Below, piece after piece: positions 1-64,000 of a DNA stretch of 64,000 nucleotides. Source of the DNA: Nocardioidaceae bacterium SCSIO 66511 (GTDB lineage: Bacteria > Actinomycetota > Actinomycetes > Propionibacteriales > Nocardioidaceae); NCBI GenBank assembly GCA_023100825.1, contig CP095846.1, positions 2,480,001 to 2,544,000 on the forward strand, written 5' to 3'. The first letter of the stretch is position 1. Each line of letters begins with the position of its first letter. Under the pieces are notes generated by a model, which was given only the letters and a program-made list of their open reading frames with translations, did no database searches and was not told where the DNA came from. Made by a program: the position numbers and the translations under genes.

Positions 1-102
1 GTCACCTCCCCCGCGTGGGCCCCCGCGCCGTCGACGGCGCCTGCCACCACGCCGCCGATTGGGCTCGGGCGGTCGAAGGCTGTCGTACTCGGACGTACTC
101 AC
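1..102 (-). CDS. nrfD: NrfD-type membrane subunit of formate dehydrogenase, N-terminal fragment
   Basis: This is the first 34 codons of a gene that runs off the left edge. The GTG start at 102 overlaps the TGA stop of the Fe-S subunit gene (GTGA), which is typical of translational coupling. The visible peptide begins MSTSEYDSLRPPEPNRRR and is followed by a very Arg/Gly-rich stretch. As I recall, actinobacterial NrfD/polysulfide-reductase-like subunits carry a similar basic leader before their transmembrane helices. NrfD subunits anchor the complex in the membrane and exchange electrons with quinone. The call rests on operon position and the leader; no membrane segment lies inside the window. 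Confidence 0.6.
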   Translation of the reverse strand, partial: MSTSEYDSLRPPEPNRRRGGRRRRRRGGPRGGGD

Positions 103-1082
103 GGCCGCCTCCGCAGGAACGCGATTGCGGACGCAGCGAGCATCCCGGCCGCGGCCATACCTGCCCGCTTGAACATCTGCGGAAGATCGGCGGTCGGCAC
201 ACGGGGGTCGGGCGGCAGCCCGTACACCTCGGGCTCGTCGAGCAACAGGAAGATCGAACCGGTGCCGCCGACGCCGTCGTTGTCGTTCGCACCGTAGAGC
301 CGCGCCTCGGTCAGGCCGTCCTCGTGCAGCTTCGCGACCCGGTCGCGGGCCTTGTGAACCATCTCGTCGCGGTCGCCGAACTTGATCGAGGTGGTCGGGC
401 AGGTCTGTGCGCACGCGGGAGTCTGGTCGTCGAGCAACCGGTCGTAGCAGAGGGTGCACTTCTGGGCGACGCCGACATTCGGTACGTCGGACTGCGCGCC
501 GCGTTCGGTCTTCGGCTCTGCAGTGCCGTCGGTACGACGCTCGATCACGCCGAACGGACAGGCCGCGACGCAGTACCCGCATCCGTTACACACATCGGGC
601 TGTACGACCACGGTGCCGAACTCGGTCCGAAACAGCGCACCCGTCGGACACACATCGAGGCAGCCCGCGTGAGTGCAGTGCTTGCACACATCCGACGACA
701 TCAGCCAGCGGAACTCCGCGGTGTCCGGAGGCGTGGTGTCGGCTGCGGCAACCGGCTGCTCCTCGGGCGGACCGACCGTCGGCATCCCGAGATCGACCAG
801 CGCCTGACCCGACGCGCGCGCCTGCTCGATCCGCTCCTGCCCCTGCTCGACGAACGCCACGTGACGCCACGTGCTCGCACCGAGCGAGCCTGTGTTGTCG
901 TACGAAGAGCCGAGCAGCTCCAGGTCGCCGTCGCGCGGGACGTGGTTCCACTCCTTGCACGCCACCTCGCATGCCTTGCACCCGATGCAGATCGAGGTGT
1001 CGGTGAAGAAGCCCTTGCGCGGCTTGACATCCGCCCATCGCGCATCGGCGGCCGGGTCGGTCGGTCCGGCGAGCTGTCCCAT
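99..1082 (-). CDS. fdhB: Formate dehydrogenase iron-sulfur (beta) subunit
   Basis: This 327-residue ferredoxin-like subunit carries electrons from the molybdopterin subunit to the membrane subunit. Four cysteine clusters are visible: CIGCKACEVAC near the N-terminus, CKHCTHAGCLDVC, CNGCGYCVAACP, and CTLCYDRLLDDQTPACAQTC. This is the four [4Fe-4S] arrangement of FdnH/FdoH-type proteins. A hydrophobic C-terminal stretch (MAAAGMLAASAIAF) followed by RRRP looks like a single membrane anchor. The ATG shares its A with the TGA stop of the large-subunit gene (TGATG), and its own stop overlaps the start of nrfD, so the three genes form a tight operon. Confidence 0.93.
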   Translation of the reverse strand: MGQLAGPTDPAADARWADVKPRKGFFTDTSICIGCKACEVACKEWNHVPRDGDLELLGSSYDNTGSLGASTWRHVAFVEQGQERIEQARASGQALVDLGMPTVGPPEEQPVAAADTTPPDTAEFRWLMSSDVCKHCTHAGCLDVCPTGALFRTEFGTVVVQPDVCNGCGYCVAACPFGVIERRTDGTAEPKTERGAQSDVPNVGVAQKCTLCYDRLLDDQTPACAQTCPTTSIKFGDRDEMVHKARDRVAKLHEDGLTEARLYGANDNDGVGGTGSIFLLLDEPEVYGLPPDPRVPTADLPQMFKRAGMAAAGMLAASAIAFLRRRP

Positions 1083-4000
1083 CAGTCGCGCTCCCTTCTC
1101 GTGTTGCCCGTCTCGACCGTCGTCTCGGAGCGCTGCTGGTACTCGGCGACCAGGCGCAGCAGTTCCTCACCGCGCGGACGACGGCCGGGCCGAATATCGC
1201 AGGAGCCCGCTTTCGACTCCTGGATCAGCACGTTCGGATCCAGCGTGACACCGAGCAGGTCGTTTGCGGCGTCACCGGTGACGACGGCGTGGCCGCCGAC
1301 GCCCCAGTGGTACGGCAGCCCGATCTGGTGCACGGTGCGGCCGCCCACCTCGAGCGCGGTCATCCGCTCGGTGACCAGTACGCGGGCCTCGATCGCCGCC
1401 CGCGGGGAGATGAGCGTCGCCCAGCCGTACGGCTCGATCCCGCGTTCGGCTGCCAGCTCGGGCGAGATCTCGCAGAACATCTCCGGCTGCAGCTCGGAGA
1501 GGTACGGAAGCCAGCGACTCATGCCGCCGGCAGTGTGGTGCTCGGTGAGGCGGTAGGTGGTGAAGACGTATGGATACACGCCGACGCCTGGCTCGCCCGC
1601 GCTCGGTGCACTCAGGTTGTCGGTGCGTGGGAACACGATGCGCGCGGGGTTCTGCTGCTGTGAGTAGAGCGCATTCGCGACCGGAGACTCCTGGGGTTCG
1701 TAGTGCGTCGGCAGCGGCCCGTCGACCATGCCGCGCGGTGCGAACAGCCACGCCTTGCCGTCGGCCTGCATGACGAACGGATCGTCGCCCGCGAGCGCGT
1801 CCGGGCCGCCGACGGACGGATCGGGACGGTCGCCCGGCGCCCGGTCGGCGACGAAGTCGGGCACGTCGTCTCCGACCCAGCTCCCTTGCTCGTCGTCCCA
1901 CCACACGTACCGTTTGCGTTCGCTCCACGGTCTGCCTTCGGGATCGGCGGACGCCCGGTTGTACAGGATTCGCCGGTTCGCCGGCCACGCCCAGCCCCAT
2001 TCGGACTGGCTGGGGCCGGGGCCGCCCTGCGGTACGCGGTTCGCCGCGTGGTTGACGCCGTCGGCGTACACGCCGGTGTAGATCCAGCAACCGCCTGCGG
2101 TCGTACCGTCGGCGCGCATCTGGGTGTACGACGAGAGCGGCTTGCCGGCATCGGGGCCGGTCAGGAAGCGGCCGTTGATCTCGGCGAGCACCGCCTCGGA
2201 GTCGGGTTCGCCGTGGTCGTCTACCGGGTAGTCCCAGGTCAGCTCGAGCAGCGGTCGGTCACGAGCATCAGTGGAATCCGCCAGGCGTTGCCGGATGCGC
2301 TTTCCGAGCTCGAAGAAGAACTCCAGCTCGCTCTGGCACTCGCCCGGCGGCGCAACGGCTTGGTGGCGCCACTGCAACATGCGCTGGGTCTGGGTGAACG
2401 AACCTGCCTTCTCGACATGGCTCGCGGCGGGCAGGAAGAACACCTCGGTGTCGATGTCCTCGCTGCGCAGCTCGCCGGTAGCGATCTCGGGGCCGTCCTT
2501 CCAGAACGTCGCGGACTCGATCATGGTCAGGTCGCGTACGACGAGCCATTTCAGATGTGCCATGCCGAGCCGCTGCATCCGGCCGTTGGCGGAGCCGACG
2601 GCGGGGTTCTGCCCGAGCAGGAAGTAGCCTTCGACCTCGTCGGCGAGCATGGACGCGACCGTCTGGTACGTGCCGTGCGGGCCGGTCAGCCGCGGGAGGT
2701 AGTCGTACGCCCAGTCGTTGTCTTCGCGAGCCGCGTCGCCCCACCACGACTTGAGCAGGTTCACGGCGTACGCATCGCCGTTCGCCCAGAACCCCTTCTG
2801 CTGTTTGGATGCGACCGACCTCAGGTAGTCGTCGAAGGTGTCGTGCTGCCCCGCGCTCGGCATCGGGAGATAGCCCGGAAGCAGATTGAACAGGGTCGGA
2901 ATGTCTGTCGAACCCTGGATACTGGCGTGCCCGCGCAGCGCCATGATCCCGCCGCCGGGCCGGCCGACGTTGCCGAGCAGCAGCTGCAGGATCGTCGCCG
3001 TACGAATGAACTGCGCACCGAGCGTGTGCTGGGTCCAGCCGACGGCGTACGCGAAGCAGGTCGTGCGCTCCCGGCCGGAGTTCTCGGTGACCGCACGAGC
3101 GAGGTAGTCGAAGTCGGCGGCGCCGATGCCGCAGGCCTCCTGCACCATCTCGGGCGTGTAGCGGGCGTAGTGCCGCTTCAAGATCTGGAACACCGTACGG
3201 GGGTCCTGCAACGTCTCATCGCGCTTGACCTCGGCGTGCGCGAGCGGCGGACCCCCGCTACCAGCCTGTTCGGGGGCGTCATGCGTTGACGCGCTCGGGC
3301 CGCCCTCCTGCGCGTACGCCCACGAGCTCGGGTCGTAACGGCCGGTTTCGGGGTCGAGCCCGGAGAACACGCCGTCGAGGTCTTCGGTGTCGCGGAACTC
3401 CTCGCTCACGATCGTGGCGGCGTTCGTGTACGAGACGACGTACTCCTTGAACCACAGGTCATTGCTGAGCACGTGATTGATCAGCGCACCGAGTAGCACG
3501 ACGTCGGAGCCCGCGCGGATCGGTACGTGCTTGTCCGCGACCGCGGTGGTGCGGGTGAAACGCGGGTCGACATGGATGATCTTCGCGCCACGCGACTTCG
3601 CCTCCTCCACCCACTGGAAACCGACCGGGTGGCACTCGGCCATATTGGAGCCCTGGATGATGATGCAGTCGGCATTCGCCATGTCCTGGAGGGACTGCGT
3701 CGCGCCGCCACGACCGAACGAGGTTCCCAGACCGGGAACCGTTGCGGAGTGTCAAATGCGCGCCTGGTTCTCGACCTGGATCGCACCCGCCGCCGTGAAC
3801 AGCTTCTTGATCAGGTAGTTCTCTTCGTTGTCGAGCGTCGCTCCGCCCAGCGCGGCGATGCCCATCGTGCGGCGCAGCAGGCGGCCGTCTTCGTCGTGCT
3901 CCTGCCAGGTGTTCCTCCGCGACTCCACGAACCGCTCCGCGATCATGTCGATCGCGGTGTCACGGTCGAGCCGTTGCCATTCGGTCGCTCGCGGCGGGCG

Positions 4001-4315
4001 GTACAGCACCTGGGTCTGTCGCCCGGGTGAGTTGACCAGTTGCTCGCTGGCGGCACCCTTCGGACACAACCGGCCGCGCGAGACCGGCGAGTCGGGATCG
4101 CCCTCGATCTGGACGACCTGCTCGTCCTTGACGAAAACGCGCTGGCCGCAGCCGACCGCACAGTACGGGCAGACGCTTTGGACAACCCGGTCCGCGGTTG
4201 ACGTACGCGGCGCCAGCTCGCGCGTACGCTCAGACGTCACCGCCGGCCCGCGACCCAGCCGGTCGCCCGAGAGCACCTGCCTGACGACCGGCCACTCCAG
4301 GAACGTCCGACGCAT
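1082..4315 (-). CDS. fdhA: Formate dehydrogenase molybdopterin (alpha) subunit, predicted selenoprotein
   Basis: This gene oxidises formate to CO2 at a Mo/W-bis-MGD centre. It is one frame of 1077 residues interrupted by a single in-frame TGA at 3754-3752 (residue 188). Before the TGA the protein has the N-terminal [4Fe-4S] motif CPYCAVGCGQ and ends VENQARI. After it the frame continues HSATVPGLGTSFGRGGAT, which is the family context where the Mo-ligating Sec or Cys sits. A 7-bp hairpin with the loop GGTCT follows, matching the E. coli fdhF SECIS apical stem-loop, so I read TGA as selenocysteine. A TAGGAT hexamer 6 nt upstream of the ATG suggests its own leaderless promoter. An N-terminal RRTFLE resembles a Tat motif but lacks a hydrophobic core. 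An automatic caller will split this gene in two. Confidence 0.92.
3722..3754 (-). promoter_or_regulatory. Selenocysteine UGA codon and bacterial SECIS hairpin
   Basis: On the minus strand the TGA at 3754-3752 is followed 11 nt later by GGTTCCCGGTCTGGGAACC (3740-3722). This is a perfect 7-bp stem closed by the pentaloop GGTCT. Bacterial SECIS elements lie just downstream of the UGA and present a GGU-containing loop to SelB; the E. coli fdhF element has the same GGUCU loop and a GGUU...ACC stem base. Stem, loop and spacing all agree. No selA, selB, selC or selD gene is in the window, so the decoding machinery must be confirmed elsewhere in the genome. Confidence 0.88.
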
Positions 4316-4321
4316 TCCGCA

Positions 4322-4327
4322 ATCCTA
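4322..4327 (-). promoter_or_regulatory. Candidate -10 element (TAGGAT) of fdhA
   Basis: TAGGAT on the minus strand lies 6 nt upstream of the fdhA ATG at 4315. That spacing would put the transcription start at or next to the start codon (a leaderless mRNA). Its first three bases are also the TAG stop codon of the upstream oxidoreductase gene, so the promoter is embedded in the gene junction. Confidence 0.5.
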
Positions 4328-5143
4328 AGCCCGTGCCACCGCGTCGGCCAGCGTTTCCATTCGGGCGAGTGCGTCCACGTAACCGCCCAGGTGCACGGCG
4401 AGCTGGGCGGCGCCTGCCTCGCCGTACCTGGCGACGGTCTCGGCCACTTGTGCGGCAGACGCGGTTGGCTCCCAGCCGATGCGCAGTGCGGGTATGACCG
4501 TGCGATCCGGGGTGAGCTCGGACAACGTCGCCGCGTTCGCGGCGAACTCCGCGGGATCAGCGGGGAGTCCCTGCCAGATATCTGCGTACCGCGCGGCCCG
4601 ACGAAGCGCCGGCACGCTGTTGCCTCCGACCATGATCGGCACCGAGCGACCCTCGGGCACGGGCGCGAACACGCCGTGCTCGTAGGAGAATCGGCGGCCG
4701 TCGTATGGCGCCTCACCTCCCGCGAACAAGTGCCGCAGCAACTCGAGCACGTCGTCGGTGACGGCTCCCCGTCGGGAGAAGTCACCTCCGACGGCATCGA
4801 ACTCTTCCCGGCTCCAGCCGACCCCTACGCCGAGGACGATTCGACCGCCGGAGAGCTCATGCAGAGTCGCGACCTGGCGGGCGAGCACGAACGGATTCCG
4901 GAGCGGCCCGATCAACACCGAGGTACCCAACCGCAGCCGCTCCGTGACCGCGGAGAGGTGCGCGATGGTCACCAACGGCTCATAGACACCGCCGAACGTC
5001 GTGCCCCATTCGCCCGGCGGCAGCACATGATCGGGTAACCAAGCCGTTGTGAACCCCAGCTCCTCGGCCGCACGTGCGAGGTCGACGAGCGTCCGCGCAG
5101 GCATCGACGTCGACTCGTCGGGCAGTACGACCTGAAGCTCCAT
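4325..5143 (-). CDS. LLM-class F420-dependent oxidoreductase
   Basis: This 272-residue luciferase-like monooxygenase-fold protein has the family pattern throughout. It begins MELQVVLPDESTSMPART, then has GFTTAWLPDHVLPP, a LGTSVLIGPLRNPFVLARQ strand and the signature GGRIVLGVGVGWSREEFDAVG. Family members bind F420 or FMN and oxidise or reduce small organic substrates in the cytoplasm; the substrate cannot be read from sequence. It starts 3 nt after helY ends and stops 9 nt before fdhA begins, so it probably shares a transcript with helY. A functional link to formate dehydrogenase is possible (F420 chemistry is common in actinobacteria) but unproven. Confidence 0.85.
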   Translation of the reverse strand: MELQVVLPDESTSMPARTLVDLARAAEELGFTTAWLPDHVLPPGEWGTTFGGVYEPLVTIAHLSAVTERLRLGTSVLIGPLRNPFVLARQVATLHELSGGRIVLGVGVGWSREEFDAVGGDFSRRGAVTDDVLELLRHLFAGGEAPYDGRRFSYEHGVFAPVPEGRSVPIMVGGNSVPALRRAARYADIWQGLPADPAEFAANAATLSELTPDRTVIPALRIGWEPTASAAQVAETVARYGEAGAAQLAVHLGGYVDALARMETLADAVARA

Positions 5144-5146
5144 GGC

Positions 5147-7924
5147 TCAGCGGGTGGTGACCGAGGTGTACGCGACGACTCCGCGGCGTAGCAGTGCGCC
5201 GGCATCGCGGGCGGTTTCGCGCAGATCGGTTGGCCCGGCGGCGTTGGCGACCTGGTCGGCGACGTCGAGGACCAGCTTGACGGCACGGACGAAGTCGCCC
5301 GCTTCCAGCTCGGCCTCGGTGAGCACCTCATCGAGCGGACGACCGCTCGCCCACTGCCAAGCGGCGTATGCGAAACCGAAGTCCGGCCGCCGCAGGAACG
5401 ACAGGCGATGGTCGCGTTCGACGCGTTCGAGATCGGCGCCGATACCCGACATCCGTGACGCGACTGCGCGTACCTCTTGCGTCGGGTAACGGGCACCCGC
5501 GGCCTGCTCCGGATTGCGCGTCTCGTACGTGAGCCCCGACAGCACCGCGCATAGCTCGGCCGGAGTCAGGTCGTCCCAGACGCCGCGCCGCATACACTCG
5601 CCGGCGACGAGGTCGAGCTCGGTGTAGAGCCGGGTCAGCCGCTCGCCGTCGGGCGTCACCGTGTCTCCGTCGAGATACCCGAGCTCGCCGAGTACATCGC
5701 ATACGCGGTCGAACTGGCGCGCGATGGTGTTCGTACGCGTTTCGATCTGCCGACGCTGCGTTGCGGTGTCGCGTTCGAGCTTCAGGTAGCGATCCGCCCA
5801 GCGCACACGGTCTTCGCGGTCGGGCGCGTTGTGGCACGGATGCGCACGCAACTCTTCGCCCAGCTCTTCCAGCTCGGGGTCGGCCGGCGCCGGCTCCTTG
5901 CGGCGCGAACGGTGCGGCGAGTCGGGGTCCATGTCTCGCGTCTTCGCCCGGAGCGCCGACGCGAGATCGCGGCGCGAACCCGGGTTGCGCGGGTTGTACG
6001 ACTTGGGCACCCGCATCCGGACCAGCGGCTCGACCGGCGTCGGAAAGTCGCCGGACGACAGCCGTCGCGAGTGCCGGTCGAGGGTGAGTACGAGGGGTCG
6101 TGGGCCGTTCGGGTCGGAGTACGTACCCGGGTCGACGACGACCGCCAGCCCGGCCCAGCGGCCGCCCGGCACGTCGATGACGTCGCCGGGCTTGAGCGCG
6201 TTGAGCGATTCGACGGCGCGTTCACGTGCGACCGCCTTGCGTCGCTTCGAGCCTTTCGACTCGAGCTCGCCGATGCGTCGCCGAAGCCGTGCGTACTCGA
6301 TGAAGTCACCGGCCTCGCCCTGAGCCGCCTCCGCGTACCCCTCGAGCGCCTCCTCGGCCTTGCGCACCTTGCGGGCGAGCCCGACAACGGCCCGGTCTGC
6401 CTGGAACTGCGCGAACGACTGCTCCAGCATCTCGCGCGCCGTCGAGCGTCCGACCTGGCGGACCAGATTGACGGCCATGTTGTACGAAGGGTGGAACGAC
6501 GACCGCAGCGGATAGGTGCGCTTCGACGCCAGTCCCGCCACCTGGCGCGGGTCGAGGCCGGGCTGCCAGAGCACGACCCCGTGGCCCTCGACGTCGATGC
6601 CGCGCCGGCCGGCTCGGCCGGTCAGCTGGGTGTACTCCCCCGGCGTGATGTCGGCATGCGTCTCGCCGTTCCATTTCGACAGCTTCTCGAGGACGACCGA
6701 CCGCGCCGGCATGTTGATGCCGAGGGCGAGCGTCTCCGTCGCGAACACCGCCTTGACCCGCCCACGGCTGAACAGTTCCTCGACGACCTCCTTGAACGTC
6801 GGCAGCAGTCCCGCATGATGGCTGGCGATGCCGCGGGCGAGCCCCTCGACGAAGTCGTGGTAACCGAGTACGTACAGGTCGTCGCGCGGGATGTGCGCGC
6901 AGTGCTCCGCCACGAACGCGCGAATCTCGGACTCCTCGCTCGGCGAAGTGAGCCTCAGCCCGCTCGCGAGGCACTGCTGCACCGCCGCCGCACAGCCGGC
7001 ACGGCTGAAGATGAACACGATCGCGGGCAGCAGTCCGGCGGCGTCGAGACGGTTCAGTACGTCGACCCGATTGGGTGTGTAGTGCCGGCCGCGATTCCGG
7101 CTCGCGGCGTACGAGCGCCCGCGCCGGCCGCCCTTGTTGGGGCGAGGACCCCGCCCACGACCCGATCCCCCGATGCTGCGGGCGCGCCACTCGTCGCGGG
7201 CGATGCGCTCGAGCTCGCGGTTGACCCTCGGCCCGCCATCGGCCCGTTCATCCTCCTCGAACAGGTCGAACATCCGCCGGCCCACCATCACGTGCTGGTA
7301 CAGCGGCACTGGACGCCGTTCCTCGACGACGGTGACGGTGTCGCCGCGCACCTCGCTGAGCCAATCGCCGAACTCCTCGGCGTTGGAGACGGTCGCCGAC
7401 AGCGAAACCAACGAGACCGACTCCGGCAGGTGGATGATGACCTCTTCCCATACGGCTCCGCGGAACCGATCGGCAAGGTAATGGACCTCGTCCATGACGA
7501 CATGGCCGAGGCCTTCGAGCGTGCGAGACCCCGCGTACAACATGTTGCGCAACACCTCGGTCGTCATCACGACGACGGGAGCGTCGCCGTTGACAGAGTT
7601 GTCGCCGGTCAGCAAGCCGACGTTGGACTCGCCGTACCGCGCGGCCAGGTCGGCGTACTTCTGGTTCGACAGCGCCTTGATCGGTGTCGTGTAGAAGCAT
7701 TTGCGTCCCTGCTCGAGGGCGAGATGCACGGCGAACTCACCGACGATCGTCTTACCCGAACCGGTCGGCGCAGCGACGAGCACGCCGTGACCGTCTTCGA
7801 GCGCCTGACACGCCTCGACCTGGAACGCGTCCAGATCGAACTCGTACAGCTCGCGGAACCCGGCGAATGCGGGTCTGGCCCGATCGGCCTTGAACTGGGC
7901 ATACCGTTCGGCCGGGGAGGTCAT
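5147..7924 (-). CDS. helY: Ski2/Mtr4-like DExH RNA helicase HelY
   Basis: This 925-residue superfamily 2 helicase has Walker A APTGSGKT at residues 52-59, the Walker B/DExH box DEVH at 145-148, motif III SAT in VSLSATVSN, and the C-terminal helicase core ending QLTGRAGRRGID. A long C-terminal part contains the DSHCT-type region (EGLGYLDGDTVTPDGERL and following) typical of Ski2/Mtr4/HelY proteins. These enzymes remodel RNA during decay or processing. A basic Gly/Arg-rich insert (around GGSGRGRGPRPNKGGRRG) may add RNA contact. TAGGCT lies 6 nt upstream of the ATG. Confidence 0.93.
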   Translation of the reverse strand: MTSPAERYAQFKADRARPAFAGFRELYEFDLDAFQVEACQALEDGHGVLVAAPTGSGKTIVGEFAVHLALEQGRKCFYTTPIKALSNQKYADLAARYGESNVGLLTGDNSVNGDAPVVVMTTEVLRNMLYAGSRTLEGLGHVVMDEVHYLADRFRGAVWEEVIIHLPESVSLVSLSATVSNAEEFGDWLSEVRGDTVTVVEERRPVPLYQHVMVGRRMFDLFEEDERADGGPRVNRELERIARDEWRARSIGGSGRGRGPRPNKGGRRGRSYAASRNRGRHYTPNRVDVLNRLDAAGLLPAIVFIFSRAGCAAAVQQCLASGLRLTSPSEESEIRAFVAEHCAHIPRDDLYVLGYHDFVEGLARGIASHHAGLLPTFKEVVEELFSRGRVKAVFATETLALGINMPARSVVLEKLSKWNGETHADITPGEYTQLTGRAGRRGIDVEGHGVVLWQPGLDPRQVAGLASKRTYPLRSSFHPSYNMAVNLVRQVGRSTAREMLEQSFAQFQADRAVVGLARKVRKAEEALEGYAEAAQGEAGDFIEYARLRRRIGELESKGSKRRKAVARERAVESLNALKPGDVIDVPGGRWAGLAVVVDPGTYSDPNGPRPLVLTLDRHSRRLSSGDFPTPVEPLVRMRVPKSYNPRNPGSRRDLASALRAKTRDMDPDSPHRSRRKEPAPADPELEELGEELRAHPCHNAPDREDRVRWADRYLKLERDTATQRRQIETRTNTIARQFDRVCDVLGELGYLDGDTVTPDGERLTRLYTELDLVAGECMRRGVWDDLTPAELCAVLSGLTYETRNPEQAAGARYPTQEVRAVASRMSGIGADLERVERDHRLSFLRRPDFGFAYAAWQWASGRPLDEVLTEAELEAGDFVRAVKLVLDVADQVANAAGPTDLRETARDAGALLRRGVVAYTSVTTR

Positions 7925-7930
7925 GCCTGC

Positions 7931-7936
7931 AGCCTA
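7931..7936 (-). promoter_or_regulatory. Candidate -10 element (TAGGCT) of helY
   Basis: TAGGCT on the minus strand ends 6 nt before the helY ATG at 7924. No Shine-Dalgarno fits between them, which is consistent with a leaderless transcript. Confidence 0.5.
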
Positions 7937-7940
7937 ACCG

Positions 7941-8828
7941 TCAAGCGGGTGCGAACACCCGCAGCGCACCCGGACGTACCTCCACGGTCATCGGAAGTGC
8001 CCCGAGGCGCTCACCGTCGCCGTAGGCGACGACGTCGGCCGCGGCGATGCTCACCCGCCGTACGCGTACCTTCTCGTAGCGCGGATGTTGGGCCAGGCTG
8101 CCGGTGAACAATCGCGGGTAGGACCGGACCAGCTGCGTCTTGCTGATCGGGTGGATGATCGCGACATCGAGCAGACCGTCGTCGATCTCGGCGCCCTCGC
8201 AGATGCGCAGGCCGCCGCCGAAGGAGGGCCCGTTGCCGACCGCGACGAGCATCGCCTCCAGCTCGCGTACCTCGCCGTCGAGCTCGAGGGTGAACCGGAT
8301 CGGCTCGAACCCCATCAGCTCGGCAACGGTTGCGATGTTGTAGCGCATCTGCCCGTGCGGCCAGCGCATCCGGTTGGCACGCTCGTTGACGGCTGAGTCG
8401 AAACCCGATGCGATCACGGTCGTGATGTGGCGGCCGAATGCGTGTGCCAGGTCGACTCGCCGGGTACGCCCCGCGATGATCGTGTTAACGGCGGCCCGGG
8501 CGTGTTTGCGGTCGAGCGACAGGTGCCGGGCCGCATCGTTACCGGTGCCCGCCGGCACGATGCCGAGTGGTGTGTCGGTGCCGGCGAGCGCGTCGGCCGC
8601 CAAGTGCACGAGTCCGTCGCCGCCGATGACCACAACGGCGTCGGCCTCCTGCGCGCTCGCCCGGGCGAGGTCGGCCGCCTCATCGCCGTCGCGGCCTTGG
8701 CGTACGCGTACGGTCAGCCCGGATCGTTGAAGCAGCGGAATCGCCTCGGCGGCGACCTTGGCACCTCTGCCCTGGCCGGCGGTCGGGTTGACGAGGACGT
8801 CGACATGGCGGATCGGACGGACGGGCAT
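7941..8828 (-). CDS. Diacylglycerol kinase family lipid kinase
   Basis: This 295-residue protein of the DAGK catalytic-domain family (YegS/DgkB-like) probably phosphorylates diacylglycerol or a related lipid at the membrane. The nucleotide-binding start VDVLVNPTAGQGRGAK and the glycine-rich VVIGGDGLVHLAADAL are visible, as are LGIVPAGTGNDAARHL (the conserved GTGNDFAR block) and LLDVAIIHP. I chose the ATG at 8828. An upstream extension to 8981 would overlap the cis-prenyltransferase gene and has no family similarity. The ATG sits 8 nt after a TAGGCT hexamer (8842-8837). Confidence 0.85.
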   Translation of the reverse strand: MPVRPIRHVDVLVNPTAGQGRGAKVAAEAIPLLQRSGLTVRVRQGRDGDEAADLARASAQEADAVVVIGGDGLVHLAADALAGTDTPLGIVPAGTGNDAARHLSLDRKHARAAVNTIIAGRTRRVDLAHAFGRHITTVIASGFDSAVNERANRMRWPHGQMRYNIATVAELMGFEPIRFTLELDGEVRELEAMLVAVGNGPSFGGGLRICEGAEIDDGLLDVAIIHPISKTQLVRSYPRLFTGSLAQHPRYEKVRVRRVSIAAADVVAYGDGERLGALPMTVEVRPGALRVFAPA

Positions 8829-8836
8829 GGGCAGGG

Positions 8837-8842
8837 AGCCTA
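8837..8842 (-). promoter_or_regulatory. Candidate -10 element (TAGGCT) of the DAGK-family gene
   Basis: TAGGCT on the minus strand lies 8 nt upstream of the ATG at 8828, giving a near-leaderless start. Confidence 0.4.
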
Positions 8843-8847
8843 ACGTC

Positions 8848-9609
8848 TCAGCTGCGCGCCGCGTAGTCACGCAGCGCACGTAGGAAGTCGATCTCGCGGA
8901 ACGCGGGCCACGGCGCCTCGCACACGTACAGATGGGCGTGTGCACTCTGCCAGGACAGGAAGTTCGACAGCCGCTGCTCACCGCTCGTGCGAATGATGAG
9001 CTCTGGGTCGGGCTGGCCAGCCGTGTAGAGGTGCCGCTCGATGTCTTCGATGGTCAGATCGGCGGCGAGCTCGCTCGGCGACGCGCCGCCCTGTGCACGC
9101 TCCAGCATCAGGTTGCGGGCCGCGTCGACTATCTCCTGCTGCCCGCCGTACCCGACCGCCAAGGTAGCGTGGAACCCCGTCGAGTAGTCGGCAGTCGCCT
9201 CGACGGCGCCTTTCAACGCCCGTGCGGTCGAGTCGGGCAGCGCGTCGAGCATTCCGGCAGTGTGCACACGCCACCGGTCGTTCTGGGTGGCGAGCCGATG
9301 GGCGAGGCCCTTCTCGATGACCTGCATCAGGAAGTCGACCTCTGCGCGACCGCGGCGGTTGAGGTTCTCCGTCGAGCACAGATAGACCGTGACATGGCGA
9401 ACGTCGACCTTCGTGCACCAGCCGAGCATCTCCTCGGCACGTTCGGCGCCGTACTTGTGCCCAAGGCTCACGTTGGCGAGTCCCGAGCGACGCGCCCAGC
9501 GCCGGTTGCCGTCCATGATCAGCCCGACATGCGCCGGGCGCGACCCGGACATGACCTGTCTGCGCAGCCGTTGCACGTACGCCGCCCGCAGCGGCCCTGG
9601 AACGCGCAC
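8848..9609 (-). CDS. uppS: Isoprenyl transferase (cis-prenyl diphosphate synthase)
   Basis: This 253-residue UPP-synthase-family enzyme condenses isopentenyl diphosphate onto an allylic diphosphate with cis geometry, for cell-wall lipid carriers. The catalytic block HVGLIMDGNRRWA contains Asp33. Also visible are VTVYLCSTENLNRR and the C-terminal RTSGEQRLSNFLSWQ that binds the diphosphate. The N-terminal extension before the catalytic block (LRAAYVQRLRRQ) resembles Rv1086-type short-chain enzymes, which supports the GTG start at 9609 over the internal Met20. It starts 3 nt after tatC ends. Product chain length (C15 or C50-55) cannot be decided from sequence alone. Confidence 0.9.
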   Translation of the reverse strand: MRVPGPLRAAYVQRLRRQVMSGSRPAHVGLIMDGNRRWARRSGLANVSLGHKYGAERAEEMLGWCTKVDVRHVTVYLCSTENLNRRGRAEVDFLMQVIEKGLAHRLATQNDRWRVHTAGMLDALPDSTARALKGAVEATADYSTGFHATLAVGYGGQQEIVDAARNLMLERAQGGASPSELAADLTIEDIERHLYTAGQPDPELIIRTSGEQRLSNFLSWQSAHAHLYVCEAPWPAFREIDFLRALRDYAARS

Positions 9610-9612
9610 GCG

Positions 9613-10497
9613 TCAGTCGTCGAGCCGGCTCGGCCGGTCATCGTCGGGGTCGTGCGGGATCTCCAGGTCGGACTGCTCCTCGTCGTCGTACTTGTCGTAG
9701 TCGCCCTCGAGCGAGACGCCGCGGCGGCGGTCGATCAGCCGGGCGAGGATCTCCGAGATCAGGAACAGCGCCGTCATCGGCAGCGCGAGGAAAAGCATGC
9801 TGATCGGGTCGGTCGACGGCGTCGCAACGGCGGCGAAGACGAACACGCCGACGATGATCCACGGCCGGTACTCCCCCAGCTGGCGGCCCTTGACGACGCC
9901 GGCGAGGTTGAGCAGCAGTACGAAGAGCGGGATCTCGAACGCGACGCCGAAGACCAGGAGCATCCGGAGCACGAAGTTCAGATAGCCGGTGACGCTGGTG
10001 AGGTTCGAGACGTCGCCAGGGGTGAACCCGATCAGGATCTCGATGCCTTTGGGCAGCACGTAGTAGCCGGTGGCGATGCCGATGGCGAACAGCGGGCCTG
10101 CAACGCACGCGAACACGATGCCCCAGCGGCGCTCGTTCGCGTGCAGGCCCGGCATGATGAACGCCCAGATCTGCCAAAGCCAGATCGGCGAGGCGAGCAC
10201 GAGCCCGGCGACAAGGCTCACCTTCAAGTTGAGGGTGAACGCGTCGGCGACACCCGTGAGCGTCAGCTCTGCATTGATGTCCTCGCCCTCGGCGAGGAGC
10301 TGGCTGATGCCCTCCCGGTAAGGCCGGGTGAGGAGGTCGAACAGCTGGTCGTAGAAGAAGAACGCGACGATCGATCCCACAAAGATCGCGAGCACGCCCT
10401 TGACGAGCCGATTGCGAAGCTCACGCAGATGCTCGCGCAGCGGCATCGTGCCGTCGGGAGCAGGCTCGGGCTTTTTGCGTCCACGGGGTAGACGCAT
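9613..10497 (-). CDS. tatC: Sec-independent protein translocase TatC
   Basis: This is the 294-residue multi-spanning receptor of the twin-arginine translocase. The conserved N-terminal MPLREHLRELRNRL is followed by about six membrane segments (for example GVLAIFVGSIVAFFFY, LVAGLVLASPIWLWQIWAFI, IVFACVAGPLFAIGIATGYYVL). The cytoplasmic tail is acidic (YDKYDDEEQSDLEIPHDPDDD). I prefer the ATG at 10497 to the GTG four codons upstream. It lies downstream of tatA. The system would export folded cofactor proteins. Confidence 0.95.
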   Translation of the reverse strand: MRLPRGRKKPEPAPDGTMPLREHLRELRNRLVKGVLAIFVGSIVAFFFYDQLFDLLTRPYREGISQLLAEGEDINAELTLTGVADAFTLNLKVSLVAGLVLASPIWLWQIWAFIMPGLHANERRWGIVFACVAGPLFAIGIATGYYVLPKGIEILIGFTPGDVSNLTSVTGYLNFVLRMLLVFGVAFEIPLFVLLLNLAGVVKGRQLGEYRPWIIVGVFVFAAVATPSTDPISMLFLALPMTALFLISEILARLIDRRRGVSLEGDYDKYDDEEQSDLEIPHDPDDDRPSRLDD

Positions 10498-10524
10498 GCC
10501 TAGTACCACCGGTTTGCCGGCGGA

Positions 10525-10806
10525 CTAGTTGGACTGATCGCGGGGTACGACGTTGCCGGTCTTCTCGTCGATGTCGTACGTCGCGCGGGTGCTGTCGCTC
10601 GTCTCGATCTCGGGAGTCGACTCGTCGTCGGACTTCTTCTTCGAGTCGTCGTCATCGCCGTCGATGAGGCCCTTCGTCTCCGACTTGAAGATGCGCAGGG
10701 CCCGGCCGCTGCCGCGGGCGAGGTCGGGGAGTTTCTTGGCGCCGAAGAGCAAGACGACAACGGCAATGATCAAGATGATCTCGGTGGGGCCGATCTGCCT
10801 GAACAT
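10525..10806 (-). CDS. tatA: Sec-independent protein translocase TatA
   Basis: This 93-residue protein has one N-terminal membrane helix ([20 protein letters not shown]), the [21 protein letters not shown] amphipathic helix of TatA, and a highly charged tail. The ATG at 10806 is preceded by a clear Shine-Dalgarno (GAGGAGA, about 4 nt away); upstream codons that would extend the frame have no TatA similarity. TatA forms the translocation pore with TatC, whose gene follows directly. Confidence 0.95.
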
Positions 10807-10917
10807 GGTCTCCTCGTTACTCCATCGGCGTGGTTGGTGCTGCCACCGTCCAGCATACGCGCCGAGTTGTCCAGACGATGAACGCAACCCGACAGTGGGC
10901 TGAGATGAGTGCCGCCG

Positions 10918-11877
10918 TCACTGGTACGCCGCGAGTGCCTCCCGGGCCTGCGTACCGACCTCCACGGCCAGCGAGTCCGGCTCCAGAACCACCGCGGAGC
11001 CGCCCTGTCGGAGCAGCAACCGGCGCAGCCAGGCGAGGTCGCCGACCCGCATGACGACGCGCAGCACGCCGTCGGGACGCTCCTCGATCGAGTCGTTCGG
11101 GTAATACTCGGCGATCCAATGCGCCGCCGGTGACAGGTCGATCACGGCGCGCGGCGAGTCCGGATCGGGTTGGAACAGACCGGCGGACAGGTCGCGCGCG
11201 GCGACGTCGTGGTCGGCGACCGGTTCGTCGAGCAGCCGGATGTCGGTGACCCGGTCGAGCCGGAACAGGCGTACGTCGTCGGCGCGGTAGCACCACGCCT
11301 CGAGGTACGGACGTCCCTCGCCGGTCACCAGCCGCAGCGGGTCGACATCGCGTTCGGTCTGCTCGTCGCGCGACGGTACGAGGTACGACAGATGCATTCG
11401 ACGACCGCGCGCGATGCCTTCGGTGACGGTGTTCTTGACATCATTCGAGACGTCCTCGACGTGCACCTCGATCGCGCTCGCGGCCGCAGCACCGTCGCCG
11501 GCCGCCGACTCGAGCTTGGCAAGCGCCGACTCGATCGCCTCCCGCTCCTCGTCACCCGCGGAGGCACGCAGCGTGCGCAGGGCGACGATCAGCGACAGTG
11601 CTTCGTACTTGGTGAGCCGCAGCGGGCGCGAGAGGAACTCGGCGTTGTCGATGTAGACCACACCGTCGGACTCCAACGCGTCCATGTCGACGTCGATCAT
11701 CTCGCCGGTCACCGCATCGGGCAGCCCGCAGAACCACAGCACGTTCAGGTCGTTGACGATCTGTGACGTCGAGACCCCGAAGTCGGATGCCACCTGGTCG
11801 ACCGGGATGCCCTCGTGGCTGCGCAGGTACGGCACCAGCGCGAGCATTCGGGTGACCTGGTCTCTTGCCCCGCTCAT
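10918..11877 (-). CDS. pafC: WYL-domain transcriptional regulator PafC
   Basis: This 319-residue protein has an N-terminal winged helix (RMLALVPYLRSHEGIPVDQVASDFGVS) and a WYL domain further on (GRRMHLSYLVPSRDEQTERDVDPLRLVTGEGRPYLEAW). PafC acts with PafB as the heterodimeric activator of the mycobacterial RecA-independent DNA-damage response, sensing nucleic acid through the WYL domain. The ATG overlaps the TGA stop of pafB (ATGA), so the two are translated together. Confidence 0.92.
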   Translation of the reverse strand: MSGARDQVTRMLALVPYLRSHEGIPVDQVASDFGVSTSQIVNDLNVLWFCGLPDAVTGEMIDVDMDALESDGVVYIDNAEFLSRPLRLTKYEALSLIVALRTLRASAGDEEREAIESALAKLESAAGDGAAAASAIEVHVEDVSNDVKNTVTEGIARGRRMHLSYLVPSRDEQTERDVDPLRLVTGEGRPYLEAWCYRADDVRLFRLDRVTDIRLLDEPVADHDVAARDLSAGLFQPDPDSPRAVIDLSPAAHWIAEYYPNDSIEERPDGVLRVVMRVGDLAWLRRLLLRQGGSAVVLEPDSLAVEVGTQAREALAAYQ

Positions 11878-12848
11878 TCGACGCCACTCCCCGCATGTGT
11901 CTTCTCGACCCCGCGCAACCGGTCGACGACGAGCGAGACCAGCTCGGCCGGCTCGACGGCGACCACGTCGGGGCCGTACGACGCGACCTCCTCTGCGAGG
12001 GAGTTCAGGCTCGCGTACGGCACCGACAACGTAGACCAGTCATCGGCATCGGTCACCTCCGTCGCGCGCCGGCGCATGCCGAAGGCCGTGCCTGCACGGG
12101 CGCGTACGGTCGCGACGTTGTCGGCGGGTGCTGGAAACAGCGCGGACGCCATGGCGCGTACGTCGGCGTCGTCGGGTACGTCGTACTCCCCCGGCGAGCC
12201 GGCTGTCGAGACCTCGCCGATGATCCGCGAGAGCCGGAACAACCGTGGGCCTTCTCGGCCGCGGTCGTAACCTGCGAGGTACCACCGGCCGTGCCACGAG
12301 ACGACACCCCACGGCTCGATCTCGCGCCACGTGCTCTGCTGGCCGATCCGTCCGTACGTGAACTCCACCGGGGTGCGGCTGAGCAGCGCATCCCACAGCG
12401 GCTCGAACGCGGGCTCGGAAGCGGCGAGCTGCGGCTCGACGAGGTTCAGCAGGTCGGAGTCGACGGGTACGCCCGCCGCCTTCAGCTTGACCACCGCCGA
12501 CGATGCCTCCGTCGCCAGGCGAGCGTGCTGCCACACCCGCGCGGCGAGGCCGACGACAGCCGCCTCGTGGGCCTCCAGGGTGATCTCGGGCAGCTCGAAC
12601 TCATCGCGACGAATCCGGTAGCCGACCTCGTCGTCGAAGAACCTTTCGTTGGACCCGACCTCGATCTCGATGCCGATGTCGCGGAGCTCGTCCTTGTCGC
12701 GCTCGAACATCCGGTCGAACGCCTCCGCGCTCTGCCCGTGATAGCCGGTCACGGCCTCGCGGATGCGCTCCTTGGGTAGGAAGCCCCGGGACACGAGCAG
12801 CGCGATGACGAGGTTCATCAAGCGTTCGCTCTTGCGTGTGGTCGCCAC
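11874..12848 (-). CDS. pafB: WYL-domain transcriptional regulator PafB
   Basis: This 324-residue partner of PafC starts with KSERLMNLVIALLVSRGFLPKERIREAV, the winged-helix region typical of PafB. The WYL segment includes REIEPWGVVSWHGRWYLAGYDRGREGPRLFRLSRI. The GTG start at 12848 has a good ribosome site (GGGAGGAA) about 8 nt upstream. A TAACGT hexamer farther upstream (minus strand, 12900-12895) may be the promoter. It is divergent from the DUF3866 gene, with about 100 bp between them. Confidence 0.92.
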   Translation of the reverse strand: MATTRKSERLMNLVIALLVSRGFLPKERIREAVTGYHGQSAEAFDRMFERDKDELRDIGIEIEVGSNERFFDDEVGYRIRRDEFELPEITLEAHEAAVVGLAARVWQHARLATEASSAVVKLKAAGVPVDSDLLNLVEPQLAASEPAFEPLWDALLSRTPVEFTYGRIGQQSTWREIEPWGVVSWHGRWYLAGYDRGREGPRLFRLSRIIGEVSTAGSPGEYDVPDDADVRAMASALFPAPADNVATVRARAGTAFGMRRRATEVTDADDWSTLSVPYASLNSLAEEVASYGPDVVAVEPAELVSLVVDRLRGVEKTHAGSGVE

Positions 12849-12936
12849 CGTGGACGTTCCTCCCGTTCCGCCGCGCCGGATCGCTGCGGGTCAGACGTTA
12901 CACGCCCTGCGCCGCAAGATCGCGGACTCGGTCGCC

Positions 12937-12942
12937 TACCCT
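12937..12942 (+). promoter_or_regulatory. Candidate -10 element (TACCCT) of the DUF3866 gene
   Basis: TACCCT ends 6 nt before the ATG at 12949, with no Shine-Dalgarno between. This fits a leaderless start and supports the chosen initiation codon over an in-frame ATG 186 nt upstream that would lie inside pafB. Confidence 0.5.
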
Positions 12943-12948
12943 TCGGCC

Positions 12949-14010
12949 ATGATCCGGATGCGCGAAGGTGAAGTCGTCGAGGTGCGGGCGGAGTGGCCCG
13001 GTGCCCGTGAGCTGAGCGTCGAAATGGACGGAGATCGGGTACGCGCGCTCGCGTACGTCGATGTCGTCGGCTCGCCCGAGCCCGGCGACCGGGTGATCCT
13101 GAACGCGACCGCATTGCTCATGAGACTCGGCACCGGCGGGTACGCGCTGGTGACCGCTCTACCCGACCGGCTGCCCGCGGATCCTCCGCCCGCGCCGGGG
13201 CATCTGGTCAAGGCGCGTTACACGCCGTTGCAGACGACGGTGCTCGGCGTCGACGAACAGGACTCCCCCGACCACGCGACTCTGCGCGATGCCGACGACC
13301 TCGGCGGGCTGCCGGTGATCGTGGCCGACCTGCACTCCGCGCTGCCCGCGATCCTCGCTGGAGCGCGCGCCGTACGTGCTGACGCGCGGATCGCGTACGT
13401 GATGACAGATGGCGGCGCATTGCCGGCCGCGTTCTCGCGTACCGTCGCCGGACTACAAGAGGCCGGCTGGCTGCAGGCAACGATCACCGTCGGGCAGGCG
13501 TACGGCGGCGACCTCGAGGCCGTCACGCTGCACTCGGGCCTGCTGGCCGCACGCCACGTGGTCGGGGCCGATCTGGTCGTCGTCGCGCAGGGTCCTGGGA
13601 ATCTCGGCACCGGAACGCGTTGGGGATTCTCCGGGGTCGCTGCCGGCGAGGCGATCAATGCGGCCGCCACGTTGGGCGGCCGGCCGATCGGGTCGCTCCG
13701 GGTGTCGGAGGGCGATGCGCGCGAGCGGCACTACGGCGTCTCCCACCACAGTCTCACGGCGTACGGCCGGGTCGCGATGGCACGCGCCGAGATCGTCGTA
13801 CCGACACTGCCCGGAGAGTTCGGCGAGCGGGTCCGTGCTCAGGCGGCCGAGCTCGCACCGCGCCATGCCGTCGTCGAGACGCCCTGCTCCGGTCTGCGCG
13901 AAGCGCTCGAGAGCACGCCGGTACGCCTGTCGACGATGGGCCGCGGACTCGACGAGGACGCCGCGGCGTTTCTCGCCGCTGCAGCGGCCGGGCGGTACGC
14001 GGCGCGCTGA
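12949..14010 (+). CDS. DUF3866 family protein
   Basis: This 353-residue conserved actinobacterial protein has no established function. It begins MIRMREGEVVEVRAEW. The most recognisable block is LVVVAQGPGNLGTGTRWGFSG, followed by an invariant-looking VSHHSLTAYGR. A leaderless-type promoter fixes the start. It is divergent from pafBC and convergent with the triple-FKBP gene, from which a perfect 11-bp hairpin separates it. Its constant proximity to pafBC in actinobacteria, as I recall it, is suggestive but not evidence of function. Confidence 0.88.
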   Translation: MIRMREGEVVEVRAEWPGARELSVEMDGDRVRALAYVDVVGSPEPGDRVILNATALLMRLGTGGYALVTALPDRLPADPPPAPGHLVKARYTPLQTTVLGVDEQDSPDHATLRDADDLGGLPVIVADLHSALPAILAGARAVRADARIAYVMTDGGALPAAFSRTVAGLQEAGWLQATITVGQAYGGDLEAVTLHSGLLAARHVVGADLVVVAQGPGNLGTGTRWGFSGVAAGEAINAAATLGGRPIGSLRVSEGDARERHYGVSHHSLTAYGRVAMARAEIVVPTLPGEFGERVRAQAAELAPRHAVVETPCSGLREALESTPVRLSTMGRGLDEDAAAFLAAAAAGRYAAR

Positions 14011-14021
14011 ACCGCCCGGCC
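13986..14021. terminator. Bidirectional hairpin between convergent genes
   Basis: GGCCGGGCGGT (13986-13996) and ACCGCCCGGCC (14011-14021) form a perfect 11-bp stem. The 14-nt loop contains the TGA stop of the DUF3866 gene. It lies between that gene and the oppositely oriented FKBP gene. There is no U-tract, as is usual in high-GC actinobacterial terminators. Confidence 0.65.
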
Positions 14022-14027
14022 GACCAG

Positions 14028-15386
14028 CTACTTCTTGGCGATGTCGAGCACGAACACGAGCGTGTCAGTGCCTTCGATCTTGGCCTGCGGGTTGCCGTTG
14101 GGGCCGTAGCCGTCGTCGCGCGGGATCGTGATCAGCACGCGATCGCCCGGCTTCTTGCCGATCAGGCCCTTCAGGAAGCCCGGGATCAGCTGGCCCTCGG
14201 ACAACGCGAACTCGGCCGGATCGCCTCCGTAGTTGCCGTCGAACTCCTTGCCGGTGCGCCCGTTGATGCCGACGTAGTTCACCTTCACCTTGTCGCCCGC
14301 CTTGAGCGGGGTGCCACTGCCCTTGCTGAGCACCTTCGACTCAGTCTTGGCGACGTAGAACGGCTTCTTGAAGCTGACCTTGGGCTTGTCTCCGGTCTTC
14401 CCGGTCACCTTGACATCGCCGATGTCACCGGTCGCGGCCGGCTGCTTCGGGGGCTTCTGCAGGTCGACGACGAAGACCAGGCTGTCGGTGCCCTCGATCT
14501 TCGCCTGTGCGTTGCCGCCTGCGCCGTACGCGTCGTCGCGTGGAATGGTGATCAGGACGCGGCTGCCGAGCTTCTGGCCGACCAGGCCCTTGATGAAGCC
14601 GGGGATGAGCTGACCCTCTTGGAGCGGGAAGTCCACGGGCGTGCCCTTGCCGTTCTTCCAGGACGAGTCGAACTCCTTGCCGGTGCGCCCGTTGACGCCG
14701 AGGTAGTTCACCTTCACGGTGTCGCCGGCCTTCACGGCCTCTCCGTCGCCCTGGCTGATGACCTTCGTCTCGGTCTTGTCGACGAACAACGGGGTCTTGA
14801 AGTCGACCGTCGGCTTCGCGCCGTACTCGCCACTGACCTTGACGTCATCGACCGTTCCGGTTGCCTTCGGGGCGTCCTTCGTGGGAAGCAGGTCGACCAG
14901 GGCGACGACCGTGTCGTCCGGCCCGATGCCTGCCTGCGCGTTGCCCTGCTCTCCGAAGCCGTCTTCGGGGGTGATCGACACCAGCAGCCGGCTGCCGACG
15001 GTCTCGCCCTCGATCCGACTCGCCAGACCCGGGATCAGGCTGCTCTTGTCGTCGACCTTCATCGTCTGCGGCTGCGCCGTCTGGCCGGAGAACATGCTGA
15101 AGATGTCGCTGCCGGTCGTGCCGTTGTACGCGGCGAGCTGAACGAGTACATCGTCGCCCTTCTTGACCTCCTCGCCCTCGCCCTCGCTGATGACCCGCGT
15201 ACTCGACTCGTCGACCGAGTACTTGTCGGGGATGTCGACCTTCGGTTCCTTGCCGAAGTCGCCGGTGACCTTGATGTCGTCCGGCGAGCCGGACCCGCCG
15301 CCGTCGTCGTCATCACCGCCGCACGCGGTGAGGACAAGCAGCGGAGCCAGGATCAGTACCAGCAGGCGTACGGGCAGCGAACGCAC
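14028..15386 (-). CDS. Triple-domain FKBP-type peptidyl-prolyl isomerase lipoprotein
   Basis: This 452-residue secreted lipoprotein has a hydrophobic signal and lipobox LTAC (Cys22), a Gly/Asp-rich linker, then three FKBP-like domains at roughly residues 75-175, 205-300 and 340-450. Domains 2 and 3 keep the hallmarks (NGRTGKEFD, GQLIPGF.KGL, ITIPRDD.YG). Domain 1 is diverged: the FD of the active pocket is missing and NGTTGSDIFSMF stands in its place. It therefore probably folds but may not catalyse. The start is GTG at 15386. It lies just downstream of a single-domain paralogue, which suggests expansion by duplication. Role: folding or chaperoning on the outer face of the membrane. Confidence 0.9.
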   Translation of the reverse strand: MRSLPVRLLVLILAPLLVLTACGGDDDDGGGSGSPDDIKVTGDFGKEPKVDIPDKYSVDESSTRVISEGEGEEVKKGDDVLVQLAAYNGTTGSDIFSMFSGQTAQPQTMKVDDKSSLIPGLASRIEGETVGSRLLVSITPEDGFGEQGNAQAGIGPDDTVVALVDLLPTKDAPKATGTVDDVKVSGEYGAKPTVDFKTPLFVDKTETKVISQGDGEAVKAGDTVKVNYLGVNGRTGKEFDSSWKNGKGTPVDFPLQEGQLIPGFIKGLVGQKLGSRVLITIPRDDAYGAGGNAQAKIEGTDSLVFVVDLQKPPKQPAATGDIGDVKVTGKTGDKPKVSFKKPFYVAKTESKVLSKGSGTPLKAGDKVKVNYVGINGRTGKEFDGNYGGDPAEFALSEGQLIPGFLKGLIGKKPGDRVLITIPRDDGYGPNGNPQAKIEGTDTLVFVLDIAKK

Positions 15387-15495
15387 AGGAACCCAACCAA
15401 TTCGTGAGGAGACGGGGAATGAACAACTGCGCCAGGTTACCCGCCGGTCCTGAGAATGCCATGAACAGGCTTCGTGACCGCGGCCCGCTCAGGTC

Positions 15496-16017
15496 CTACT
15501 TCGAGATGCTGACGATGTCGACCACGAACACCAGTGACTCACCGGCCTCGATCGAGCCGTCGGGTGTGCCGTCGGGGTAGCCGTCTTCCGGAGCGACGGC
15601 GATCGCCACGCGGCTGCCGACCTTCTGGTCGGCGATGCCCTTCGAGAAGCCGGCGACGACGCCGTCGAGGGGGAACTCCACCGGCTCGCCGCGCTCGAAG
15701 GAACTGTCGAACACCTCGCCGGAGGTGCCGCCGACGCCGTGGTAGTCGACCTTGACCGTGTCGGTGTCCTTCACCGTCTTGCCGTCGCCCTCCGACATCA
15801 CCTGGACGTCGGTCTCCGACACCTCGAACTTGCCGTCGACCGTGACATCGGGTTCGTCTCCGTACGCACCGGTGACCGTCACGCTGCCGGAGTCGCCCTC
15901 CAGCGTGACCTCGTCAGAGTTCGTCGTACCCGAGTCGGAACCGCCGCCACCGTCATCGTCGCCGCAGGCGGTCAGGACGAGTAGGCAGGCGATCAGCAGG
16001 ATGCAGAGGCGACGCAT
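15496..16017 (-). CDS. Single-domain FKBP-type peptidyl-prolyl isomerase lipoprotein
   Basis: This 173-residue lipoprotein has signal MRRLCILLIACLLVLTAC (lipobox Cys18), a Gly/Ser/Asp linker, and one FKBP domain with VDYHGVGGTSGEVFDSSFERGEPVEF and VAGFSKGIADQKVG. The second-shell Tyr is replaced in the last loop (APEDGYPDGTPDG). The ATG at 16017 was chosen because it starts the signal peptide; the frame upstream is not signal-like. It lies 109 bp upstream of the triple-domain paralogue in the same direction and just downstream of pafA. Confidence 0.9.
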   Translation of the reverse strand: MRRLCILLIACLLVLTACGDDDGGGGSDSGTTNSDEVTLEGDSGSVTVTGAYGDEPDVTVDGKFEVSETDVQVMSEGDGKTVKDTDTVKVDYHGVGGTSGEVFDSSFERGEPVEFPLDGVVAGFSKGIADQKVGSRVAIAVAPEDGYPDGTPDGSIEAGESLVFVVDIVSISK

Positions 16018-16101
16018 GGGGCTCCATTCATGGGTGTGCGCGCACACGATAGCGGGCGTACGTATCTCCGGGCCGCGTCGGCCCACGGGCACGGCGCAGG
16101 G

Positions 16102-17463
16102 TCACATGCCGTCGATGAGCTTTCGTACTCGCTCGTCCTGGGAGCGGAACGGATCCTTGCACAACACCGTGCGCTGTGCCTGGTCGTTGAGCTTCAGATG
16201 CACCCAGTCGACGGTGAAGTCGCGTCGGCGCTCCTGTGCGCGCCGGATGAACTCTCCGCGCAGCCGCGCCCGGGTGGTCTGCGGCGGCTTCGACTTCGCC
16301 TCGAAGACGCGCAGGTCATTGGTCGCTCGCGCCACCGCGCCCTTGCGCTCGAGCAGATAGTAGAGGCCGCGTTCGCGGTGGATATCGTGGTACGCGAGGT
16401 CGAGCTGGGCGATCCGCGGGTGACCCCAGGTGAGGTCGTTGGAGGCCCGGTAGCGCTCGAGCATCGTGTACTTGATCACCCAGTCGATCTCGCGCTCGAC
16501 GAGCGTGAGGTCGGTCGACTCGACCGCCTTGATGGTGCGCTCCCAGAGGTCGAGCACACGGTCGATGGTGGGCGTACGAAGCTCGTAGCGGTCGACGAAG
16601 TCGCGCGCCTTGTTGAGGTACTCGGTCTGGATCTCCAGCGCCGACAGCTCGCGACCGTTCATCAGCGTCACCCGGCGGCGACCGGTCATATCGTGGGCGA
16701 TCTCGCGGATCGCGCGGATCGGGTTGTCGAGGGTCATATCGCGCATCACGACGCCGGCCTCGATCATCCGCAGCACGAGGTCGGTCGTCGCGACCTTCAA
16801 CAGCGCGGTCGTCTCGCTCATGTTGGAGTCGCCGACGATCACGTGCAGGCGGCGGAATCGCTCGGCGTCTGCGTGGGGTTCGTCGCGGGTGTTGATGATC
16901 GGGCGGGATCTCGTCGTCGCGCTGGAGACACCCTCCCAGATGTGCTCGGCGCGCTGGCTCACCGAGAAGATCGCGCCGCGCGGCGTCTGCTGCACCTTGC
17001 CGGCGCCGCAGATGATCTGCCGGCTGACCAGGAACGGGATCAGCACGTCGGCGATGCGGTTGAACTCTCCCTGGCGGCCAACCAGGTAGTTCTCGTGGCA
17101 GCCGTAGGAGTTGCCGGCGGAGTCGGTGTTGTTCTTGAACAGGTAGATGTCGCCGATGATCCCGTCGTCGCGCAGCCGCTCCTGAGCGTCGATCAGCAGA
17201 CCCTCGAGGATCCGCTCGCCCGCCTTGTCGTGTGTGACGAGCTCGGAGACGTCGTCGCACTCGGGCGTCGCGTACTCCGGATGACTGCCCACGTCGAGGT
17301 AGAGCCGGGCACCGTTGCGAAGGAACACATTGCTGCTGCGCCCCCATGAGACGACGCGACGGAAGAGGTACCGCGCCACCTCATCGGGCGACAGCCTGCG
17401 CTGTCCGCGGAACGTGCACGTGACGCCGTACTCGTTCTCCAACCCGAAGATTCGCCGATCCAC
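16102..17463 (-). CDS. pafA: Pup-protein ligase PafA
   Basis: This 453-residue enzyme joins the C-terminal Glu of Pup to substrate lysines, using ATP. Glutamine-synthetase-like features are visible: [11 protein letters not shown] with the Mg-binding Glu9, [16 protein letters not shown] with the catalytic Asp57, [19 protein letters not shown], and [19 protein letters not shown]. It lacks the Dop loop, which distinguishes it from Dop in this window. The GTG start at 17463 is 6 nt after TAGGCT, so pafA probably has its own leaderless promoter rather than depending on the prcBA transcript. Confidence 0.97.
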
Positions 17464-17469
17464 ACGACC

Positions 17470-17475
17470 AGCCTA
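17470..17475 (-). promoter_or_regulatory. Candidate -10 element (TAGGCT) of pafA
   Basis: TAGGCT on the minus strand is 6 nt upstream of the GTG start of pafA, with no Shine-Dalgarno. It implies a leaderless mRNA separate from prcBA. Confidence 0.5.
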
Positions 17476-17515
17476 GCGGCGCGGACGCATTGTGTGTCGT
17501 ACGTGACCGCGTTCG

Positions 17516-18685
17516 TTATGCGTTCAACACAAGGGCTTCGGGAAGAATCTGCGCAAATCGCTCGTAGTCGGCGGGCTCGTTGTACAGCGACGCCGACAGG
17601 CGTACGAACCCGTGACCGCCATGCGAGACGATCTGCGCCTCGTACCCGCGCGCACTCAACCGCTCGTACAGCGCGTTAGCGGCGAAAGGGGTCGCGGCCG
17701 CCGCGCCCGGCAACGGAACCAGTCGCATGCACGGCGCGGAGACTGCCGGGACGGGGGCGTCGCTGGTCGCCAGACCCGCCCGTACGACCGCCTCCCCCTT
17801 GTCGAGCAGGTCGCTGCAGCGCGCCGCGATATCCGGACCTCCGTGGTCGTTCCAGAACTCGACGGCAGCGGCCAGCACGAACCACCCGGTGTAGTCGTCA
17901 GTGCCGGTGTAGTCGAACGGGACCGGATACTCCGTGCCGGGCGGCATGCCCGAGGCCAACGGCGCCAGCCGCGAGCGTACGCCCGGAGCCGCCCAGAGCA
18001 CTGTGGTGCCGCGTGGCGCGAACACCCACTTGTGCCACGTACCGGTCCAGAAGTCGGCACCGGTGTCGGCCGGTCGAGCGGGAACCTGGCCGGGTGCGTG
18101 CGCGCCGTCGACGAACGAGTACGCCCCAGCCTCTCGGGCAGCCGCACAGATGCGGCGCACCGGCATCACGGCCGCGGTCGGCGATGCGACCTCATCGAGC
18201 ATCACCAGGCGAGGGCGAAGGCCGTCGGCGCGTAACCGATCGAGCGTGGCACGATATGCGGACACGACCGTGTCGTCAGCGGCGCCGACCGGGCAGTCGA
18301 TGATCTCGTAGGACGCTGAGGTGCGCTCACAGGTACGCCGCACCAACTGGTGCACCGACCCGTAGGTCTGGTCGGTCAGCACTATGACATCGCCGGCGGT
18401 CAGGCCGTCGTGCGACGCAACCGACGTCAAGACCGTCGCAGCGGCCTGCGTGACGTTGCGGACCAACGCCACGTCGTCGGCCGCAACTCCCAGGAACTCC
18501 GCCGCGACCTCTCTTGCTGCCGACTTCAGGCGCGGCACCTCGACGCGGTGGAACCGCATCGGGTTGGCCTCGGCCCGCGCTCGTACGCGAGCCTGCGCCT
18601 GGGTAACGGCGCGCGGAACCGCCCCGAACGATCCGTGGTTCAGGTGTACGACCGCCGGGTCGAGGGCGAAGGCATCGCGTGTCAC
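17516..18685 (-). CDS. Class V aminotransferase (isopenicillin-N epimerase-like)
   Basis: This 389-residue PLP enzyme of fold type I has the N-terminal HLNHGSFGAVPRAV of the isopenicillin-N epimerase/desulfurase-like branch. PLP-binding residues are visible: Asp193 in FVDGAHAPGQ and Lys219 in GTWHKWVFAPRG. The substrate is unknown; the family includes epimerases, cysteine desulfurases and C-S lyases such as EgtE. The GTG start is 10 nt after prcA ends, so it is probably the third gene of a prcB-prcA-aminotransferase transcript. That is an unexpected position in the proteasome locus. Confidence 0.85.
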   Translation of the reverse strand: MTRDAFALDPAVVHLNHGSFGAVPRAVTQAQARVRARAEANPMRFHRVEVPRLKSAAREVAAEFLGVAADDVALVRNVTQAAATVLTSVASHDGLTAGDVIVLTDQTYGSVHQLVRRTCERTSASYEIIDCPVGAADDTVVSAYRATLDRLRADGLRPRLVMLDEVASPTAAVMPVRRICAAAREAGAYSFVDGAHAPGQVPARPADTGADFWTGTWHKWVFAPRGTTVLWAAPGVRSRLAPLASGMPPGTEYPVPFDYTGTDDYTGWFVLAAAVEFWNDHGGPDIAARCSDLLDKGEAVVRAGLATSDAPVPAVSAPCMRLVPLPGAAAATPFAANALYERLSARGYEAQIVSHGGHGFVRLSASLYNEPADYERFAQILPEALVLNA

Positions 18686-18695
18686 GCCGGTGTGC

Positions 18696-19394
18696 TCAGG
18701 ACTCGGCCAGCGCGTCCGCGACGGTCGAATGGCTCAGCCGCTTGAACTTGCGCGGCTGCGGGCGGGTGCGATCGAGCACCGCGACCTCGAGCTGAGTCGC
18801 CTCGACCGTGCGCGTCTGGGTGGTGTCGTGGCCGAGCGCGTCGGCGGCGAGCTTGATCGCTGCCGCAAGCGCCAAGCCCTCGGAGTAGTGCTCCTCGAGA
18901 TGCGACGCAACCTGCTCCACCTGGCCGCCCATCACCGCGTGGCCCTGCACGTCGGCGACAGAGCCGTCGTAGGTGAGCCGGTAGATCTGGTCTCCGTCGG
19001 CGGCCTCGCCCACTTCGGCGACGAAGATCTCCACCTCGTACGGCTTCTCGGCGCCCGAGGAGAAGATGGTGCCGAGGGTCTGCGCGTACGCGTTGGCGAG
19101 CCCTCGGCCGGTGACATCGCTGCGGTCGTAGGAGTAACCGCGCATGTCCATCAACCGGACACCCGCGATGCGGAGGTTCTCGAACTCGTTGTAGCGGCCA
19201 ACGGCGGCGAAGCCGATGCGATCGTAGATCTCACTGACCTTGTGCAGCGCCTGAGAGGGGTTCTCTGCGCAGAACAGGATGCCGTCGGCGTACTGCACGA
19301 CCACGACGCTGCGCCCGCGGGAGATGCCTTTGCGGGCGTAGTCGGCCCGGTCCTTCATCAACTGCTCGGGCGAGACGTAGAAACCGGCGGTCAC
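18696..19394 (-). CDS. prcA: Proteasome alpha subunit
   Basis: This 232-residue outer-ring subunit of the 20S proteasome begins [35 protein letters not shown], the actinobacterial form of the gate-forming N-terminus. [23 protein letters not shown] and the alpha-type core are intact. The GTG at 19394 has a ribosome site (GAGAGGA). It follows prcB by 52 bp. The alpha ring gates the chamber and docks the C-terminal QYL tail of the Arc ATPase encoded at 25777-27513. Confidence 0.97.
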
Positions 19395-19446
19395 GGTGGT
19401 CCTCTCGTCGTTCTGGTTCGTGGGCTGTGCGCTCAGCGCAGGTCGA

Positions 19447-20265
19447 CTAGACGACCGGCGCAGTGGGGCCGTCGGGACGCTGCATCCGCCCGCCGATCAC
19501 CTCATCGGCGACCGCGGCGGTCTCGTCTTCGCCCCAACGCCGGAACCCGTCGGCGGTCACCACGGCGACCACGGGGAAGATCCGGCGTGCGACGTCGGGC
19601 CCGCCGGTCGCGGAGTCATCGTCGGCCGCGTCGTACAGCGCCTGCACGATCGCCGTGACGGCATCGCGCTCACCCATGTCGTCGCGGTAGAGCTTCTTGA
19701 TCGAGCCGCGCGCGAAGATGGAGCCGGACCCAACGGCCGCGAACTCGCTCTCCTCGTGGCGCCCGCCGGTCGGGTCGTAGGAGAAGATGCGCCCGGCGTC
19801 GGTCGTCGCGTCGTACCCGGCGAACAGGGGGACGACGGCCAGCCCCTGCATCGCCATCGCGAGATGCCCGCGTACCAGCGTGGACAGGCGGTTGGCCTTG
19901 CCGTCGACCGACAGCGTTGCGCCCTCGATCTTCTCGTAGTGCTCGAGTTCGACCTGGAACAACCGGACCAACTCGAAGCCGAAGCCCGCCGAGCCGGCGA
20001 AGCCGATGGCGGAGTATTCGTCGCCGGCGTGCACCTTGTCGACGTCACGCTGGGCGATCATGCTGCCCATCGTCGCGCGACGGTCGCCTCCCATCACGAC
20101 GCCGCCGGGGAACGTCATCGCGACGATCGTCGTGCCGTGCGGGATCTGCCCGTCGAGGCCGTCACCCGTAGCCGTACGGGCGCCGGGAAGCAGATGCGGT
20201 GCCTCGACGGAGAGGAACTCGGTGAACGAGGAGATACCGGGCTGCATGAAGCTCGTCGGCAGCAT
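19447..20265 (-). CDS. prcB: Proteasome beta subunit (catalytic)
   Basis: This is the inner-ring peptidase, made as a proprotein. The propeptide ends IPHG before [21 protein letters not shown], so the catalytic N-terminal Thr is residue 45 counted from the ATG at 20265. Asp and Lys of the active site ([19 protein letters not shown]) are in place, and SYDPTGG and [12 protein letters not shown] are the usual later blocks. The ATG overlaps the pup stop as TGATG; a GTG immediately before it would also fit. Coupling to pup is clear either way. Confidence 0.97.
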
Positions 20266-20474
20266 CACTGACCGCCCTTCTGCACGAAGCTGCGTACGAA
20301 CTCCTCGGCGTTCTCCTCGAGGACGTCGTCGATCTCGTCGAGGATCGAGTCGACGTCGTCGTCGAGCTTCTCCTTGCGCTCGGCGACGTCATCGCTCGGC
20401 TCGACCGACGGTTCTTCCTCAGCCTCGCTGCTCTTGCGCGGCTGCTTGTGCTGTTGTCCACCATCTCGCGCCAC
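20265..20474 (-). CDS. pup: Prokaryotic ubiquitin-like protein Pup
   Basis: This 69-residue, largely disordered, acidic protein is conjugated to substrates to target them to the Arc/Mpa-proteasome. It begins [16 protein letters not shown] and has the coiled-coil segment ([20 protein letters not shown]) that binds the ATPase. It ends VQKGGQ. The final Gln must be deamidated by Dop before PafA can use it. The GTG at 20474 with AAGGAGA about 7 nt upstream fixes the start; extending the frame to 20573 gives non-Pup sequence. Confidence 0.97.
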
Positions 20475-20615
20475 GTCGGATCTCCTTGCCTGCGGGTCAA
20501 CTGTCGGCCGTCGAGGTGCCGACGTGATGAACACTAGCCCGCATCGGCGACAAGCGGTTGCCGGGGCGCGCAACGTGTCCGACGAATCTCGATAGCGGTG
20601 CAGTCGACGGGCGCG

Positions 20616-20621
20616 TACCGT
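20616..20621 (+). promoter_or_regulatory. Candidate -10 element (TACCGT) of the unknown gene at 20628
   Basis: TACCGT ends 6 nt before the ATG at 20628, the same leaderless arrangement as several neighbours. It is independent support that the small forward-strand ORF is a real gene. Confidence 0.45.
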
Positions 20622-20627
20622 CCGGGC

Positions 20628-21092
20628 ATGAGCGGCGAGGCAGCAAAACGTCCCCCGACGGCCGAGGAGACTGCCGCGGCTGAGCTGCGGGTCGCCACAG
20701 CCGGAACGCTTTGGGACCAGTTCACGTCGGAGCTGCGTCGGTTGGGTTCGGTCGACGAGCGAGGAGCCGAGGGCGTCCGGTTATATGAGGGCGAGGGCTC
20801 GGCCGTACGTACGCTCCTGGTCACCCCGCAGTCGCTCCGCGATGTCTTCGTGACCGACGTGGTCATGCGGACCCGAACCGGCGAGCGCGACGTACGCATC
20901 CCGCACCTGCCTCAGTGGTTCATCGACGGGTTGTTGGAGGCTGTCGGCGCCGACGAGTGTGCCGCGGACGAGCCGTACCTCCTGCTGCTCGAATCGGGAG
21001 AGCTCGCACCGTCGACGCGACCGACGCCGCCGCCCTTGCGCGCACCTGTGGCTCGGGGCGAGCCCGTCTCGGGCGGGCGATGGACTACCTGA
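20628..21092 (+). CDS. Unknown protein encoded between pup and dop
   Basis: I do not recognise this 154-residue protein. It is predicted soluble. Visible features are an Ala/Glu-rich start (AEETAAAELRVATAGTLWDQ), a central DVFVTDVVMRTRTGERDVRIPHLPQWFIDGL, and a Pro/Arg-rich tail. Codon use looks like that of real genes (G/C at third positions). A leaderless promoter hexamer precedes the ATG. It lies antisense in orientation between dop and pup and ends 13 bp from the dop stop. It could be a lineage-specific insertion that splits dop from pup. Confidence 0.6.
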   Translation: MSGEAAKRPPTAEETAAAELRVATAGTLWDQFTSELRRLGSVDERGAEGVRLYEGEGSAVRTLLVTPQSLRDVFVTDVVMRTRTGERDVRIPHLPQWFIDGLLEAVGADECAADEPYLLLLESGELAPSTRPTPPPLRAPVARGEPVSGGRWTT

Positions 21093-21104
21093 GCCCGACC
21101 GCCT

Positions 21105-22610
21105 TCAGCGGGAGGTGAGCGCCTCGAAAAGCTCGGCCGCGGTCTCGGACTCGTCGAGCAGCGCGCCAACGTGCTCACGTGTACCGCGCAACGGCTCCAT
21201 CGTCGGGATGCGCTGTAGCGAGTCGCGGCCCGGCAGGTCGAAGATCACCGAGTCCCACGACGCCGCGGCGACGTCCTTCGGATACTTCTGCAGGCAGCGG
21301 CCGCGGAAGTACGCCCGGGTGTCGGTCGGCGGCTCCTCAACGGCGGTCGCCACCGCGTCGTCATCGAGAATGCGCCGCATGCGGCCGGTGCGTACGAGCC
21401 GGTGATACAGCCCCTTCTCCGGGCGGATGTCGGAGTACTGCAGGTCGACGAGATGCAGCTTCGGATGCTCCCAGCCGAGCCCGTCGCGGTCGCGGTACGA
21501 CTCGAGCAGCGCGAGCTTCGCGACCCAGTCGAGCTCGTCGCGGCACTCCATCGGGTCTCGGTCGAGCCGGTCGAGCACCGACTCCCAACGGCGCAGTACG
21601 TCGCGGGTCTGCTCGTCGGCCTCGGTCTGGCCGCTGTCGACGAACCTGCTCGCCTGCTGGAAGTACTCCCACTGCAGCTCGACCGCGGTCATCCGGCGCC
21701 CGTCGTCGAGCTCGACCTTGTGCTCCAACGACGGGTCGTGCGAGATGGCGTGTAGGTCGCGAACCGGATCGGCGAGCGAAGGCGAGCGTACGTACCCCGC
21801 CTCGATCATCTGCATCACCAGCGCAGACGTGCCGACCTTGAGGTAGGTGGAGATCTCCGACAGGTTGGCGTCGCCGATGATGACGTGCAGCCGGCGGTAC
21901 TTGGCGGGGTCGGCGTGCGGCTCGTCGCGGGTGTTGATGATCGGCCGTTTGAGGGTGGTCTCGAGACCGACGCGGACCTCGAAGTAGTCGGCGCGCTGGC
22001 TGATCTGGAACCCGTGCTCGCTGCCGTCCTGCTGCCGCCCCACGCGCCCCGACCCGCAGACGACCTGCCTGGACACGAAGAACGGCGTGAGGTTCTCGAC
22101 GATCTGCCCGAACGGCACATCGCGACGCATCAGGTAGTTCTCATGCGATCCGTACGATGCGCCCTTGTTGTCGATGTTGTTCTTGTACAGCAGGATCGGC
22201 GACGCGCCCGGGATCTGCCCCACGAGCTCGGCTGCGCGGTGCATCACCTGCTCGCCGGCCTTGTCCCATTTGACGACGTCGAGCGGGTTCGTGCACTCCG
22301 GAGTCGAGTACTCCGGATGCGCGTGGTCGACGTACAGCCGCGCACCGTTGGTCAGGATGACGTTCGCGAGCCCCAGCTCCTCGTCGGTCAGCTGCGTCGG
22401 ATCGGCCCGGTCGCGGCCGACGTCGAACCCGCGGGCGTCACGCAGCGGGTTCTCCTCCTCGAAGTCCCAGCGCGCACGACGGGCCAAGTGGCTCGCGCTC
22501 GCGTACGCGTTGACGATCTGGGTGGACGCGAGCATCGGGTTGGCGGTCGGCTGACCCTGCACGGAGATGCCGTACTCGACCTCCGTGCCCATCACTCGAC
22601 GTACGCTCAT
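21105..22610 (-). CDS. dop: Pup deamidase/depupylase Dop
   Basis: This 501-residue PafA paralogue converts the Pup C-terminal Gln to Glu and removes Pup from substrates. It has [14 protein letters not shown] with the metal-binding Glu10, [15 protein letters not shown] with the catalytic Asp95, and [23 protein letters not shown]. The insertion [18 protein letters not shown] before the catalytic Asp is the Dop loop that separates Dop from PafA. The ATG at 22610 was chosen; Met7 is an alternative. It sits upstream of pup on the same strand, but a forward-strand gene lies between them. Confidence 0.97.
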
Positions 22611-22678
22611 CGGTCGTCCTCAGCGCTCGGCGCGCACTCGCGGCTCATGGCGCCCACCATACGTGCGCCGCCCTCTTC

Positions 22679-22684
22679 TACGGT
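22679..22684 (+). promoter_or_regulatory. Candidate -10 element (TACGGT) of the NUDIX gene
   Basis: TACGGT is 7 nt upstream of the GTG at 22692 and argues for that codon among several in-frame candidates. Confidence 0.4.
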
Positions 22685-22691
22685 GGTGACC

Positions 22692-23216
22692 GTGGACGAA
22701 CTGGTGCAGCTGTTCGATGACCAACACCGGCCTGCGGGCACCGCACCGCGCTCGCGGGTACGGCGGGAGAACCTCCGGCACGGAGCGACCGGCGTCGTCG
22801 TACGTGATCGGCTCGGACGTGTGTACGTGCATCGCCGCACCGACACCAAGGACGTCTACCCGGGTTTGTACGACTTCGCCGCTGGCGGCGTCATCACCGC
22901 AGGCGAGGACCCCGACGACTCGGCACGACGCGAGGCGGCCGAGGAGCTCGGTGTGACCGACGCCGAGCTGCGCCGCATCGGGGTCGCGGAGTACGGCGAC
23001 GACCAGACCCGATACGTGTCGTTCCAGTACGAGGTCACCTACGACGGACCGATCCGCTGGCAGCCGGAGGAGGTCGCCTGGGGCGCCTGGATGACGCTCG
23101 AGGAGCTGTCGGAGCGGCTGGAGGATCCGCAGTGGCGCTTCGTACCCGACTCGCGGGCGATGCTCGGCCCCTGGCTGGCAGAGCAGCTCGCCGACCGGAC
23201 ACCGCCCCAAAGCTAG
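22692..23216 (+). CDS. NUDIX hydrolase
   Basis: This 174-residue pyrophosphohydrolase-fold protein has a textbook NUDIX box, GVITAGEDPDDSARREAAEELGV, matching GX5EX7REUXEEXGU at every fixed position. The surroundings (RVYVHRRTDTKDVYPGLYDFAAGG) resemble the YfcD/IPP-isomerase-like branch. The substrate is unknown. Start: GTG at 22692, from the upstream -10 hexamer; GTG at 22683 or 22686 and ATG at 22647 are in-frame alternatives. It is divergent from dop, and its stop codon overlaps the stop of the convergent VapC gene. Confidence 0.88.
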   Translation: MDELVQLFDDQHRPAGTAPRSRVRRENLRHGATGVVVRDRLGRVYVHRRTDTKDVYPGLYDFAAGGVITAGEDPDDSARREAAEELGVTDAELRRIGVAEYGDDQTRYVSFQYEVTYDGPIRWQPEEVAWGAWMTLEELSERLEDPQWRFVPDSRAMLGPWLAEQLADRTPPQS

Positions 23217-23617
23217 GCCGACGGCGCACGCGTGGGAATGCCATGCGCCCTGCACGCGTCTGCGAGACGGTCGTCGTAGGTCAACATGACGTCCGCGTCG
23301 AGGAGTAGCAAGGAGGCCAAATGGATTGCGTCGAGGCTCCGTAGGAGCGGCGCATCGAGTCGTCGCGCCAACGCGATGATGTCTGCAGTGATTGGGCGTT
23401 CGAGCACTCCTGCGAGAGCGGCGTCGGCCGCGTCGACCGCACGCTCGGCGGACAGCGTTCGGCGCAATGCCCGCGAAACCTCAACCCAGGCAAGCGATGA
23501 TGCGAGAAGTGAGTCGCCGTTCGCGCGATGGACCGACACGACCCCCTGCAGCGCCCCCGTCTCTTGTTCGGCTACGACCCGCTTCAGCAGTGCACTCGAA
23601 TCGAGGTAGACGCGCAT
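23213..23617 (-). CDS. vapC: VapC-type PIN-domain toxin
   Basis: This 134-residue ribonuclease toxin of a type II toxin-antitoxin pair has the PIN-domain acidic residues Asp6 (VYLDSSALLKR), Glu46 (SSLAWVEVSRAL), Asp96 (LLRSLDAIHLAS) and Asp115/116 (LTYDDRLADAC). It starts 1 nt after the antitoxin gene ends. VapC toxins usually cleave tRNA or rRNA; the target cannot be predicted here. Confidence 0.92.
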   Translation of the reverse strand: MRVYLDSSALLKRVVAEQETGALQGVVSVHRANGDSLLASSLAWVEVSRALRRTLSAERAVDAADAALAGVLERPITADIIALARRLDAPLLRSLDAIHLASLLLLDADVMLTYDDRLADACRAHGIPTRAPSA

Positions 23618-23618
23618 G

Positions 23619-23900
23619 TCACACGCGATCGTCGCGGTCGAGTAGATCCTCGCTCCTGACGCCGCCGGGAAGGCGTGTGAGCTCCGCGTCGGAGAGCTCG
23701 CGAAAGGCCGAGCGAGGCGGGAGTACCTGTCCGTCGGCGATCAGTGCCTCGGCGTCGGTTCGCGGTACGGTCGGGAGACGCAGGCCGAGGTACTGATCGA
23801 CAGCCTCGCGGATGAGTTGCTGTTGTGACCTGCCAGTGTCCGCCGCCCTGTCACGCAGAGCCTTCTCGGCGTCGGCTCGAAGTCTCAGATTCGTCGCCAT
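23619..23900 (-). CDS. vapB: VapB-type antitoxin
   Basis: This 93-residue protein has an N-terminal ribbon-helix-helix-like region (MATNLRLRADAEKALRDRAADTGRSQQQLIREAVDQ) and a C-terminal toxin-binding tail. It neutralises VapC and represses the operon. A perfect palindrome overlaps its -10 hexamer immediately upstream, as expected for autoregulation. The start is ATG at 23900, 6 nt after TACCGT. Confidence 0.88.
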   Translation of the reverse strand: MATNLRLRADAEKALRDRAADTGRSQQQLIREAVDQYLGLRLPTVPRTDAEALIADGQVLPPRSAFRELSDAELTRLPGGVRSEDLLDRDDRV

Positions 23901-23906
23901 ATCAAA

Positions 23907-23926
23907 ACGGTACCACGAATGGTACC
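23907..23926 (-). promoter_or_regulatory. vapBC promoter (-10) with overlapping palindromic operator
   Basis: GGTACCA (23909-23915), spacer CGAA, and TGGTACC (23920-23926) form a perfect 7-bp inverted repeat. It overlaps the minus-strand hexamer TACCGT (23912-23907), which lies 6 nt before the vapB ATG. Binding there would block transcription, the standard VapBC autorepression layout. Confidence 0.65.
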
Positions 23927-23929
23927 ACC

Positions 23930-24508
23930 CTAGTAGTGGCCGGCGAGCAGCTCTTCGGCGGTTTCTCGCGCCAGAGTGATCGCGTGCAGGTCGTCTCCGG
24001 CCGTCGAGGCGGTGATCGCGCCCTCATGCAGCAAGGCGAGCTGCCCGCCCAGGCGCGTCGGATCATCGACGCCGAGCTCTCGAACCAGCTCGACGTACAG
24101 CACTCGGATGCCGGTCTTCTCCTCGTGGACGACGTCGAGGCCGCTGTGCCCCGTGCCCGCGAGCTCGGCGTACGCGTTGATGAAGCCGCAGCCGCGCGTG
24201 TTGGTCTGCATCCACGCCTCGATCGCGTCGAAGACCGCGAGTACGCGATCTGCCCCGGCTGCAGGATGTGCGTCGAGGAAGCCCGCCAGGAACGTCTGCC
24301 AGCGCTCGTACCGGGCGCGCAGGTACGCGAGGGTCAGTCCCTCCTTGGAGCCGAAGCGGTCGTACAGCGTCTTCTTGGTCGTGCCCGCCTCGTCGGCGAT
24401 GCGGTCGACGCCGACGGCGTTGATGCCGTGCTCGTAGAACAGCTCGCTCGCGGTCGCCAGGATTCGCTTACCGGCGGGTGTCGTCGCCTCTACCGTCGTG
24501 GTGGACAT
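23930..24508 (-). CDS. TetR-family transcriptional regulator
   Basis: This 192-residue repressor has a DNA-binding domain ILATASELFYEHGINAVGVDRIADEAGTTKKTLYDRFGSKEGL, a close match to the TetR helix-turn-helix. The C-terminal ligand domain contains MQTNTRGCGFINAYAEL, a CGF block common in the YxaF/LmrA-like branch. The ATG at 24508 follows AAGGAGG; the frame upstream to 24571 covers the promoter region. It is divergent from an EamA transporter gene, which it probably controls. Confidence 0.9.
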   Translation of the reverse strand: MSTTTVEATTPAGKRILATASELFYEHGINAVGVDRIADEAGTTKKTLYDRFGSKEGLTLAYLRARYERWQTFLAGFLDAHPAAGADRVLAVFDAIEAWMQTNTRGCGFINAYAELAGTGHSGLDVVHEEKTGIRVLYVELVRELGVDDPTRLGGQLALLHEGAITASTAGDDLHAITLARETAEELLAGHY

Positions 24509-24532
24509 CTCGGTTCCTCCTTGGACACTGAA

Positions 24533-24568
24533 AGTATACAGACCGGTATGGTTACCTGGTCGGTATGG
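24533..24568. promoter_or_regulatory. Divergent tetR/eamA promoter-operator region
   Basis: The minus strand has TATACT (24538-24533), a consensus-like -10 for tetR. The forward strand carries CGGTATGG twice (24544-24551 and 24561-24568), 17 bp apart, with the second copy covering the transporter ATG. These are plausible TetR operators; the short 56-bp intergenic would let one repressor control both genes. Confidence 0.4.
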
Positions 24569-25464
24569 CACAAATCCTGCTCGTCGTGATGTGGAGCTCG
24601 GGGTTCATCGGGGCCGAGTTGGGCACCCGGTACGCGACCGCGGACACCCTGCTCGCGTGGCGTTACGCCGCCGCGGCGGTCGTCGTACTGCTGCTGGTGC
24701 TCATGACGCGAACACAGATCGGCGGACCGGGTACTCCGCGACAGGCGTTGATCGGTCTGCTCGCCCAGTTCGGCTACCTCGGCGGGATCGTCACCGGCGT
24801 CGGTCTCGGCGTGCCGCCAGGCACCTCGGCACTGATCGCCAGCCTGCAGCCTCTCGTGGTCGCAACCGTCGCCGGGCGGTTGCTCGGAGAGCGGACGACC
24901 AGGTGGCAGCGGATCGGCCTACTGGTCGGCATCGTCGGCGTCGCGCTGGTCGTCGGCAGAGATCTCGGCGCGGGCGGTGCGCCTTGGTTTGCGTACGCAT
25001 TGACCGTCGGCGGCATGCTTGCCCTCTCGGCCGGCACGTTGCTGGAACGCCGCTGGCGGCCGAGCCGGACGCTCCTCGAGTCGCTGGCCGTTCAGACGGT
25101 GGTCACCGCGATCGCGTTCTTCGTGGTCGCGGGTGCGCTCGGGCACGCCGCGCCGCCCGCATCGCCGGGATTCTGGTGGTCGGTCGCGTGGGTGGTGGTG
25201 CTGTCGACGTTCGGGGGCTACGGGGCGTACACGTACGTCGTACGCCACCGAGGCGCCACCACCGCGAGCACCCTGCTGTACCTGACTCCCCCGACGACGA
25301 TGCTGTGGGCGTACCTGATGTTCGGCGATCCGCTCACCGCGCTCGGACTTGCGGGCCTGGCCGTCTGCGCGGTCGGCGTCGCCCTCGCCATCGGCCGCCC
25401 GCACCTCACCGCTGAGGGTCGCGATCGCGGGAGCCCAGGCCGCGAGTGGCGGCGAGTAGGTTGA
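24565..25464 (+). CDS. EamA/DMT-family transporter
   Basis: This 299-residue membrane protein has about ten hydrophobic helices in two EamA-type halves. It begins MAQILLVVMWSSGFIGAELGTRYA, the usual first helix of the family, and continues with GVGLGVPPGTSALIASLQPLVVA. Members export metabolites or drugs. The neighbouring TetR regulator suggests inducible efflux. The 3' end overlaps a convergent gene by 59 bp. Confidence 0.88.
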   Translation: MAQILLVVMWSSGFIGAELGTRYATADTLLAWRYAAAAVVVLLLVLMTRTQIGGPGTPRQALIGLLAQFGYLGGIVTGVGLGVPPGTSALIASLQPLVVATVAGRLLGERTTRWQRIGLLVGIVGVALVVGRDLGAGGAPWFAYALTVGGMLALSAGTLLERRWRPSRTLLESLAVQTVVTAIAFFVVAGALGHAAPPASPGFWWSVAWVVVLSTFGGYGAYTYVVRHRGATTASTLLYLTPPTTMLWAYLMFGDPLTALGLAGLAVCAVGVALAIGRPHLTAEGRDRGSPGREWRRVG

Positions 25465-25768
25465 GTACGGCGATGCCGCCCCAGGCGGCGATGATGCCTT
25501 CTGTATCGGCCGTCGCTCCGGCGATGCCGGTGATCGGGATACCGAGTGCGATCGAGACGTACGCGAGCGAAACGGGATAACCCGTGCGCCGCTGGCGCCA
25601 CCGCTGCCAGCCCTGCCTGCGTACCTCGGCGGCGACGCGGTGCTCCACCTCGGAGTCGATCCGCTCGACGATCGCATCGACGAAGGCGTCGTCGTAATCG
25701 GATCCGACCGCTTCGTGGGCCCGCAACGCGGCTTCGAGATCGCGACCGAAAGCCTCGTTGCGGGCCAC
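25406..25768 (-). CDS. Small conserved membrane protein downstream of the Arc ATPase
   Basis: This 120-residue protein of unknown function has a soluble N-terminal half (NEAFGRDLEAALRAHEAVGSDYDDAFVDAIVERI) and two C-terminal membrane segments (SLAYVSIALGIPITGIAGA and GIIAAWGGIAVLNLLAATRG). Proteins of this layout (a short cytoplasmic helix region plus two helices) are common in actinobacteria. The GTG at 25768 begins 8 nt after the Arc ATPase gene ends, so it is probably co-transcribed with it. Its end overlaps the EamA gene by 59 bp on the opposite strand. Confidence 0.75.
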   Translation of the reverse strand: MARNEAFGRDLEAALRAHEAVGSDYDDAFVDAIVERIDSEVEHRVAAEVRRQGWQRWRQRRTGYPVSLAYVSIALGIPITGIAGATADTEGIIAAWGGIAVLNLLAATRGLGSRDRDPQR

Positions 25769-25776
25769 GCGTACTC

Positions 25777-27513
25777 CTATAGGTACTGGCCGGTGTTGGC
25801 GACCGTGTCGATCGAGCGGCCGGGCTCGCTGCCTTGCTTGCCCGAGATGAGCGTACGGATGAACACGATCCGCTCGCCCTTCTTACCCGAGATACGTGCC
25901 CAGTCGTCGGGGTTGGTGGTGTTCGGGAGGTCTTCGTTCTCCTGGAACTCGTCGAGGCAGGCCTGCAGCATGTGCTGAACGCGCAGCCCGCGCTGGCCGT
26001 GGTCGAGGAGATCCTTGATCGCCATCTTCTTCGCCCGGTCGACGATGTTCTGGATCATCGCACCGGAGTTGAAGTCCTTGAAGTACAGGACCTCCTTGTC
26101 ACCGTTGGCGTAGGTGACCTCGAGGAAGCGGTTCTCGTCGGACTCGGCGTACATCCGCTCGACCGTGCGCTGGATCATGCCGGCGACACAGGCGTCGCGG
26201 TCGTCGCCGAACTCCGCCAGATCGTCGACATGCAACGGCAGCCGCGCGGTGAGGTACTTGCTGAAGATGTCTTGCGCGCCCTCGGCATCGGGACGCTCGA
26301 TCTTGATCTTCACGTCGAGCCGGCCGGGCCGCAGGATCGCGGGGTCGATCATGTCCTCGCGGTTGGATGCACCGATGACGAGGACGTTCTCGAGCCCTTC
26401 GACACCGTCGATCTCGCTCAACAACTGCGGGACGATGGTGTTCTCGACGTCGGACGAGACGCCGGATCCGCGGGTACGGAACAGCGAGTCCATCTCGTCG
26501 AAGAAGACGATCACCGGAGTGCCCTCGCTGGCCTTCTCCCTTGCGCGCTGGAAGACCAGTCGGATGTGGCGCTCTGTCTCGCCGACGTACTTGTTCAGCA
26601 GCTCCGGGCCCTTGATGTTGAGGAAGTAGCTGCGCCCTTCCTCGCCGGTCTTATCGGAGACCTTCTTGGCCAGCGAGCTGGCGACGGCCTTCGCGATCAG
26701 GGTCTTGCCGCATCCCGGCGGGCCGTACAGCAGCACGCCCTTCGGCGGCTTGAGCTCGTGCTCGATGAACATCTCGGGGTGGAGGTACGGAAGCTCGACC
26801 GCGTCGCGGATCGACTCGATCTGACCGGCGAGCCCGCCGATGCTGGTGTAGTCGATATCGGGAACTTCTTCGAGAACGAGCTCCTCGACCTCGGTCTTCG
26901 GCACCCGCTCGAACACATAACCGGCCCGCGGATCGAACAACACCGAGTCGCCGGCGCGCAACTTGGTGCCTTGGAGGGAGTCGGCCAGCCGCGCCACCCG
27001 CTCCTCGTCGGCGTTGCCGATCACGAGTACGCGCTCACCGTCGGCGAGGATCTCCTTGAGCATCACGACTTCACCGGTCGTCTCGTACGCGAGCGCGGTG
27101 ACGACGTTCAGTGCCTCGTTGAGGATGACCTCCTGGCCGCGCTGCAGCTCCTCGACCTCGACGGTCGGGCTGACGTTGACCCGCAGCTTGCGACCGCCCG
27201 TGAACACATCGACCGTGTCGTCGTCGTTGGCCTGCAGGAAGGTGCCGAAGCCCGTCGGCGGCTGCGCGAGCCGGTCGATCTCCTCCTTGAGGCTCAGGAT
27301 CTGGTCGCGCGCCTCGCGCAAGGTCTCGGTGAGGCGTTCGTTCTGGGTGCTGGTGGCGGCAAGTCGTGCTTCGGTCTCAGCGAGTCTCGCGTCGGCGCTG
27401 CCTCCACCGTGTGCGCCAGAGGAGAGGCGACGGCGAAGGTGCTCGACCTCGGCGCGAAGGTAGGCGATCTCGGGCTCTGCGTCGAGCGGGCGAGAGTTGT
27501 CCTGTTCGGTCAT
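25777..27513 (-). CDS. arc: Proteasome-associated AAA ATPase (Arc/Mpa)
   Basis: This 578-residue hexameric ATPase unfolds pupylated proteins into the 20S core. The N-terminal coiled coil (about residues 15-85) that captures Pup is followed by OB domains and then the AAA module, with Walker A GPPGCGKT at 264-271 and Walker [13 protein letters not shown]. The protein ends ANTGQYL, the C-terminal motif that docks into the alpha ring. The ATG has GGAGG 5 nt upstream. It is placed about 3 kb from dop, separated by the NUDIX, VapBC, TetR and EamA genes. Confidence 0.97.
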
Positions 27514-27625
27514 CAGGCACCTCCATGCGATCCACGGTCGCCTCCGACCCTACCCGGCAGAACCGTCAATGGTCGTGTGACTTTGCGCGTTTATGAGATT
27601 GGTACCCGGCTTTCGTCGGACGCGA

Positions 27626-28528
27626 TCAACCCTGCTCGGTGACGCCCGGTGGGCGAGGACCGGTGTAGTCGGGGCCGTACGCGCCCGGTGCCGGCCGCCG
27701 CTTCTTCAGCGGCGCCCGCTCGCCGTGTGCCATCCTGCGCGCGGTGACCAGGTACGCCGTGTGCCCGAGCATCTTGTGGTCGGGGCGTACGGCGAGACCC
27801 TCCACATGCCAGTCACGTACCAGGCTCTCCCACGCCTGCGGCTCGGTGAACTCGCCATGCGCGCGTAGCGTCTCGACGATCCGCGAGAGCTGGGTCGTGG
27901 TCGCGACGTACGCACAGACGAATCCGCCCGAGACGAGCGCCCGCCCGGCGAAGTCGACGTACTCCCACGGGTCGACCATGTCGAGGATCAGCCGGTCGAC
28001 ATCGCGGTCATGGGACGATTCGCCGAGGTTGCCGACGACGAGGTTCCACGCCGGATGCGGTCCTGAGAAGAGCTGTTCGACGTTGCGCCGTGCGATCTCG
28101 GCGAAGTCGTCGCGTACTTCGTACGACGTCACCCGACCCTCCGGGCCGACGGCTCGCAGCAGATGACAGCTCAGTGCGCCCGACCCCGCGCCGGCCTCGA
28201 CGACCCGAGCTCCGGGGAAGATGTCGGCCGCCGAGAGGATCTGGCTCGCGTCCTTCGGATAGATGACCGCGGCACCGCGCGGCATCGACACGACGTACTG
28301 GCTCATCACCGGACGGAACACGAGGTACTCGGCGCCGGCGGGCGTCGTGACGACGAAGCCCTCGTCGCGCCCGATCAACGCATCATGCTTGATCTCACCC
28401 TTGTTGGTGAAGAACGATCCGCCGTCCTCGAGACAAATGTTGTGTTTGCGTCCCTTGCTGTCGGTCAGCCGGACCCAATCGCCGGCGGCAAGCGGGCCGC
28501 GACGGACCCCCGAAAGTCGTTCTTCCAT
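27626..28528 (-). CDS. trmI: tRNA (adenine-N1)-methyltransferase TrmI
   Basis: This 300-residue SAM-dependent enzyme makes m1A58 in tRNA. The N-terminal domain (AAGDWVRLTDSKGRKHNICLEDGG) is followed by MPRGAAVIYPKDASQIL and the Rossmann motif I VVEAGAGSGALSCHLLRAV. Motif IV is LILDMVDPWEYV. The C-terminus is basic and proline-rich. In actinobacteria this gene characteristically lies immediately upstream of the Arc/Mpa ATPase gene, as here. A ribosome site (GAGGGG) precedes the ATG. Confidence 0.94.
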   Translation of the reverse strand: MEERLSGVRRGPLAAGDWVRLTDSKGRKHNICLEDGGSFFTNKGEIKHDALIGRDEGFVVTTPAGAEYLVFRPVMSQYVVSMPRGAAVIYPKDASQILSAADIFPGARVVEAGAGSGALSCHLLRAVGPEGRVTSYEVRDDFAEIARRNVEQLFSGPHPAWNLVVGNLGESSHDRDVDRLILDMVDPWEYVDFAGRALVSGGFVCAYVATTTQLSRIVETLRAHGEFTEPQAWESLVRDWHVEGLAVRPDHKMLGHTAYLVTARRMAHGERAPLKKRRPAPGAYGPDYTGPRPPGVTEQG

Positions 28529-28534
28529 CGCCCC

Positions 28535-29689
28535 TCAAGCCTGTACGAATGCGCGGTCGACATCATTGGCGGTGAGCACGCCGTAAACCGAGCCGTCGGG
28601 CTCGGTGAGTACGTACTCGGCTGCTGGTGTGCGCTGCATGGCGCGTACGAGATCCTCTCCCGCGAGGTCGGCGGACAGCACCATGCCGGACTCGGTTCGA
28701 CGGGTGACGCTGGCGATCGACAGCCACGGCCGCCGCTCCTCCGGCGTCGCGAGCACGGCCGCCTCGTTGACAACGCCGAACAGCTGACCACGACGGTCGA
28801 GCACGACGATTCCGCCGGCCTCCTGGTCGCGAGCCGCGCGTACGGCCTCGCTGAGTGGCGTGTCGTCGGCGATCGTGAGCGCACGCCGGCCGAGAGTGCG
28901 AGCGCTGATCGACGGCAGCTTGCGGCGCACCTTCGCGGAGACGATCGTCTGCGTCGCGCCACCCCACATGAACACCGCGATCACGGCGGCGAACAGGTAG
29001 TCGACGATGGACGGCTCCAGATCGAACAGGTAGGCCAGCACCGTCGGGTACGCGAGGATCAGCACGGCGACGACGCGGCCGCTCCACCCCGCGATCAGGG
29101 TGCCCGTGGCATCGTTGCCGGTCATGCCCCACACGATGGCCCGGAGAACGCGGCCGCCGTCGAGCGGCATACCCGGGATCAGGTTGAGTACGCCGACGAC
29201 GAGGTTCGTGATCGCGAGCGCCTCACACGCGAGCCCGACCAGACCGTCGGGAGTGACGTACGTCAGTCCCCACGCACCTGCGGCGACGGCGAGTGACGTG
29301 ATCGGACCGACGATCGCGATCCAGAACTCCCGCCAGGCGGTCTTCGTCTCGCCCTCGATCTCGGTGACCCCGCCGAGGAAATGCAAGGTGACCGAATGGA
29401 CCTGCATACCGAATGCCTTCGCCATCAACGCATGCGAGATCTCGTGCAACAAGACCGAGAGGTAGAGAAGTACGGCGAAGGCGAGTCCTGCGAGGTAGCG
29501 CAGCTCCCCCAGCCCGGGCGCGACGGCATCGATGTGATCGCCCATCAGGATCGCGATCAGCGCGGCGACCAGCAGCCACGAGGCGCGAACGAGCACGTCG
29601 ACGCCGGCGATCGTCCCGATCCGGAGGGTTCCGGGCGGTCGCTGCGGTCGATCGTCATCCGGGCGATCGGGCCCACGCCGTTGGTCCAC
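28535..29689 (-). CDS. Site-2 protease family (M50) metalloprotease with CBS domains
   Basis: This 384-residue membrane protease has HEISH (His82, Glu83, His86) at the end of a membrane helix and NLIPGMPLDGGR around residue 180, which supplies the third zinc ligand. Several transmembrane segments surround both. The C-terminal third is soluble with two CBS-like repeats (ALTIADDTPLSEAVRAARDQEAGGIVVLDRRGQLFGVV and the later copy), which may sense nucleotides. M50 proteases cleave membrane-anchored regulators. The GTG start is 6 nt after TAGCGT. It is followed within 6 nt by trmI. Confidence 0.9.
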   Translation of the reverse strand: MDQRRGPDRPDDDRPQRPPGTLRIGTIAGVDVLVRASWLLVAALIAILMGDHIDAVAPGLGELRYLAGLAFAVLLYLSVLLHEISHALMAKAFGMQVHSVTLHFLGGVTEIEGETKTAWREFWIAIVGPITSLAVAAGAWGLTYVTPDGLVGLACEALAITNLVVGVLNLIPGMPLDGGRVLRAIVWGMTGNDATGTLIAGWSGRVVAVLILAYPTVLAYLFDLEPSIVDYLFAAVIAVFMWGGATQTIVSAKVRRKLPSISARTLGRRALTIADDTPLSEAVRAARDQEAGGIVVLDRRGQLFGVVNEAAVLATPEERRPWLSIASVTRRTESGMVLSADLAGEDLVRAMQRTPAAEYVLTEPDGSVYGVLTANDVDRAFVQA

Positions 29690-29695
29690 ATACCA

Positions 29696-29701
29696 ACGCT
29701 A
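29696..29701 (-). promoter_or_regulatory. Candidate -10 element (TAGCGT) of the site-2 protease gene
   Basis: TAGCGT on the minus strand is 6 nt upstream of the GTG at 29689, with no ribosome site between. It would separate this gene from the sugar operon that ends 64 bp upstream. Confidence 0.45.
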
Positions 29702-29753
29702 CCGGGTCGGCGTGGGCAGGCGTGTCGGCGGCAGGGGCTAGCGTTTCGGGTCC

Positions 29754-30611
29754 TCAGCCCGCGTAGGCACTCGCCGGCAAACCGGTGACGCCAGGTCGTG
29801 CGCGGAACAGCAGTCCCGCCTCAGGCTGCGTCCGGAGTTCGTCGACCGTCAGACCGTCTGTCGAGGTCGTGATGTACAGGTCGCGCAGGTCCGGGCCGCC
29901 GAACGTACAACTCGTCACTTTGGTCGCCGGCACCTCGACGACGCGGTCCGCCCGGCCGTCGGGCGTGAAACGACGTACGCAGGAGCCCCCAGCCATCGCG
30001 ACCCAGACGCCGCCCTCGTCATCGACGGTGAGCCCGTCGGGATTGCCCTGCACGCCGGTCAGCTTGACGAACGCACGCCGGTTGCCGACAGCACCGCTCG
30101 TGGGGTCGTATGCGAGCACGTCGATGCGGCGGGTCGGGGTGTCGATGTAGTACATGGTCGTACCCGACGGGTTCCAGCCGAGGCCATTCGACAGCCGCAC
30201 GCACTCGAGCAGACGATGTACGCCGCCGTCCGCGTCGAGCCGGTAGAGCCCGGCGCCGGGTTGTCGATCGCTGGTCATGGTCCCTGCCAGGAAACGCCCG
30301 GCCGGATCGCACTTGCCATCGTTCATCCGCTCGCCACGATCGTCGACGTCAACAAGATGGGTGACCTGGTCACCATCGAGTAGCCAAAAGCCAGTGCCCG
30401 CTGCGACCACGTACCCTCCGCCGCGGCGGAGGGCGACCGCGCCGATCGGTATGTCGAGCGTTCGGAGCACCTCATCGCCTGACGTCGGGTCGTACCGATG
30501 CAGTTCACCGCGCAGGATGTCGACCCAGAGCAGTGTCTGCGTCGACGCATCCCACACGGGGCTTTCGCCGAGCCATGCGGGCACCGCGGTCACCGCGTGC
30601 GCCGACGTCAC
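29754..30611 (-). CDS. SMP-30/gluconolactonase-family lactonase
   Basis: This 285-residue six-bladed beta-propeller probably opens the sugar lactone made by the dehydrogenase in the same operon. Metal-site blocks are visible: GESPVWD (Glu), LSNGLGWNPS (Asn) and GNPDGLTVDDEGGVWVAM (Asp), together with RMNDGKCDPAGRFLAGTM. The GTG at 30611 overlaps the TGA of the aldolase gene (GTGA). An upstream extension to 30767 lies inside that gene. It is the last gene of the putative galactose operon. Confidence 0.88.
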   Translation of the reverse strand: MTSAHAVTAVPAWLGESPVWDASTQTLLWVDILRGELHRYDPTSGDEVLRTLDIPIGAVALRRGGGYVVAAGTGFWLLDGDQVTHLVDVDDRGERMNDGKCDPAGRFLAGTMTSDRQPGAGLYRLDADGGVHRLLECVRLSNGLGWNPSGTTMYYIDTPTRRIDVLAYDPTSGAVGNRRAFVKLTGVQGNPDGLTVDDEGGVWVAMAGGSCVRRFTPDGRADRVVEVPATKVTSCTFGGPDLRDLYITTSTDGLTVDELRTQPEAGLLFRARPGVTGLPASAYAG

Positions 30612-31507
30612 GCGCCTTGCCCGAGGCCGAGGGCCGCCAAGTCCGTGGAAAGCCGATCGAACTCCTCGTCGTCGAGGCCGATACCCGGCGCCACCAGACG
30701 TCGGGAGCAGATGCCAACGTGCTCGAGTGCGGCCTTCCACCCGGCAGGGGGCGAGCCGGTACGACACACGGCGACGAGGTCCTGTACCTGTCGTTGCAGC
30801 GTCATCGCCCGCGTCCAGTCGCTCTCCCGCACGGCCGCGTCAATGCCGAGGGACAACCCGGGCGCGACGTTGACGCTCGCGGCGATAGTGCCATGTCCCC
30901 CGACAACCAGGCTCGCGAAGAGCATCGTGTCCGTGCCCGTCAGGACCGCGAAGTCCTTGCTGCCCTCGGTGGCGGCGAGCACGGACTGGAAGTACTCGAA
31001 GTCGCGGCTACTGTCTTTGATGCCGACCACGTTCCGGTGGCTGGCGAACTCGCCGACGAGATCCGGCGCCAGCCGGACACCGGTCATCATCGGAATGTTG
31101 TACAGCATTACCGGAAGTGGCGAGGCCTCGGCGATCAGGTCGTAGTAGCGGCGCACATCCGAGTCGGTCATCGGGAAGTACGACGGCGTAGGCACCAGAG
31201 CCGCCTCTGCGCCGAGGTCCGCGAACCCATGGAGCTCAGCGAGTACGTCGGACGGTGTGCCTCCCGCGGGGGCGGGTACTGCCCTCAAGTCACCGGCATG
31301 GTCACGTACGGTGCCCAGAACCGTACGCCGCTGCTCCAGGGTGAGTCGAGGGCCCTCGCCCGTCGAGCCTGTCGGACACACGGTCGAGACGCCCGCCGCC
31401 CCTATCGAGTCGAGCAGTCGGCGCAGCCCGGCGTGGTCGATTTCACCCTCTACGTCGATCGGTGTCGCGAGCGCAGCATGAACGCCGCCCATGTCGTCGG
31501 TCACCAT
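30608..31507 (-). CDS. DHDPS-family aldolase/dehydratase, probably 2-keto-3-deoxygalactonate aldolase
   Basis: This 299-residue class I aldolase-fold enzyme has the Schiff-base Lys164 in GIKDSS, the catalytic Tyr136 in MLYNIP, and the substrate loop CPTGSTGEGPRLT. In this operon, after a galactonate dehydratase, the likely reaction is cleavage of 2-keto-3-deoxygalactonate to pyruvate and glyceraldehyde. A dehydratase-type relative cannot be excluded. The ATG overlaps the end of dgoD by 7 bases (ATGGTGA). No 2-keto-3-deoxy-acid kinase is seen in the window, so a non-phosphorylative route is favoured. Confidence 0.85.
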   Translation of the reverse strand: MVTDDMGGVHAALATPIDVEGEIDHAGLRRLLDSIGAAGVSTVCPTGSTGEGPRLTLEQRRTVLGTVRDHAGDLRAVPAPAGGTPSDVLAELHGFADLGAEAALVPTPSYFPMTDSDVRRYYDLIAEASPLPVMLYNIPMMTGVRLAPDLVGEFASHRNVVGIKDSSRDFEYFQSVLAATEGSKDFAVLTGTDTMLFASLVVGGHGTIAASVNVAPGLSLGIDAAVRESDWTRAMTLQRQVQDLVAVCRTGSPPAGWKAALEHVGICSRRLVAPGIGLDDEEFDRLSTDLAALGLGQGA

Positions 31508-32673
31508 TCGGCGTACCTCCCGTCCTCGTGCCGCCAGTTCGGATCGTGCAGCGTCCAGTCGTGCGGACTCGCCATCACCGCGTCGCGGTCTATATCGATG
31601 CCGAGGCCCGCGCCGTCGGTACGCTGGAAAACGCCGTTTTCGGTCAGCAACGGCGACGGGTCGCGCAGGTAGTCGGCCAGGTCACCTCTCGGCAGTCCGG
31701 CGTAGCCCTGGTTGTAGTGGAGCCCCGCGCTCTGCTCCTGGATCGGCACATTGCCGCAGCAGAAGCCGATCTGCAGTGATGCCGCCAACGAGATCGGTCC
31801 GTTCGGACAATGCGGCGCCACCGCGACGTCATACGCCTCAGCCATCCGTGCGATCTTCTCCAGCTCGAACAGCCCGGTGAGCGAGACATCTGGCTGCAGG
31901 ATATCGACGACGCCGTCGGCCAGCAGGCGCTTGAACTCCCAACGCGAGGTGAGCCGTTCGCCAGTGGCTATCGGTGTCGAACCTGCTGTGTGTGCGACGT
32001 GGACGAGAGCGTCGTAGCACTCTGGCGACACTGGTTCCTCGATCCACATCAATCCATACGGCTCCAGCGCGACGAACAGCGCCTTCGCCATGGCGCGGTG
32101 CACACGGCCGTGGAAGTCCATCGCGATCCGCAGGTCGTGTCTGAACTCGGCGCGCAGAGCGTCGACCCGAGCCACGACCTCGTCGACCTTGTGATGCGAG
32201 TCGATGTAGTCGAGCGAGCCGGTCGCATTCATCTTCACCGCTGTGAATCCGTGCTCCATTCGCCGCCGTGCATGCTCGACGACGCCGGCTGGCTCGTCGC
32301 CGCCGACCCACACGTAGGAATCGATGGTGTCGCGCACCGGCCCGCCCAAGAACTCGTACGCTGCCAGGCCGTGCAGCCGCCCCTTGAGGTCCCATAGTGC
32401 CTGCTCAATCCCGGCCGCGGCGGTCGCCAGGATCGGTCCACCGCGGAAGAAGCCGTCGCGGTGCATACGCTGATAGAGGTCCTCAATCCGGCGTACTTCG
32501 GAGCCGATGATGTTGTCGGCCAGGTCGGCAACCGCACCCTCCACCGCACGTGCGCGCTTGGGAACGATGCACTCCCCCCAGCCCTGCGCTCCGGAGTCGG
32601 TGGTCACGCAGACGAAGATCCACCGTGGGGCGACGCGCAGGACCTCGACGCGTTCGATGGTCTCCACGCTCAT
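31501..32673 (-). CDS. dgoD: D-galactonate dehydratase-like enolase-superfamily enzyme
   Basis: This 390-residue mandelate-racemase-type dehydratase has the DgoD-type catalytic set: Asp186-x-His188 in MDFHGRVHRAMAK, Glu212 in MWIEEPV, Glu239 in IATGERL, and His288 in VAPHCPNGPI. The C-terminus (WRHEDGRYAEW) also matches E. coli DgoD closely. It would convert galactonate to 2-keto-3-deoxygalactonate. I chose the ATG at 32673; the longer open frame (to 33135) lies in the ATPase gene and encodes nothing DgoD-like. It lies between the ABC transporter and the aldolase genes. Confidence 0.88.
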   Translation of the reverse strand: MSVETIERVEVLRVAPRWIFVCVTTDSGAQGWGECIVPKRARAVEGAVADLADNIIGSEVRRIEDLYQRMHRDGFFRGGPILATAAAGIEQALWDLKGRLHGLAAYEFLGGPVRDTIDSYVWVGGDEPAGVVEHARRRMEHGFTAVKMNATGSLDYIDSHHKVDEVVARVDALRAEFRHDLRIAMDFHGRVHRAMAKALFVALEPYGLMWIEEPVSPECYDALVHVAHTAGSTPIATGERLTSRWEFKRLLADGVVDILQPDVSLTGLFELEKIARMAEAYDVAVAPHCPNGPISLAASLQIGFCCGNVPIQEQSAGLHYNQGYAGLPRGDLADYLRDPSPLLTENGVFQRTDGAGLGIDIDRDAVMASPHDWTLHDPNWRHEDGRYAEW

Positions 32674-32689
32674 CTCGCCACCGCTCGGG

Positions 32690-33790
32690 TCATCGGTACG
32701 CCTCGCCGGATTCCTTGTCGAAGACATGTATCTGCGATCCGACGACACGCATGTCGATCTTGTCGTCGGGGCGTACGACGCGGTCTCGCTCGACCTTCGC
32801 GGTGAGGCGCTCGCCGTTGACCCGGAAGTGCACGAACTGCTCAGAGCCGAGCAGCTCGACGACCTCCACAACGCCTTCGACCCGGCCGTCGCCGCGCTCG
32901 TCGGCGGGACCAATGAACCGAAGACGCTCAGGGCGGATGCCGACAACGACCTCCTGCTCGGCGGAGCAGTGGGCGAGCGCCGCGGCGCGGTCGGACGGTA
33001 CGTCGACTCGTACGCCCGAAGCGACCAGGCTGGTCGTGTCCCCAGAGCGCCGCACCCGGCAGGTGACGAAACCCATCGCCGGGGTACCGATGAAGCCGGC
33101 GACGAACCTGTTCGTCGGAGATTCGTAGAGCTCATCGGGCGTGCCGATCTGGTTGATGCGTCCGTCGTTCATTACGACAATGCGATCGCCCATGGTGAGC
33201 GCCTCTACCTGGTCGTGCGTCACGTACACGGCGGTCGCCGTCACCGCGCGGTGGACCTTGAGGATCTCCGCACGCATCTGGACGCGCAGATGCGCATCCA
33301 GGTTGGACAACGGTTCGTCTAGCAGGAACACGGCGGGGTCGCGCACGATCGCGCGACCGAGTGCGACCCGCTGCCGCTGCCCACCGGACAGCTGTTTCGG
33401 CCGCCGGTTGAGCAAGGTTCCGATGTCGAGCAGCTCGGCGGTGTCGCGTACGTGCTGATCGATCTCTCCCTTGGCGATCTTGCGGCGCTTGAGCCCGAAC
33501 GCCATGTTGTCGTACACGCTCATGTGCGGGTAAAGGCCGTAGTTCTGGAACACCATCGCAATGTCGCGGTCGCCGACATCGACATCGTTGACGAGCAGGT
33601 CGTCGAAGTAGACCTCACCCTCGCTCAGGGTCTCGAGACCGGCGATGATCCGCAGCAACGTGGTCTTGCCCGAACCGGACGGGCCGACGAGCACCAGGAA
33701 CTCCTGATCGTTGATGTCCAGGTTGCAATCACGCAGGACGGGGACGTCACCGTACCGCTTCTCCACACCCCGCAAAGCGATGCTTGCCAT
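32690..33790 (-). CDS. Sugar ABC transporter ATP-binding protein (UgpC/MsmK-like)
   Basis: This 366-residue ATPase of a CUT1-type sugar importer has Walker A GPSGSGKTTLL, the Q-loop MVFQNYGLYPH, signature LSGGQRQRVALGRA and Walker B VFLLDEPLSNLD. A C-terminal regulatory OB domain follows (VGIRPERLRF). I chose the ATG at 33790 with ribosome site GGGGAGAA rather than the upstream start. It lies downstream of the SDR gene. Confidence 0.93.
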   Translation of the reverse strand: MASIALRGVEKRYGDVPVLRDCNLDINDQEFLVLVGPSGSGKTTLLRIIAGLETLSEGEVYFDDLLVNDVDVGDRDIAMVFQNYGLYPHMSVYDNMAFGLKRRKIAKGEIDQHVRDTAELLDIGTLLNRRPKQLSGGQRQRVALGRAIVRDPAVFLLDEPLSNLDAHLRVQMRAEILKVHRAVTATAVYVTHDQVEALTMGDRIVVMNDGRINQIGTPDELYESPTNRFVAGFIGTPAMGFVTCRVRRSGDTTSLVASGVRVDVPSDRAAALAHCSAEQEVVVGIRPERLRFIGPADERGDGRVEGVVEVVELLGSEQFVHFRVNGERLTAKVERDRVVRPDDKIDMRVVGSQIHVFDKESGEAYR

Positions 33791-33804
33791 CGAGTTCTCC
33801 CCTC

Positions 33805-34605
33805 TCACTTAGCCTGGAATCCGGTCTCGAACGGATCGGGTTTTCGGCTGATCCGTCGACCGCCGTCGACGGGCAGGACCACACCGGTGATGTACGAAGC
33901 GTCATCGGAGGCAAGGAAGGAGACCGCTCCCGCGACCTCCTCCGGTCGGCCACCGCGCCCCAGCAGCGCCGCGGCGGGCGCCTCTACGAGAGCGTCGTCC
34001 GCGTCCTCAAGGCTGCGTTGGAATGCGTCAGTGTGGATTACGCCCGGCGCGACCGCGTTGACCCGGATGTCCCAAGGTGCGAGCTCGACCGCCAGTGATC
34101 GCGTCATCGCAGAGATCGCACCCTTGCTTGCGCCGTACGCCGAGTACGTAGCCACTGGCAGCGCCGCCTGAATCGAGGTGATGTTGATGATCGAACCGAT
34201 CCCCCGTGAGCTCACGTGGTCGGCGAATGCGCGCGAGAGGTCGACGGCGGCGATCAGGTTGGTCTCGACAACGCGGTCCCATTCGGACAAAGGCAGATCG
34301 AGGAGACCCAGCCGCGGACCGTGGTAAGCCGCGTTGTTGACCAGCAGTTCCACTTGTCCGAACTTCTCGACCGTCTGAGGCACCACCTGTCGGCGCCGGA
34401 CACGGTCCCCGAGATCGACGACCAGAGCCTCGGCCGCGTCGCCGATGGACGCACACGTCTCCAGTACGCCTTCAGCATCACGGTCTACACAGGCGACGGC
34501 GTACCCGTCGGACGCGAGGCGCACCGCAATCGCGCGGCCGATGCCAGCGGCCGCGCCGGTGACGATACAGCCGGGTCTGCGTGCTTCGGGTGTCGATCCC
34601 GTCAC
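33805..34605 (-). CDS. SDR-family dehydrogenase, probable sugar 1-dehydrogenase
   Basis: This 266-residue classical short-chain dehydrogenase has the nucleotide motif TGAAAGIGRAIA, NNAAY, and the catalytic YSAYGASKG, and ends IRVNAVAPGVIHTD...LPVDGGR. In this operon it would oxidise galactose (or a close sugar) to the lactone for the SMP-30 protein. The GTG at 34605 overlaps the permease stop as GTGA, so the start is well fixed; the longer frame upstream lies inside the permease gene. Fucose or arabinose dehydrogenase is an alternative. Confidence 0.85.
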   Translation of the reverse strand: MTGSTPEARRPGCIVTGAAAGIGRAIAVRLASDGYAVACVDRDAEGVLETCASIGDAAEALVVDLGDRVRRRQVVPQTVEKFGQVELLVNNAAYHGPRLGLLDLPLSEWDRVVETNLIAAVDLSRAFADHVSSRGIGSIINITSIQAALPVATYSAYGASKGAISAMTRSLAVELAPWDIRVNAVAPGVIHTDAFQRSLEDADDALVEAPAAALLGRGGRPEEVAGAVSFLASDDASYITGVVLPVDGGRRISRKPDPFETGFQAK

Positions 34606-35480
34606 TGACCGGCCACCGCCCCGGCTGTGAGCCCGCGGACGATCGAGCGCTGGATTGCGAAGAAGGCGATCATCAACGGCAACGTCGTCACACAAGACGC
34701 CGCCATCATGCCACCCCAGTCCGTCTTGAACTGTCCGGTGAAGCTGAGAAGCAGGCCACCAGGGAGGGTCTGGTTCTCCAGCGTGTTGATGAACGTCAGC
34801 GGGTACAGGAGGTTGTTCCAGGACTCCATGAACACAAAGGTCGCCGTGGTGAACACGCCCGGCCAGACCAGCGGCAGCACAACCCGGAACAGGATCTGCC
34901 ACCGCGGGTAGCCGTCGATGCGGGCGGCTTCCTCGACCTCTTTCGGGACGCCGTCGAAGAAGCCCTTCATCATCCAGACGCCGAACGGCACGACGAACGA
35001 GGTGTATCCGACGACCAGTCCTGCAATGCTGTTCAGTAGGTGGGCGTTCAGCAGCAACAGGTACAGCGGCCCGACGAGCACGACCAGCGGCAACATGCGC
35101 ACGATCAACACCAGATAGCCCATCAGTCCCTGCAGCCGGTACTTACCGCGCGAGAGGCTGTAGCCGCCGAGCACCGAGATGACGATCGTCAGGACCGCGG
35201 AGACGAGGGACGAGACGACGCTGTTCACCAGAAAGGACATGAACGGAAGCGATTCGCCGACAAGCTTGTCGTAGTTCTCGAGCGTGAAGTCCTTGGGCCA
35301 GAACGTCGGATGAAGCTGTGCCACCTCAGACGCCGATTTGAAGGACGTCGCGACCATCCAATACACCGGCGCCAGTGCGACGACAACCGCGATGACGACC
35401 GCGATCGTCTGCAGAAGCGTACCGATCGTGAACCGTCGGCGGGTCCTGACGCGTGCCGTCGGCCTAGCCGTGTCGGTCAT
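34602..35480 (-). CDS. Sugar ABC transporter permease (MalG-like)
   Basis: This 292-residue six-helix permease has the cytoplasmic EAA loop EEAARIDGYPRWQILFRVVLPL, which couples to the ATPase. It is the second permease of the CUT1 importer. The ATG overlaps the TGA of the first permease (ATGA). Confidence 0.93.
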   Translation of the reverse strand: MTDTARPTARVRTRRRFTIGTLLQTIAVVIAVVVALAPVYWMVATSFKSASEVAQLHPTFWPKDFTLENYDKLVGESLPFMSFLVNSVVSSLVSAVLTIVISVLGGYSLSRGKYRLQGLMGYLVLIVRMLPLVVLVGPLYLLLLNAHLLNSIAGLVVGYTSFVVPFGVWMMKGFFDGVPKEVEEAARIDGYPRWQILFRVVLPLVWPGVFTTATFVFMESWNNLLYPLTFINTLENQTLPGGLLLSFTGQFKTDWGGMMAASCVTTLPLMIAFFAIQRSIVRGLTAGAVAGQ

Positions 35481-36391
35481 GTCGTCCTCTGCATCCGTCG
35501 TACGTAGAACACGGCGAAGATGAGCAACAGCAGTAACCACACGACGCCGATCGCGGATGCGTACCCGAGGTTGAAGCTCTGGAACGCCTCGCGGTAGACG
35601 TAGACGACGAGCGTCGTTGTGGAGTACGCCGGACCGCCCTCCGTCATCGCCCAGATCTTCTCGAAGTCGTTGAAATTCGCGATCACCATGAGCAGTACAC
35701 CGATCATGCCCGCGTTGCGCATGTACGGAAGCTTGATGCGGCCGACCATCGCCCATACCCGGGCGCGGTCCACCCGTGCGGCTTCGATCACTTCGTTGGG
35801 GACCGCGGCCAACGCTGCAGCGAAGATGAGCACGAAGAACGGTGTCTGCACCCAGATATTGGCCACCATGACTGACGGCATCGCCCAGGTAGAGGAGGCG
35901 AGCCAGGACACGTTCTGGTCGATGATCCCGAGGTTCGAGAGAATCTCGTTCACGACACCGTTCTGCTCCTCCAGCGCGTACCGGAAGAGGAAGGCAACGA
36001 CGACGAACGGCACCGCCCACGGCGTGAGCAGTAACGTCTTCGCTAGTCGGAACTTCCCGACGAGATTCTCGGTCAGCAGCGCGAGGGCTGCGCCGGCCAC
36101 GCAGGACACAGCAACGGAGCCGAATGTGTAGACGACCGTGTTACGCAATGCCGTCCAGAATGTCGCGCTCTGCAATAGGTCTCGGTAGTTGTCCAATCCC
36201 ACGCCCTGCTCGGGATAGGGGCTAACGGTGTTGTAGTCCGTAGTCGATAGCATCACCGCGCGTACGACGGGGTACGCGATGACCACGCCCAAGACAATCA
36301 GCGTCGGTGCGATCATCCAGTCGAACCACGGTGCACGCCGCCGCTTGGCGCGCGGGTGGACCTTAGGCCGCGCCTCGGTCGTGATCGTCAC
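35477..36391 (-). CDS. Sugar ABC transporter permease (MalF-like)
   Basis: This 304-residue permease has six predicted helices and an EAA loop VIEAARVDRARVWAMVGRIKLPYM. A positively charged N-terminus (KVHPRAKRRRAPWFDW) precedes the first helix. I chose the GTG at 36391, which has GAGG about 6 nt upstream; the longer frame lies in the solute-binding protein gene. It is the first permease of the CUT1 importer. Confidence 0.92.
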   Translation of the reverse strand: MTITTEARPKVHPRAKRRRAPWFDWMIAPTLIVLGVVIAYPVVRAVMLSTTDYNTVSPYPEQGVGLDNYRDLLQSATFWTALRNTVVYTFGSVAVSCVAGAALALLTENLVGKFRLAKTLLLTPWAVPFVVVAFLFRYALEEQNGVVNEILSNLGIIDQNVSWLASSTWAMPSVMVANIWVQTPFFVLIFAAALAAVPNEVIEAARVDRARVWAMVGRIKLPYMRNAGMIGVLLMVIANFNDFEKIWAMTEGGPAYSTTTLVVYVYREAFQSFNLGYASAIGVVWLLLLLIFAVFYVRRMQRTT

Positions 36392-36398
36392 CAGTACC

Positions 36399-37736
36399 TC
36401 AACCGAGTGCGGACTCGAGGTCGGATTGCATCGATGACGCGATGTCGTCGATCGATGCGTCGCTGGTGATCGCCTTCTGTACGCCCACCATGATCGGCCC
36501 GAACCCCTGCGTGTACTCCTGTCCATACGGCGGTGTGGTCAACGTGGGGTTGATCTTCTCGAAGAACTCGTTGTTCACAGGTGTGTCGAGCTGTTTCGCG
36601 ATCTCGCCGGTCGGCTTCTCCACCGGCGGGAACGACGCGGCGACCGGGATCGTGTAGTCCTGGATGGACTTATCGTTCATCGACAGGAATTCCACGAACT
36701 TCCATGCGGCCTCCTGGTCAGGTGAGTCGTTGAAGACAACGAGCTGGTGCCCAGCGCCCACTGCGTACGAATCACCGCTCGATGCAGTCGGGAGGGTCGT
36801 CACACCCCACGTGTCGTAGAACTCCTCGTCGGACATGCCGTTGGTGTCCTGTACGACGCCCTGCATCAGGTTCTGGTCCCACATGAACGCGACTTGGTCC
36901 TCGGCGGCCATTGGACGGAAATCGCCGACCTTGACGTTCGGCTGGATCAGGTCGTTGTCGGCCATCTCCCGCATGAACGACAGGTACTCCTGCATTTCGG
37001 GCGTGTCAGCGTTCGCCTTGCCGTCAGCGATCGGCTCAGCGCCGAACGTGCGCATCCACGACCAGTTCGAGTCAAGACCGAACGACCGGTTCGTGGTGTC
37101 GATGCCGAGACCGATGACGTCAGGGAACTTCTTCTTGATGGTCGTCATCGCGTCCATCAGGTCGTCGGTGGTTGTCGGCGGCCTATTCGGATCGAGTCCG
37201 GCCTTCTGCATCAGCGACTTGTTGTACCAGAAGCCCTGCGGGGAGTCGGTCCACGGCCACGCGACGAGTTTGTCGTTGTACGTCCCGGCGTCGACGTCGG
37301 CCGGGTTGAGCTTCGCGATAAGCGAATCATCAGCGAAGTCGTCAAGGGCTACGAGCGACTCGGTGGCGGCGAGAGACGCTGTGTCGTTGCCGGCGATCTG
37401 AGCGACATCCGGCGGGTTGCCGGACTGCGTACGCAGCACCAACTGATGACCGATGTCGGTGAAGGACAGTGCTTCGCTCTTCACAGTGATCCCGGGGTTC
37501 TGCTTCTCGAACTCCTTGATCAGCGCATTGATGCCCGGTCGAGTTGTCGTCTCGGCCGATGCCCAGTTGGCGAAGGTGATCGTCCCTTTGCTGTCGCCTT
37601 TGCCTCCGGCGGAGGAGTCATCGCCGCCGCACGCTGCGGCCGTCAACACCAACGTACCTACGGCAGCGATCGCGGAACAGCGCCGCACCTGACGGCGCCA
37701 CGAATGCCTACGCCCGGACTCACTTGGTTGCGGCAT
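36399..37736 (-). CDS. Sugar ABC transporter solute-binding lipoprotein
   Basis: This 445-residue extracellular binding protein of the CUT1 family carries the sugar or oligosaccharide to the permeases. The N-terminus has several Arg pairs (ESGRRHSWRRQVRRC), a hydrophobic core and a lipobox-like LTAAAC (Cys36). The presence of RR pairs leaves Tat export possible. The mature part begins TITFANWASAETTTRPGINALIKEFEKQNPGITVK, typical of the family. A palindromic operator lies 33 nt upstream of the ATG. It is the first gene of the operon running to 29754. Confidence 0.93.
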   Translation of the reverse strand: MPQPSESGRRHSWRRQVRRCSAIAAVGTLVLTAAACGGDDSSAGGKGDSKGTITFANWASAETTTRPGINALIKEFEKQNPGITVKSEALSFTDIGHQLVLRTQSGNPPDVAQIAGNDTASLAATESLVALDDFADDSLIAKLNPADVDAGTYNDKLVAWPWTDSPQGFWYNKSLMQKAGLDPNRPPTTTDDLMDAMTTIKKKFPDVIGLGIDTTNRSFGLDSNWSWMRTFGAEPIADGKANADTPEMQEYLSFMREMADNDLIQPNVKVGDFRPMAAEDQVAFMWDQNLMQGVVQDTNGMSDEEFYDTWGVTTLPTASSGDSYAVGAGHQLVVFNDSPDQEAAWKFVEFLSMNDKSIQDYTIPVAASFPPVEKPTGEIAKQLDTPVNNEFFEKINPTLTTPPYGQEYTQGFGPIMVGVQKAITSDASIDDIASSMQSDLESALG

Positions 37737-37768
37737 CTCTGTCGCCCTCCCGACTGGAAAACTTCCCA

Positions 37769-37783
37769 AGAGGTTAGACCTCT
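37769..37783. promoter_or_regulatory. Palindromic operator upstream of the sugar ABC operon
   Basis: AGAGGTTAGACCTCT has perfect 6-bp arms around a 3-bp centre (AGAGGT-TAG-ACCTCT). It lies 33 nt upstream of the solute-binding protein ATG. The core GGT-N3-ACC matches the NGT-N3-ACN consensus of FadR-type GntR regulators, one of which is encoded 49 bp away. Similar sequences lie at 38557-38568 and 41703-41719. Confidence 0.7.
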
Positions 37784-37831
37784 GGTGACATGACCGCAAT
37801 AGGTCAGATCGCGAGCGCCGAGGTCTCCTAT

Positions 37832-38557
37832 TCAGTCGCGTCCTCGGAGCGCCTTCTGTTGAGCCTCGATTCGGCGCATTGCTGCGCGGTGTGCGGCTCG
37901 TATATGCGATCGTGCGGCACGCCGGGCCGCGCCCGGGTCGCGCTGCGAGAGCGCCGCATAGATGCGTTCGTGGTCCTGCCGCGACAACTCTGCCCGCCCG
38001 GGGATCGTCAGCGTGGTCTCCATTCCGGAGACCAGCATTTCGCTCAGCACATGGCTCGTCTGTTGGAGGAAACGGTTACCGGCGATCTCGGCGATCGACA
38101 GGTGGAAGTTCGTGTCCAGCTGCCTGAGGGCGTCGAAGTCCGGTTCGGGTGCCCTTACCGAGTCCATCTGGTCCAGCATCGAGCGAAGTCGCTTCAGGTC
38201 AGCATCGTCGGTGCGCTCTGCGGCCCACCCCGCGGCCGGAACCTCGAGCACCTCACGCATCGCGTAGAGCTCAGAAAGGTTCATCTCCTGGTCGACCAGG
38301 GATGCACGCAGCTCCTGTTCGGACAACGGCGGCCGAACGAATACTCCCCGGCCGTGCTTGACCTCGAGTCTGCCGTGCGCCTCCAGGATTCGTACCGCCT
38401 CGCGCAGCGAGGGTCTGCTGACGCCTAGCAACTGTGCCATCTCGCGCTCGGACGGAAGCCGATCACCGGCCTGCAGGCTCTCTTCGTGAATCAGCTGCTC
38501 GACTTGGCGGACGATTCGCGCGGAAACACTCCCCTGCTGGGTCACTTGCTGCCACAT
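37832..38557 (-). CDS. GntR-family (FadR/FCD) transcriptional regulator
   Basis: This 241-residue regulator has an N-terminal winged helix with the GntR signature (LPSEREMAQLLGVSRPSLREAVRILEAHGRLEVKHGRGVFV) and an all-helical FCD ligand domain. The metal-binding residues that sit in such domains appear as LDTNFHLSIAEIAGN and SGMETTLTIPG...HERIYAAL. It sits between the GH59 gene and the ABC operon on the same strand. Palindromic sites precede both, so it probably represses the locus until a galactoside-derived ligand binds. A partial site overlaps its own start, suggesting autoregulation. Confidence 0.9.
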   Translation of the reverse strand: MWQQVTQQGSVSARIVRQVEQLIHEESLQAGDRLPSEREMAQLLGVSRPSLREAVRILEAHGRLEVKHGRGVFVRPPLSEQELRASLVDQEMNLSELYAMREVLEVPAAGWAAERTDDADLKRLRSMLDQMDSVRAPEPDFDALRQLDTNFHLSIAEIAGNRFLQQTSHVLSEMLVSGMETTLTIPGRAELSRQDHERIYAALSQRDPGAARRAARSHIRAAHRAAMRRIEAQQKALRGRD

Positions 38558-38568
38558 AGTAAGACCTT
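38557..38568. promoter_or_regulatory. Degenerate copy of the GntR operator at the regulator gene start
   Basis: TAGTAAGACCTT matches one arm of the operator: GTAAGACCT is identical over 9 bases to the site at 41708-41716, but the other arm is poor. It abuts and partly overlaps the regulator ATG. A weak autoregulatory site is plausible but less certain than the other two. Confidence 0.35.
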
Positions 38569-38620
38569 CGGCTCGTAGGGCGGATTCAGCCTAATGATGC
38601 AGGCGGTGCGGCGGTTGGAC

Positions 38621-41600
38621 CTATCGCTGATCGCTGTCTTGCCCGCCCGACATCTGCTCAGCGACCTCCAGATCAGCCACCGATGCGACGTCGGCGACGC
38701 CATTGGTCGCCTCGAGCCGCAGGTAACGGGCCCGCGCCGCCGGCCAGGTCGCGTACTTGCGAGCGGCCCCGTTCGGCCATGTGCCAGCCTCGACGACCTT
38801 CTGGAAGTTCGTCCCGTCGGTGCTGACGTAGACGTTGTAGTCGGAGATCGTACCGTTCGCGTTACCGTCCTGGCGGGGCAGATATCCGAGCCCGTTCACG
38901 TCGTGCTCACGCCCGAGGTCCAGTGTCAACGAGGCCGGCAACGGCCCGGTGGCGGCCGGCGAGGTATGCCAGAAGGTCGTCGGATCACCACCGTCGATCG
39001 CACGGCAAGCCTCGTAGCCGGGTCCGTAGCTGCTCGTCGCAGTGGCGGACATCTCCGACTGTGGCACTACGTGATCGAATCGGGGATCGTCCGGGCCTCC
39101 GGTGTCCTCGGGCAGCGTCGTCGTCAGACTCGGACCCGGCCGGGCGATGACGTCGACTTCGGACAGCGAGGCCGGGTCCTCGCCGCAACCGCCGGCGGGA
39201 GCGGCCAAACGCACGTAGCGCGCAGTCCGTCGGCGATCCAGGACGACGGCTTTGGTCGACGACGAACGACTCCAAGTTCCCGATGCGACCGTACGGAAGG
39301 TCTTGCCGTCGCGACTCGTCTGTAGCCGGTAGTCGGTGATCATGGCGGTCGTCGATCCGTCGATGCGTGGCCGAACGAGGAGGCCGTTGATCTGTCGGGG
39401 GCGATGCAGGTCGAGCGTCAGGGTATGTGGCGGTCTTGCAAGCGGATCGAACTCGGTCTGCCAGACCGTCTCGGGTCGATCGTCGATCGCGTTGGATGCG
39501 CGCAGGCTATCGCCCTGATAGAAGCCATGGTCGCTGGATGCCTGGACCGACAACTGGTCCTTCGGTATCGTCCGCGGCGCCGTCGCGGTGGGAGTCACAC
39601 CCACGTCGTCGAACTGAGCGTGTCCCCACTTTCCAGTCTGCAGTGCGACGTTGCCCTGCAGGTGCCTGGCATCGTGCACCCGGGCGATACGGGTGCCGTC
39701 GAGCAGCGCAGTAAGCCGGTCACCGCGCATCCGCAGCGCGACACGGTGCCACTCGTGCGGATCGATCGCCGCTTCGCCGGAGGCGAGTTCGATACGCCGG
39801 CGGGTTCCCGGATCGACTGAGTACAGCGACCAGCCGTCCGTGCCAACGCGGAGGTGGTATCCGCCGACGACGTTCTCAGTGCCCGTCACCTGGCTGGAGA
39901 CCCGTCCGATCACCTCGGCGTAGTCAGCGCCGTCGAGCAGCACCTTTGCCCGTGCCGTGTAGTCGCCCCACCATCGTGGGTCGCCGACCACCGTGGTCGG
40001 CGGCAGGAACCCGGAGTCGTTCCACGTAACCGGCTGTTCGGGCGTCTGCTGGCGATAACAGCGGCCAGCACGTCCACCACCGCACGACACGATCTCGAAC
40101 GCGCCATTGACATCGGAGAAGTAGCGGGCGAGCTCCTCGCTTCGCCCCTCTCCCTCGAAATCCTCCTCATACGGCAGCTCCAACTGCTCGTGCACATCGG
40201 ACGACGGCAGCGCATCTCCCTTGCCCGCGTCAGTTCGCGTGCTGACCGAGTACAGGTGCCCGGGTTCGACCTCAAGTTCGTACGATCCACCGCGTGGTGT
40301 GATTGCACCCTCGTGGCGGAAGAGCTCTCCATCCTTGTGTGTGCCCGACCTCAGGTCGCTGCTCCACACCTGCAACTCGGCCTGCGGGAGGTTCTCGAGA
40401 TCAAACCGCACAGTGGTCGGCCGCGCGATATCCATCCCCTCGACAATGGTGCTGAAGTCATGGCCCGATGGAGAGACCAGGCTGGTGTACGTCGCGCCCG
40501 AGTCAAGCCGGCCGCTGCCGGTGTCGAGATAGTGCCAGCCGGGCTCGGTGAACTGGGTCGTGTGCGCGTTCGCCCAAATACTCTTGCCGACGTCGTAGAA
40601 GCCGGACCATGGCCATTCCGCGACCATCAAACCGCTGTCGGCGATCGGCAGATTCGCATACCACGCCGAGATGAGCGACCAGCTCGTATAGGAGCTCATC
40701 CGGGCGTCGATGTACATCCGATTCAGCGCTCTGGCGATTGGCGCCGCGCCGACGTCACGGCTGCCCGCCGCGTTCTCGCTCATCCATAACGGCTCTCCGA
40801 GCTCACGCGCGGTGGGCGTGCTGGCACAGTCGGTGTACTCGCTCCGGTGTCCGCAGGCGAAGTGCACGCCGACGACATCAACCGCCTCCTTGAAGGCGCG
40901 GTCTTCGGCCATCGAGTCGGCCACCCGCCAGAGCTTGGCCGAACAGCAGTCGTCGGCCGCGACGACATCCACATACGGATAGTGCCGATCGAGGGCGCGG
41001 GCCAGCCGTACGTACCACTGTGTGTCGTATCCGCGCTCGTTCCAGCCGCCGAGATAGTCGATGTGCAGGCCATGGCGTTCCGCGCACTTTAGCCAGCTCA
41101 GGTAGAAACCGATCGTCAGCTGCGAGTAGAAGCCACCATCAGGGGTGCCATCGTCGCCACGAGCCCAGCCAGGTGCTCCCCAGGCCAGCGCCGACAGCGT
41201 GATGTCCGGGTTGCGCCGCTTGGCCTGTTTCATCAGCCACCATTCGTACCCACGTCCGCAGTCGACCTCACCGTTCGTGCGCTGATGGGTCAGCTCGGAG
41301 CCGGATGTGGAGTTGACGTCGGAGCCGATCTCAACCTTGAGCATCTGCAGAGCCGCGCCGTATCCGGGCTTGAAAAGGTAGTCAAGAATCTGTCCGCGCT
41401 GCCGGGCCGGGTAGTCGTAGAGCAGACGAGACGACCCACCAGCGCTCAGCGCACCGACACCGTCGAACCGACGTCCCCTACTCGCACCATCGATGATCGC
41501 GGTCTCCCCCTCCGCACCCCAGTTCGTCGACTCTGTAGAGGACGACGGAACTTGGCCCCGTTGCGGCCGTGCGGCCGATCCGGGAATTGCCTGTATCAAT

Positions 41601-41659
41601 CCCACCGTCAGTACGGCGACGACGAGTGCGTACCAGATCGGACGCGGTGACGGGTGCAT
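38621..41659 (-). CDS. GH59 galactocerebrosidase-like beta-galactosidase, secreted, with discoidin-like domains
   Basis: This 1012-residue exported glycosidase has a signal sequence (about residues 1-30) and then the GH59 core. FDGVGALSAGGSSRLL and ILDYLFKPGYGAALQMLKVEIG resemble human GALC closely. The acid/base is Glu208 in GGWNERGYD and the nucleophile Glu295 in LWMSENAAGSRD. A beta-sandwich/lectin-like part follows, then two F5/8 type C (discoidin-like) domains at about 735-870 and 880-1005, likely for polysaccharide binding. Expected substrates are terminal beta-galactosides. The ATG at 41659 has ribosome site GGGAGGGA. An operator palindrome lies about 45 nt upstream. Confidence 0.92.
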   Translation of the reverse strand: MHPSPRPIWYALVVAVLTVGLIQAIPGSAARPQRGQVPSSSTESTNWGAEGETAIIDGASRGRRFDGVGALSAGGSSRLLYDYPARQRGQILDYLFKPGYGAALQMLKVEIGSDVNSTSGSELTHQRTNGEVDCGRGYEWWLMKQAKRRNPDITLSALAWGAPGWARGDDGTPDGGFYSQLTIGFYLSWLKCAERHGLHIDYLGGWNERGYDTQWYVRLARALDRHYPYVDVVAADDCCSAKLWRVADSMAEDRAFKEAVDVVGVHFACGHRSEYTDCASTPTARELGEPLWMSENAAGSRDVGAAPIARALNRMYIDARMSSYTSWSLISAWYANLPIADSGLMVAEWPWSGFYDVGKSIWANAHTTQFTEPGWHYLDTGSGRLDSGATYTSLVSPSGHDFSTIVEGMDIARPTTVRFDLENLPQAELQVWSSDLRSGTHKDGELFRHEGAITPRGGSYELEVEPGHLYSVSTRTDAGKGDALPSSDVHEQLELPYEEDFEGEGRSEELARYFSDVNGAFEIVSCGGGRAGRCYRQQTPEQPVTWNDSGFLPPTTVVGDPRWWGDYTARAKVLLDGADYAEVIGRVSSQVTGTENVVGGYHLRVGTDGWSLYSVDPGTRRRIELASGEAAIDPHEWHRVALRMRGDRLTALLDGTRIARVHDARHLQGNVALQTGKWGHAQFDDVGVTPTATAPRTIPKDQLSVQASSDHGFYQGDSLRASNAIDDRPETVWQTEFDPLARPPHTLTLDLHRPRQINGLLVRPRIDGSTTAMITDYRLQTSRDGKTFRTVASGTWSRSSSTKAVVLDRRRTARYVRLAAPAGGCGEDPASLSEVDVIARPGPSLTTTLPEDTGGPDDPRFDHVVPQSEMSATATSSYGPGYEACRAIDGGDPTTFWHTSPAATGPLPASLTLDLGREHDVNGLGYLPRQDGNANGTISDYNVYVSTDGTNFQKVVEAGTWPNGAARKYATWPAARARYLRLEATNGVADVASVADLEVAEQMSGGQDSDQR

Positions 41660-41702
41660 GATCGTTCGTCCCTCCCGGCCGCCCCGATGCGAGCCTTGCG
41701 CA

Positions 41703-41719
41703 CACAGGTAAGACCTCTG
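41703..41719. promoter_or_regulatory. Palindromic operator upstream of the GH59 gene
   Basis: CACAGGT-AAG-ACCTCTG has 7-bp arms with one mismatch around a 3-bp centre and the same AGGT-N3-ACCT core (41706-41716) as the site before the ABC operon. It lies about 45 nt upstream of the GH59 ATG and joins this gene to the GntR regulon. Confidence 0.65.
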
Positions 41720-41882
41720 TCCGCTGAGCGTAAGGTCGAACGGTTCGACGGTCAACGCTTTCGTTTCCGGATGAGCAAAATCTGGGTGCCGAGCCGGGCG
41801 TCGAAACTCCGAAGCGGTCCGCTGCCTTGCTCGCGACTGACGCGCTGAGACGCGTGCTACCCAGACCGTCGGTGCGTTGGCC

Positions 41883-41888
41883 TAACGT
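41883..41888 (+). promoter_or_regulatory. Candidate -10 element (TAACGT) of the RecB-family gene
   Basis: TAACGT ends 6 nt before the ATG at 41895. The intervening GAGGTC is too close to serve as a normal ribosome site, so a leaderless transcript is likely. Confidence 0.45.
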
Positions 41889-41894
41889 GAGGTC

Positions 41895-42776
41895 ATGGCT
41901 TCCGATCTGGTCGAGGATCCGACCGACGACATCGACCCGCGTACGCCCGTCGACGGTGTGCACGTCGTCGGCAGCCTGTCGCCGAGTCGTGCGTCGGACT
42001 TCATGACCTGCCCGCTGTTGTACCGGTTCCGCGTCATCGACAAGCTGCCGGAGGCGCCGAGTGCGGCGGCGGCCCGGGGCACAGTCGTGCATTCGGTGCT
42101 GGAGTCGTTGTACGACGAGCCGGCGTCGGATCGTACGCTCGAGCGCGCCGTCGAGCTGGTACGCCCGCAGTGGGAAGCGCTCTTGGAGCAGGAGCCGGAG
42201 CTGGCGACCATGTTCGAGGGTGACGACGCGCGTGACCTCGCCGACTGGCTCGGCGAATGCGGGTCGTTACTGGAGAAGTACTTCACCCTCGAGGATCCGA
42301 CCCGGCTCGAGCCCGCTGACCGCGAGCTGTACGTCGAGCACGTACTCGACTCCAAGCTGCTCATCCGCGGCTACATCGACCGCCTCGACGTCGCGCCGAC
42401 CGGCGAGGTGCGCGTCGTCGACTACAAGAGCGGACGGTCTCCGAGCGAGCTGTTCGAGGCCAAGGCTCTGTTTCAGATGAAGTTCTACGCGCTGGTGCTC
42501 TGGCGTACCCGCGGCACCGTGCCGACGCTGCTGCAGCTGATGTACCTCGGCAACGCCGAGATCCTGCGCTACGCACCCGATGAGGCCGATCTGCTCGCCA
42601 CCGAGCGCAAGGTCAATGCTCTGTGGGACGCGATCGCGCGAGCCACCGAGACAGGCAACTGGCGTCCCCGCAAGAGCGCGCTGTGCGGTTGGTGCGACCA
42701 CAAGGCGCACTGCCCCGAATGGGGCGGCACGCCGCCGCCGCTACCGACCGCCGACGACGCCGATCACTCCGGGTAG
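41895..42776 (+). CDS. RecB-family PD-(D/E)XK exonuclease
   Basis: This 293-residue single-domain nuclease resembles the C-terminal nuclease of RecB/AddB. It has SLSPSRASDFMTCPLLYRFRVIDKLPE with the first Cys, RGTVVHSVLESLY, then LIRGYIDRLDVAPTGEVRVVDYKSGR, in which Asp and the DYKSG block are the PD-(D/E)XK centre. ALCGWCDHKAHCPEW supplies three C-terminal cysteines that, with the first, would bind a [4Fe-4S] cluster, as in AddB-type proteins. The gene overlaps the convergent ATPase gene by 13 bp. Confidence 0.9.
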   Translation: MASDLVEDPTDDIDPRTPVDGVHVVGSLSPSRASDFMTCPLLYRFRVIDKLPEAPSAAAARGTVVHSVLESLYDEPASDRTLERAVELVRPQWEALLEQEPELATMFEGDDARDLADWLGECGSLLEKYFTLEDPTRLEPADRELYVEHVLDSKLLIRGYIDRLDVAPTGEVRVVDYKSGRSPSELFEAKALFQMKFYALVLWRTRGTVPTLLQLMYLGNAEILRYAPDEADLLATERKVNALWDAIARATETGNWRPRKSALCGWCDHKAHCPEWGGTPPPLPTADDADHSG

Positions 42777-44068
42777 AGGTGGCACGCGACCTGCACATCG
42801 CCGGCCGTCCGAAGTTTCGGGTCCTCCCCCGGCTCGAACGTCACCTCGACGCCGTCCGGGCGTACGTCGCGACCGGCGACGCCCTTCCAGAGCGGCTCCT
42901 GTGGATCAGCGTCCTTGATCTTGGTGAGCACGTCGTCGACGTCCACACCGGTCTTGTCCTTACCGGCAGGCACATGTGCCGTGTGACTGGGTACGTCGAG
43001 TTCGTCGACCTCGCCGATGGTGGCGCGCTCGCGCTCGTAGTCTGCCTCGGGCACCTGCGTCCAGTGCGTCTCCAGCAGCACCCGAAGGTCGCGACTCTCC
43101 CAGCCGCATTTGTCGAACGCCGCCGGGCACCGCGGATGGAACGAGCACCCGAGCGGCGGGCTTGCGGCGTCGGGGATCTCACCCCGGGGCACCTCACGCG
43201 GGCCCGCCCGATCCGGGTCGAGATCGGGAATCGCGGCGACCAGCGACTTGGTGTACGGATGCTTCGGGTTGTTGAAGATCTCATCGGTCGAGCCGAGCTC
43301 GACGATCCGGCCGAGGTACATGATCGCAATGCGGTCGCAGAAGAACTTCGCGCTCGCGAGGTCGTGCGTGATGTAGACGTACGTGAGGTCGAGGTCGGCC
43401 TTGAGATCGAGCATCAGCTGCAGGATCTTCGAGCGTACGCTCATATCGAGCATCGATATCGGCTCGTCGGCGACCAACAGCTGCGGGTCGAGGATGATCG
43501 CCCGCGCGATCACGGCCCGCTGCTTCTGCCCGCCGGACAGGTCGCCCGGGTACTTCTTCAGGAACTGGTCGGCCGGCGAGAGCCCGACCCGCTCCAACGC
43601 ATCGACGACCCGCTCGCGCAACTGAGCGCCGCGAGCGATCTTGTGGATCTTCAGCGGGTGCCCGACGGCCGTCTCGATGTCCATCGACGGGTTGAGCGCG
43701 GCGCTGGGGTCCTGGAAGACCATCTGCAGGTCGCGGCGGATCGAGCGCAGCTCGCTGTTCGAGAGTTCGCCGATCGCGCGGTCGCCGTAGTGGATGCTTC
43801 CGCCGGTGACCGGCGCCAGCCCGAGCAGCGAGCGCCCGAGCGTACTCTTGCCGCTGCCCGACTCCCCGACGAGTCCGAGCACCTCGCCCTTGGCGATGTC
43901 GAGCGTCACACCGTCGACGGCCTTGACGGATCCGGTGTCGCGTCCGAACAGCCGGGACAACCCACTGCCCTGCAGCCGGAAATGCACCTCGACGTCGCGC
44001 ATCGTGATCAGGGGCGCCGCGCCCGCTGCGTTGTCCGGCGCCGGAGCGTCCTCATGCTTCGTCGGCAA
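42764..44068 (-). CDS. Oligopeptide/dipeptide ABC transporter ATP-binding protein (OppF-like)
   Basis: This 434-residue ATPase has Walker A GESGSGKSTLGRSLLG, signature DLSGGQKQRAVIARA and Walker B LLVADEPISMLD. The C-terminal LGCSFHPRCPAAFDKC is the cysteine-rich motif of Opp/Dpp ATPases, and a long tail of about 90 residues follows. No ATG or GTG gives the right length; the best start is TTG at 44068, inside the last codons of the preceding ATPase. Substrate is unknown (peptides, nickel and other oligomers are all possible for this family). Confidence 0.87.
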   Translation of the reverse strand: MPTKHEDAPAPDNAAGAAPLITMRDVEVHFRLQGSGLSRLFGRDTGSVKAVDGVTLDIAKGEVLGLVGESGSGKSTLGRSLLGLAPVTGGSIHYGDRAIGELSNSELRSIRRDLQMVFQDPSAALNPSMDIETAVGHPLKIHKIARGAQLRERVVDALERVGLSPADQFLKKYPGDLSGGQKQRAVIARAIILDPQLLVADEPISMLDMSVRSKILQLMLDLKADLDLTYVYITHDLASAKFFCDRIAIMYLGRIVELGSTDEIFNNPKHPYTKSLVAAIPDLDPDRAGPREVPRGEIPDAASPPLGCSFHPRCPAAFDKCGWESRDLRVLLETHWTQVPEADYERERATIGEVDELDVPSHTAHVPAGKDKTGVDVDDVLTKIKDADPQEPLWKGVAGRDVRPDGVEVTFEPGEDPKLRTAGDVQVACHLYPE

Positions 44069-45122
44069 CGCTCAGCTCCTCTCGCTCGAGGCGGGTGCGT
44101 CCGCCTTCGGGAATCGCGTCGTCGGGCCCGTGCAGCCAGCACTCGACCCGTTGGTCGGGCGGTACGTTCAGGGGCACCGGCGCCTTCGACTCGCACACCT
44201 GCATGGCATGCGGACAACGCGGATGGAACAGGCAGCCCCCGGGCGGATCGATCAAGTCCGGCGGCGCACCCGGGATGAAGTTCAAACCCGTTGTCTGCAA
44301 CGAGATCGTCGAGCGCAACAGCTCCTGGGTGTACGGATGCTGCGGATCCCGGAACACCGCCCTCGAGTCGCCGATCTCGACGATGCGTCCGGCGTACATC
44401 ACCGCGACCCGGTCGCAGGCCTCGGCGACAATGCCGAGGTTGTGGGTGATCAGCAGCAGCGAGGTGTCGAACTCGCGGCGTACGTCGGCCAGGATGCGGA
44501 TGATCTGTGCCTCGACGAGTACGTCGAGCGCGGTCGTCGGCTCGTCGGCGACGATGAACGACGGTCGCAGCACCAATGCGAGAGCGATCGTGAGCCGCTG
44601 GCGCATACCGCCGGAGAACTCGTGCGGGTACGACCGGAACCGCGTCGGGGGAATGCCGAGGACACGTAGCACCTCGAGCGAGGCATGCTGGATCTCGTCG
44701 TCGGGCATATCCGGATGATGTGCCTTCAGCGCCTCCGAGAAATGCTCCGAGATGCGCATCAGGGGGTTCAGCCGGGTCATCGGCTCCTGGAAGATCATCC
44801 CGAGCTCACGGCCGCGTAGCGCCGTGTGCTCCTTGCTCCCCAGAGGGGGCATCTTCGAGCCCTTGAACGTGATGTCTCCGTCGACGAAGGCTCCGCGCGG
44901 CAGCAGGCCGAGCAGGCCGCGGCCGAGGGTGGTCTTACCGCATCCGGACTCTCCGACGAGCCCGAGCGTCTCGCCCGGCCGGATGTCGAAGCTGACGCCG
45001 TTGACGGCCTTTGCGGCTCCGTGGTCGGTGCCGTACCAGACCCGAAGGTCGCGTACGGACAGCACGGCGTCCTTCGGCGCGACGTCCGGTGCTGGTTCTG
45101 AGGCGGTCGTCGGATCGCTCAC
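44052..45122 (-). CDS. Oligopeptide/dipeptide ABC transporter ATP-binding protein (OppD-like)
   Basis: This 356-residue ATPase has Walker A GESGCGKTTLGRGLLG, signature EFSGGMRQRLTIALAL and Walker B FIVADEPTTALD, and the C-terminal GCLFHPRCPHAMQVC motif of the Opp/Dpp class. The GTG overlaps the preceding permease stop as GTGA. It is one of two ATPases of the five-gene importer. Confidence 0.92.
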   Translation of the reverse strand: MSDPTTASEPAPDVAPKDAVLSVRDLRVWYGTDHGAAKAVNGVSFDIRPGETLGLVGESGCGKTTLGRGLLGLLPRGAFVDGDITFKGSKMPPLGSKEHTALRGRELGMIFQEPMTRLNPLMRISEHFSEALKAHHPDMPDDEIQHASLEVLRVLGIPPTRFRSYPHEFSGGMRQRLTIALALVLRPSFIVADEPTTALDVLVEAQIIRILADVRREFDTSLLLITHNLGIVAEACDRVAVMYAGRIVEIGDSRAVFRDPQHPYTQELLRSTISLQTTGLNFIPGAPPDLIDPPGGCLFHPRCPHAMQVCESKAPVPLNVPPDQRVECWLHGPDDAIPEGGRTRLEREELSVADEA

Positions 45123-46042
45123 TTCGCCGTCTCCTCTGCGGTGATCTTCTTCAGCCGTCGCTTGCGCAGCGTCGGGTTGATGGTCTCGTTGAGACCCTCA
45201 CCGACCAGTGTCAGGCCGACGATCACCAGCACGATCGCCAGACCCGGGAACACTCCGGTCCACCAGATGCCGGCGGCGGCGTCTTCCAGCGCACTGCTCA
45301 GGTCGTAACCCCAGTCTGCTCCGTCGCTGGGTTGGATACCGAGACCGAGGAAGCCGAGCGCAGCCAGAGTCGACAGCGCATCGGAGGCGTTCAAGGTGCC
45401 GATCACCGGGACGCTCTGGATCACGTTGCCGAACAGGTAGCGGCTGATGACGGTACGCCCCGGGGCGCCGATGGCACGGGCGGCCTCGACGTACGTCGCC
45501 TCCCGCGCGCTCACCGTGCTGTTTCGTACGACCCGGAAGTACTGCGGCATATAGACCACGGTCAGCGACAGTGCGGCCGAGACCACACCGGCGCCGATCT
45601 TCTCGCTGAGCAGGAAGCCGACCACGATCGCCAGCAGCAGCGACGGGAACGCGTACAGCGCATCCATGATCAGCACCAGGATGCGGTCGAGCCAGCCGCC
45701 GACGTAACCCGAGATCAACCCGAGCACCAGGCCCAGGATGAGCGACCCGAGCACCGCGAGCACGATCACCATCAACGCGGTACGCGAGCCGAACACGACC
45801 CGCGACCACACGTCGTAACCGAAGCCGTCGGTGCCCATCAGGTGGTCGCCGCCCGGAGCGGCCTTCTGCGGGAAGTCGACGCCGTCGGCGGAGTTCTGGG
45901 CGAACCCGAAGGGTGCGATCCAGTTAGCAAAGACCGCCAGGATCACGAAGAACCCGACGATGATGATGCCGGAGAGCAGAACCCAGCGGCCCAGACCGCT
46001 GGTATTGCGAATCGGCGAGGTGAGCTTGTTCCAGAGACCCAT
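45119..46042 (-). CDS. Oligopeptide/dipeptide ABC transporter permease (OppC-like)
   Basis: This 307-residue permease has an N-terminal helix (WVLLSGIIIVGFFVILAVFAN), a large periplasmic part and the coupling loop TYVEAARAIGAPGRTVISRYLF. It pairs with the OppB-like permease, whose gene ends 1 nt upstream. Imports the substrate delivered by the OppA-like lipoprotein. Confidence 0.92.
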   Translation of the reverse strand: MGLWNKLTSPIRNTSGLGRWVLLSGIIIVGFFVILAVFANWIAPFGFAQNSADGVDFPQKAAPGGDHLMGTDGFGYDVWSRVVFGSRTALMVIVLAVLGSLILGLVLGLISGYVGGWLDRILVLIMDALYAFPSLLLAIVVGFLLSEKIGAGVVSAALSLTVVYMPQYFRVVRNSTVSAREATYVEAARAIGAPGRTVISRYLFGNVIQSVPVIGTLNASDALSTLAALGFLGLGIQPSDGADWGYDLSSALEDAAAGIWWTGVFPGLAIVLVIVGLTLVGEGLNETINPTLRKRRLKKITAEETAK

Positions 46043-46043
46043 G

Positions 46044-47072
46044 TCAGTACCTCACCCTCGGGTCGATCATCGCGTTGATGATGTCGATCACCAGGCTCAC
46101 CACGACGACGACGATCGCGAACAGGCTGATGATGCCCTGCACGGCGATGTAGTCGCGCCCTTCGATGTAGTCGATCAGCCGGTTGCCGAGTCCTGGCCAG
46201 GCGAACGTCTTCTCCGTGAGCACCGCGCCGGACATCAGCAGCGCGACCTGCAGGCCGACGATGGTGACGACCGGAACGAGAGCGTTGCGGAAGGCATGCG
46301 AGCGGACGACCTTGCTCTCCTTGATGCCGCGCGCGCGGGCAGCCTCGACGTAGTCGGCCTGCAAGGTCTGCAGCACATTGACTCGGGTGAGCCGGATGAA
46401 GATGCCGCAGATCAGCAGCGCGAGCGTGACCGCCGGAAGCATCAGATGCTGGAGGACGTCGGCTACCGCAGTGCTGTCGCCGGCGATGATCGCGTCGACG
46501 AGCAGGATGTGGGTGCGGCTCGGCACGTTGTAGGTCGTCATCGTGTCGCTGTCGCCGAGCAGCGGCCAGCCCGGGAAGGCTTTCAGGAACAGGATCTGCA
46601 CCAGCAGACCGGTGTAGAACACCGGGGCGGCGTACGTGATGATGCCGAAGATCCGGATCACGGCATCGCTCGTGGTGTCGCGCATGCGCCCGGCCAGCAA
46701 CCCGAGCGGAATGCCGATAACCAGGGCGATGAGCAGTGCCGAGACCGTGAGCGTCAGCGTGGCGCCGCCATTCTCCTTGACCACGTCGAGGATCGGCTGG
46801 TTATCGGTGATCGTGCTGCCGAAGTCGAGTCGCAGGACACTACCGAGGTAGTCGAAGTACTGGACGATCAGCGGCCGGTCGAGGCCGAGCTGTGCGCGGC
46901 GCTCGTCGAGCGCTGCCTCCGACAACCGGCCGCCGACCGATGCGGAGACGGGGTCACCCGGGGCGACCCGCATCAGCAGGAAAACCAGGGTGAGCAGGAT
47001 CCACACCATCGGGATGATGAGGAACAGGCGTTGCACGATGTAGCGGGGTAACGAACCGGCCTGGGCCGCCAT
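46044..47072 (-). CDS. Oligopeptide/dipeptide ABC transporter permease (OppB-like)
   Basis: This 342-residue permease begins with a RYIVQRLFLIIPMVWILLTLVFLLMR helix typical of OppB/DppB. The coupling loop is DYVEAARARGIKESKVVRSHAFRNAL. The ATG has ribosome site GGGAGG. It follows the solute-binding protein gene after an 80-bp gap that contains a GC-rich hairpin. Confidence 0.92.
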   Translation of the reverse strand: MAAQAGSLPRYIVQRLFLIIPMVWILLTLVFLLMRVAPGDPVSASVGGRLSEAALDERRAQLGLDRPLIVQYFDYLGSVLRLDFGSTITDNQPILDVVKENGGATLTLTVSALLIALVIGIPLGLLAGRMRDTTSDAVIRIFGIITYAAPVFYTGLLVQILFLKAFPGWPLLGDSDTMTTYNVPSRTHILLVDAIIAGDSTAVADVLQHLMLPAVTLALLICGIFIRLTRVNVLQTLQADYVEAARARGIKESKVVRSHAFRNALVPVVTIVGLQVALLMSGAVLTEKTFAWPGLGNRLIDYIEGRDYIAVQGIISLFAIVVVVVSLVIDIINAMIDPRVRY

Positions 47073-47111
47073 CGAACCTCCCTCTCAGCTACGGGCGCTG
47101 ACACGCCGAGA

Positions 47112-47141
47112 GGAGGGGAGCCCGGATCGAGCAACCCCTCC
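47112..47141. terminator. Weak hairpin between binding-protein and permease genes
   Basis: GGAGGGG (47112-47118) pairs with CCCCTCC (47135-47141) across a 16-nt loop. It lies just after the OppA-like gene on its strand. Such hairpins often stabilise the abundant binding-protein mRNA. Position fits; the stem is short, so confidence is low. Confidence 0.3.
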
Positions 47142-47152
47142 CCTCGTACGGG

Positions 47153-48712
47153 TCAGCCTTGGTACGACACCATCCAGAACCGGAAGATGAACGCGGGGTC
47201 CAGAGTCTCCTTGACGCCATCGATGCCCGGCTGGGTCACGGCGACGTTCTTGCCGACCCAGGTCGGAACCGTCGGGACGTCCTCGGCGGCGATGTCCTGG
47301 ATCTTGCCGAACGCCTTCTCTCGGGTCGCCGCGTCATCGGTGCCCTGCTCCTCGGCCACCAGCTTGTTGATCTCCGGGTTCTTGTAGTTGTTGGCGTAGA
47401 AGCCACCGTCTACGAAGAAGGGCGACAGGTAGTTGTCGGCGTCGAGGAAGTCGGGGAACCAGCCGAGGATGAACAGGTCGTACGCGTTCTCCTTGTAGAG
47501 GTTCTGGTACTGCTCCCACTCCGCGCTCTTGGTCGTCGCGTTGAACAGACCGCTGTCGTTGAGCTGGCTCTTCAGCTCGGTGGCCTCATCGACGGCATTG
47601 GGGCCGTAGTGCGACGGGGTGTAGCCGAGCGTGATGTCGACCGGAGTCTTGACGCCCGCCTTCTGCAGGATGGCCTTCGCCTTGTCGACGCTCGGCTCGC
47701 CGTACTTGGTCTTGAACGAGTCGACCTGACCCGGGAAGCCCGGCGGGACCGGCGAGTACAGCGGGTCGACGGTGCCCTCGTACGCACGGTCGGAGATCGC
47801 CTGCCGGTCGACCAGCTGCGCGACGGCCTGGCGGATCGCCTTGTCCTTGCCGACCGGCGTGCCGAGCTGCCAGGTCCAGTAGCGGATCTCCGCGCCCTCG
47901 CCCTTCTCGACGTTGACGCTGTCGTTGCCCTCGAGGTCGGTCAGATCGGTCGGGCTCAGGCTGCGCCATGCCACCTGGACCTCGTCGTTCTGGATCGCGA
48001 GCTTGAGGTTCGACGACTCCGGGTAGTACTTGACGAAGATCAGCGGCGACTTGCCCTCGTTGGCGCCCTGATAGGTCTCCGACTTCTTCAGTGACGCCTG
48101 TTGGCCCGACTCGTAGTCGTCCATCACGTACGGACCGGAGCCGATGACATCGGCGTCGCCGGCGATCTTGTCGGCCGGGAACACGTCCTCGTCGACGATC
48201 GAGGTCGAGGAGTGCGTCAGCACGAACTGGAACGTCGTATCGGGCCTGCTCAGGTTGAACTGGACCGTCTTGTCGTCGGGGGTCTCGATGTCCTTCAGGC
48301 TCGCGAGCAGCGTCGAAGCGCCGTTGGGGTCGGCGATCTTCAGGTTGCGGTCGAAGGAGTACTTCACATCGGATGAGGTGAGCTCATCGCCGTTGGAGAA
48401 CTTCAACCCGTCGCGCAGCGTGCAGACGACCGTCTTCGGGTCCTTGTACTCGCACTTCTCGGCCGCATCGCCCTGGGGCTTGTTCTCGCCCGCGGGGATG
48501 GTCAGCAGCGTCTGGTAGATCGCGTAGTGCAGCGTGGACGAGCCGAGGTCGTACGCACCTGCGGGGTCGAGGGCCGTCACTTTGTCGGTCGTACCGAGCG
48601 TCCAGGGCTCGCCGGTGCCGCCGGCTGCGCCACCGCTGTCATCGTCGCCGCCGCATGCCGCCAGCGACAGAGCCAGCACACCCGCGCTGGCCAAGGCCAG
48701 GATCTTCTTCAC
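47153..48712 (-). CDS. Oligopeptide-type ABC transporter substrate-binding lipoprotein
   Basis: This 519-residue extracellular binding protein is of the OppA/DppA/NikA class (SBP family 5). The lipobox is LAAC (Cys20), after MKKILALASAGVLALSL. Mature landmarks are KVTALDPAGAYDLGSSTLHYAIYQTLLTIP and GLKFSNGDELTSSDVKYSFDRNL. It starts at GTG 48712. It is the first gene of a binding protein-permease-permease-ATPase-ATPase operon. No copy of the GntR operator was seen before it, so its link to the sugar locus is only proximity. Confidence 0.92.
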   Translation of the reverse strand: MKKILALASAGVLALSLAACGGDDDSGGAAGGTGEPWTLGTTDKVTALDPAGAYDLGSSTLHYAIYQTLLTIPAGENKPQGDAAEKCEYKDPKTVVCTLRDGLKFSNGDELTSSDVKYSFDRNLKIADPNGASTLLASLKDIETPDDKTVQFNLSRPDTTFQFVLTHSSTSIVDEDVFPADKIAGDADVIGSGPYVMDDYESGQQASLKKSETYQGANEGKSPLIFVKYYPESSNLKLAIQNDEVQVAWRSLSPTDLTDLEGNDSVNVEKGEGAEIRYWTWQLGTPVGKDKAIRQAVAQLVDRQAISDRAYEGTVDPLYSPVPPGFPGQVDSFKTKYGEPSVDKAKAILQKAGVKTPVDITLGYTPSHYGPNAVDEATELKSQLNDSGLFNATTKSAEWEQYQNLYKENAYDLFILGWFPDFLDADNYLSPFFVDGGFYANNYKNPEINKLVAEEQGTDDAATREKAFGKIQDIAAEDVPTVPTWVGKNVAVTQPGIDGVKETLDPAFIFRFWMVSYQG

Positions 48713-48882
48713 AGCCCAATACCTCTCGTTTCGCGGAACCCCGTCGTCGGAGAGCCGACATACCAGAATGTGGACACCCTACTAGTGACGGTCGTCGTGT
48801 AAAGACGATGACGGACGCTACAGCATCGCAATCCTGCAACGATCTGGCGCCGCCCATGCAGAAGGGTGCAAGACGTACGGTC

Positions 48883-49542
48883 TCAGGCCGAAACCGCGAG
48901 AAGGAGGCGGCCGGCGTCGAGCCCTTCGAGGGTGTCGCGCTCGGCAGTGCGCGCCGATGCGGGTACGGGGACGTGGTGCGGGATCGCCAGCACCCGACAG
49001 CCCGCCGCAGCGGCCGATGCCGCACCCGTCGGCGAGTCCTCGATCGCAACGCAGTCGGCCGGGTCGACGCCGAGGATGCGCGCTGCGGTGAGGTACGGGG
49101 CCGGATGCGGTTTGCCGTCGCTGACCTCGTCACCCACCACGACCGCATCGAAGCTGTCGGCCGGGAGCCGGCGCAGGAGCGGCTCGACGATCGCGCGGTA
49201 CGACATCGTCACCAGCGCGGTCGGCACGTCGTTCGTACGCAGGTCTGCGAGCAGATCGAGGGCGCCGGGTCGCCAGTCGAGCGGACCCTCCATGCGCTCG
49301 GCCATCACAGTGACCAGCTCGTCGACGACCTGCTCGGCCGTCATGGTGAGGTTCATCCGCTCGCGGATGTAGCGGCCCGAGTCGATCAGGTCGTTGCCGA
49401 CCAGTTTGAGCGCGTCGTCCTTCGTCCACTCCGCCCCGTGGCGCCGCGCGAGGTCGTACTCCGCTTCGATCCACAGCGGTTCGGTGTCGACGATGGTGCC
49501 GTCGAGGTCCCACAGGACCGCGGCCGGAAGTCCCTGTTGCAT
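48883..49542 (-). CDS. HAD-family phosphatase/phosphomutase-like hydrolase
   Basis: This 219-residue haloacid dehalogenase-like hydrolase has motif I VLWDLDGTIVDTEPLW with the nucleophile Asp, motif II TALVTMSY, motif III GKPHPAPYL, and motif IV CVAIEDSPTGAASAAAAG. The cap domain is of the beta-phosphoglucomutase/CbbY type. The substrate is probably a small phosphorylated metabolite. It starts at ATG 49542. Confidence 0.9.
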   Translation of the reverse strand: MQQGLPAAVLWDLDGTIVDTEPLWIEAEYDLARRHGAEWTKDDALKLVGNDLIDSGRYIRERMNLTMTAEQVVDELVTVMAERMEGPLDWRPGALDLLADLRTNDVPTALVTMSYRAIVEPLLRRLPADSFDAVVVGDEVSDGKPHPAPYLTAARILGVDPADCVAIEDSPTGAASAAAAGCRVLAIPHHVPVPASARTAERDTLEGLDAGRLLLAVSA

Positions 49543-49624
49543 AGCGCGATTCTCTCAGCCGCCGTCCGCGGCCCGTTGCGCTCCCCTACCGCCCGCGAAT
49601 TGCCCTGGGTCGTGCGGGCCACCC

Positions 49625-49658
49625 GCGCGGTTTGCCTTGGAACCAAGGCAAACCGCGC
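49625..49658. repeat. Perfect 34-bp palindrome (REP-like), copy A
   Basis: GCGCGGTTTGCCTTGG (49625-49640) is followed, after AA, by its exact reverse complement (49643-49658). It lies upstream of the AbiEi-like gene in the gap with the divergent HAD gene. The right half shares CCAAGGCAAACCGCG with two imperfect copies downstream of that gene. Confidence 0.8.
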
Positions 49659-49804
49659 CTCCCCAAGGCACACGTCGCGTGGGATGTGACAACCCGCCGT
49701 GGGAGGTACGGAGCGAGTCCGAGACGAACGGGCAAGCGCGCCACTCACGCCGGAATCCGTCCACAGACCGTCACGGGTCTCCCAGATTTCCCCAGGCGTA
49801 CGTG

Positions 49805-50836
49805 ATGGCCGAACAAGTTGAGCAAGTCCACCGCACCCTGCAGGGCATGAATGACGACGGATTCTTCTCCTGGGCGATCGAGCGTGGTGGGTTCTTCACC
49901 CGCGGCGAGGCTATCGACTGCGGCATGCGTGACTCTCAGCTACGCCAAGCGGTTCGCGCGAAATACCTCGTGCGACTCCGCCACGGCTACTACTCCCCCT
50001 CGACGTACGTGGAATCGCTCGATTCGACGGAACGCCATGCACTTCTCGCTCGGGCGGTGCATCACCGCCTCGGCGACCGGTACGCGTTGGCCGGCATCTC
50101 GGCATGCGCCGTGCAGGGCGTCGAACTGTGGAGCGACGACCTCACCACGGTGCATGTTGTGCGAATCGACGGACGCACTGGCCGGAAGGAAGCTGGTGTG
50201 CGCTATCACGAGTTCCCAGTGGAGCCAGAGGCCGATGTCGTGTCGGTCGGAGCCGTTCGCGCCATGAACCCTGCCCACGCAGTCTGGCAGGCCGGTTGCG
50301 ACCAAACGATCGAGCGCGGGTTGGTGTCCACGAACTCCGCGCTCCATCGCGGCATCGTGACAGCGGAAACACTCCGGTCGCGGGCTGCGGCCTTCAGTCG
50401 TTGGCCGGGTTCACGCGGGGCACGAATCGCGATCGGCCTCGCCGACCCACGCGTCGAGAGTGTGGGAGAGTCACGGACGTTCTACCTGTGCTGGGAGCAG
50501 CACTTGCCCCTCCCGGAGCCGCAGTTCGAGGTGATTGACGATGCGGGCACCCTCATCGGTCGTACCGACTTCGCCTGGCACGAGTACCGCCACGTCGCTG
50601 AGTTCGATGGCGCAGCCAAATACAGCCGCTACCTTCGTCCGGGCGAAAGCATCAGCGATGCGGTAATGCGCGAGAAGGTTAGGGAGAACCTGATCCGAGC
50701 CGAGCTGTTCGGCGTCACCCGCATCATCTGGATCGAGCTCACATCATCGAAACGCCTGCACACGGCACGGACCCTCCATGAGGCGCTCGACCAGAGTCGT
50801 CGCTTGTACACGCGCAATCGTACTGTCGTCGCGTAG
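49805..50836 (+). CDS. AbiEi-type antitoxin domain protein with C-terminal DUF559-like nuclease fold
   Basis: This 343-residue protein has an N-terminal winged helix of the AbiEi (type IV antitoxin) kind: FFSWAIERGGFFTRGEAIDCGMRDSQLRQAVRAKYLVRLRHGYYSP. The C-terminal part (IGRTDFAWHEYRHVAEFDGAAKYSRYL) resembles DUF559/very-short-patch-repair-like PD-(D/E)XK folds. No AbiEii toxin gene is adjacent. The gene has visibly lower GC than neighbours in parts and is bracketed by REP-like palindromes, so it may have arrived by transfer. ATG at 49805 is favoured. Confidence 0.8.
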   Translation: MAEQVEQVHRTLQGMNDDGFFSWAIERGGFFTRGEAIDCGMRDSQLRQAVRAKYLVRLRHGYYSPSTYVESLDSTERHALLARAVHHRLGDRYALAGISACAVQGVELWSDDLTTVHVVRIDGRTGRKEAGVRYHEFPVEPEADVVSVGAVRAMNPAHAVWQAGCDQTIERGLVSTNSALHRGIVTAETLRSRAAAFSRWPGSRGARIAIGLADPRVESVGESRTFYLCWEQHLPLPEPQFEVIDDAGTLIGRTDFAWHEYRHVAEFDGAAKYSRYLRPGESISDAVMREKVRENLIRAELFGVTRIIWIELTSSKRLHTARTLHEALDQSRRLYTRNRTVVA

Positions 50837-50883
50837 TCGCGCCCGTTTGCGGCACGCCCCAACGTGGACTGCTACCTCGCACG

Positions 50884-50935
50884 GCACATACCCCTTGGGA
50901 GAGCGCGGACTCCCTTGGGACCAAGGCAAACCGCG
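50884..50935. repeat. REP-like repeat, copy B
   Basis: This 52-bp unit runs from GCACATACCCCTTGGGAGA through an imperfect palindrome (GCGCGG...CCTTGG / CCAAGG...CCGCG). It shares 24 identical bases over its last part with copy C and the CCAAGGCAAACCGCG arm with copy A. It sits downstream of the AbiEi-like gene and before metH. Confidence 0.8.
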
Positions 50936-50976
50936 GGATGCGTCGCACACTCCACGACAAACACGCACTCCCCACA

Positions 50977-51027
50977 GCACACACCCCCTGGGAAGCGCGG
51001 ACTCCCTTGGGACCAAGGCAAACCGCG
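50977..51027. repeat. REP-like repeat, copy C
   Basis: This 51-bp unit is nearly the same as copy B and begins GCACACACCCCCTGGGA. The two are 93 bp apart, head to tail. They fill the 231-bp gap between the convergent AbiEi-like and metH genes and may also serve as transcription barriers there. Confidence 0.8.
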
Positions 51028-51067
51028 CCCCGTCCATGCGGCCGCCGCCGCAAACCACGGGCAGCGG

Positions 51068-54000
51068 TCAGCGGGCGTTGAAGTAGGACGCCTCGGGGTG
51101 GTGGAGCACGATCGCGTCGGTGGACTGCTCGGGGTGGAGCTGTAGCTCTTCAGACAGCGAGACGCCGATGCGCTCGGGGCGCAGCAGCCGTACGATCTGC
51201 GCGCGGTCCTCGAGATCGGGGCACGCCGGGTAGCCGAAGGAGTAGCGCTCCCCGCGGTAGCCCTGCTTCAGGATCCCCGACAGCTCGGCCGCGTCGTCGC
51301 CGCCGATCCCGAGCTCGGCGCGTACGCGAGCGTGCCAGTACTCCGCCAGCGCCTCGGTCAGCTGCACCGACAACCCGTGCAGCTCGAGATAGTCGCGGTA
51401 CGCGTTGCGCTCGAACAGCTCGGCGGTCACCTCGCTGACATGGGCGCCCATGGTCACCAGCTGGAGACCGATGACATCGAGCTGGCCGGAGTCCTTGGGC
51501 CGGAAGAAGTCCGCTAGGCACAGGAACCGTCCGCGCTGCTGGCGCGGGAACGAGAACCGCGCCACCTCGCCCGACTGCGTCTCCGCATCCAGTACGACGA
51601 GGTCGTCGCCCTCGGCGAAGCACGGCCAGTATCCGTAGACGACACCGGGTTTCATGATGCCCTCGGTCTGGATGCGGTCGAGCCACATCCGCAACCGCGG
51701 GCGTCCCTCGGACTCGACCAGCTCGTCGTACGAAGGACCGTCGTCGGCCCGCGACGATTTCAGGCCCCACTGCCCCATGAACGTCGCCCGCTCGTCGAGC
51801 CAGCCGGCGAAGTCGCCGAGCTGCACACCCTTGACGATGCGGTCACCCCAGAACGGCGGGGTGGGCACGTCGACGTCCGTTGCGACGTCGGACCGCGCAG
51901 GCACCTCCACCGGCTCAGCAGTTGCGGCCGCGGTACGCGAACGGACCTTGCGTTTGCGCAGCGGCGGGAGCTCGGCGCCGGGTACGCCGCGCTTCACGGC
52001 GACCAGGGCATCCATCAGCCGCAATCCCTCGAATGCGTCGCGCGCATAGCGAACGTCGCCTTCGTAGAGCTCCGCGAGATCCTCCTCGACGTACCCGCGG
52101 GTCAACGCCGCGCCGCCGAGCAGCACCGGGAACTCGCCCGCTTGCCCGCGCGAGTTGAGCTCCTCGAGGTTCTCCTTCATCACGACTGTGCTCTTGACCA
52201 GCAGACCGGACATGCCGATCACGTCCGCGCGGTTCTCCTCGGCGGCCTCGACGATCGCGTTGACCGGCTGCTTGATGCCGATGTTGACCACGTTGTAGCC
52301 GTTGTTGGTGAGGATGATGTCGACGAGATTCTTGCCGATGTCGTGCACATCGCCCTTGACCGTCGCCAGCACGATGGTGCCCTTGCCGTCGTCGTCCTCG
52401 GTCTTCTCGATATGAGGTTCGAGATGGGCGACGGCGGCCTTCATCGTCTCGGCCGACTGGAGTACGAAGGGCAGCTGCATCTCGCCCTTGCCGAACAGCT
52501 CCCCGACGACCTTCATGCCCTCCAGCAGCTCGTCGTTGATGATCTCGAGCGCCGTCTGCCCACCGGCCATCGCTTCGTCCAGGTCGGCGTCGAGTCCGTT
52601 GGACTCACCGTCGATGATCCGCCGCTGAAGCCGATCCGACAGCGGCAGCGCCGCGAGCTCCTCCGCACGAGACGCCTTCGCGTCCGCGGCCTTGACGCCC
52701 TCGAACAATCCGAGCAGCTTCTGCAGCGGGTCGTAGCCCTCGGACCGCCGGTCGTACACGAGATCGAGCGCGACTTCGCGCTGTTCGTCGGGGATGCGGT
52801 TCATCGGCAGGATCTTGCTCGCGTGCACGATCGCCGCGTCCAGGCCCGCCTCCTGGCACTCGTGCAGGAACGCGGAGTTGACGACCTGCCGTGCCGCCGG
52901 GTTGAGCCCGAAGGAGATGTTCGAAAGACCGAGTACGGTCTGCACCCTCGGTCGGCGTTGCTTCAGCAGCCGGATTGCCTCGATCGTCTCGACTCCGTCG
53001 CGCCGGCTCTCCTCCTGCCCGGTGCCGAGCGTGAACGTGAGGGTGTCGACCAGGATCGATCCCTCGTCGAGGCCCCATTCGTCGACGAGCTTGTCGATCG
53101 TGCGCTCGGCGATGGCCACCTTGTGCTCGGCGGTACGCGCCTGCCCCTCCTCATCGATGCACATCACGACGACACCGGCGCCGTGCTCCTTGATCAGCGG
53201 CATCATCCGGGCGTACCGACTCTGCGGACCGTCGCCGTCCTCGAGGTTTACCGAGTTGACGACGCAGCGCCCGCCAAGCAGCTCGAGACCCGCCTGGATC
53301 ACCGGCGGCTCTGTGGAGTCGAGCATGATCGGCAGCGTCGACGCGGTCGCGAGCCGCGACGCGATCTCCTTCATGTCAACGGCGCCGTCGCGGCCGACGT
53401 AGTCGACGCACAGGTCGAGCAGATGCGATCCGTCGCGGATCTGCGCACGCGCGATCTCGACGATGTCGTCCCAGCGCTCCTCCAGCAGCGCTTCGCGGAA
53501 CGCCTTGCTGCCGTTGGCGTTCGTACGCTCACCGACCGCGAGGTACGAAGCGTCCTGACGGAACGGCACGCTCTGGTAGAGGCTGGCAACGCTCGGCTCC
53601 GAGCTGGGCGTACGCTCGGCCAGCTTTCGGCCGCGTACGCGCTCGACGACCTGGCGCAGGTGCGCCGGCGTGGTGCCGCAGCACCCGCCGACGAGCGACA
53701 AGCCGTAGTCGCGGGTGAACGTGTCGTGCGCATCTGCCAGCTCTTCGGGCGTCAGCGGGTAGTGCGCGCCGTCCTTGGTCAGCTGCGGGAGCCCGGCGTT
53801 GGGCATACAGGCCAGACCGATGCTCGACGTACGCGCGAGGTAGCGGAGGTGCTCGCTCATCTCGGCCGGACCCGTCGCGCAGTTGAGCCCGATCAAGTCG
53901 ACGCCGAGGGGTTCGAGGGCGGTGAGCGCCGCGCCGATCTCGCTGCCGAGGAGCATCGTGCCGGTCGTCTCGACCGTCACGTTGACGATGATCGGCACGG

Positions 54001-54556
54001 CGGAGTCGGCGGTCGTACGCGCGCGTTTCGCGCCGATGATGGCGGCCTTGGCCTGCAGGAGGTCCTGCGCGGTTTCGACCAGGATCGCGTCTGCCCCGCC
54101 CTCGATGAGTCCGCGCGCTGCGTCCTCGTAGGAGTCACGGAGTACGGCGAACGGCGCATGGCCGAGCGTCGGCAGCTTCGTACCGGGCCCGAGCGAACCG
54201 AGTACCCAGCGCGGGTGGTCGTCGGTCGACCAGGCGTCTGCCGCCTCCCGCGCGATCGCCGCGCCCGCACGCGCCAACTCGTACGTACGCTCGGTGATGT
54301 CGTACTCGCCGAGGTTGCCGAAGTTTGCGCCGAAGGTGTTGGTGCCGACGCAGTCGCAGCCCACCTCGTAGAACGAGTCGTGAATCGAACGAACCACGTC
54401 GGGCCGGGTGACGTTCAGGATCTCGTTACAGCCCTCGTGCTGTTCGAAGTCATCGAGGTCCAGGTCGAACGACTGCAACATCGTGCCCATCGCCCCGTCC
54501 GCAACGACGACGCGCTCGGCGAGCGCACTTCGCAGGGACACTGGGGACGCAGGCAT
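51068..54556 (-). CDS. metH: Cobalamin-dependent methionine synthase MetH
   Basis: This 1162-residue enzyme transfers a methyl group from methyltetrahydrofolate through cob(I)alamin to homocysteine. All modules are present: the Hcy domain (VVADGAMGTMLQ to VGGCCGTTPAHL), the folate domain (VGERTNANGSKAF to QGLSNISFGLNP-like GLSNISFGLNPAAR), the B12 cap and B12 domain with DVHDIGKN and GMSGLLVKS, and the reactivation domain ending RIGVSLSEELQLHPEQSTDAIVLHHPEASYFNAR. I chose the ATG at 54556. The 158 bp upstream shows no cobalamin riboswitch that I could recognise. Confidence 0.97.
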   Translation of the reverse strand: MPASPVSLRSALAERVVVADGAMGTMLQSFDLDLDDFEQHEGCNEILNVTRPDVVRSIHDSFYEVGCDCVGTNTFGANFGNLGEYDITERTYELARAGAAIAREAADAWSTDDHPRWVLGSLGPGTKLPTLGHAPFAVLRDSYEDAARGLIEGGADAILVETAQDLLQAKAAIIGAKRARTTADSAVPIIVNVTVETTGTMLLGSEIGAALTALEPLGVDLIGLNCATGPAEMSEHLRYLARTSSIGLACMPNAGLPQLTKDGAHYPLTPEELADAHDTFTRDYGLSLVGGCCGTTPAHLRQVVERVRGRKLAERTPSSEPSVASLYQSVPFRQDASYLAVGERTNANGSKAFREALLEERWDDIVEIARAQIRDGSHLLDLCVDYVGRDGAVDMKEIASRLATASTLPIMLDSTEPPVIQAGLELLGGRCVVNSVNLEDGDGPQSRYARMMPLIKEHGAGVVVMCIDEEGQARTAEHKVAIAERTIDKLVDEWGLDEGSILVDTLTFTLGTGQEESRRDGVETIEAIRLLKQRRPRVQTVLGLSNISFGLNPAARQVVNSAFLHECQEAGLDAAIVHASKILPMNRIPDEQREVALDLVYDRRSEGYDPLQKLLGLFEGVKAADAKASRAEELAALPLSDRLQRRIIDGESNGLDADLDEAMAGGQTALEIINDELLEGMKVVGELFGKGEMQLPFVLQSAETMKAAVAHLEPHIEKTEDDDGKGTIVLATVKGDVHDIGKNLVDIILTNNGYNVVNIGIKQPVNAIVEAAEENRADVIGMSGLLVKSTVVMKENLEELNSRGQAGEFPVLLGGAALTRGYVEEDLAELYEGDVRYARDAFEGLRLMDALVAVKRGVPGAELPPLRKRKVRSRTAAATAEPVEVPARSDVATDVDVPTPPFWGDRIVKGVQLGDFAGWLDERATFMGQWGLKSSRADDGPSYDELVESEGRPRLRMWLDRIQTEGIMKPGVVYGYWPCFAEGDDLVVLDAETQSGEVARFSFPRQQRGRFLCLADFFRPKDSGQLDVIGLQLVTMGAHVSEVTAELFERNAYRDYLELHGLSVQLTEALAEYWHARVRAELGIGGDDAAELSGILKQGYRGERYSFGYPACPDLEDRAQIVRLLRPERIGVSLSEELQLHPEQSTDAIVLHHPEASYFNAR

Positions 54557-54702
54557 GGTGACGATCAACTCCGTGCTTTCGGGGAGTGCGGCTGTGCGGC
54601 CGCAGGACTCCTCGAGTCTACGAGGTCGCTGTTCGAACTGTGGACACACGTCTCCACCAGTGAGACGAGGGTCTCGCCGGATGGTCTGACGGTGGCGGCG
54701 CC

Positions 54703-54708
54703 TACTCT
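54703..54708 (+). promoter_or_regulatory. Candidate -10 element (TACTCT) of the PAC2 gene
   Basis: TACTCT ends 6 nt before the GTG at 54715, without a ribosome site between, fitting a leaderless transcript. Confidence 0.45.
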
Positions 54709-54714
54709 GGACGG

Positions 54715-55560
54715 GTGGAGAGTCACAGGGAGCCCCTCGGCCTGATCGACCCGTGGATGGTCGTGGCGTTCGAGGGTTGGAACGACGCGGCCGAGTCGGC
54801 CTCGGGCGTCATCGACCACCTCATCGAGGTGTGGGATGCCGAGCAGATCGCCGAGATGGATCCCGACGACTACTACGACTTCCAGGTCAACCGCCCGTAC
54901 GTCGGTGTCACGTCCAGTGGCGATCGCGGCATCACCTGGCCGACGACGCGGGTGTACGTCGCCCGGCCGGTCGGGGCCGAGCGCGACATCGTCCTGGTCC
55001 GCGGCATCGAGCCGAACATGCGGTGGCGGCAGTTCTCCGAGGAGCTGCTGATGATCGCCGACTGGCTCGACGTACGAATGGTGGTGACTCTCGGCGCGTT
55101 GCTGACCGACACCCCCCACACCCGGCCGGTCCCCATCACCGGGTCGGTGAGCGATCCCGGGCTCGTCGCACGACTCGAGCTCGAGGAGTCCCGGTACGAA
55201 GGCCCGACCGGCATCAACGGCGTCTTCACCGATATGTGCGTACGCGCCGGCATCCCGAACGCCTCGTTGTGGGCCGCGGTGCCCCATTATGTCGGCCAGC
55301 CGCCGTGCCCGAAGGCCACCCTCGCCCTGCTCGGCCGGCTCGAAGACGTCTTCGGCCTCAGCATCGCCGAGGGCGACCTGCCCGAGGAGGCGCGTGCGTG
55401 GGAGCGCGGCGTCGACGAGCTCGCGAGCGAGGACGGCGAGATCGCAGAGTACGTCGAGTCGCTCGAGGAGGCGCGTGACACCAGCGAGCTTCCGGAGGCG
55501 TCCGGCGACGCGATCGCCCGGGAGTTCGAGCGCTACCTGAAGCGCCGCTCGGGAGACTGA
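54715..55560 (+). CDS. PAC2-family protein
   Basis: This 281-residue protein of the PAC2 (proteasome assembly chaperone 2-like) family has MVVAFEGWNDAAESASGVIDHLIEVW at the N-terminus, IVLVRGIEPNMRWRQF, and the central LGALLTDTPHTRPVPITGS. The C-terminal helices are acidic. The archaeal and actinobacterial members are thought to act near the proteasome, but the role of the actinobacterial protein is not settled. It is divergent from metH and convergent with mshC. Confidence 0.88.
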   Translation: MESHREPLGLIDPWMVVAFEGWNDAAESASGVIDHLIEVWDAEQIAEMDPDDYYDFQVNRPYVGVTSSGDRGITWPTTRVYVARPVGAERDIVLVRGIEPNMRWRQFSEELLMIADWLDVRMVVTLGALLTDTPHTRPVPITGSVSDPGLVARLELEESRYEGPTGINGVFTDMCVRAGIPNASLWAAVPHYVGQPPCPKATLALLGRLEDVFGLSIAEGDLPEEARAWERGVDELASEDGEIAEYVESLEEARDTSELPEASGDAIAREFERYLKRRSGD

Positions 55561-55582
55561 GCGCTCAGCAACGACCGCTCAG
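55557..55582. terminator. Hairpin spanning both stop codons of convergent genes
   Basis: CTGAGCG (55557-55563) pairs with CGCTCAG (55576-55582). The PAC2 TGA (55558-55560) and the mshC TGA (TCA, 55579-55581) are within the two arms. It is a likely bidirectional terminator for the convergent pair. Confidence 0.5.
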
Positions 55583-56817
55583 AGCCGTAGCCCGAGGAGT
55601 GCGTCGAGCGCGGCTCGTACCGCGGCTGGGTCGCCATCGAGCCGATCGGCGCCGGCGAGTGTCGCTTCCGCCCACGAGTCGATCGCCGCCAGCGCGGTCG
55701 GCGCATCCAGGTCGTCTGCAAGCGCCGCGCGGAGCTCTGCGACCAGCGGAGCCGCCGGCGCGACACGATCGGTGTCGAGCGCCGTGCGCCAGCGCTCGAT
55801 GCGACCCCGGGAGGACTCGAGGTCGGCGTCGGTCCATTCCCAGTCGGAGCGGTAATGATGCGCGAGTAGCGCGGCGCGGATCGCGACCGGCTCGACGCCC
55901 TGCTCGCGCAGCGCCGAGACGAGCACCAGATTGCCCTTCGACTTCGACATCTTCTCACCGTCGTAGCCGACCATCCCCGCGTGTACATATGTACGCGCAA
56001 AGCGCTCCCCGTCGCGCGCGACCTGCGCCTCGGAGGCCGACATCTCGTGATGCGGGAACACCAGATCCGATCCGCCGCCCTGTACGTCGAAGCCCGTACC
56101 GAGGTAGTTCAGTGCCATGGATGCGCACTCCATGTGCCAGCCCGGACGGCCGCGGCCGAGACTGCTGTCCCACGCCGGCTCCCCCGGGCGCTCGGCCTGC
56201 CAGACCAGTGTGTCCAGGGGGTCGCGTTTGCCCGCACGATCGGGGTCGCCGCCGCGCTCGGCGGAGAGCCCGATCATCGTCGCGCGGTCGAGTCCGGAGA
56301 TCTCACCGAACGTCGGATCGGCGTGCACCGCGAAGTACAGGTCGCCGTCTACCTCGTACACCGCATCGCGCTTGCGGAGGTCCTCGACCAGGTCAGTGAC
56401 GAGGTCGACCGTCTCTACCGCGCCGAGGTAGTGGTCCGGCGGAAGCACACCGAGTGCGGTCATGTCGTCACGGAAGAGCTGGGTCTCGCGCTCGGCCAAC
56501 TCCTGCCAGTCGGTTCCGGTCTGGGTCGCGCGCTCGAGGAGCGGATCGTCGACGTCGGTGACGTTCTGGACGTACATGACATCGGTGCCGTGGTCACGCC
56601 ACACCCGCTGCAGCAGGTCGAATGCGAGGTACGTCGCCGCGTGCCCGAGATGGGTGGCGTCGTACGGCGTGATGCCGCATACGTACATACGTGCCCGCTC
56701 GGCCGGATCGATGGTGACGCGTTCATCCGAGGCCGTGTCGTGGACCGTTGGCGCCGGCCCGCGACCGAAGCCCAGCGTCGACAGGTCAGGGACGTCGCGT
56801 GTCGGCCAGGAGCGCAT
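55579..56817 (-). CDS. mshC: Cysteine:glucosaminyl-inositol ligase MshC (mycothiol synthesis)
   Basis: This 412-residue enzyme joins cysteine to GlcN-Ins in the third step of mycothiol biosynthesis. The cysteinyl-tRNA-synthetase-like fold shows [21 protein letters not shown] (HIGH-type HLGH) and [11 protein letters not shown] (KMSKS). The N-terminal zinc-site Cys and the later [15 protein letters not shown] and [10 protein letters not shown] blocks are present. It lacks the tRNA-binding C-terminal domain of CysS. Start at ATG 56817, 7 nt after TAGGCT; extension to 56883 is not supported. Confidence 0.95.
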
Positions 56818-56824
56818 GCACCCG

Positions 56825-56830
56825 AGCCTA
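56825..56830 (-). promoter_or_regulatory. Candidate -10 element (TAGGCT) of mshC
   Basis: TAGGCT on the minus strand is 7 nt upstream of the mshC ATG at 56817, consistent with leaderless transcription. Confidence 0.5.
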
Positions 56831-56992
56831 AGCGCTTGTTGGCGGCAACCGTTCGCCGGTCCCGGATGGCGAACAGCCGACAACCGATCGAGTTCACGCC
56901 GTGTTCGTGCACCGGATGCCGTACCACGACCTGGTTGCCACCCTCACCCAACAGCCTGGCCACGCCCCAGCACCTGTTCGAGGAGTCGCTCG

Positions 56993-59900
56993 ATGAGTTC
57001 GGTTCGCCCCGTGGCCGCTTCCCTGGCCGCATGCCTGACCTTCGCCGGCCTGACGACTCTGTCAGCGATCACGGCCGGATCAGCGCGCGCGGCAGAGGAC
57101 CGACCGACGTACGGCGACATGACGCACTTCACCGGCGAGTTCCATGCGCACACCGAGGTGAGCGACGGCGTCGAGATGCCAGACGATGCCTTCGATCACG
57201 TCGCGGCGAACAGCGACGCCGACTTCTTCACCGTCTCGGAGCACGATGTGCTCTACGACCGGCGCAACAGCGACGACTTCACCGGCGACTGGCGCGATGC
57301 GGTCTCGCAGGAGTGGCGATACCTGCACGAGAGGTCCGACGCGTACAACGAGTCTCAGGACGACGTCGTGACGATCGCGGCCGAGGAGATCACCTGGTAC
57401 GACGACTCCGGGCACATGAACCTGTTCAACACCGACTGGATGGCGACCGCGCGAGCGGAAGGAGACTCGCTCAGCTTCGGGGCCGCGACCGGCGACCTGA
57501 AGTACGACCTGCCGACCTTCTACGCGCGGCTCAAGCAGGACCCCGATGCGATCGCGCAGTTCAACCATCCCGACCCCGACGGCAAGGGTTCGTTCGCCGG
57601 GTTCGCACATCTCGACCCCGAGGTCGACGACCGGGTCGAGCTGATCGAGGCGAAGAACGACACACAGCGGAAGAACTACCAGGCCGCGTTGGACGCGGGC
57701 TGGCACGTCGCGCCGGTGTGGAACGGCGACGAGCACAGCGCGAACTGGGTCACCGGAGACGACGCGATCACCGGCATCTGGGCGGCGGAGAAGAGCCGTG
57801 ACGCGGTGTACGACGCGATGCGCAACCGCAGCATGTACTCGACCGAGGACGTCAACACGGTTCTGCGGTTCGGCGCTGATGACCAACTGATGGGGTCCGT
57901 CCTTCCGGCCGACACGAGCAGTGTGGACCTCGACGTTGCGCTGACCGACGCCGACGAAGCGGAGTCGTTCACCTCCGTACAGGTGCTCAAGAACGACGGC
58001 GTCGTGGCGTACGACGTTCCGGTGGGTTCCAGCAACGAAGTCACCGACACGCACGAGCTACCGGTCGACGACGGCGACTATCTCTACGTACGCGCGACGC
58101 AGGCCGACGGCGATGTCATCGTCTCGGCCCCGGTGTGGGTCGGCGAGACCACCCGCGGAGCCGACTACGCACCGACGATCGAGGTCGACTCGGAGGTTCC
58201 CTCGACGGTCGAGTACGGAGACCGCATCGAACTGCCCGAGGTCGTCGCCGAGGATGACAGCGGCACGACCCCCGATGTGTCGTACGAGGTCTGGGACGAC
58301 AACGGCGAGGTTCGGGTCCGCAACGGGTCGTTCACGGTGCGCAGCTACTCCGACCATGTCATCGTCGTCAAGGCGACCGATGCCGCGGGCAATGTGGGTG
58401 CAGAGATGATCCGACTCCAGGTGAGCCAGGATGACGCCGACCCCGAAGGGGTGTTCCGCTATCTCGGCGCGACGCCGACTGTTGCCGAGGAGCCAACTGG
58501 TGCGGGCATCAGCGTCAGCACGGATGCACCGATCGAGCAGGCGTACGCCCAGGTACGCCGAGCGGGCCGCCGGACCTGGGACGACGCGCCGGTGCTCACC
58601 TCCGAGCGCGACTCGACGTACGAGATCAACACGATCGGCAAATCGGGCGACGTCTACCAGGACACGGTCACCGGCCAACCGCTGCGCAGCCACGAGTTCG
58701 ACCTGTCCGCGTTACAACCGGACAAGCGGTACGAGTACCGCTTCGGTGTCGCCGTGGACGGCTCCGAACCCGAATCCGGCGACGAAGCATGGACCGGTGT
58801 CCGAGGCACCTTCGTCGCCGGGGGCAAGAGGTCTCGGCCGATCTACCTGCTCGGCGACGCAGCGGCCGAGTCCCGCCGTCCGGCCGACCTCGACCTGTTC
58901 GGCGACACGTTGGAGACCCTGCGCCGAAAGGAGCCACGGGGCGACACGCTGATCCAGACGGGCGACCTCGTCGCGAGCGGCGTCCACCGCGAGTACTGGG
59001 AGGACGCATTCGACCGTCCGTACGCAGACCTCGGGCTACAGCTGGCCCCGGTGGTAGGCGACGGCGAGAGCGACTTCGACCGCGAGTACAACATCCTCTC
59101 GCCGAAGCGAAACTCGATCTTCTCGAACATGTACGCGTTGCCCGACTCGGGTCCGATCGGCGAGAGCAACTACTCGTTCGACCGGGCAAACGTCCATGTT
59201 GCGGTCCTGAACACCGTCTACGATCTCGAGTCTCAGCTGGACTGGTTGGTCGACGATATCCGCGGCTCCGACCAGCCGTGGACGGTCGTCGTCGGCCACC
59301 GGTCGTACTTCGGAGGCAAAGGCGCCGACGGGCCGGGGATGGCCAAACAGCGCGAGCGGATCTCGCAGCTGTTCACTCGACTCGGCGTGGACCTCTATGT
59401 CGGCGGTCACGACAACGTCTACAAGCGGTCGAGGATCTACGACGGCAGACTGGCGAAGACGCCGCAGGAGAAGGCCGACGGTACGACGTTCGTGACCCTG
59501 GGGTCGGCGGGGCCCCGATTCGGTGAGAATCGTGAACAACACTGGGACGATGTCGTCGTCGACGACAACATCCAGCTCGGCACTGCCTTGCGGGCATCCC
59601 CGAGCAGGTTGGCGGTCACGACCTACGCTCGCGACGGTGAGCGCGTCGATCGGTCGACTCTTCGTCGCCAGCTCGGCTCGTGGAAGGTCAGCACCGCCGA
59701 GCTCAACGGAGACACGCTGAACGGCATCGGTCTGGTGAGCCATCGCGGCAGCCGCCGAACGGTGACCGTAGAGGCCGTGTCGTACGACGCCGGCGACCGT
59801 ACGGCGAACGATCGGAGACTGGTCGAGGTCAAGCTCGACCACCGCGGCGCCGAGCAATGGGTCGCCTTCGACGAGCCACTGCAGGTCGGCGGCAACGACA

Positions 59901-61771
59901 CCGTTGAGGTGCGGTTCTGGGACAGCCCCCGCAAACGCCGACAGCTCCGCGCGCCGTTGATCGTGCAAGAGGGTCTCGCTGGCGACGGCACGTCAGAGTC
60001 GCCGTACCTCGTCGACTCTCCGGACGACATCTCGAAAGTCCGCAACGACCCGACCGCCGCGTACCGGGTCACGGCCGACCTCGACCTCACCGATGTCGAG
60101 ATGACTCAGATCGGTGCGGATCAACCGTTCACGGGTGACTTCGACGGCAACGGACACGACATCACGGCCATGACGACGGAGGCCGGCGGGCTGTTCCAGG
60201 TCAACGACGGCTCGATCCATGATCTCGGAATCGTCGACGCTGACGTGTCGTCCGCCGATGCCCGGACCGGTGTCCTCGCCGACAGCAACACCGGCAGCAT
60301 CGAGCGGGTCTACACGACGGGCATCGTGACCGGGCAGTCGCGCGTCGGCGGGATCGTCGGGGACAACGCGGGGATCCTGCGCGACGCGTACTCCACCGCC
60401 CGCGTGCAGAGTGCGACCACCGAGGCGGGCGGCACGGTTGGCGTCGCGCTCGCCGGATCGACGACCGAACGGGTTTACGCATCCGGATCCGTCGGCGCGT
60501 CCACCAAGAACGCCGGCGGGGTGGCCGGATACGGCTACACGAGCACCACGTTGCGCAACTCGCTTGCTGTCAACCCGAAGGTCTCCGCGCCCACCTACTC
60601 GCATCGCGTCCTCGGACGCGTACTCGCTGGGGACGAGGCAACGCTCGCCAACAACTGGGCGGGCGAGGGCGTCGTCTCGGAGAATCCGAGTGCACCTGGC
60701 GAGCCGTCACATGACAATCTGATGGGCGCCACCGCATCAGCCGCGCAGACCAAGTCGCCCGACTTCTATCGCGACTCTCTCGGCTGGGATCTCGACGACA
60801 CCTGGCTGTGGAACGAGAAGGGTGAGCGCCCGGTGCTCCGCGCGACGCCCGAGGAGGTCGAACCGCCGACCTCCGACCCGGGCGAGCCGGATCTGCCGCA
60901 GGACGCCGACGGCGCCTTCACCGTCTCGTCGGTCGCGGACCTCAAGCAGGTGACCAGGTTCCCCGACGAGCGCTATCGCCTCGCCGCCGACCTCGACCTG
61001 AGCCAGCAGGAGGACACGACTATCGCCCGTTCCGGCTTCTCCGGCGACTTCGACGGCGCCGGTCATCGCATCAGCGGCTTCCGCTCATCTCGGGGCGGTC
61101 TCTTTCCCCTGGTCACCGAAGGCGGGACCATCCACGACCTGGCGCTCGTGGGTGCTGCCGTCGACACCGCTGCCACCAACGTCGGGCTGCTGGTCGACAG
61201 CAGTCGAGGCACGATCGAGCGGGTGTCGACCGCCGGCACGATCTACGGCGGATCGACCGTCGGCGGCGTGGTCGGCTATTCGTACGGAGAGCTGCGCAAC
61301 AGCCATTCGTCCGCCGACGTGTACGCGGCGGACGGTCGTCAGGCCGGCGGGATCGCAGGCATCACCGGGCGCGGCAGCGTCACCGAGTTCACGTACGCGA
61401 CCGGACATGTCGAGGTCATCGAGGATGCCAACGCAGGCGGCATCAGCGGGTACGCCTACTCGGGTACGACCGTGCGTCACAACATGGCGTTGAACTCTGC
61501 TGTCACCGCAACGGGCTACGCCCACCGTGTCGTCGCCCGCGTCCTGGCCGGCGAGACCGCAACGCTTGTCGACAACGCCGCCTCCGAGCAGGTGGACGCG
61601 AACGAGCAGTCCGTTCCGGAAACCGGGCCTGCGACCCTCAACGGGCAGACCCGCACCGCCACCGAGGTGCAGAGTGCCGCGACGTTCCGTGCGATGGGCT
61701 GGGACTTCGAGAAGACCTGGAAGTTCGACCGGGAGTCGGGTGTGCCGGTGCTGCGCGCGCTGTCCGGCTGA
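56993..61771 (+). CDS. Large secreted protein: PHP metallohydrolase, purple-acid-phosphatase-like module and GLUG-type repeats
   Basis: This 1592-residue protein has a signal peptide (cleavage near ARA-AED, residue 33). A PHP/CehA-type metal-dependent hydrolase domain begins at FTGEFHAHTEVSDG (His51, His53). Ig-like segments follow (about 300-490). A purple-acid-phosphatase-type calcineurin module spans roughly 570-860, and two blocks of GLUG-like repeats (1000-1290 and 1305-1592) carry IHDLGIVDA, VGGIVG and AGGIAG motifs. In the phosphatase module the usual GNH(E/D) reads GDGESD and the GHxH reads GHDN, so that second centre may be inactive. ATG 56993 has GAGGAG 7 nt upstream. Confidence 0.85.
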   Translation: MSSVRPVAASLAACLTFAGLTTLSAITAGSARAAEDRPTYGDMTHFTGEFHAHTEVSDGVEMPDDAFDHVAANSDADFFTVSEHDVLYDRRNSDDFTGDWRDAVSQEWRYLHERSDAYNESQDDVVTIAAEEITWYDDSGHMNLFNTDWMATARAEGDSLSFGAATGDLKYDLPTFYARLKQDPDAIAQFNHPDPDGKGSFAGFAHLDPEVDDRVELIEAKNDTQRKNYQAALDAGWHVAPVWNGDEHSANWVTGDDAITGIWAAEKSRDAVYDAMRNRSMYSTEDVNTVLRFGADDQLMGSVLPADTSSVDLDVALTDADEAESFTSVQVLKNDGVVAYDVPVGSSNEVTDTHELPVDDGDYLYVRATQADGDVIVSAPVWVGETTRGADYAPTIEVDSEVPSTVEYGDRIELPEVVAEDDSGTTPDVSYEVWDDNGEVRVRNGSFTVRSYSDHVIVVKATDAAGNVGAEMIRLQVSQDDADPEGVFRYLGATPTVAEEPTGAGISVSTDAPIEQAYAQVRRAGRRTWDDAPVLTSERDSTYEINTIGKSGDVYQDTVTGQPLRSHEFDLSALQPDKRYEYRFGVAVDGSEPESGDEAWTGVRGTFVAGGKRSRPIYLLGDAAAESRRPADLDLFGDTLETLRRKEPRGDTLIQTGDLVASGVHREYWEDAFDRPYADLGLQLAPVVGDGESDFDREYNILSPKRNSIFSNMYALPDSGPIGESNYSFDRANVHVAVLNTVYDLESQLDWLVDDIRGSDQPWTVVVGHRSYFGGKGADGPGMAKQRERISQLFTRLGVDLYVGGHDNVYKRSRIYDGRLAKTPQEKADGTTFVTLGSAGPRFGENREQHWDDVVVDDNIQLGTALRASPSRLAVTTYARDGERVDRSTLRRQLGSWKVSTAELNGDTLNGIGLVSHRGSRRTVTVEAVSYDAGDRTANDRRLVEVKLDHRGAEQWVAFDEPLQVGGNDTVEVRFWDSPRKRRQLRAPLIVQEGLAGDGTSESPYLVDSPDDISKVRNDPTAAYRVTADLDLTDVEMTQIGADQPFTGDFDGNGHDITAMTTEAGGLFQVNDGSIHDLGIVDADVSSADARTGVLADSNTGSIERVYTTGIVTGQSRVGGIVGDNAGILRDAYSTARVQSATTEAGGTVGVALAGSTTERVYASGSVGASTKNAGGVAGYGYTSTTLRNSLAVNPKVSAPTYSHRVLGRVLAGDEATLANNWAGEGVVSENPSAPGEPSHDNLMGATASAAQTKSPDFYRDSLGWDLDDTWLWNEKGERPVLRATPEEVEPPTSDPGEPDLPQDADGAFTVSSVADLKQVTRFPDERYRLAADLDLSQQEDTTIARSGFSGDFDGAGHRISGFRSSRGGLFPLVTEGGTIHDLALVGAAVDTAATNVGLLVDSSRGTIERVSTAGTIYGGSTVGGVVGYSYGELRNSHSSADVYAADGRQAGGIAGITGRGSVTEFTYATGHVEVIEDANAGGISGYAYSGTTVRHNMALNSAVTATGYAHRVVARVLAGETATLVDNAASEQVDANEQSVPETGPATLNGQTRTATEVQSAATFRAMGWDFEKTWKFDRESGVPVLRALSG

Positions 61772-61792
61772 GCGGTACGCGTCGACCGCTCA
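61769..61792. terminator. Hairpin spanning both stop codons of convergent genes
   Basis: TGAGCGGT (61769-61776) and ACCGCTCA (61785-61792) form a perfect 8-bp stem with an 8-nt loop. The TGA stop of the PHP protein gene opens one arm, and the TGA of the convergent SCO1664-type gene is the end of the other. It is a strong candidate bidirectional terminator. Confidence 0.6.
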
Positions 61793-62590
61793 GAACGCGG
61801 GCCAGGGAATGGACGGACCGCGCATGCTCGGGTACGGCATCGTTGCGCGAGCGAGCAGCCGATCGACTCGTGCGCCGATCTGGTCGTACTCCAGCGGGGT
61901 GATGAGCTCGGAAAGACTCGCGCGCAGCTCGTGCTCACACAGTCGCTCGCGCAGTGCCTCGAGCGACGTACGCTCCTGCTCGGTGACGGCGTCGCCGGCC
62001 CAGCCCCACAGGACGGTGCGTAGCTTGTGCTCGGCGTGCAGGCTCACACCGTGGTCGCATCCGTACACGTGACCGTCGCCGTCCGGAAGCACATGACCGC
62101 CCTTGCGGTCGGCGTTGTTGATGACGATGTCGAAGATGGCCATCCGGCGAAGCCGCTCGGTGTCCTCATGGATCAGCGCGACCGCGCGATCTTCCTGGTC
62201 GTACGCGTCGAGCACGTGCAGCCAACCCTGCGGGACCTGCCCCTCGGGCACGACGTCGACGGGCTCTTCGTCGCTGACGTCGATCCACAGCTGCGCCATA
62301 CCCTCGCCGAACGGACCGTCACGAAGCACTGTCGGCGGTACGACCGCCCAGCCTGCGGCCTCGGAGACGAGGTACGCCGCCACCTCGCGGCCGGCGAGGG
62401 TACCGTCCGGAAAGTCCCAGAGCGGACGCTCGCCGCGGACCGGCTTGTAGACGCACGACAGTCGTACGCGGTCGTGCTCGATATCGGCGAGGAACGTCGC
62501 ATTGGACGCATTGACGAGGCGGCCGGTCACCTCCATCTCGCCGTGCCGGAGCACCTCGAGCAGCGCATCCTGCGCAGGATGATCAGTCAC
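61790..62590 (-). CDS. SCO1664-family protein (phosphatidylinositol 3-/4-kinase-like fold)
   Basis: This 266-residue conserved actinobacterial protein belongs to the SCO1664 family, related in fold to PI kinases/HipA-like kinases. Visible blocks are VYKPVRGERPLWDFPDGTLAGREVAAYLVSE (a Lys that would bind ATP), FDIVINNADRKGGHVLPDGDGHVYGCDHGVSLH (HRD-like Asn-Asp and a metal-binding Asp), and LRTVLWGWAGD. Substrate unknown. The GTG start at 62590 overlaps the end of the DUF3090 gene by 8 bases, so the two are translationally coupled. Confidence 0.87.
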   Translation of the reverse strand: MTDHPAQDALLEVLRHGEMEVTGRLVNASNATFLADIEHDRVRLSCVYKPVRGERPLWDFPDGTLAGREVAAYLVSEAAGWAVVPPTVLRDGPFGEGMAQLWIDVSDEEPVDVVPEGQVPQGWLHVLDAYDQEDRAVALIHEDTERLRRMAIFDIVINNADRKGGHVLPDGDGHVYGCDHGVSLHAEHKLRTVLWGWAGDAVTEQERTSLEALRERLCEHELRASLSELITPLEYDQIGARVDRLLARATMPYPSMRGPSIPWPAF

Positions 62591-63107
62591 CGAGCACACG
62601 TTTGAAGCCGTTTGCCCGCGGGCAGATGTGCCCGTTCGCGTCGATCGGACCACCGCAGAACGGACACTGGTCGCGGCCGGCCGATACGACCGACTCGGCA
62701 CGGCGGGCGAAGCTCAGCGCTGCCGCGGGGGCGAGCCCGACGACGAGGCAGTCGGTCGCCTCGTCGTCCTCGCTCTCGGTCAGCGCGAACGCCTCGATGG
62801 TCACGGTGCCGTTGTCGTCGTCCCAGGCGAGGGTCATCGTTCCGACTCGGAACTCCTCCTCGATCGGCTGGTCGAGCGGTGACCGGTCGGTCTCGGCCTC
62901 CTCGGGTACGTCGACATCTCGTTCCTCCTCGACCTGTGCGAGCAGCTCCTCGACGCGCTCGGCGAGCACCGAGACCTGTTCCTTCTCGAGGGTCACCGAC
63001 GTCAGCCGGTTGCCCTCACGCGCCTGCAGAAAGAACGTCCGCTCCCCCGGCGACCCGACCGTACCGGCGACGAATCGGTCCGGGGCGTCAAAGCGATGGA
63101 TCAGCAT
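62583..63107 (-). CDS. DUF3090 family protein
   Basis: This 174-residue conserved actinobacterial protein of unknown function begins MLIHRFDAPDRFVAGTVGSPGERTFFLQARE, the family signature. The C-terminus has CPFCGGPIDANGHICPRANG, three cysteines that look like a small zinc-ribbon. An acidic middle follows a helical region. It is always found with the SCO1664-family gene, as I recall, and here overlaps it. ATG at 63107, 7 nt after TAGGCT. Confidence 0.9.
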   Translation of the reverse strand: MLIHRFDAPDRFVAGTVGSPGERTFFLQAREGNRLTSVTLEKEQVSVLAERVEELLAQVEEERDVDVPEEAETDRSPLDQPIEEEFRVGTMTLAWDDDNGTVTIEAFALTESEDDEATDCLVVGLAPAAALSFARRAESVVSAGRDQCPFCGGPIDANGHICPRANGFKRVLGD

Positions 63108-63114
63108 GACCCCG

Positions 63115-63120
63115 AGCCTA
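63115..63120 (-). promoter_or_regulatory. Candidate -10 element (TAGGCT) of the DUF3090 gene
   Basis: TAGGCT on the minus strand is 7 nt upstream of the ATG at 63107, the leaderless arrangement also seen before helY, pafA and mshC. Confidence 0.5.
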
Positions 63121-63164
63121 GTCGGACCCGGTCAGGCACACCCGTGAACCCATGACGAGCGCCA

Positions 63165-64000
63165 TCACACGATCAAGGTGTCGTACAGCAGGAAGGCGTT
63201 GAGGCCGATGATCAGGGCGGCGATGACGCTCGCGAGCGCCGTCGTCGGCGTTCTGTTGGCGAGGGCACCCATCACTACGCGCCGGCGGGTGAGCATGATC
63301 AGGGGTACGAGCGCGAACGGGATGCCGAACGACAGCACGACCTGTGAGACGACCAGCGCGTCCGTGGTGTTGACCCCGATCGCCAGTACGACGAGTGCCG
63401 GCGCCATCGTGACGCCCCGACGGACGAACAGCGAGATGCGTCGCCCGATGAACCCCTGCATCACCACCTGCCCGGCGTAGGTACCGACACTCGAGCTCGA
63501 CAGGCCGGATGCCAGCAACGCAACGGCGAACGCGAGTGCGGCTCCGCCGCCGATCAGATTGCCGATACCCGCGTGGGCATCCTCGATCGTGTCGATCGTG
63601 CTGCGCCCGCTCTCGTGGAACAGACCGGCCGCCACGATCAGCATGGTCAGGTTGACGAGGCCGGCAACGCCCATCGCAATGACGACGTCGACTCGTACGT
63701 AGCGCAGCAGCGCTCGCCGCTCGCCGTCGTCGGCCGGCCGGATGCGTTCCTGCATCAACGCCGAATGCAGATACACCACATGCGGCATCACCGTCGCGCC
63801 GAGGATGCCGACCGCCAGCAGGACGCTGCCCGTCCCGTCGAAGCGCGGTACGAGACCGGCGGCTGTGCCAGGCAGGTCGATGCCCACCTGCGCAAGGTCG
63901 TAGGCGAACCCGAGCAGGACGATGCCGAGGAATCCGGCGATCGCGAGCTCGAACTTGCGATAGCCGCGGTGCTGCAGAGCCAGGATCGCGAATGCGACGA
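63165..64000 (-). CDS. NRAMP-family divalent metal transporter, C-terminal part
   Basis: This is the C-terminal about 278 residues of a Mn2+/Fe2+ NRAMP transporter; the frame is open to the right edge, and the in-frame GTG at 63887 is not the start. Visible are LAVGILGATVMPHVVYLHSALMQERI, in which the MPH block is the conserved metal-site helix of NRAMP, and further hydrophobic helices to the end. The part seen before 63887 (LQHRGYRKFELAIAGFLGIVLLGF) fits the family. The 5' end lies outside the window. Confidence 0.9.
   Translation of the reverse strand, partial: VAFAILALQHRGYRKFELAIAGFLGIVLLGFAYDLAQVGIDLPGTAAGLVPRFDGTGSVLLAVGILGATVMPHVVYLHSALMQERIRPADDGERRALLRYVRVDVVIAMGVAGLVNLTMLIVAAGLFHESGRSTIDTIEDAHAGIGNLIGGGAALAFAVALLASGLSSSSVGTYAGQVVMQGFIGRRISLFVRRGVTMAPALVVLAIGVNTTDALVVSQVVLSFGIPFALVPLIMLTRRRVVMGALANRTPTTALASVIAALIIGLNAFLLYDTLIV

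Follow-up and report, generated by a model that had tools for sequence, protein, structure and literature searches.

A formate dehydrogenase gene with a predicted selenocysteine codon, followed by selD, selC, selA and selB, in a Nocardioidaceae bacterium

The formate dehydrogenase locus and its neighbors

The window analyzed here is a stretch of 64,000 nucleotides from Nocardioidaceae bacterium SCSIO 66511 (CP095846.1, positions 2,480,001 to 2,544,000). Near its left edge it carries fdhA, the gene for the alpha subunit of a formate dehydrogenase, followed by fdhB and by the start of a gene for an NrfD-type membrane anchor (Table 1). The host genome is one contig of 4.61 Mb (C1), in which the window starts at C1:2480001. 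Just outside the left window edge, directly after fdhA-fdhB-nrfD and on the same strand, lie selD, selC, selA and selB, at most about 9 kb from the TGA within fdhA. All four genes of the selenocysteine-decoding trait are thus present and score over their cut-offs; the original prediction had called for a search for them and would have fallen had the genome lacked any sel genes.

Table 1. Features of the formate dehydrogenase locus (plain positions are those of the window, C1 positions those of the contig)
Feature	Position	Strand	Evidence
NrfD-type membrane anchor gene, start	1..102, continues past left edge to C1:2479011	minus	PF03916 62.2 bits, cut-off 25.8
fdhB, 4Fe-4S electron-transfer subunit	99..1082	minus	TIGR01582 165.6 bits (under curated cut-off 334.7); Fer4 domains over cut-offs
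fdhA (fdnG-type), formate dehydrogenase alpha subunit, 1077 residues, predicted selenocysteine at 188	1082..4315	minus	NF041513, TIGR01553, PDB chain matches, translation
In-frame UGA, predicted selenocysteine codon 188, context VENQARI-U-HSATVPGLG	3752..3754	minus	alignment to X of 1h0h/1kqf; TGA in 106 of 109 loci
Predicted bSECIS hairpin, stem 7 bp, arms 3740-3734 / 3728-3722, loop GGTCT 3733-3729	3722..3740	minus	comparison, codon usage, Rfam SECIS_3
selD	C1:2478062-2478964	minus	384.4 bits, cut-off 125
selC (tRNA-Sec)	C1:2477881-2477972	minus	74.6 bits, cut-off 47; ARAGORN tRNA-SeC, anticodon TCA
selA	C1:2476564-2477826	minus	413.8 bits, cut-off 267.9
selB	C1:2474766-2476520	minus	258.4 bits, cut-off 242.25 (narrow)

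The ATG start codon of fdhB and the stop codon of fdhA have one base in common, and overlaps of 1 to 8 bases occur at fdhA/fdhB, fdhB/nrfD and selA/selB. The seven genes lie on one strand with their ends overlapping or nearly touching and are therefore probably transcribed as one or two units; fdhA-fdhB-nrfD-selD-selC-selA-selB has the appearance of a selenium cassette complete in itself, client enzyme included. The GTG start of the nrfD-type gene was chosen by us; NCBIfam gave no match to the gene up to an E of 1e-10, and at homologous plasmid loci the gene at the same place is annotated nrfD. When 14 well-known control genomes were searched in the same way, five passed the cut-off for tRNA-Sec, two for SelB, one for SelA and two for SelD. 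The tRNA-Sec cut-off alone is therefore not specific, and weaker second matches (47.6-48.7 bits) were seen in four genomes of a genome-wide look-up described below; the selC of the window genome lies well over that cut-off. On the other side of fdhA, 9 bases separate its start from the end of a gene for an LLM-class F420-dependent oxidoreductase (4325-5143, minus strand), which scores over the cut-off of TIGR03619.

Two open reading frames, 4315-3752 and 3682-1082 on the minus strand, are present at the position of fdhA, and both belong to one frame. When TGA is read as a residue, a single open frame runs from 4315 to a final stop at 1084-1082, and its sole internal TGA is codon 188 (3754-3752). 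The NCBIfam profile NF041513 matches this translation without interruption (residues 5-1062 against profile positions 3-1067 of 1067; 1935.1 bits, cut-off 1400), and this one continuous match means that the frame is not two genes, as had been proposed from the letters alone. The profile for formate dehydrogenase-N alpha subunits, TIGR01553, scores 921.5 bits against a cut-off of 814.2, placing the protein above the curated cut-offs of both families over its whole length. Pfam finds 4Fe-4S, molybdopterin and dinucleotide-binding domains, with Molybdop_Fe4S4 at residues 43-96. By itself, an open frame is a weak argument, because long open frames occur in other frames of this GC-rich DNA too; the position-specific base composition of the gene, however, predicts about 21 stops among its 1077 codons, and a single TGA is present. 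GC content by codon position is alike on either side of the TGA (0.70/0.49/0.87 and 0.67/0.49/0.87).

The best solved-structure matches, PDB chains 1h0h_A and 1kqf_A, extend from residue 43 to about residue 1036 of FdhA, and residue 188 stands opposite X, a non-standard residue, in both (QARIXHSAT in 1h0h and QARVXHGPT in 1kqf). Residues 188-189 of FdhA, U-H, align to the X-H of both structures, so that the selenocysteine or cysteine position of the family is followed by histidine here as well. In these enzymes the residue is known to be selenocysteine, a ligand of the metal. For actinobacterial formate dehydrogenases, selenocysteine as metal ligand is stated in PMC7176365.

A plain gene finder sees two open reading frames here, which is also what would be expected if the TGA were a true stop in a decaying pseudogene, its downstream part either dead or translated from an internal ATG. 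Against this, nothing but the TGA interrupts the 1077 codons, GC by codon position is of the same coding type before and after it, 106 of the 109 homologous loci have their TGA at this very codon, and the sel genes are intact. We therefore regard a pseudogene as very improbable, and selenocysteine at codon 188 as the reading to be preferred. The expectation that standard gene callers would report a truncated and a headless protein is right in part: plain callers may split such genes, but two plasmid homologues are annotated as one coding sequence across the TGA.

A conserved hairpin and the decoding of codon 188 across relatives

Counting the T of TGA as position 1, positions 15-21 pair with positions 27-33 in a perfect stem of 7 bp, beginning 11 nt 3' of the TGA. 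The folding energy of this hairpin is unremarkable (z of -1.07, -1.60 and 0.01 for three cuts) and gave no support alone, so the hairpin was judged by comparison instead. We aligned 86 distinct rows of 54 nt, obtained from the window and from the 107 non-cysteine loci among the 109 homologous loci; the two cysteine loci were compared separately. Across these 86 sequences, the window included, 98.2% of 602 cells are paired, and three pairs have changed on both sides, in 22 cells. None of 500 shuffles reached as high a value for paired cells or for cells changed on both sides, a control that is generous, as the rows are related and hence not independent of one another. With the partner shifted by 1-3 columns, only 29.6-70.9% of cells remained paired. 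Further pair types stand out less, their count being reached by 47 of 500 shuffles, and the first stem pair is unpaired in 9 of the 86 rows. The stem of 7 bp with its loop GGTCT, which had been noticed in this one sequence, is accordingly a conserved and covarying element.

Codon usage within the stem points in the same direction. In the fourth pair, the silent third base of a valine codon meets that of a glycine codon; among the 86 rows this pair occurs as U-A (61), C-G (13), U-G (10) and G-U (2), with no others. The glycine codon is GGA in 61 rows, GGG in 23, GGT in 2 and GGC in none; across the whole gene, which has 103 glycine codons, GGC is the favorite (69) and GGA is rare (4). Likewise, 71 of 86 rows have the valine codon GTT at the stem, whereas 4 of the gene's 74 valine codons are GTT. 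Set against the gene's own usage, these stem codons are read as selection on the RNA rather than on the protein. In both cysteine homologues, the stem is gone. Pairing, covariation, codon usage and loss in the cysteine forms together describe a stem-loop just 3' of the UGA that is conserved at the RNA level, as a bSECIS element is.

The Rfam model SECIS_3 (RF01989) matches 3757-3699 on the minus strand with 32 bits (E of 2.4e-5 in a 501-base search). This falls short of the gathering score of 63, and a default Rfam scan of the window consequently lists nothing. The hairpin works like SECIS_3 but does not score as that Rfam family. When the genome was scanned with a model built from our own alignment, with scores for 150 of 5289 first-look candidates, the site in fdhA was the sole match up to E 10, and no further selenoprotein with the same kind of SECIS came to light; other SECIS kinds would be missed by this model.

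The 109 homologous loci comprise 80 named loci and 29 from genomes of the order, and include two pairs with identical proteins. The codon at the site is TGA in 106 of them, the cysteine codon TGC in two (L104 and L105) and TAG in one (L100), and fdhA thus has an in-frame UGA where homologues have selenocysteine or cysteine. This agrees with the original placement of the TGA at the selenocysteine or cysteine position of the family. As to the possibility, also raised there, that close relatives have a truly closed frame, the only exceptions to TGA are the two TGC codons and the single TAG, which is accompanied by a tRNA-Sec-like gene with the anticodon CTA. The two cysteine homologues read VVGLG where others have VPGLG.

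A tRNA-Sec with the anticodon TCA was found within the analyzed stretch of 62 of the 80 named loci (51 of 58, 0 of 7 and 11 of 15 by batch). Eight of the 18 loci without one were looked up genome-wide; several of the other 10 are short contigs. Six of these eight genomes hold a tRNA-Sec over the cut-off, one of them with the anticodon CTA and five labeled tRNA-SeC with TCA by ARAGORN (L079, L082, L089, L102 and the cysteine-bearing L105). The genome-wide look-up found no tRNA-Sec over the cut-off for L104, a cysteine form, and L110, a TGA form in a fragmented assembly. Because the genome of L105 retains its tRNA-SeC, it may hold other selenoproteins.

The locus with TAG, from a Frankiales metagenome-assembled genome, keeps the hairpin intact next to the altered codon (L100:2761-2763). 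The same genome holds a match to the tRNA-Sec model of 65.7 bits with the anticodon CTA, which ARAGORN labels tRNA-Pyl (L145:1501-1596); this gene lies between selD and selA, and homologues of selD, selA and selB flank it. Codon and anticodon have changed together, which makes this relative a natural control. UAG-coded selenocysteine has already been published for formate dehydrogenases of Geodermatophilaceae (Mukai 2016, as described in PMC5330540), and L100 is therefore a further case and not a discovery.

The exchange in this relative also bears on how the UGA of the window is decoded. Stop-codon readthrough is known in bacteria, and the UGA might be translated through near-cognate readthrough, or UGA might be generally reassigned, for example to tryptophan, rather than stand for selenocysteine. 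Several observations speak against this: fdhA itself ends on TGA at 1084-1082 with fdhB directly after, the genome has a selC with the TCA anticodon, the hairpin covaries, and the joint shift from TGA to TAG and of the tRNA-Sec to CTA is not predicted by readthrough. We give this alternative hardly any weight. Least credible of all is a sequencing or assembly error that turned a cysteine TGC or TGT into TGA, for although cysteine forms exist (L104, L105), the same TGA recurs in many separately sequenced genomes and the hairpin is kept here and lost in both cysteine forms.

Selenocysteine at codon 188 is then the reading that we hold with near certainty from these comparisons: fdhA would encode the catalytic subunit of a membrane-anchored, FDH-N-type Mo/W formate dehydrogenase, its UGA 188 being read as selenocysteine through SelB and the bSECIS element. 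The frame, the codon position, the conserved and covarying hairpin and all four sel genes can be read from sequence. Selenocysteine insertion, the roles of SelA, SelB and SelD, ligation of the metal, and formate oxidation with transfer of the electrons to the membrane are carried over from established knowledge of the family. By that analogy, SelA would convert Ser-tRNA-Sec to Sec-tRNA with selenophosphate from SelD, and during translation SelB together with selenocysteyl-tRNA-Sec (anticodon UCA) would bind the hairpin starting 11 nt after the UGA. Selenocysteine would thereby be placed at residue 188, where it would ligate the metal, and the enzyme would oxidize formate and pass the electrons to the membrane.

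Distribution, origin and arrangement of the cluster

Among 391 genomes sampled from a larger group within the order, fdhA was found in 80 (E up to 1e-100) and selA in 81 (E up to 1e-30). Comparison of the two lists by hand gave 77 genomes with both genes, three with fdhA only, four with selA only and 307 with neither. One TGA lies inside the fdhA match in 77 of the 80 genomes, and its position was checked in the 30 that were used as loci, our own included; G361 and G363 gave only C-terminal pieces of fdhA, and the fdhA of G378 has no stop. The fdhA-only genomes are G298, which has a TGA-containing fdhA in 330 contigs, G363 and G378; the last shows neither selA nor tRNA-Sec over the cut-off. 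The absence of tRNA-Sec in G001 and G378 holds for the 150 first-look candidates scored in each, out of 778 and 948, respectively. The four genomes with selA and no fdhA at the threshold used (G019, G032, G103, G270) are candidates for other selenoproteins.

One other genome of the same genus was examined and yielded no close fdhA and no tRNA-Sec over the cut-off. A quickly built tree with 110 rows groups the FdhA of the window with that of G250, from another family of the order (support 81), and this pair falls inside a set of 31 rows with Mycobacterium and Gordonia (support 96). Among the 15 rows from its own family, 12 lie elsewhere, two (G364 and G322) lie in the same 31-row set and one (G354) lies between. 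The tree placement, together with the genus-mate that lacks fdhA and tRNA-Sec, suggests that the fdhA of this species was gained horizontally.

The orientation of selD sets the window genome apart. Here selD is co-directional with fdhA, selC, selA and selB (C1:2474766-2478964, equal to L009:4712-8982). It opposes selA and selB in all 57 of the 109 loci that hold fdh, selA, selB and selD. We extended the sample by L149, L151 and 15 regions of order genomes. No selD was seen in two of these regions (L165 and L166); in the 13 with the full set of four genes, as in L149 and L151, selD is again reversed. As the genomes of L159 and L163 have an FdhA identical to that of counted loci, about 70 distinct clusters were compared, and the seven genes are co-directional in the window's genome only. 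The flip of selD, seen in this one genome, is either a local inversion or a matter of the assembly.

A different arrangement is found in nine Mycobacteriaceae loci whose fdhA is over 80% identical to that of the window (L032-L036, L038, L042, L059, L091). Their sel block is more distant (SelA 61-64%, against 71-75% in six Mycobacterium loci with a downstream block) and lies upstream, with selA and selB facing away. This pattern looks as if the fdh and sel blocks recombine separately.

It is possible that the client enzyme and the whole UGA-decoding apparatus arrived as one horizontally acquired cassette, with selenocysteine behaving like a plug-in, that this species gained it independently of most other members of the family, and that a later flip of selD brought all seven genes onto one strand, so that a code expansion and perhaps its only client may share a transcription unit. 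We offer this scenario tentatively and consider it somewhat less probable than its negation. Horizontal transfer of the selenocysteine trait among Actinobacteria has been published (PMC5029168, including its Table 2), and the same source describes clusters with FdhA as the only selenoprotein and with the genes close together or in one operon. In the single literature collection searched, nothing was found that joins selB, selenocysteine, formate dehydrogenase and a conjugative plasmid, nor is the accession NF041513 named among the matches listed.

The locus is a well-supported addition to a known selenoprotein family, and its mechanism is the ordinary, well-known one of the textbooks. It corrects the reading of a gene that a plain gene caller would break in two, and it places every part for an expansion of the genetic code in one genomic neighborhood. 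Across an order of bacteria, moreover, the sel genes closely track the UGA-containing enzyme.

Comparison with known systems

One of the closest described counterparts is the FDH1 cluster of Actinomycetospora chiangmaiensis DSM 45062, which comprises FdhA1 of 1078 amino acids, reported to carry selenocysteine, FdhB1, FdhC1, SelA and SelB (PMC7176365). According to that paper, formate builds up in this organism unless selenite is supplied, in which case hardly any accumulates, the proteins of the FDH1 cluster were detected at 0.001-0.012% of the proteome, and the authors ran a bSECIS search. Going by this description, the two systems are alike in being of the membrane-bound FdhABC type, with a selenocysteine-containing alpha subunit and with SelA and SelB in the cluster. 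They differ in that SelD carries no FDH1 label in Table 1 of PMC7176365, whereas here selD lies between nrfD and selC.

FDH-N of E. coli (FdnG, 1kqf) and 1h0h_A share with the window's enzyme the homologous span and the column with X described above. Unlike in these two, residues 1-42 of the window's FdhA precede the match, and selD, selC, selA and selB adjoin the structural genes. The UAG-coded enzymes of Geodermatophilaceae (Mukai 2016, through the account in PMC5330540) are again selenocysteine formate dehydrogenases of an actinobacterium and resemble the L100/L145 case, whereas the window uses the ordinary UGA and a tRNA-Sec with TCA.

Another close counterpart is plasmid pYA7-1a of Arthrobacter sp. 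YA7-1 (NZ_CP110115.1), whose FdhA is 79.5% identical to that of the window, with the TGA, the hairpin and the same order of fdhB-nrfD-selD-selC-selA-selB. In contrast to the genome of the window, its selD points the other way; the plasmid is typed as conjugative, and a Tn3 transposase gene and an integrase gene lie on opposite sides of the cluster. A complete fdh-fdhB-nrfD-selD-selC-selA-selB set (L149; NZ_CP110115.1, 27158-48403) is thus carried by a conjugative Arthrobacter plasmid, where it would constitute a transferable selenocysteine trait.
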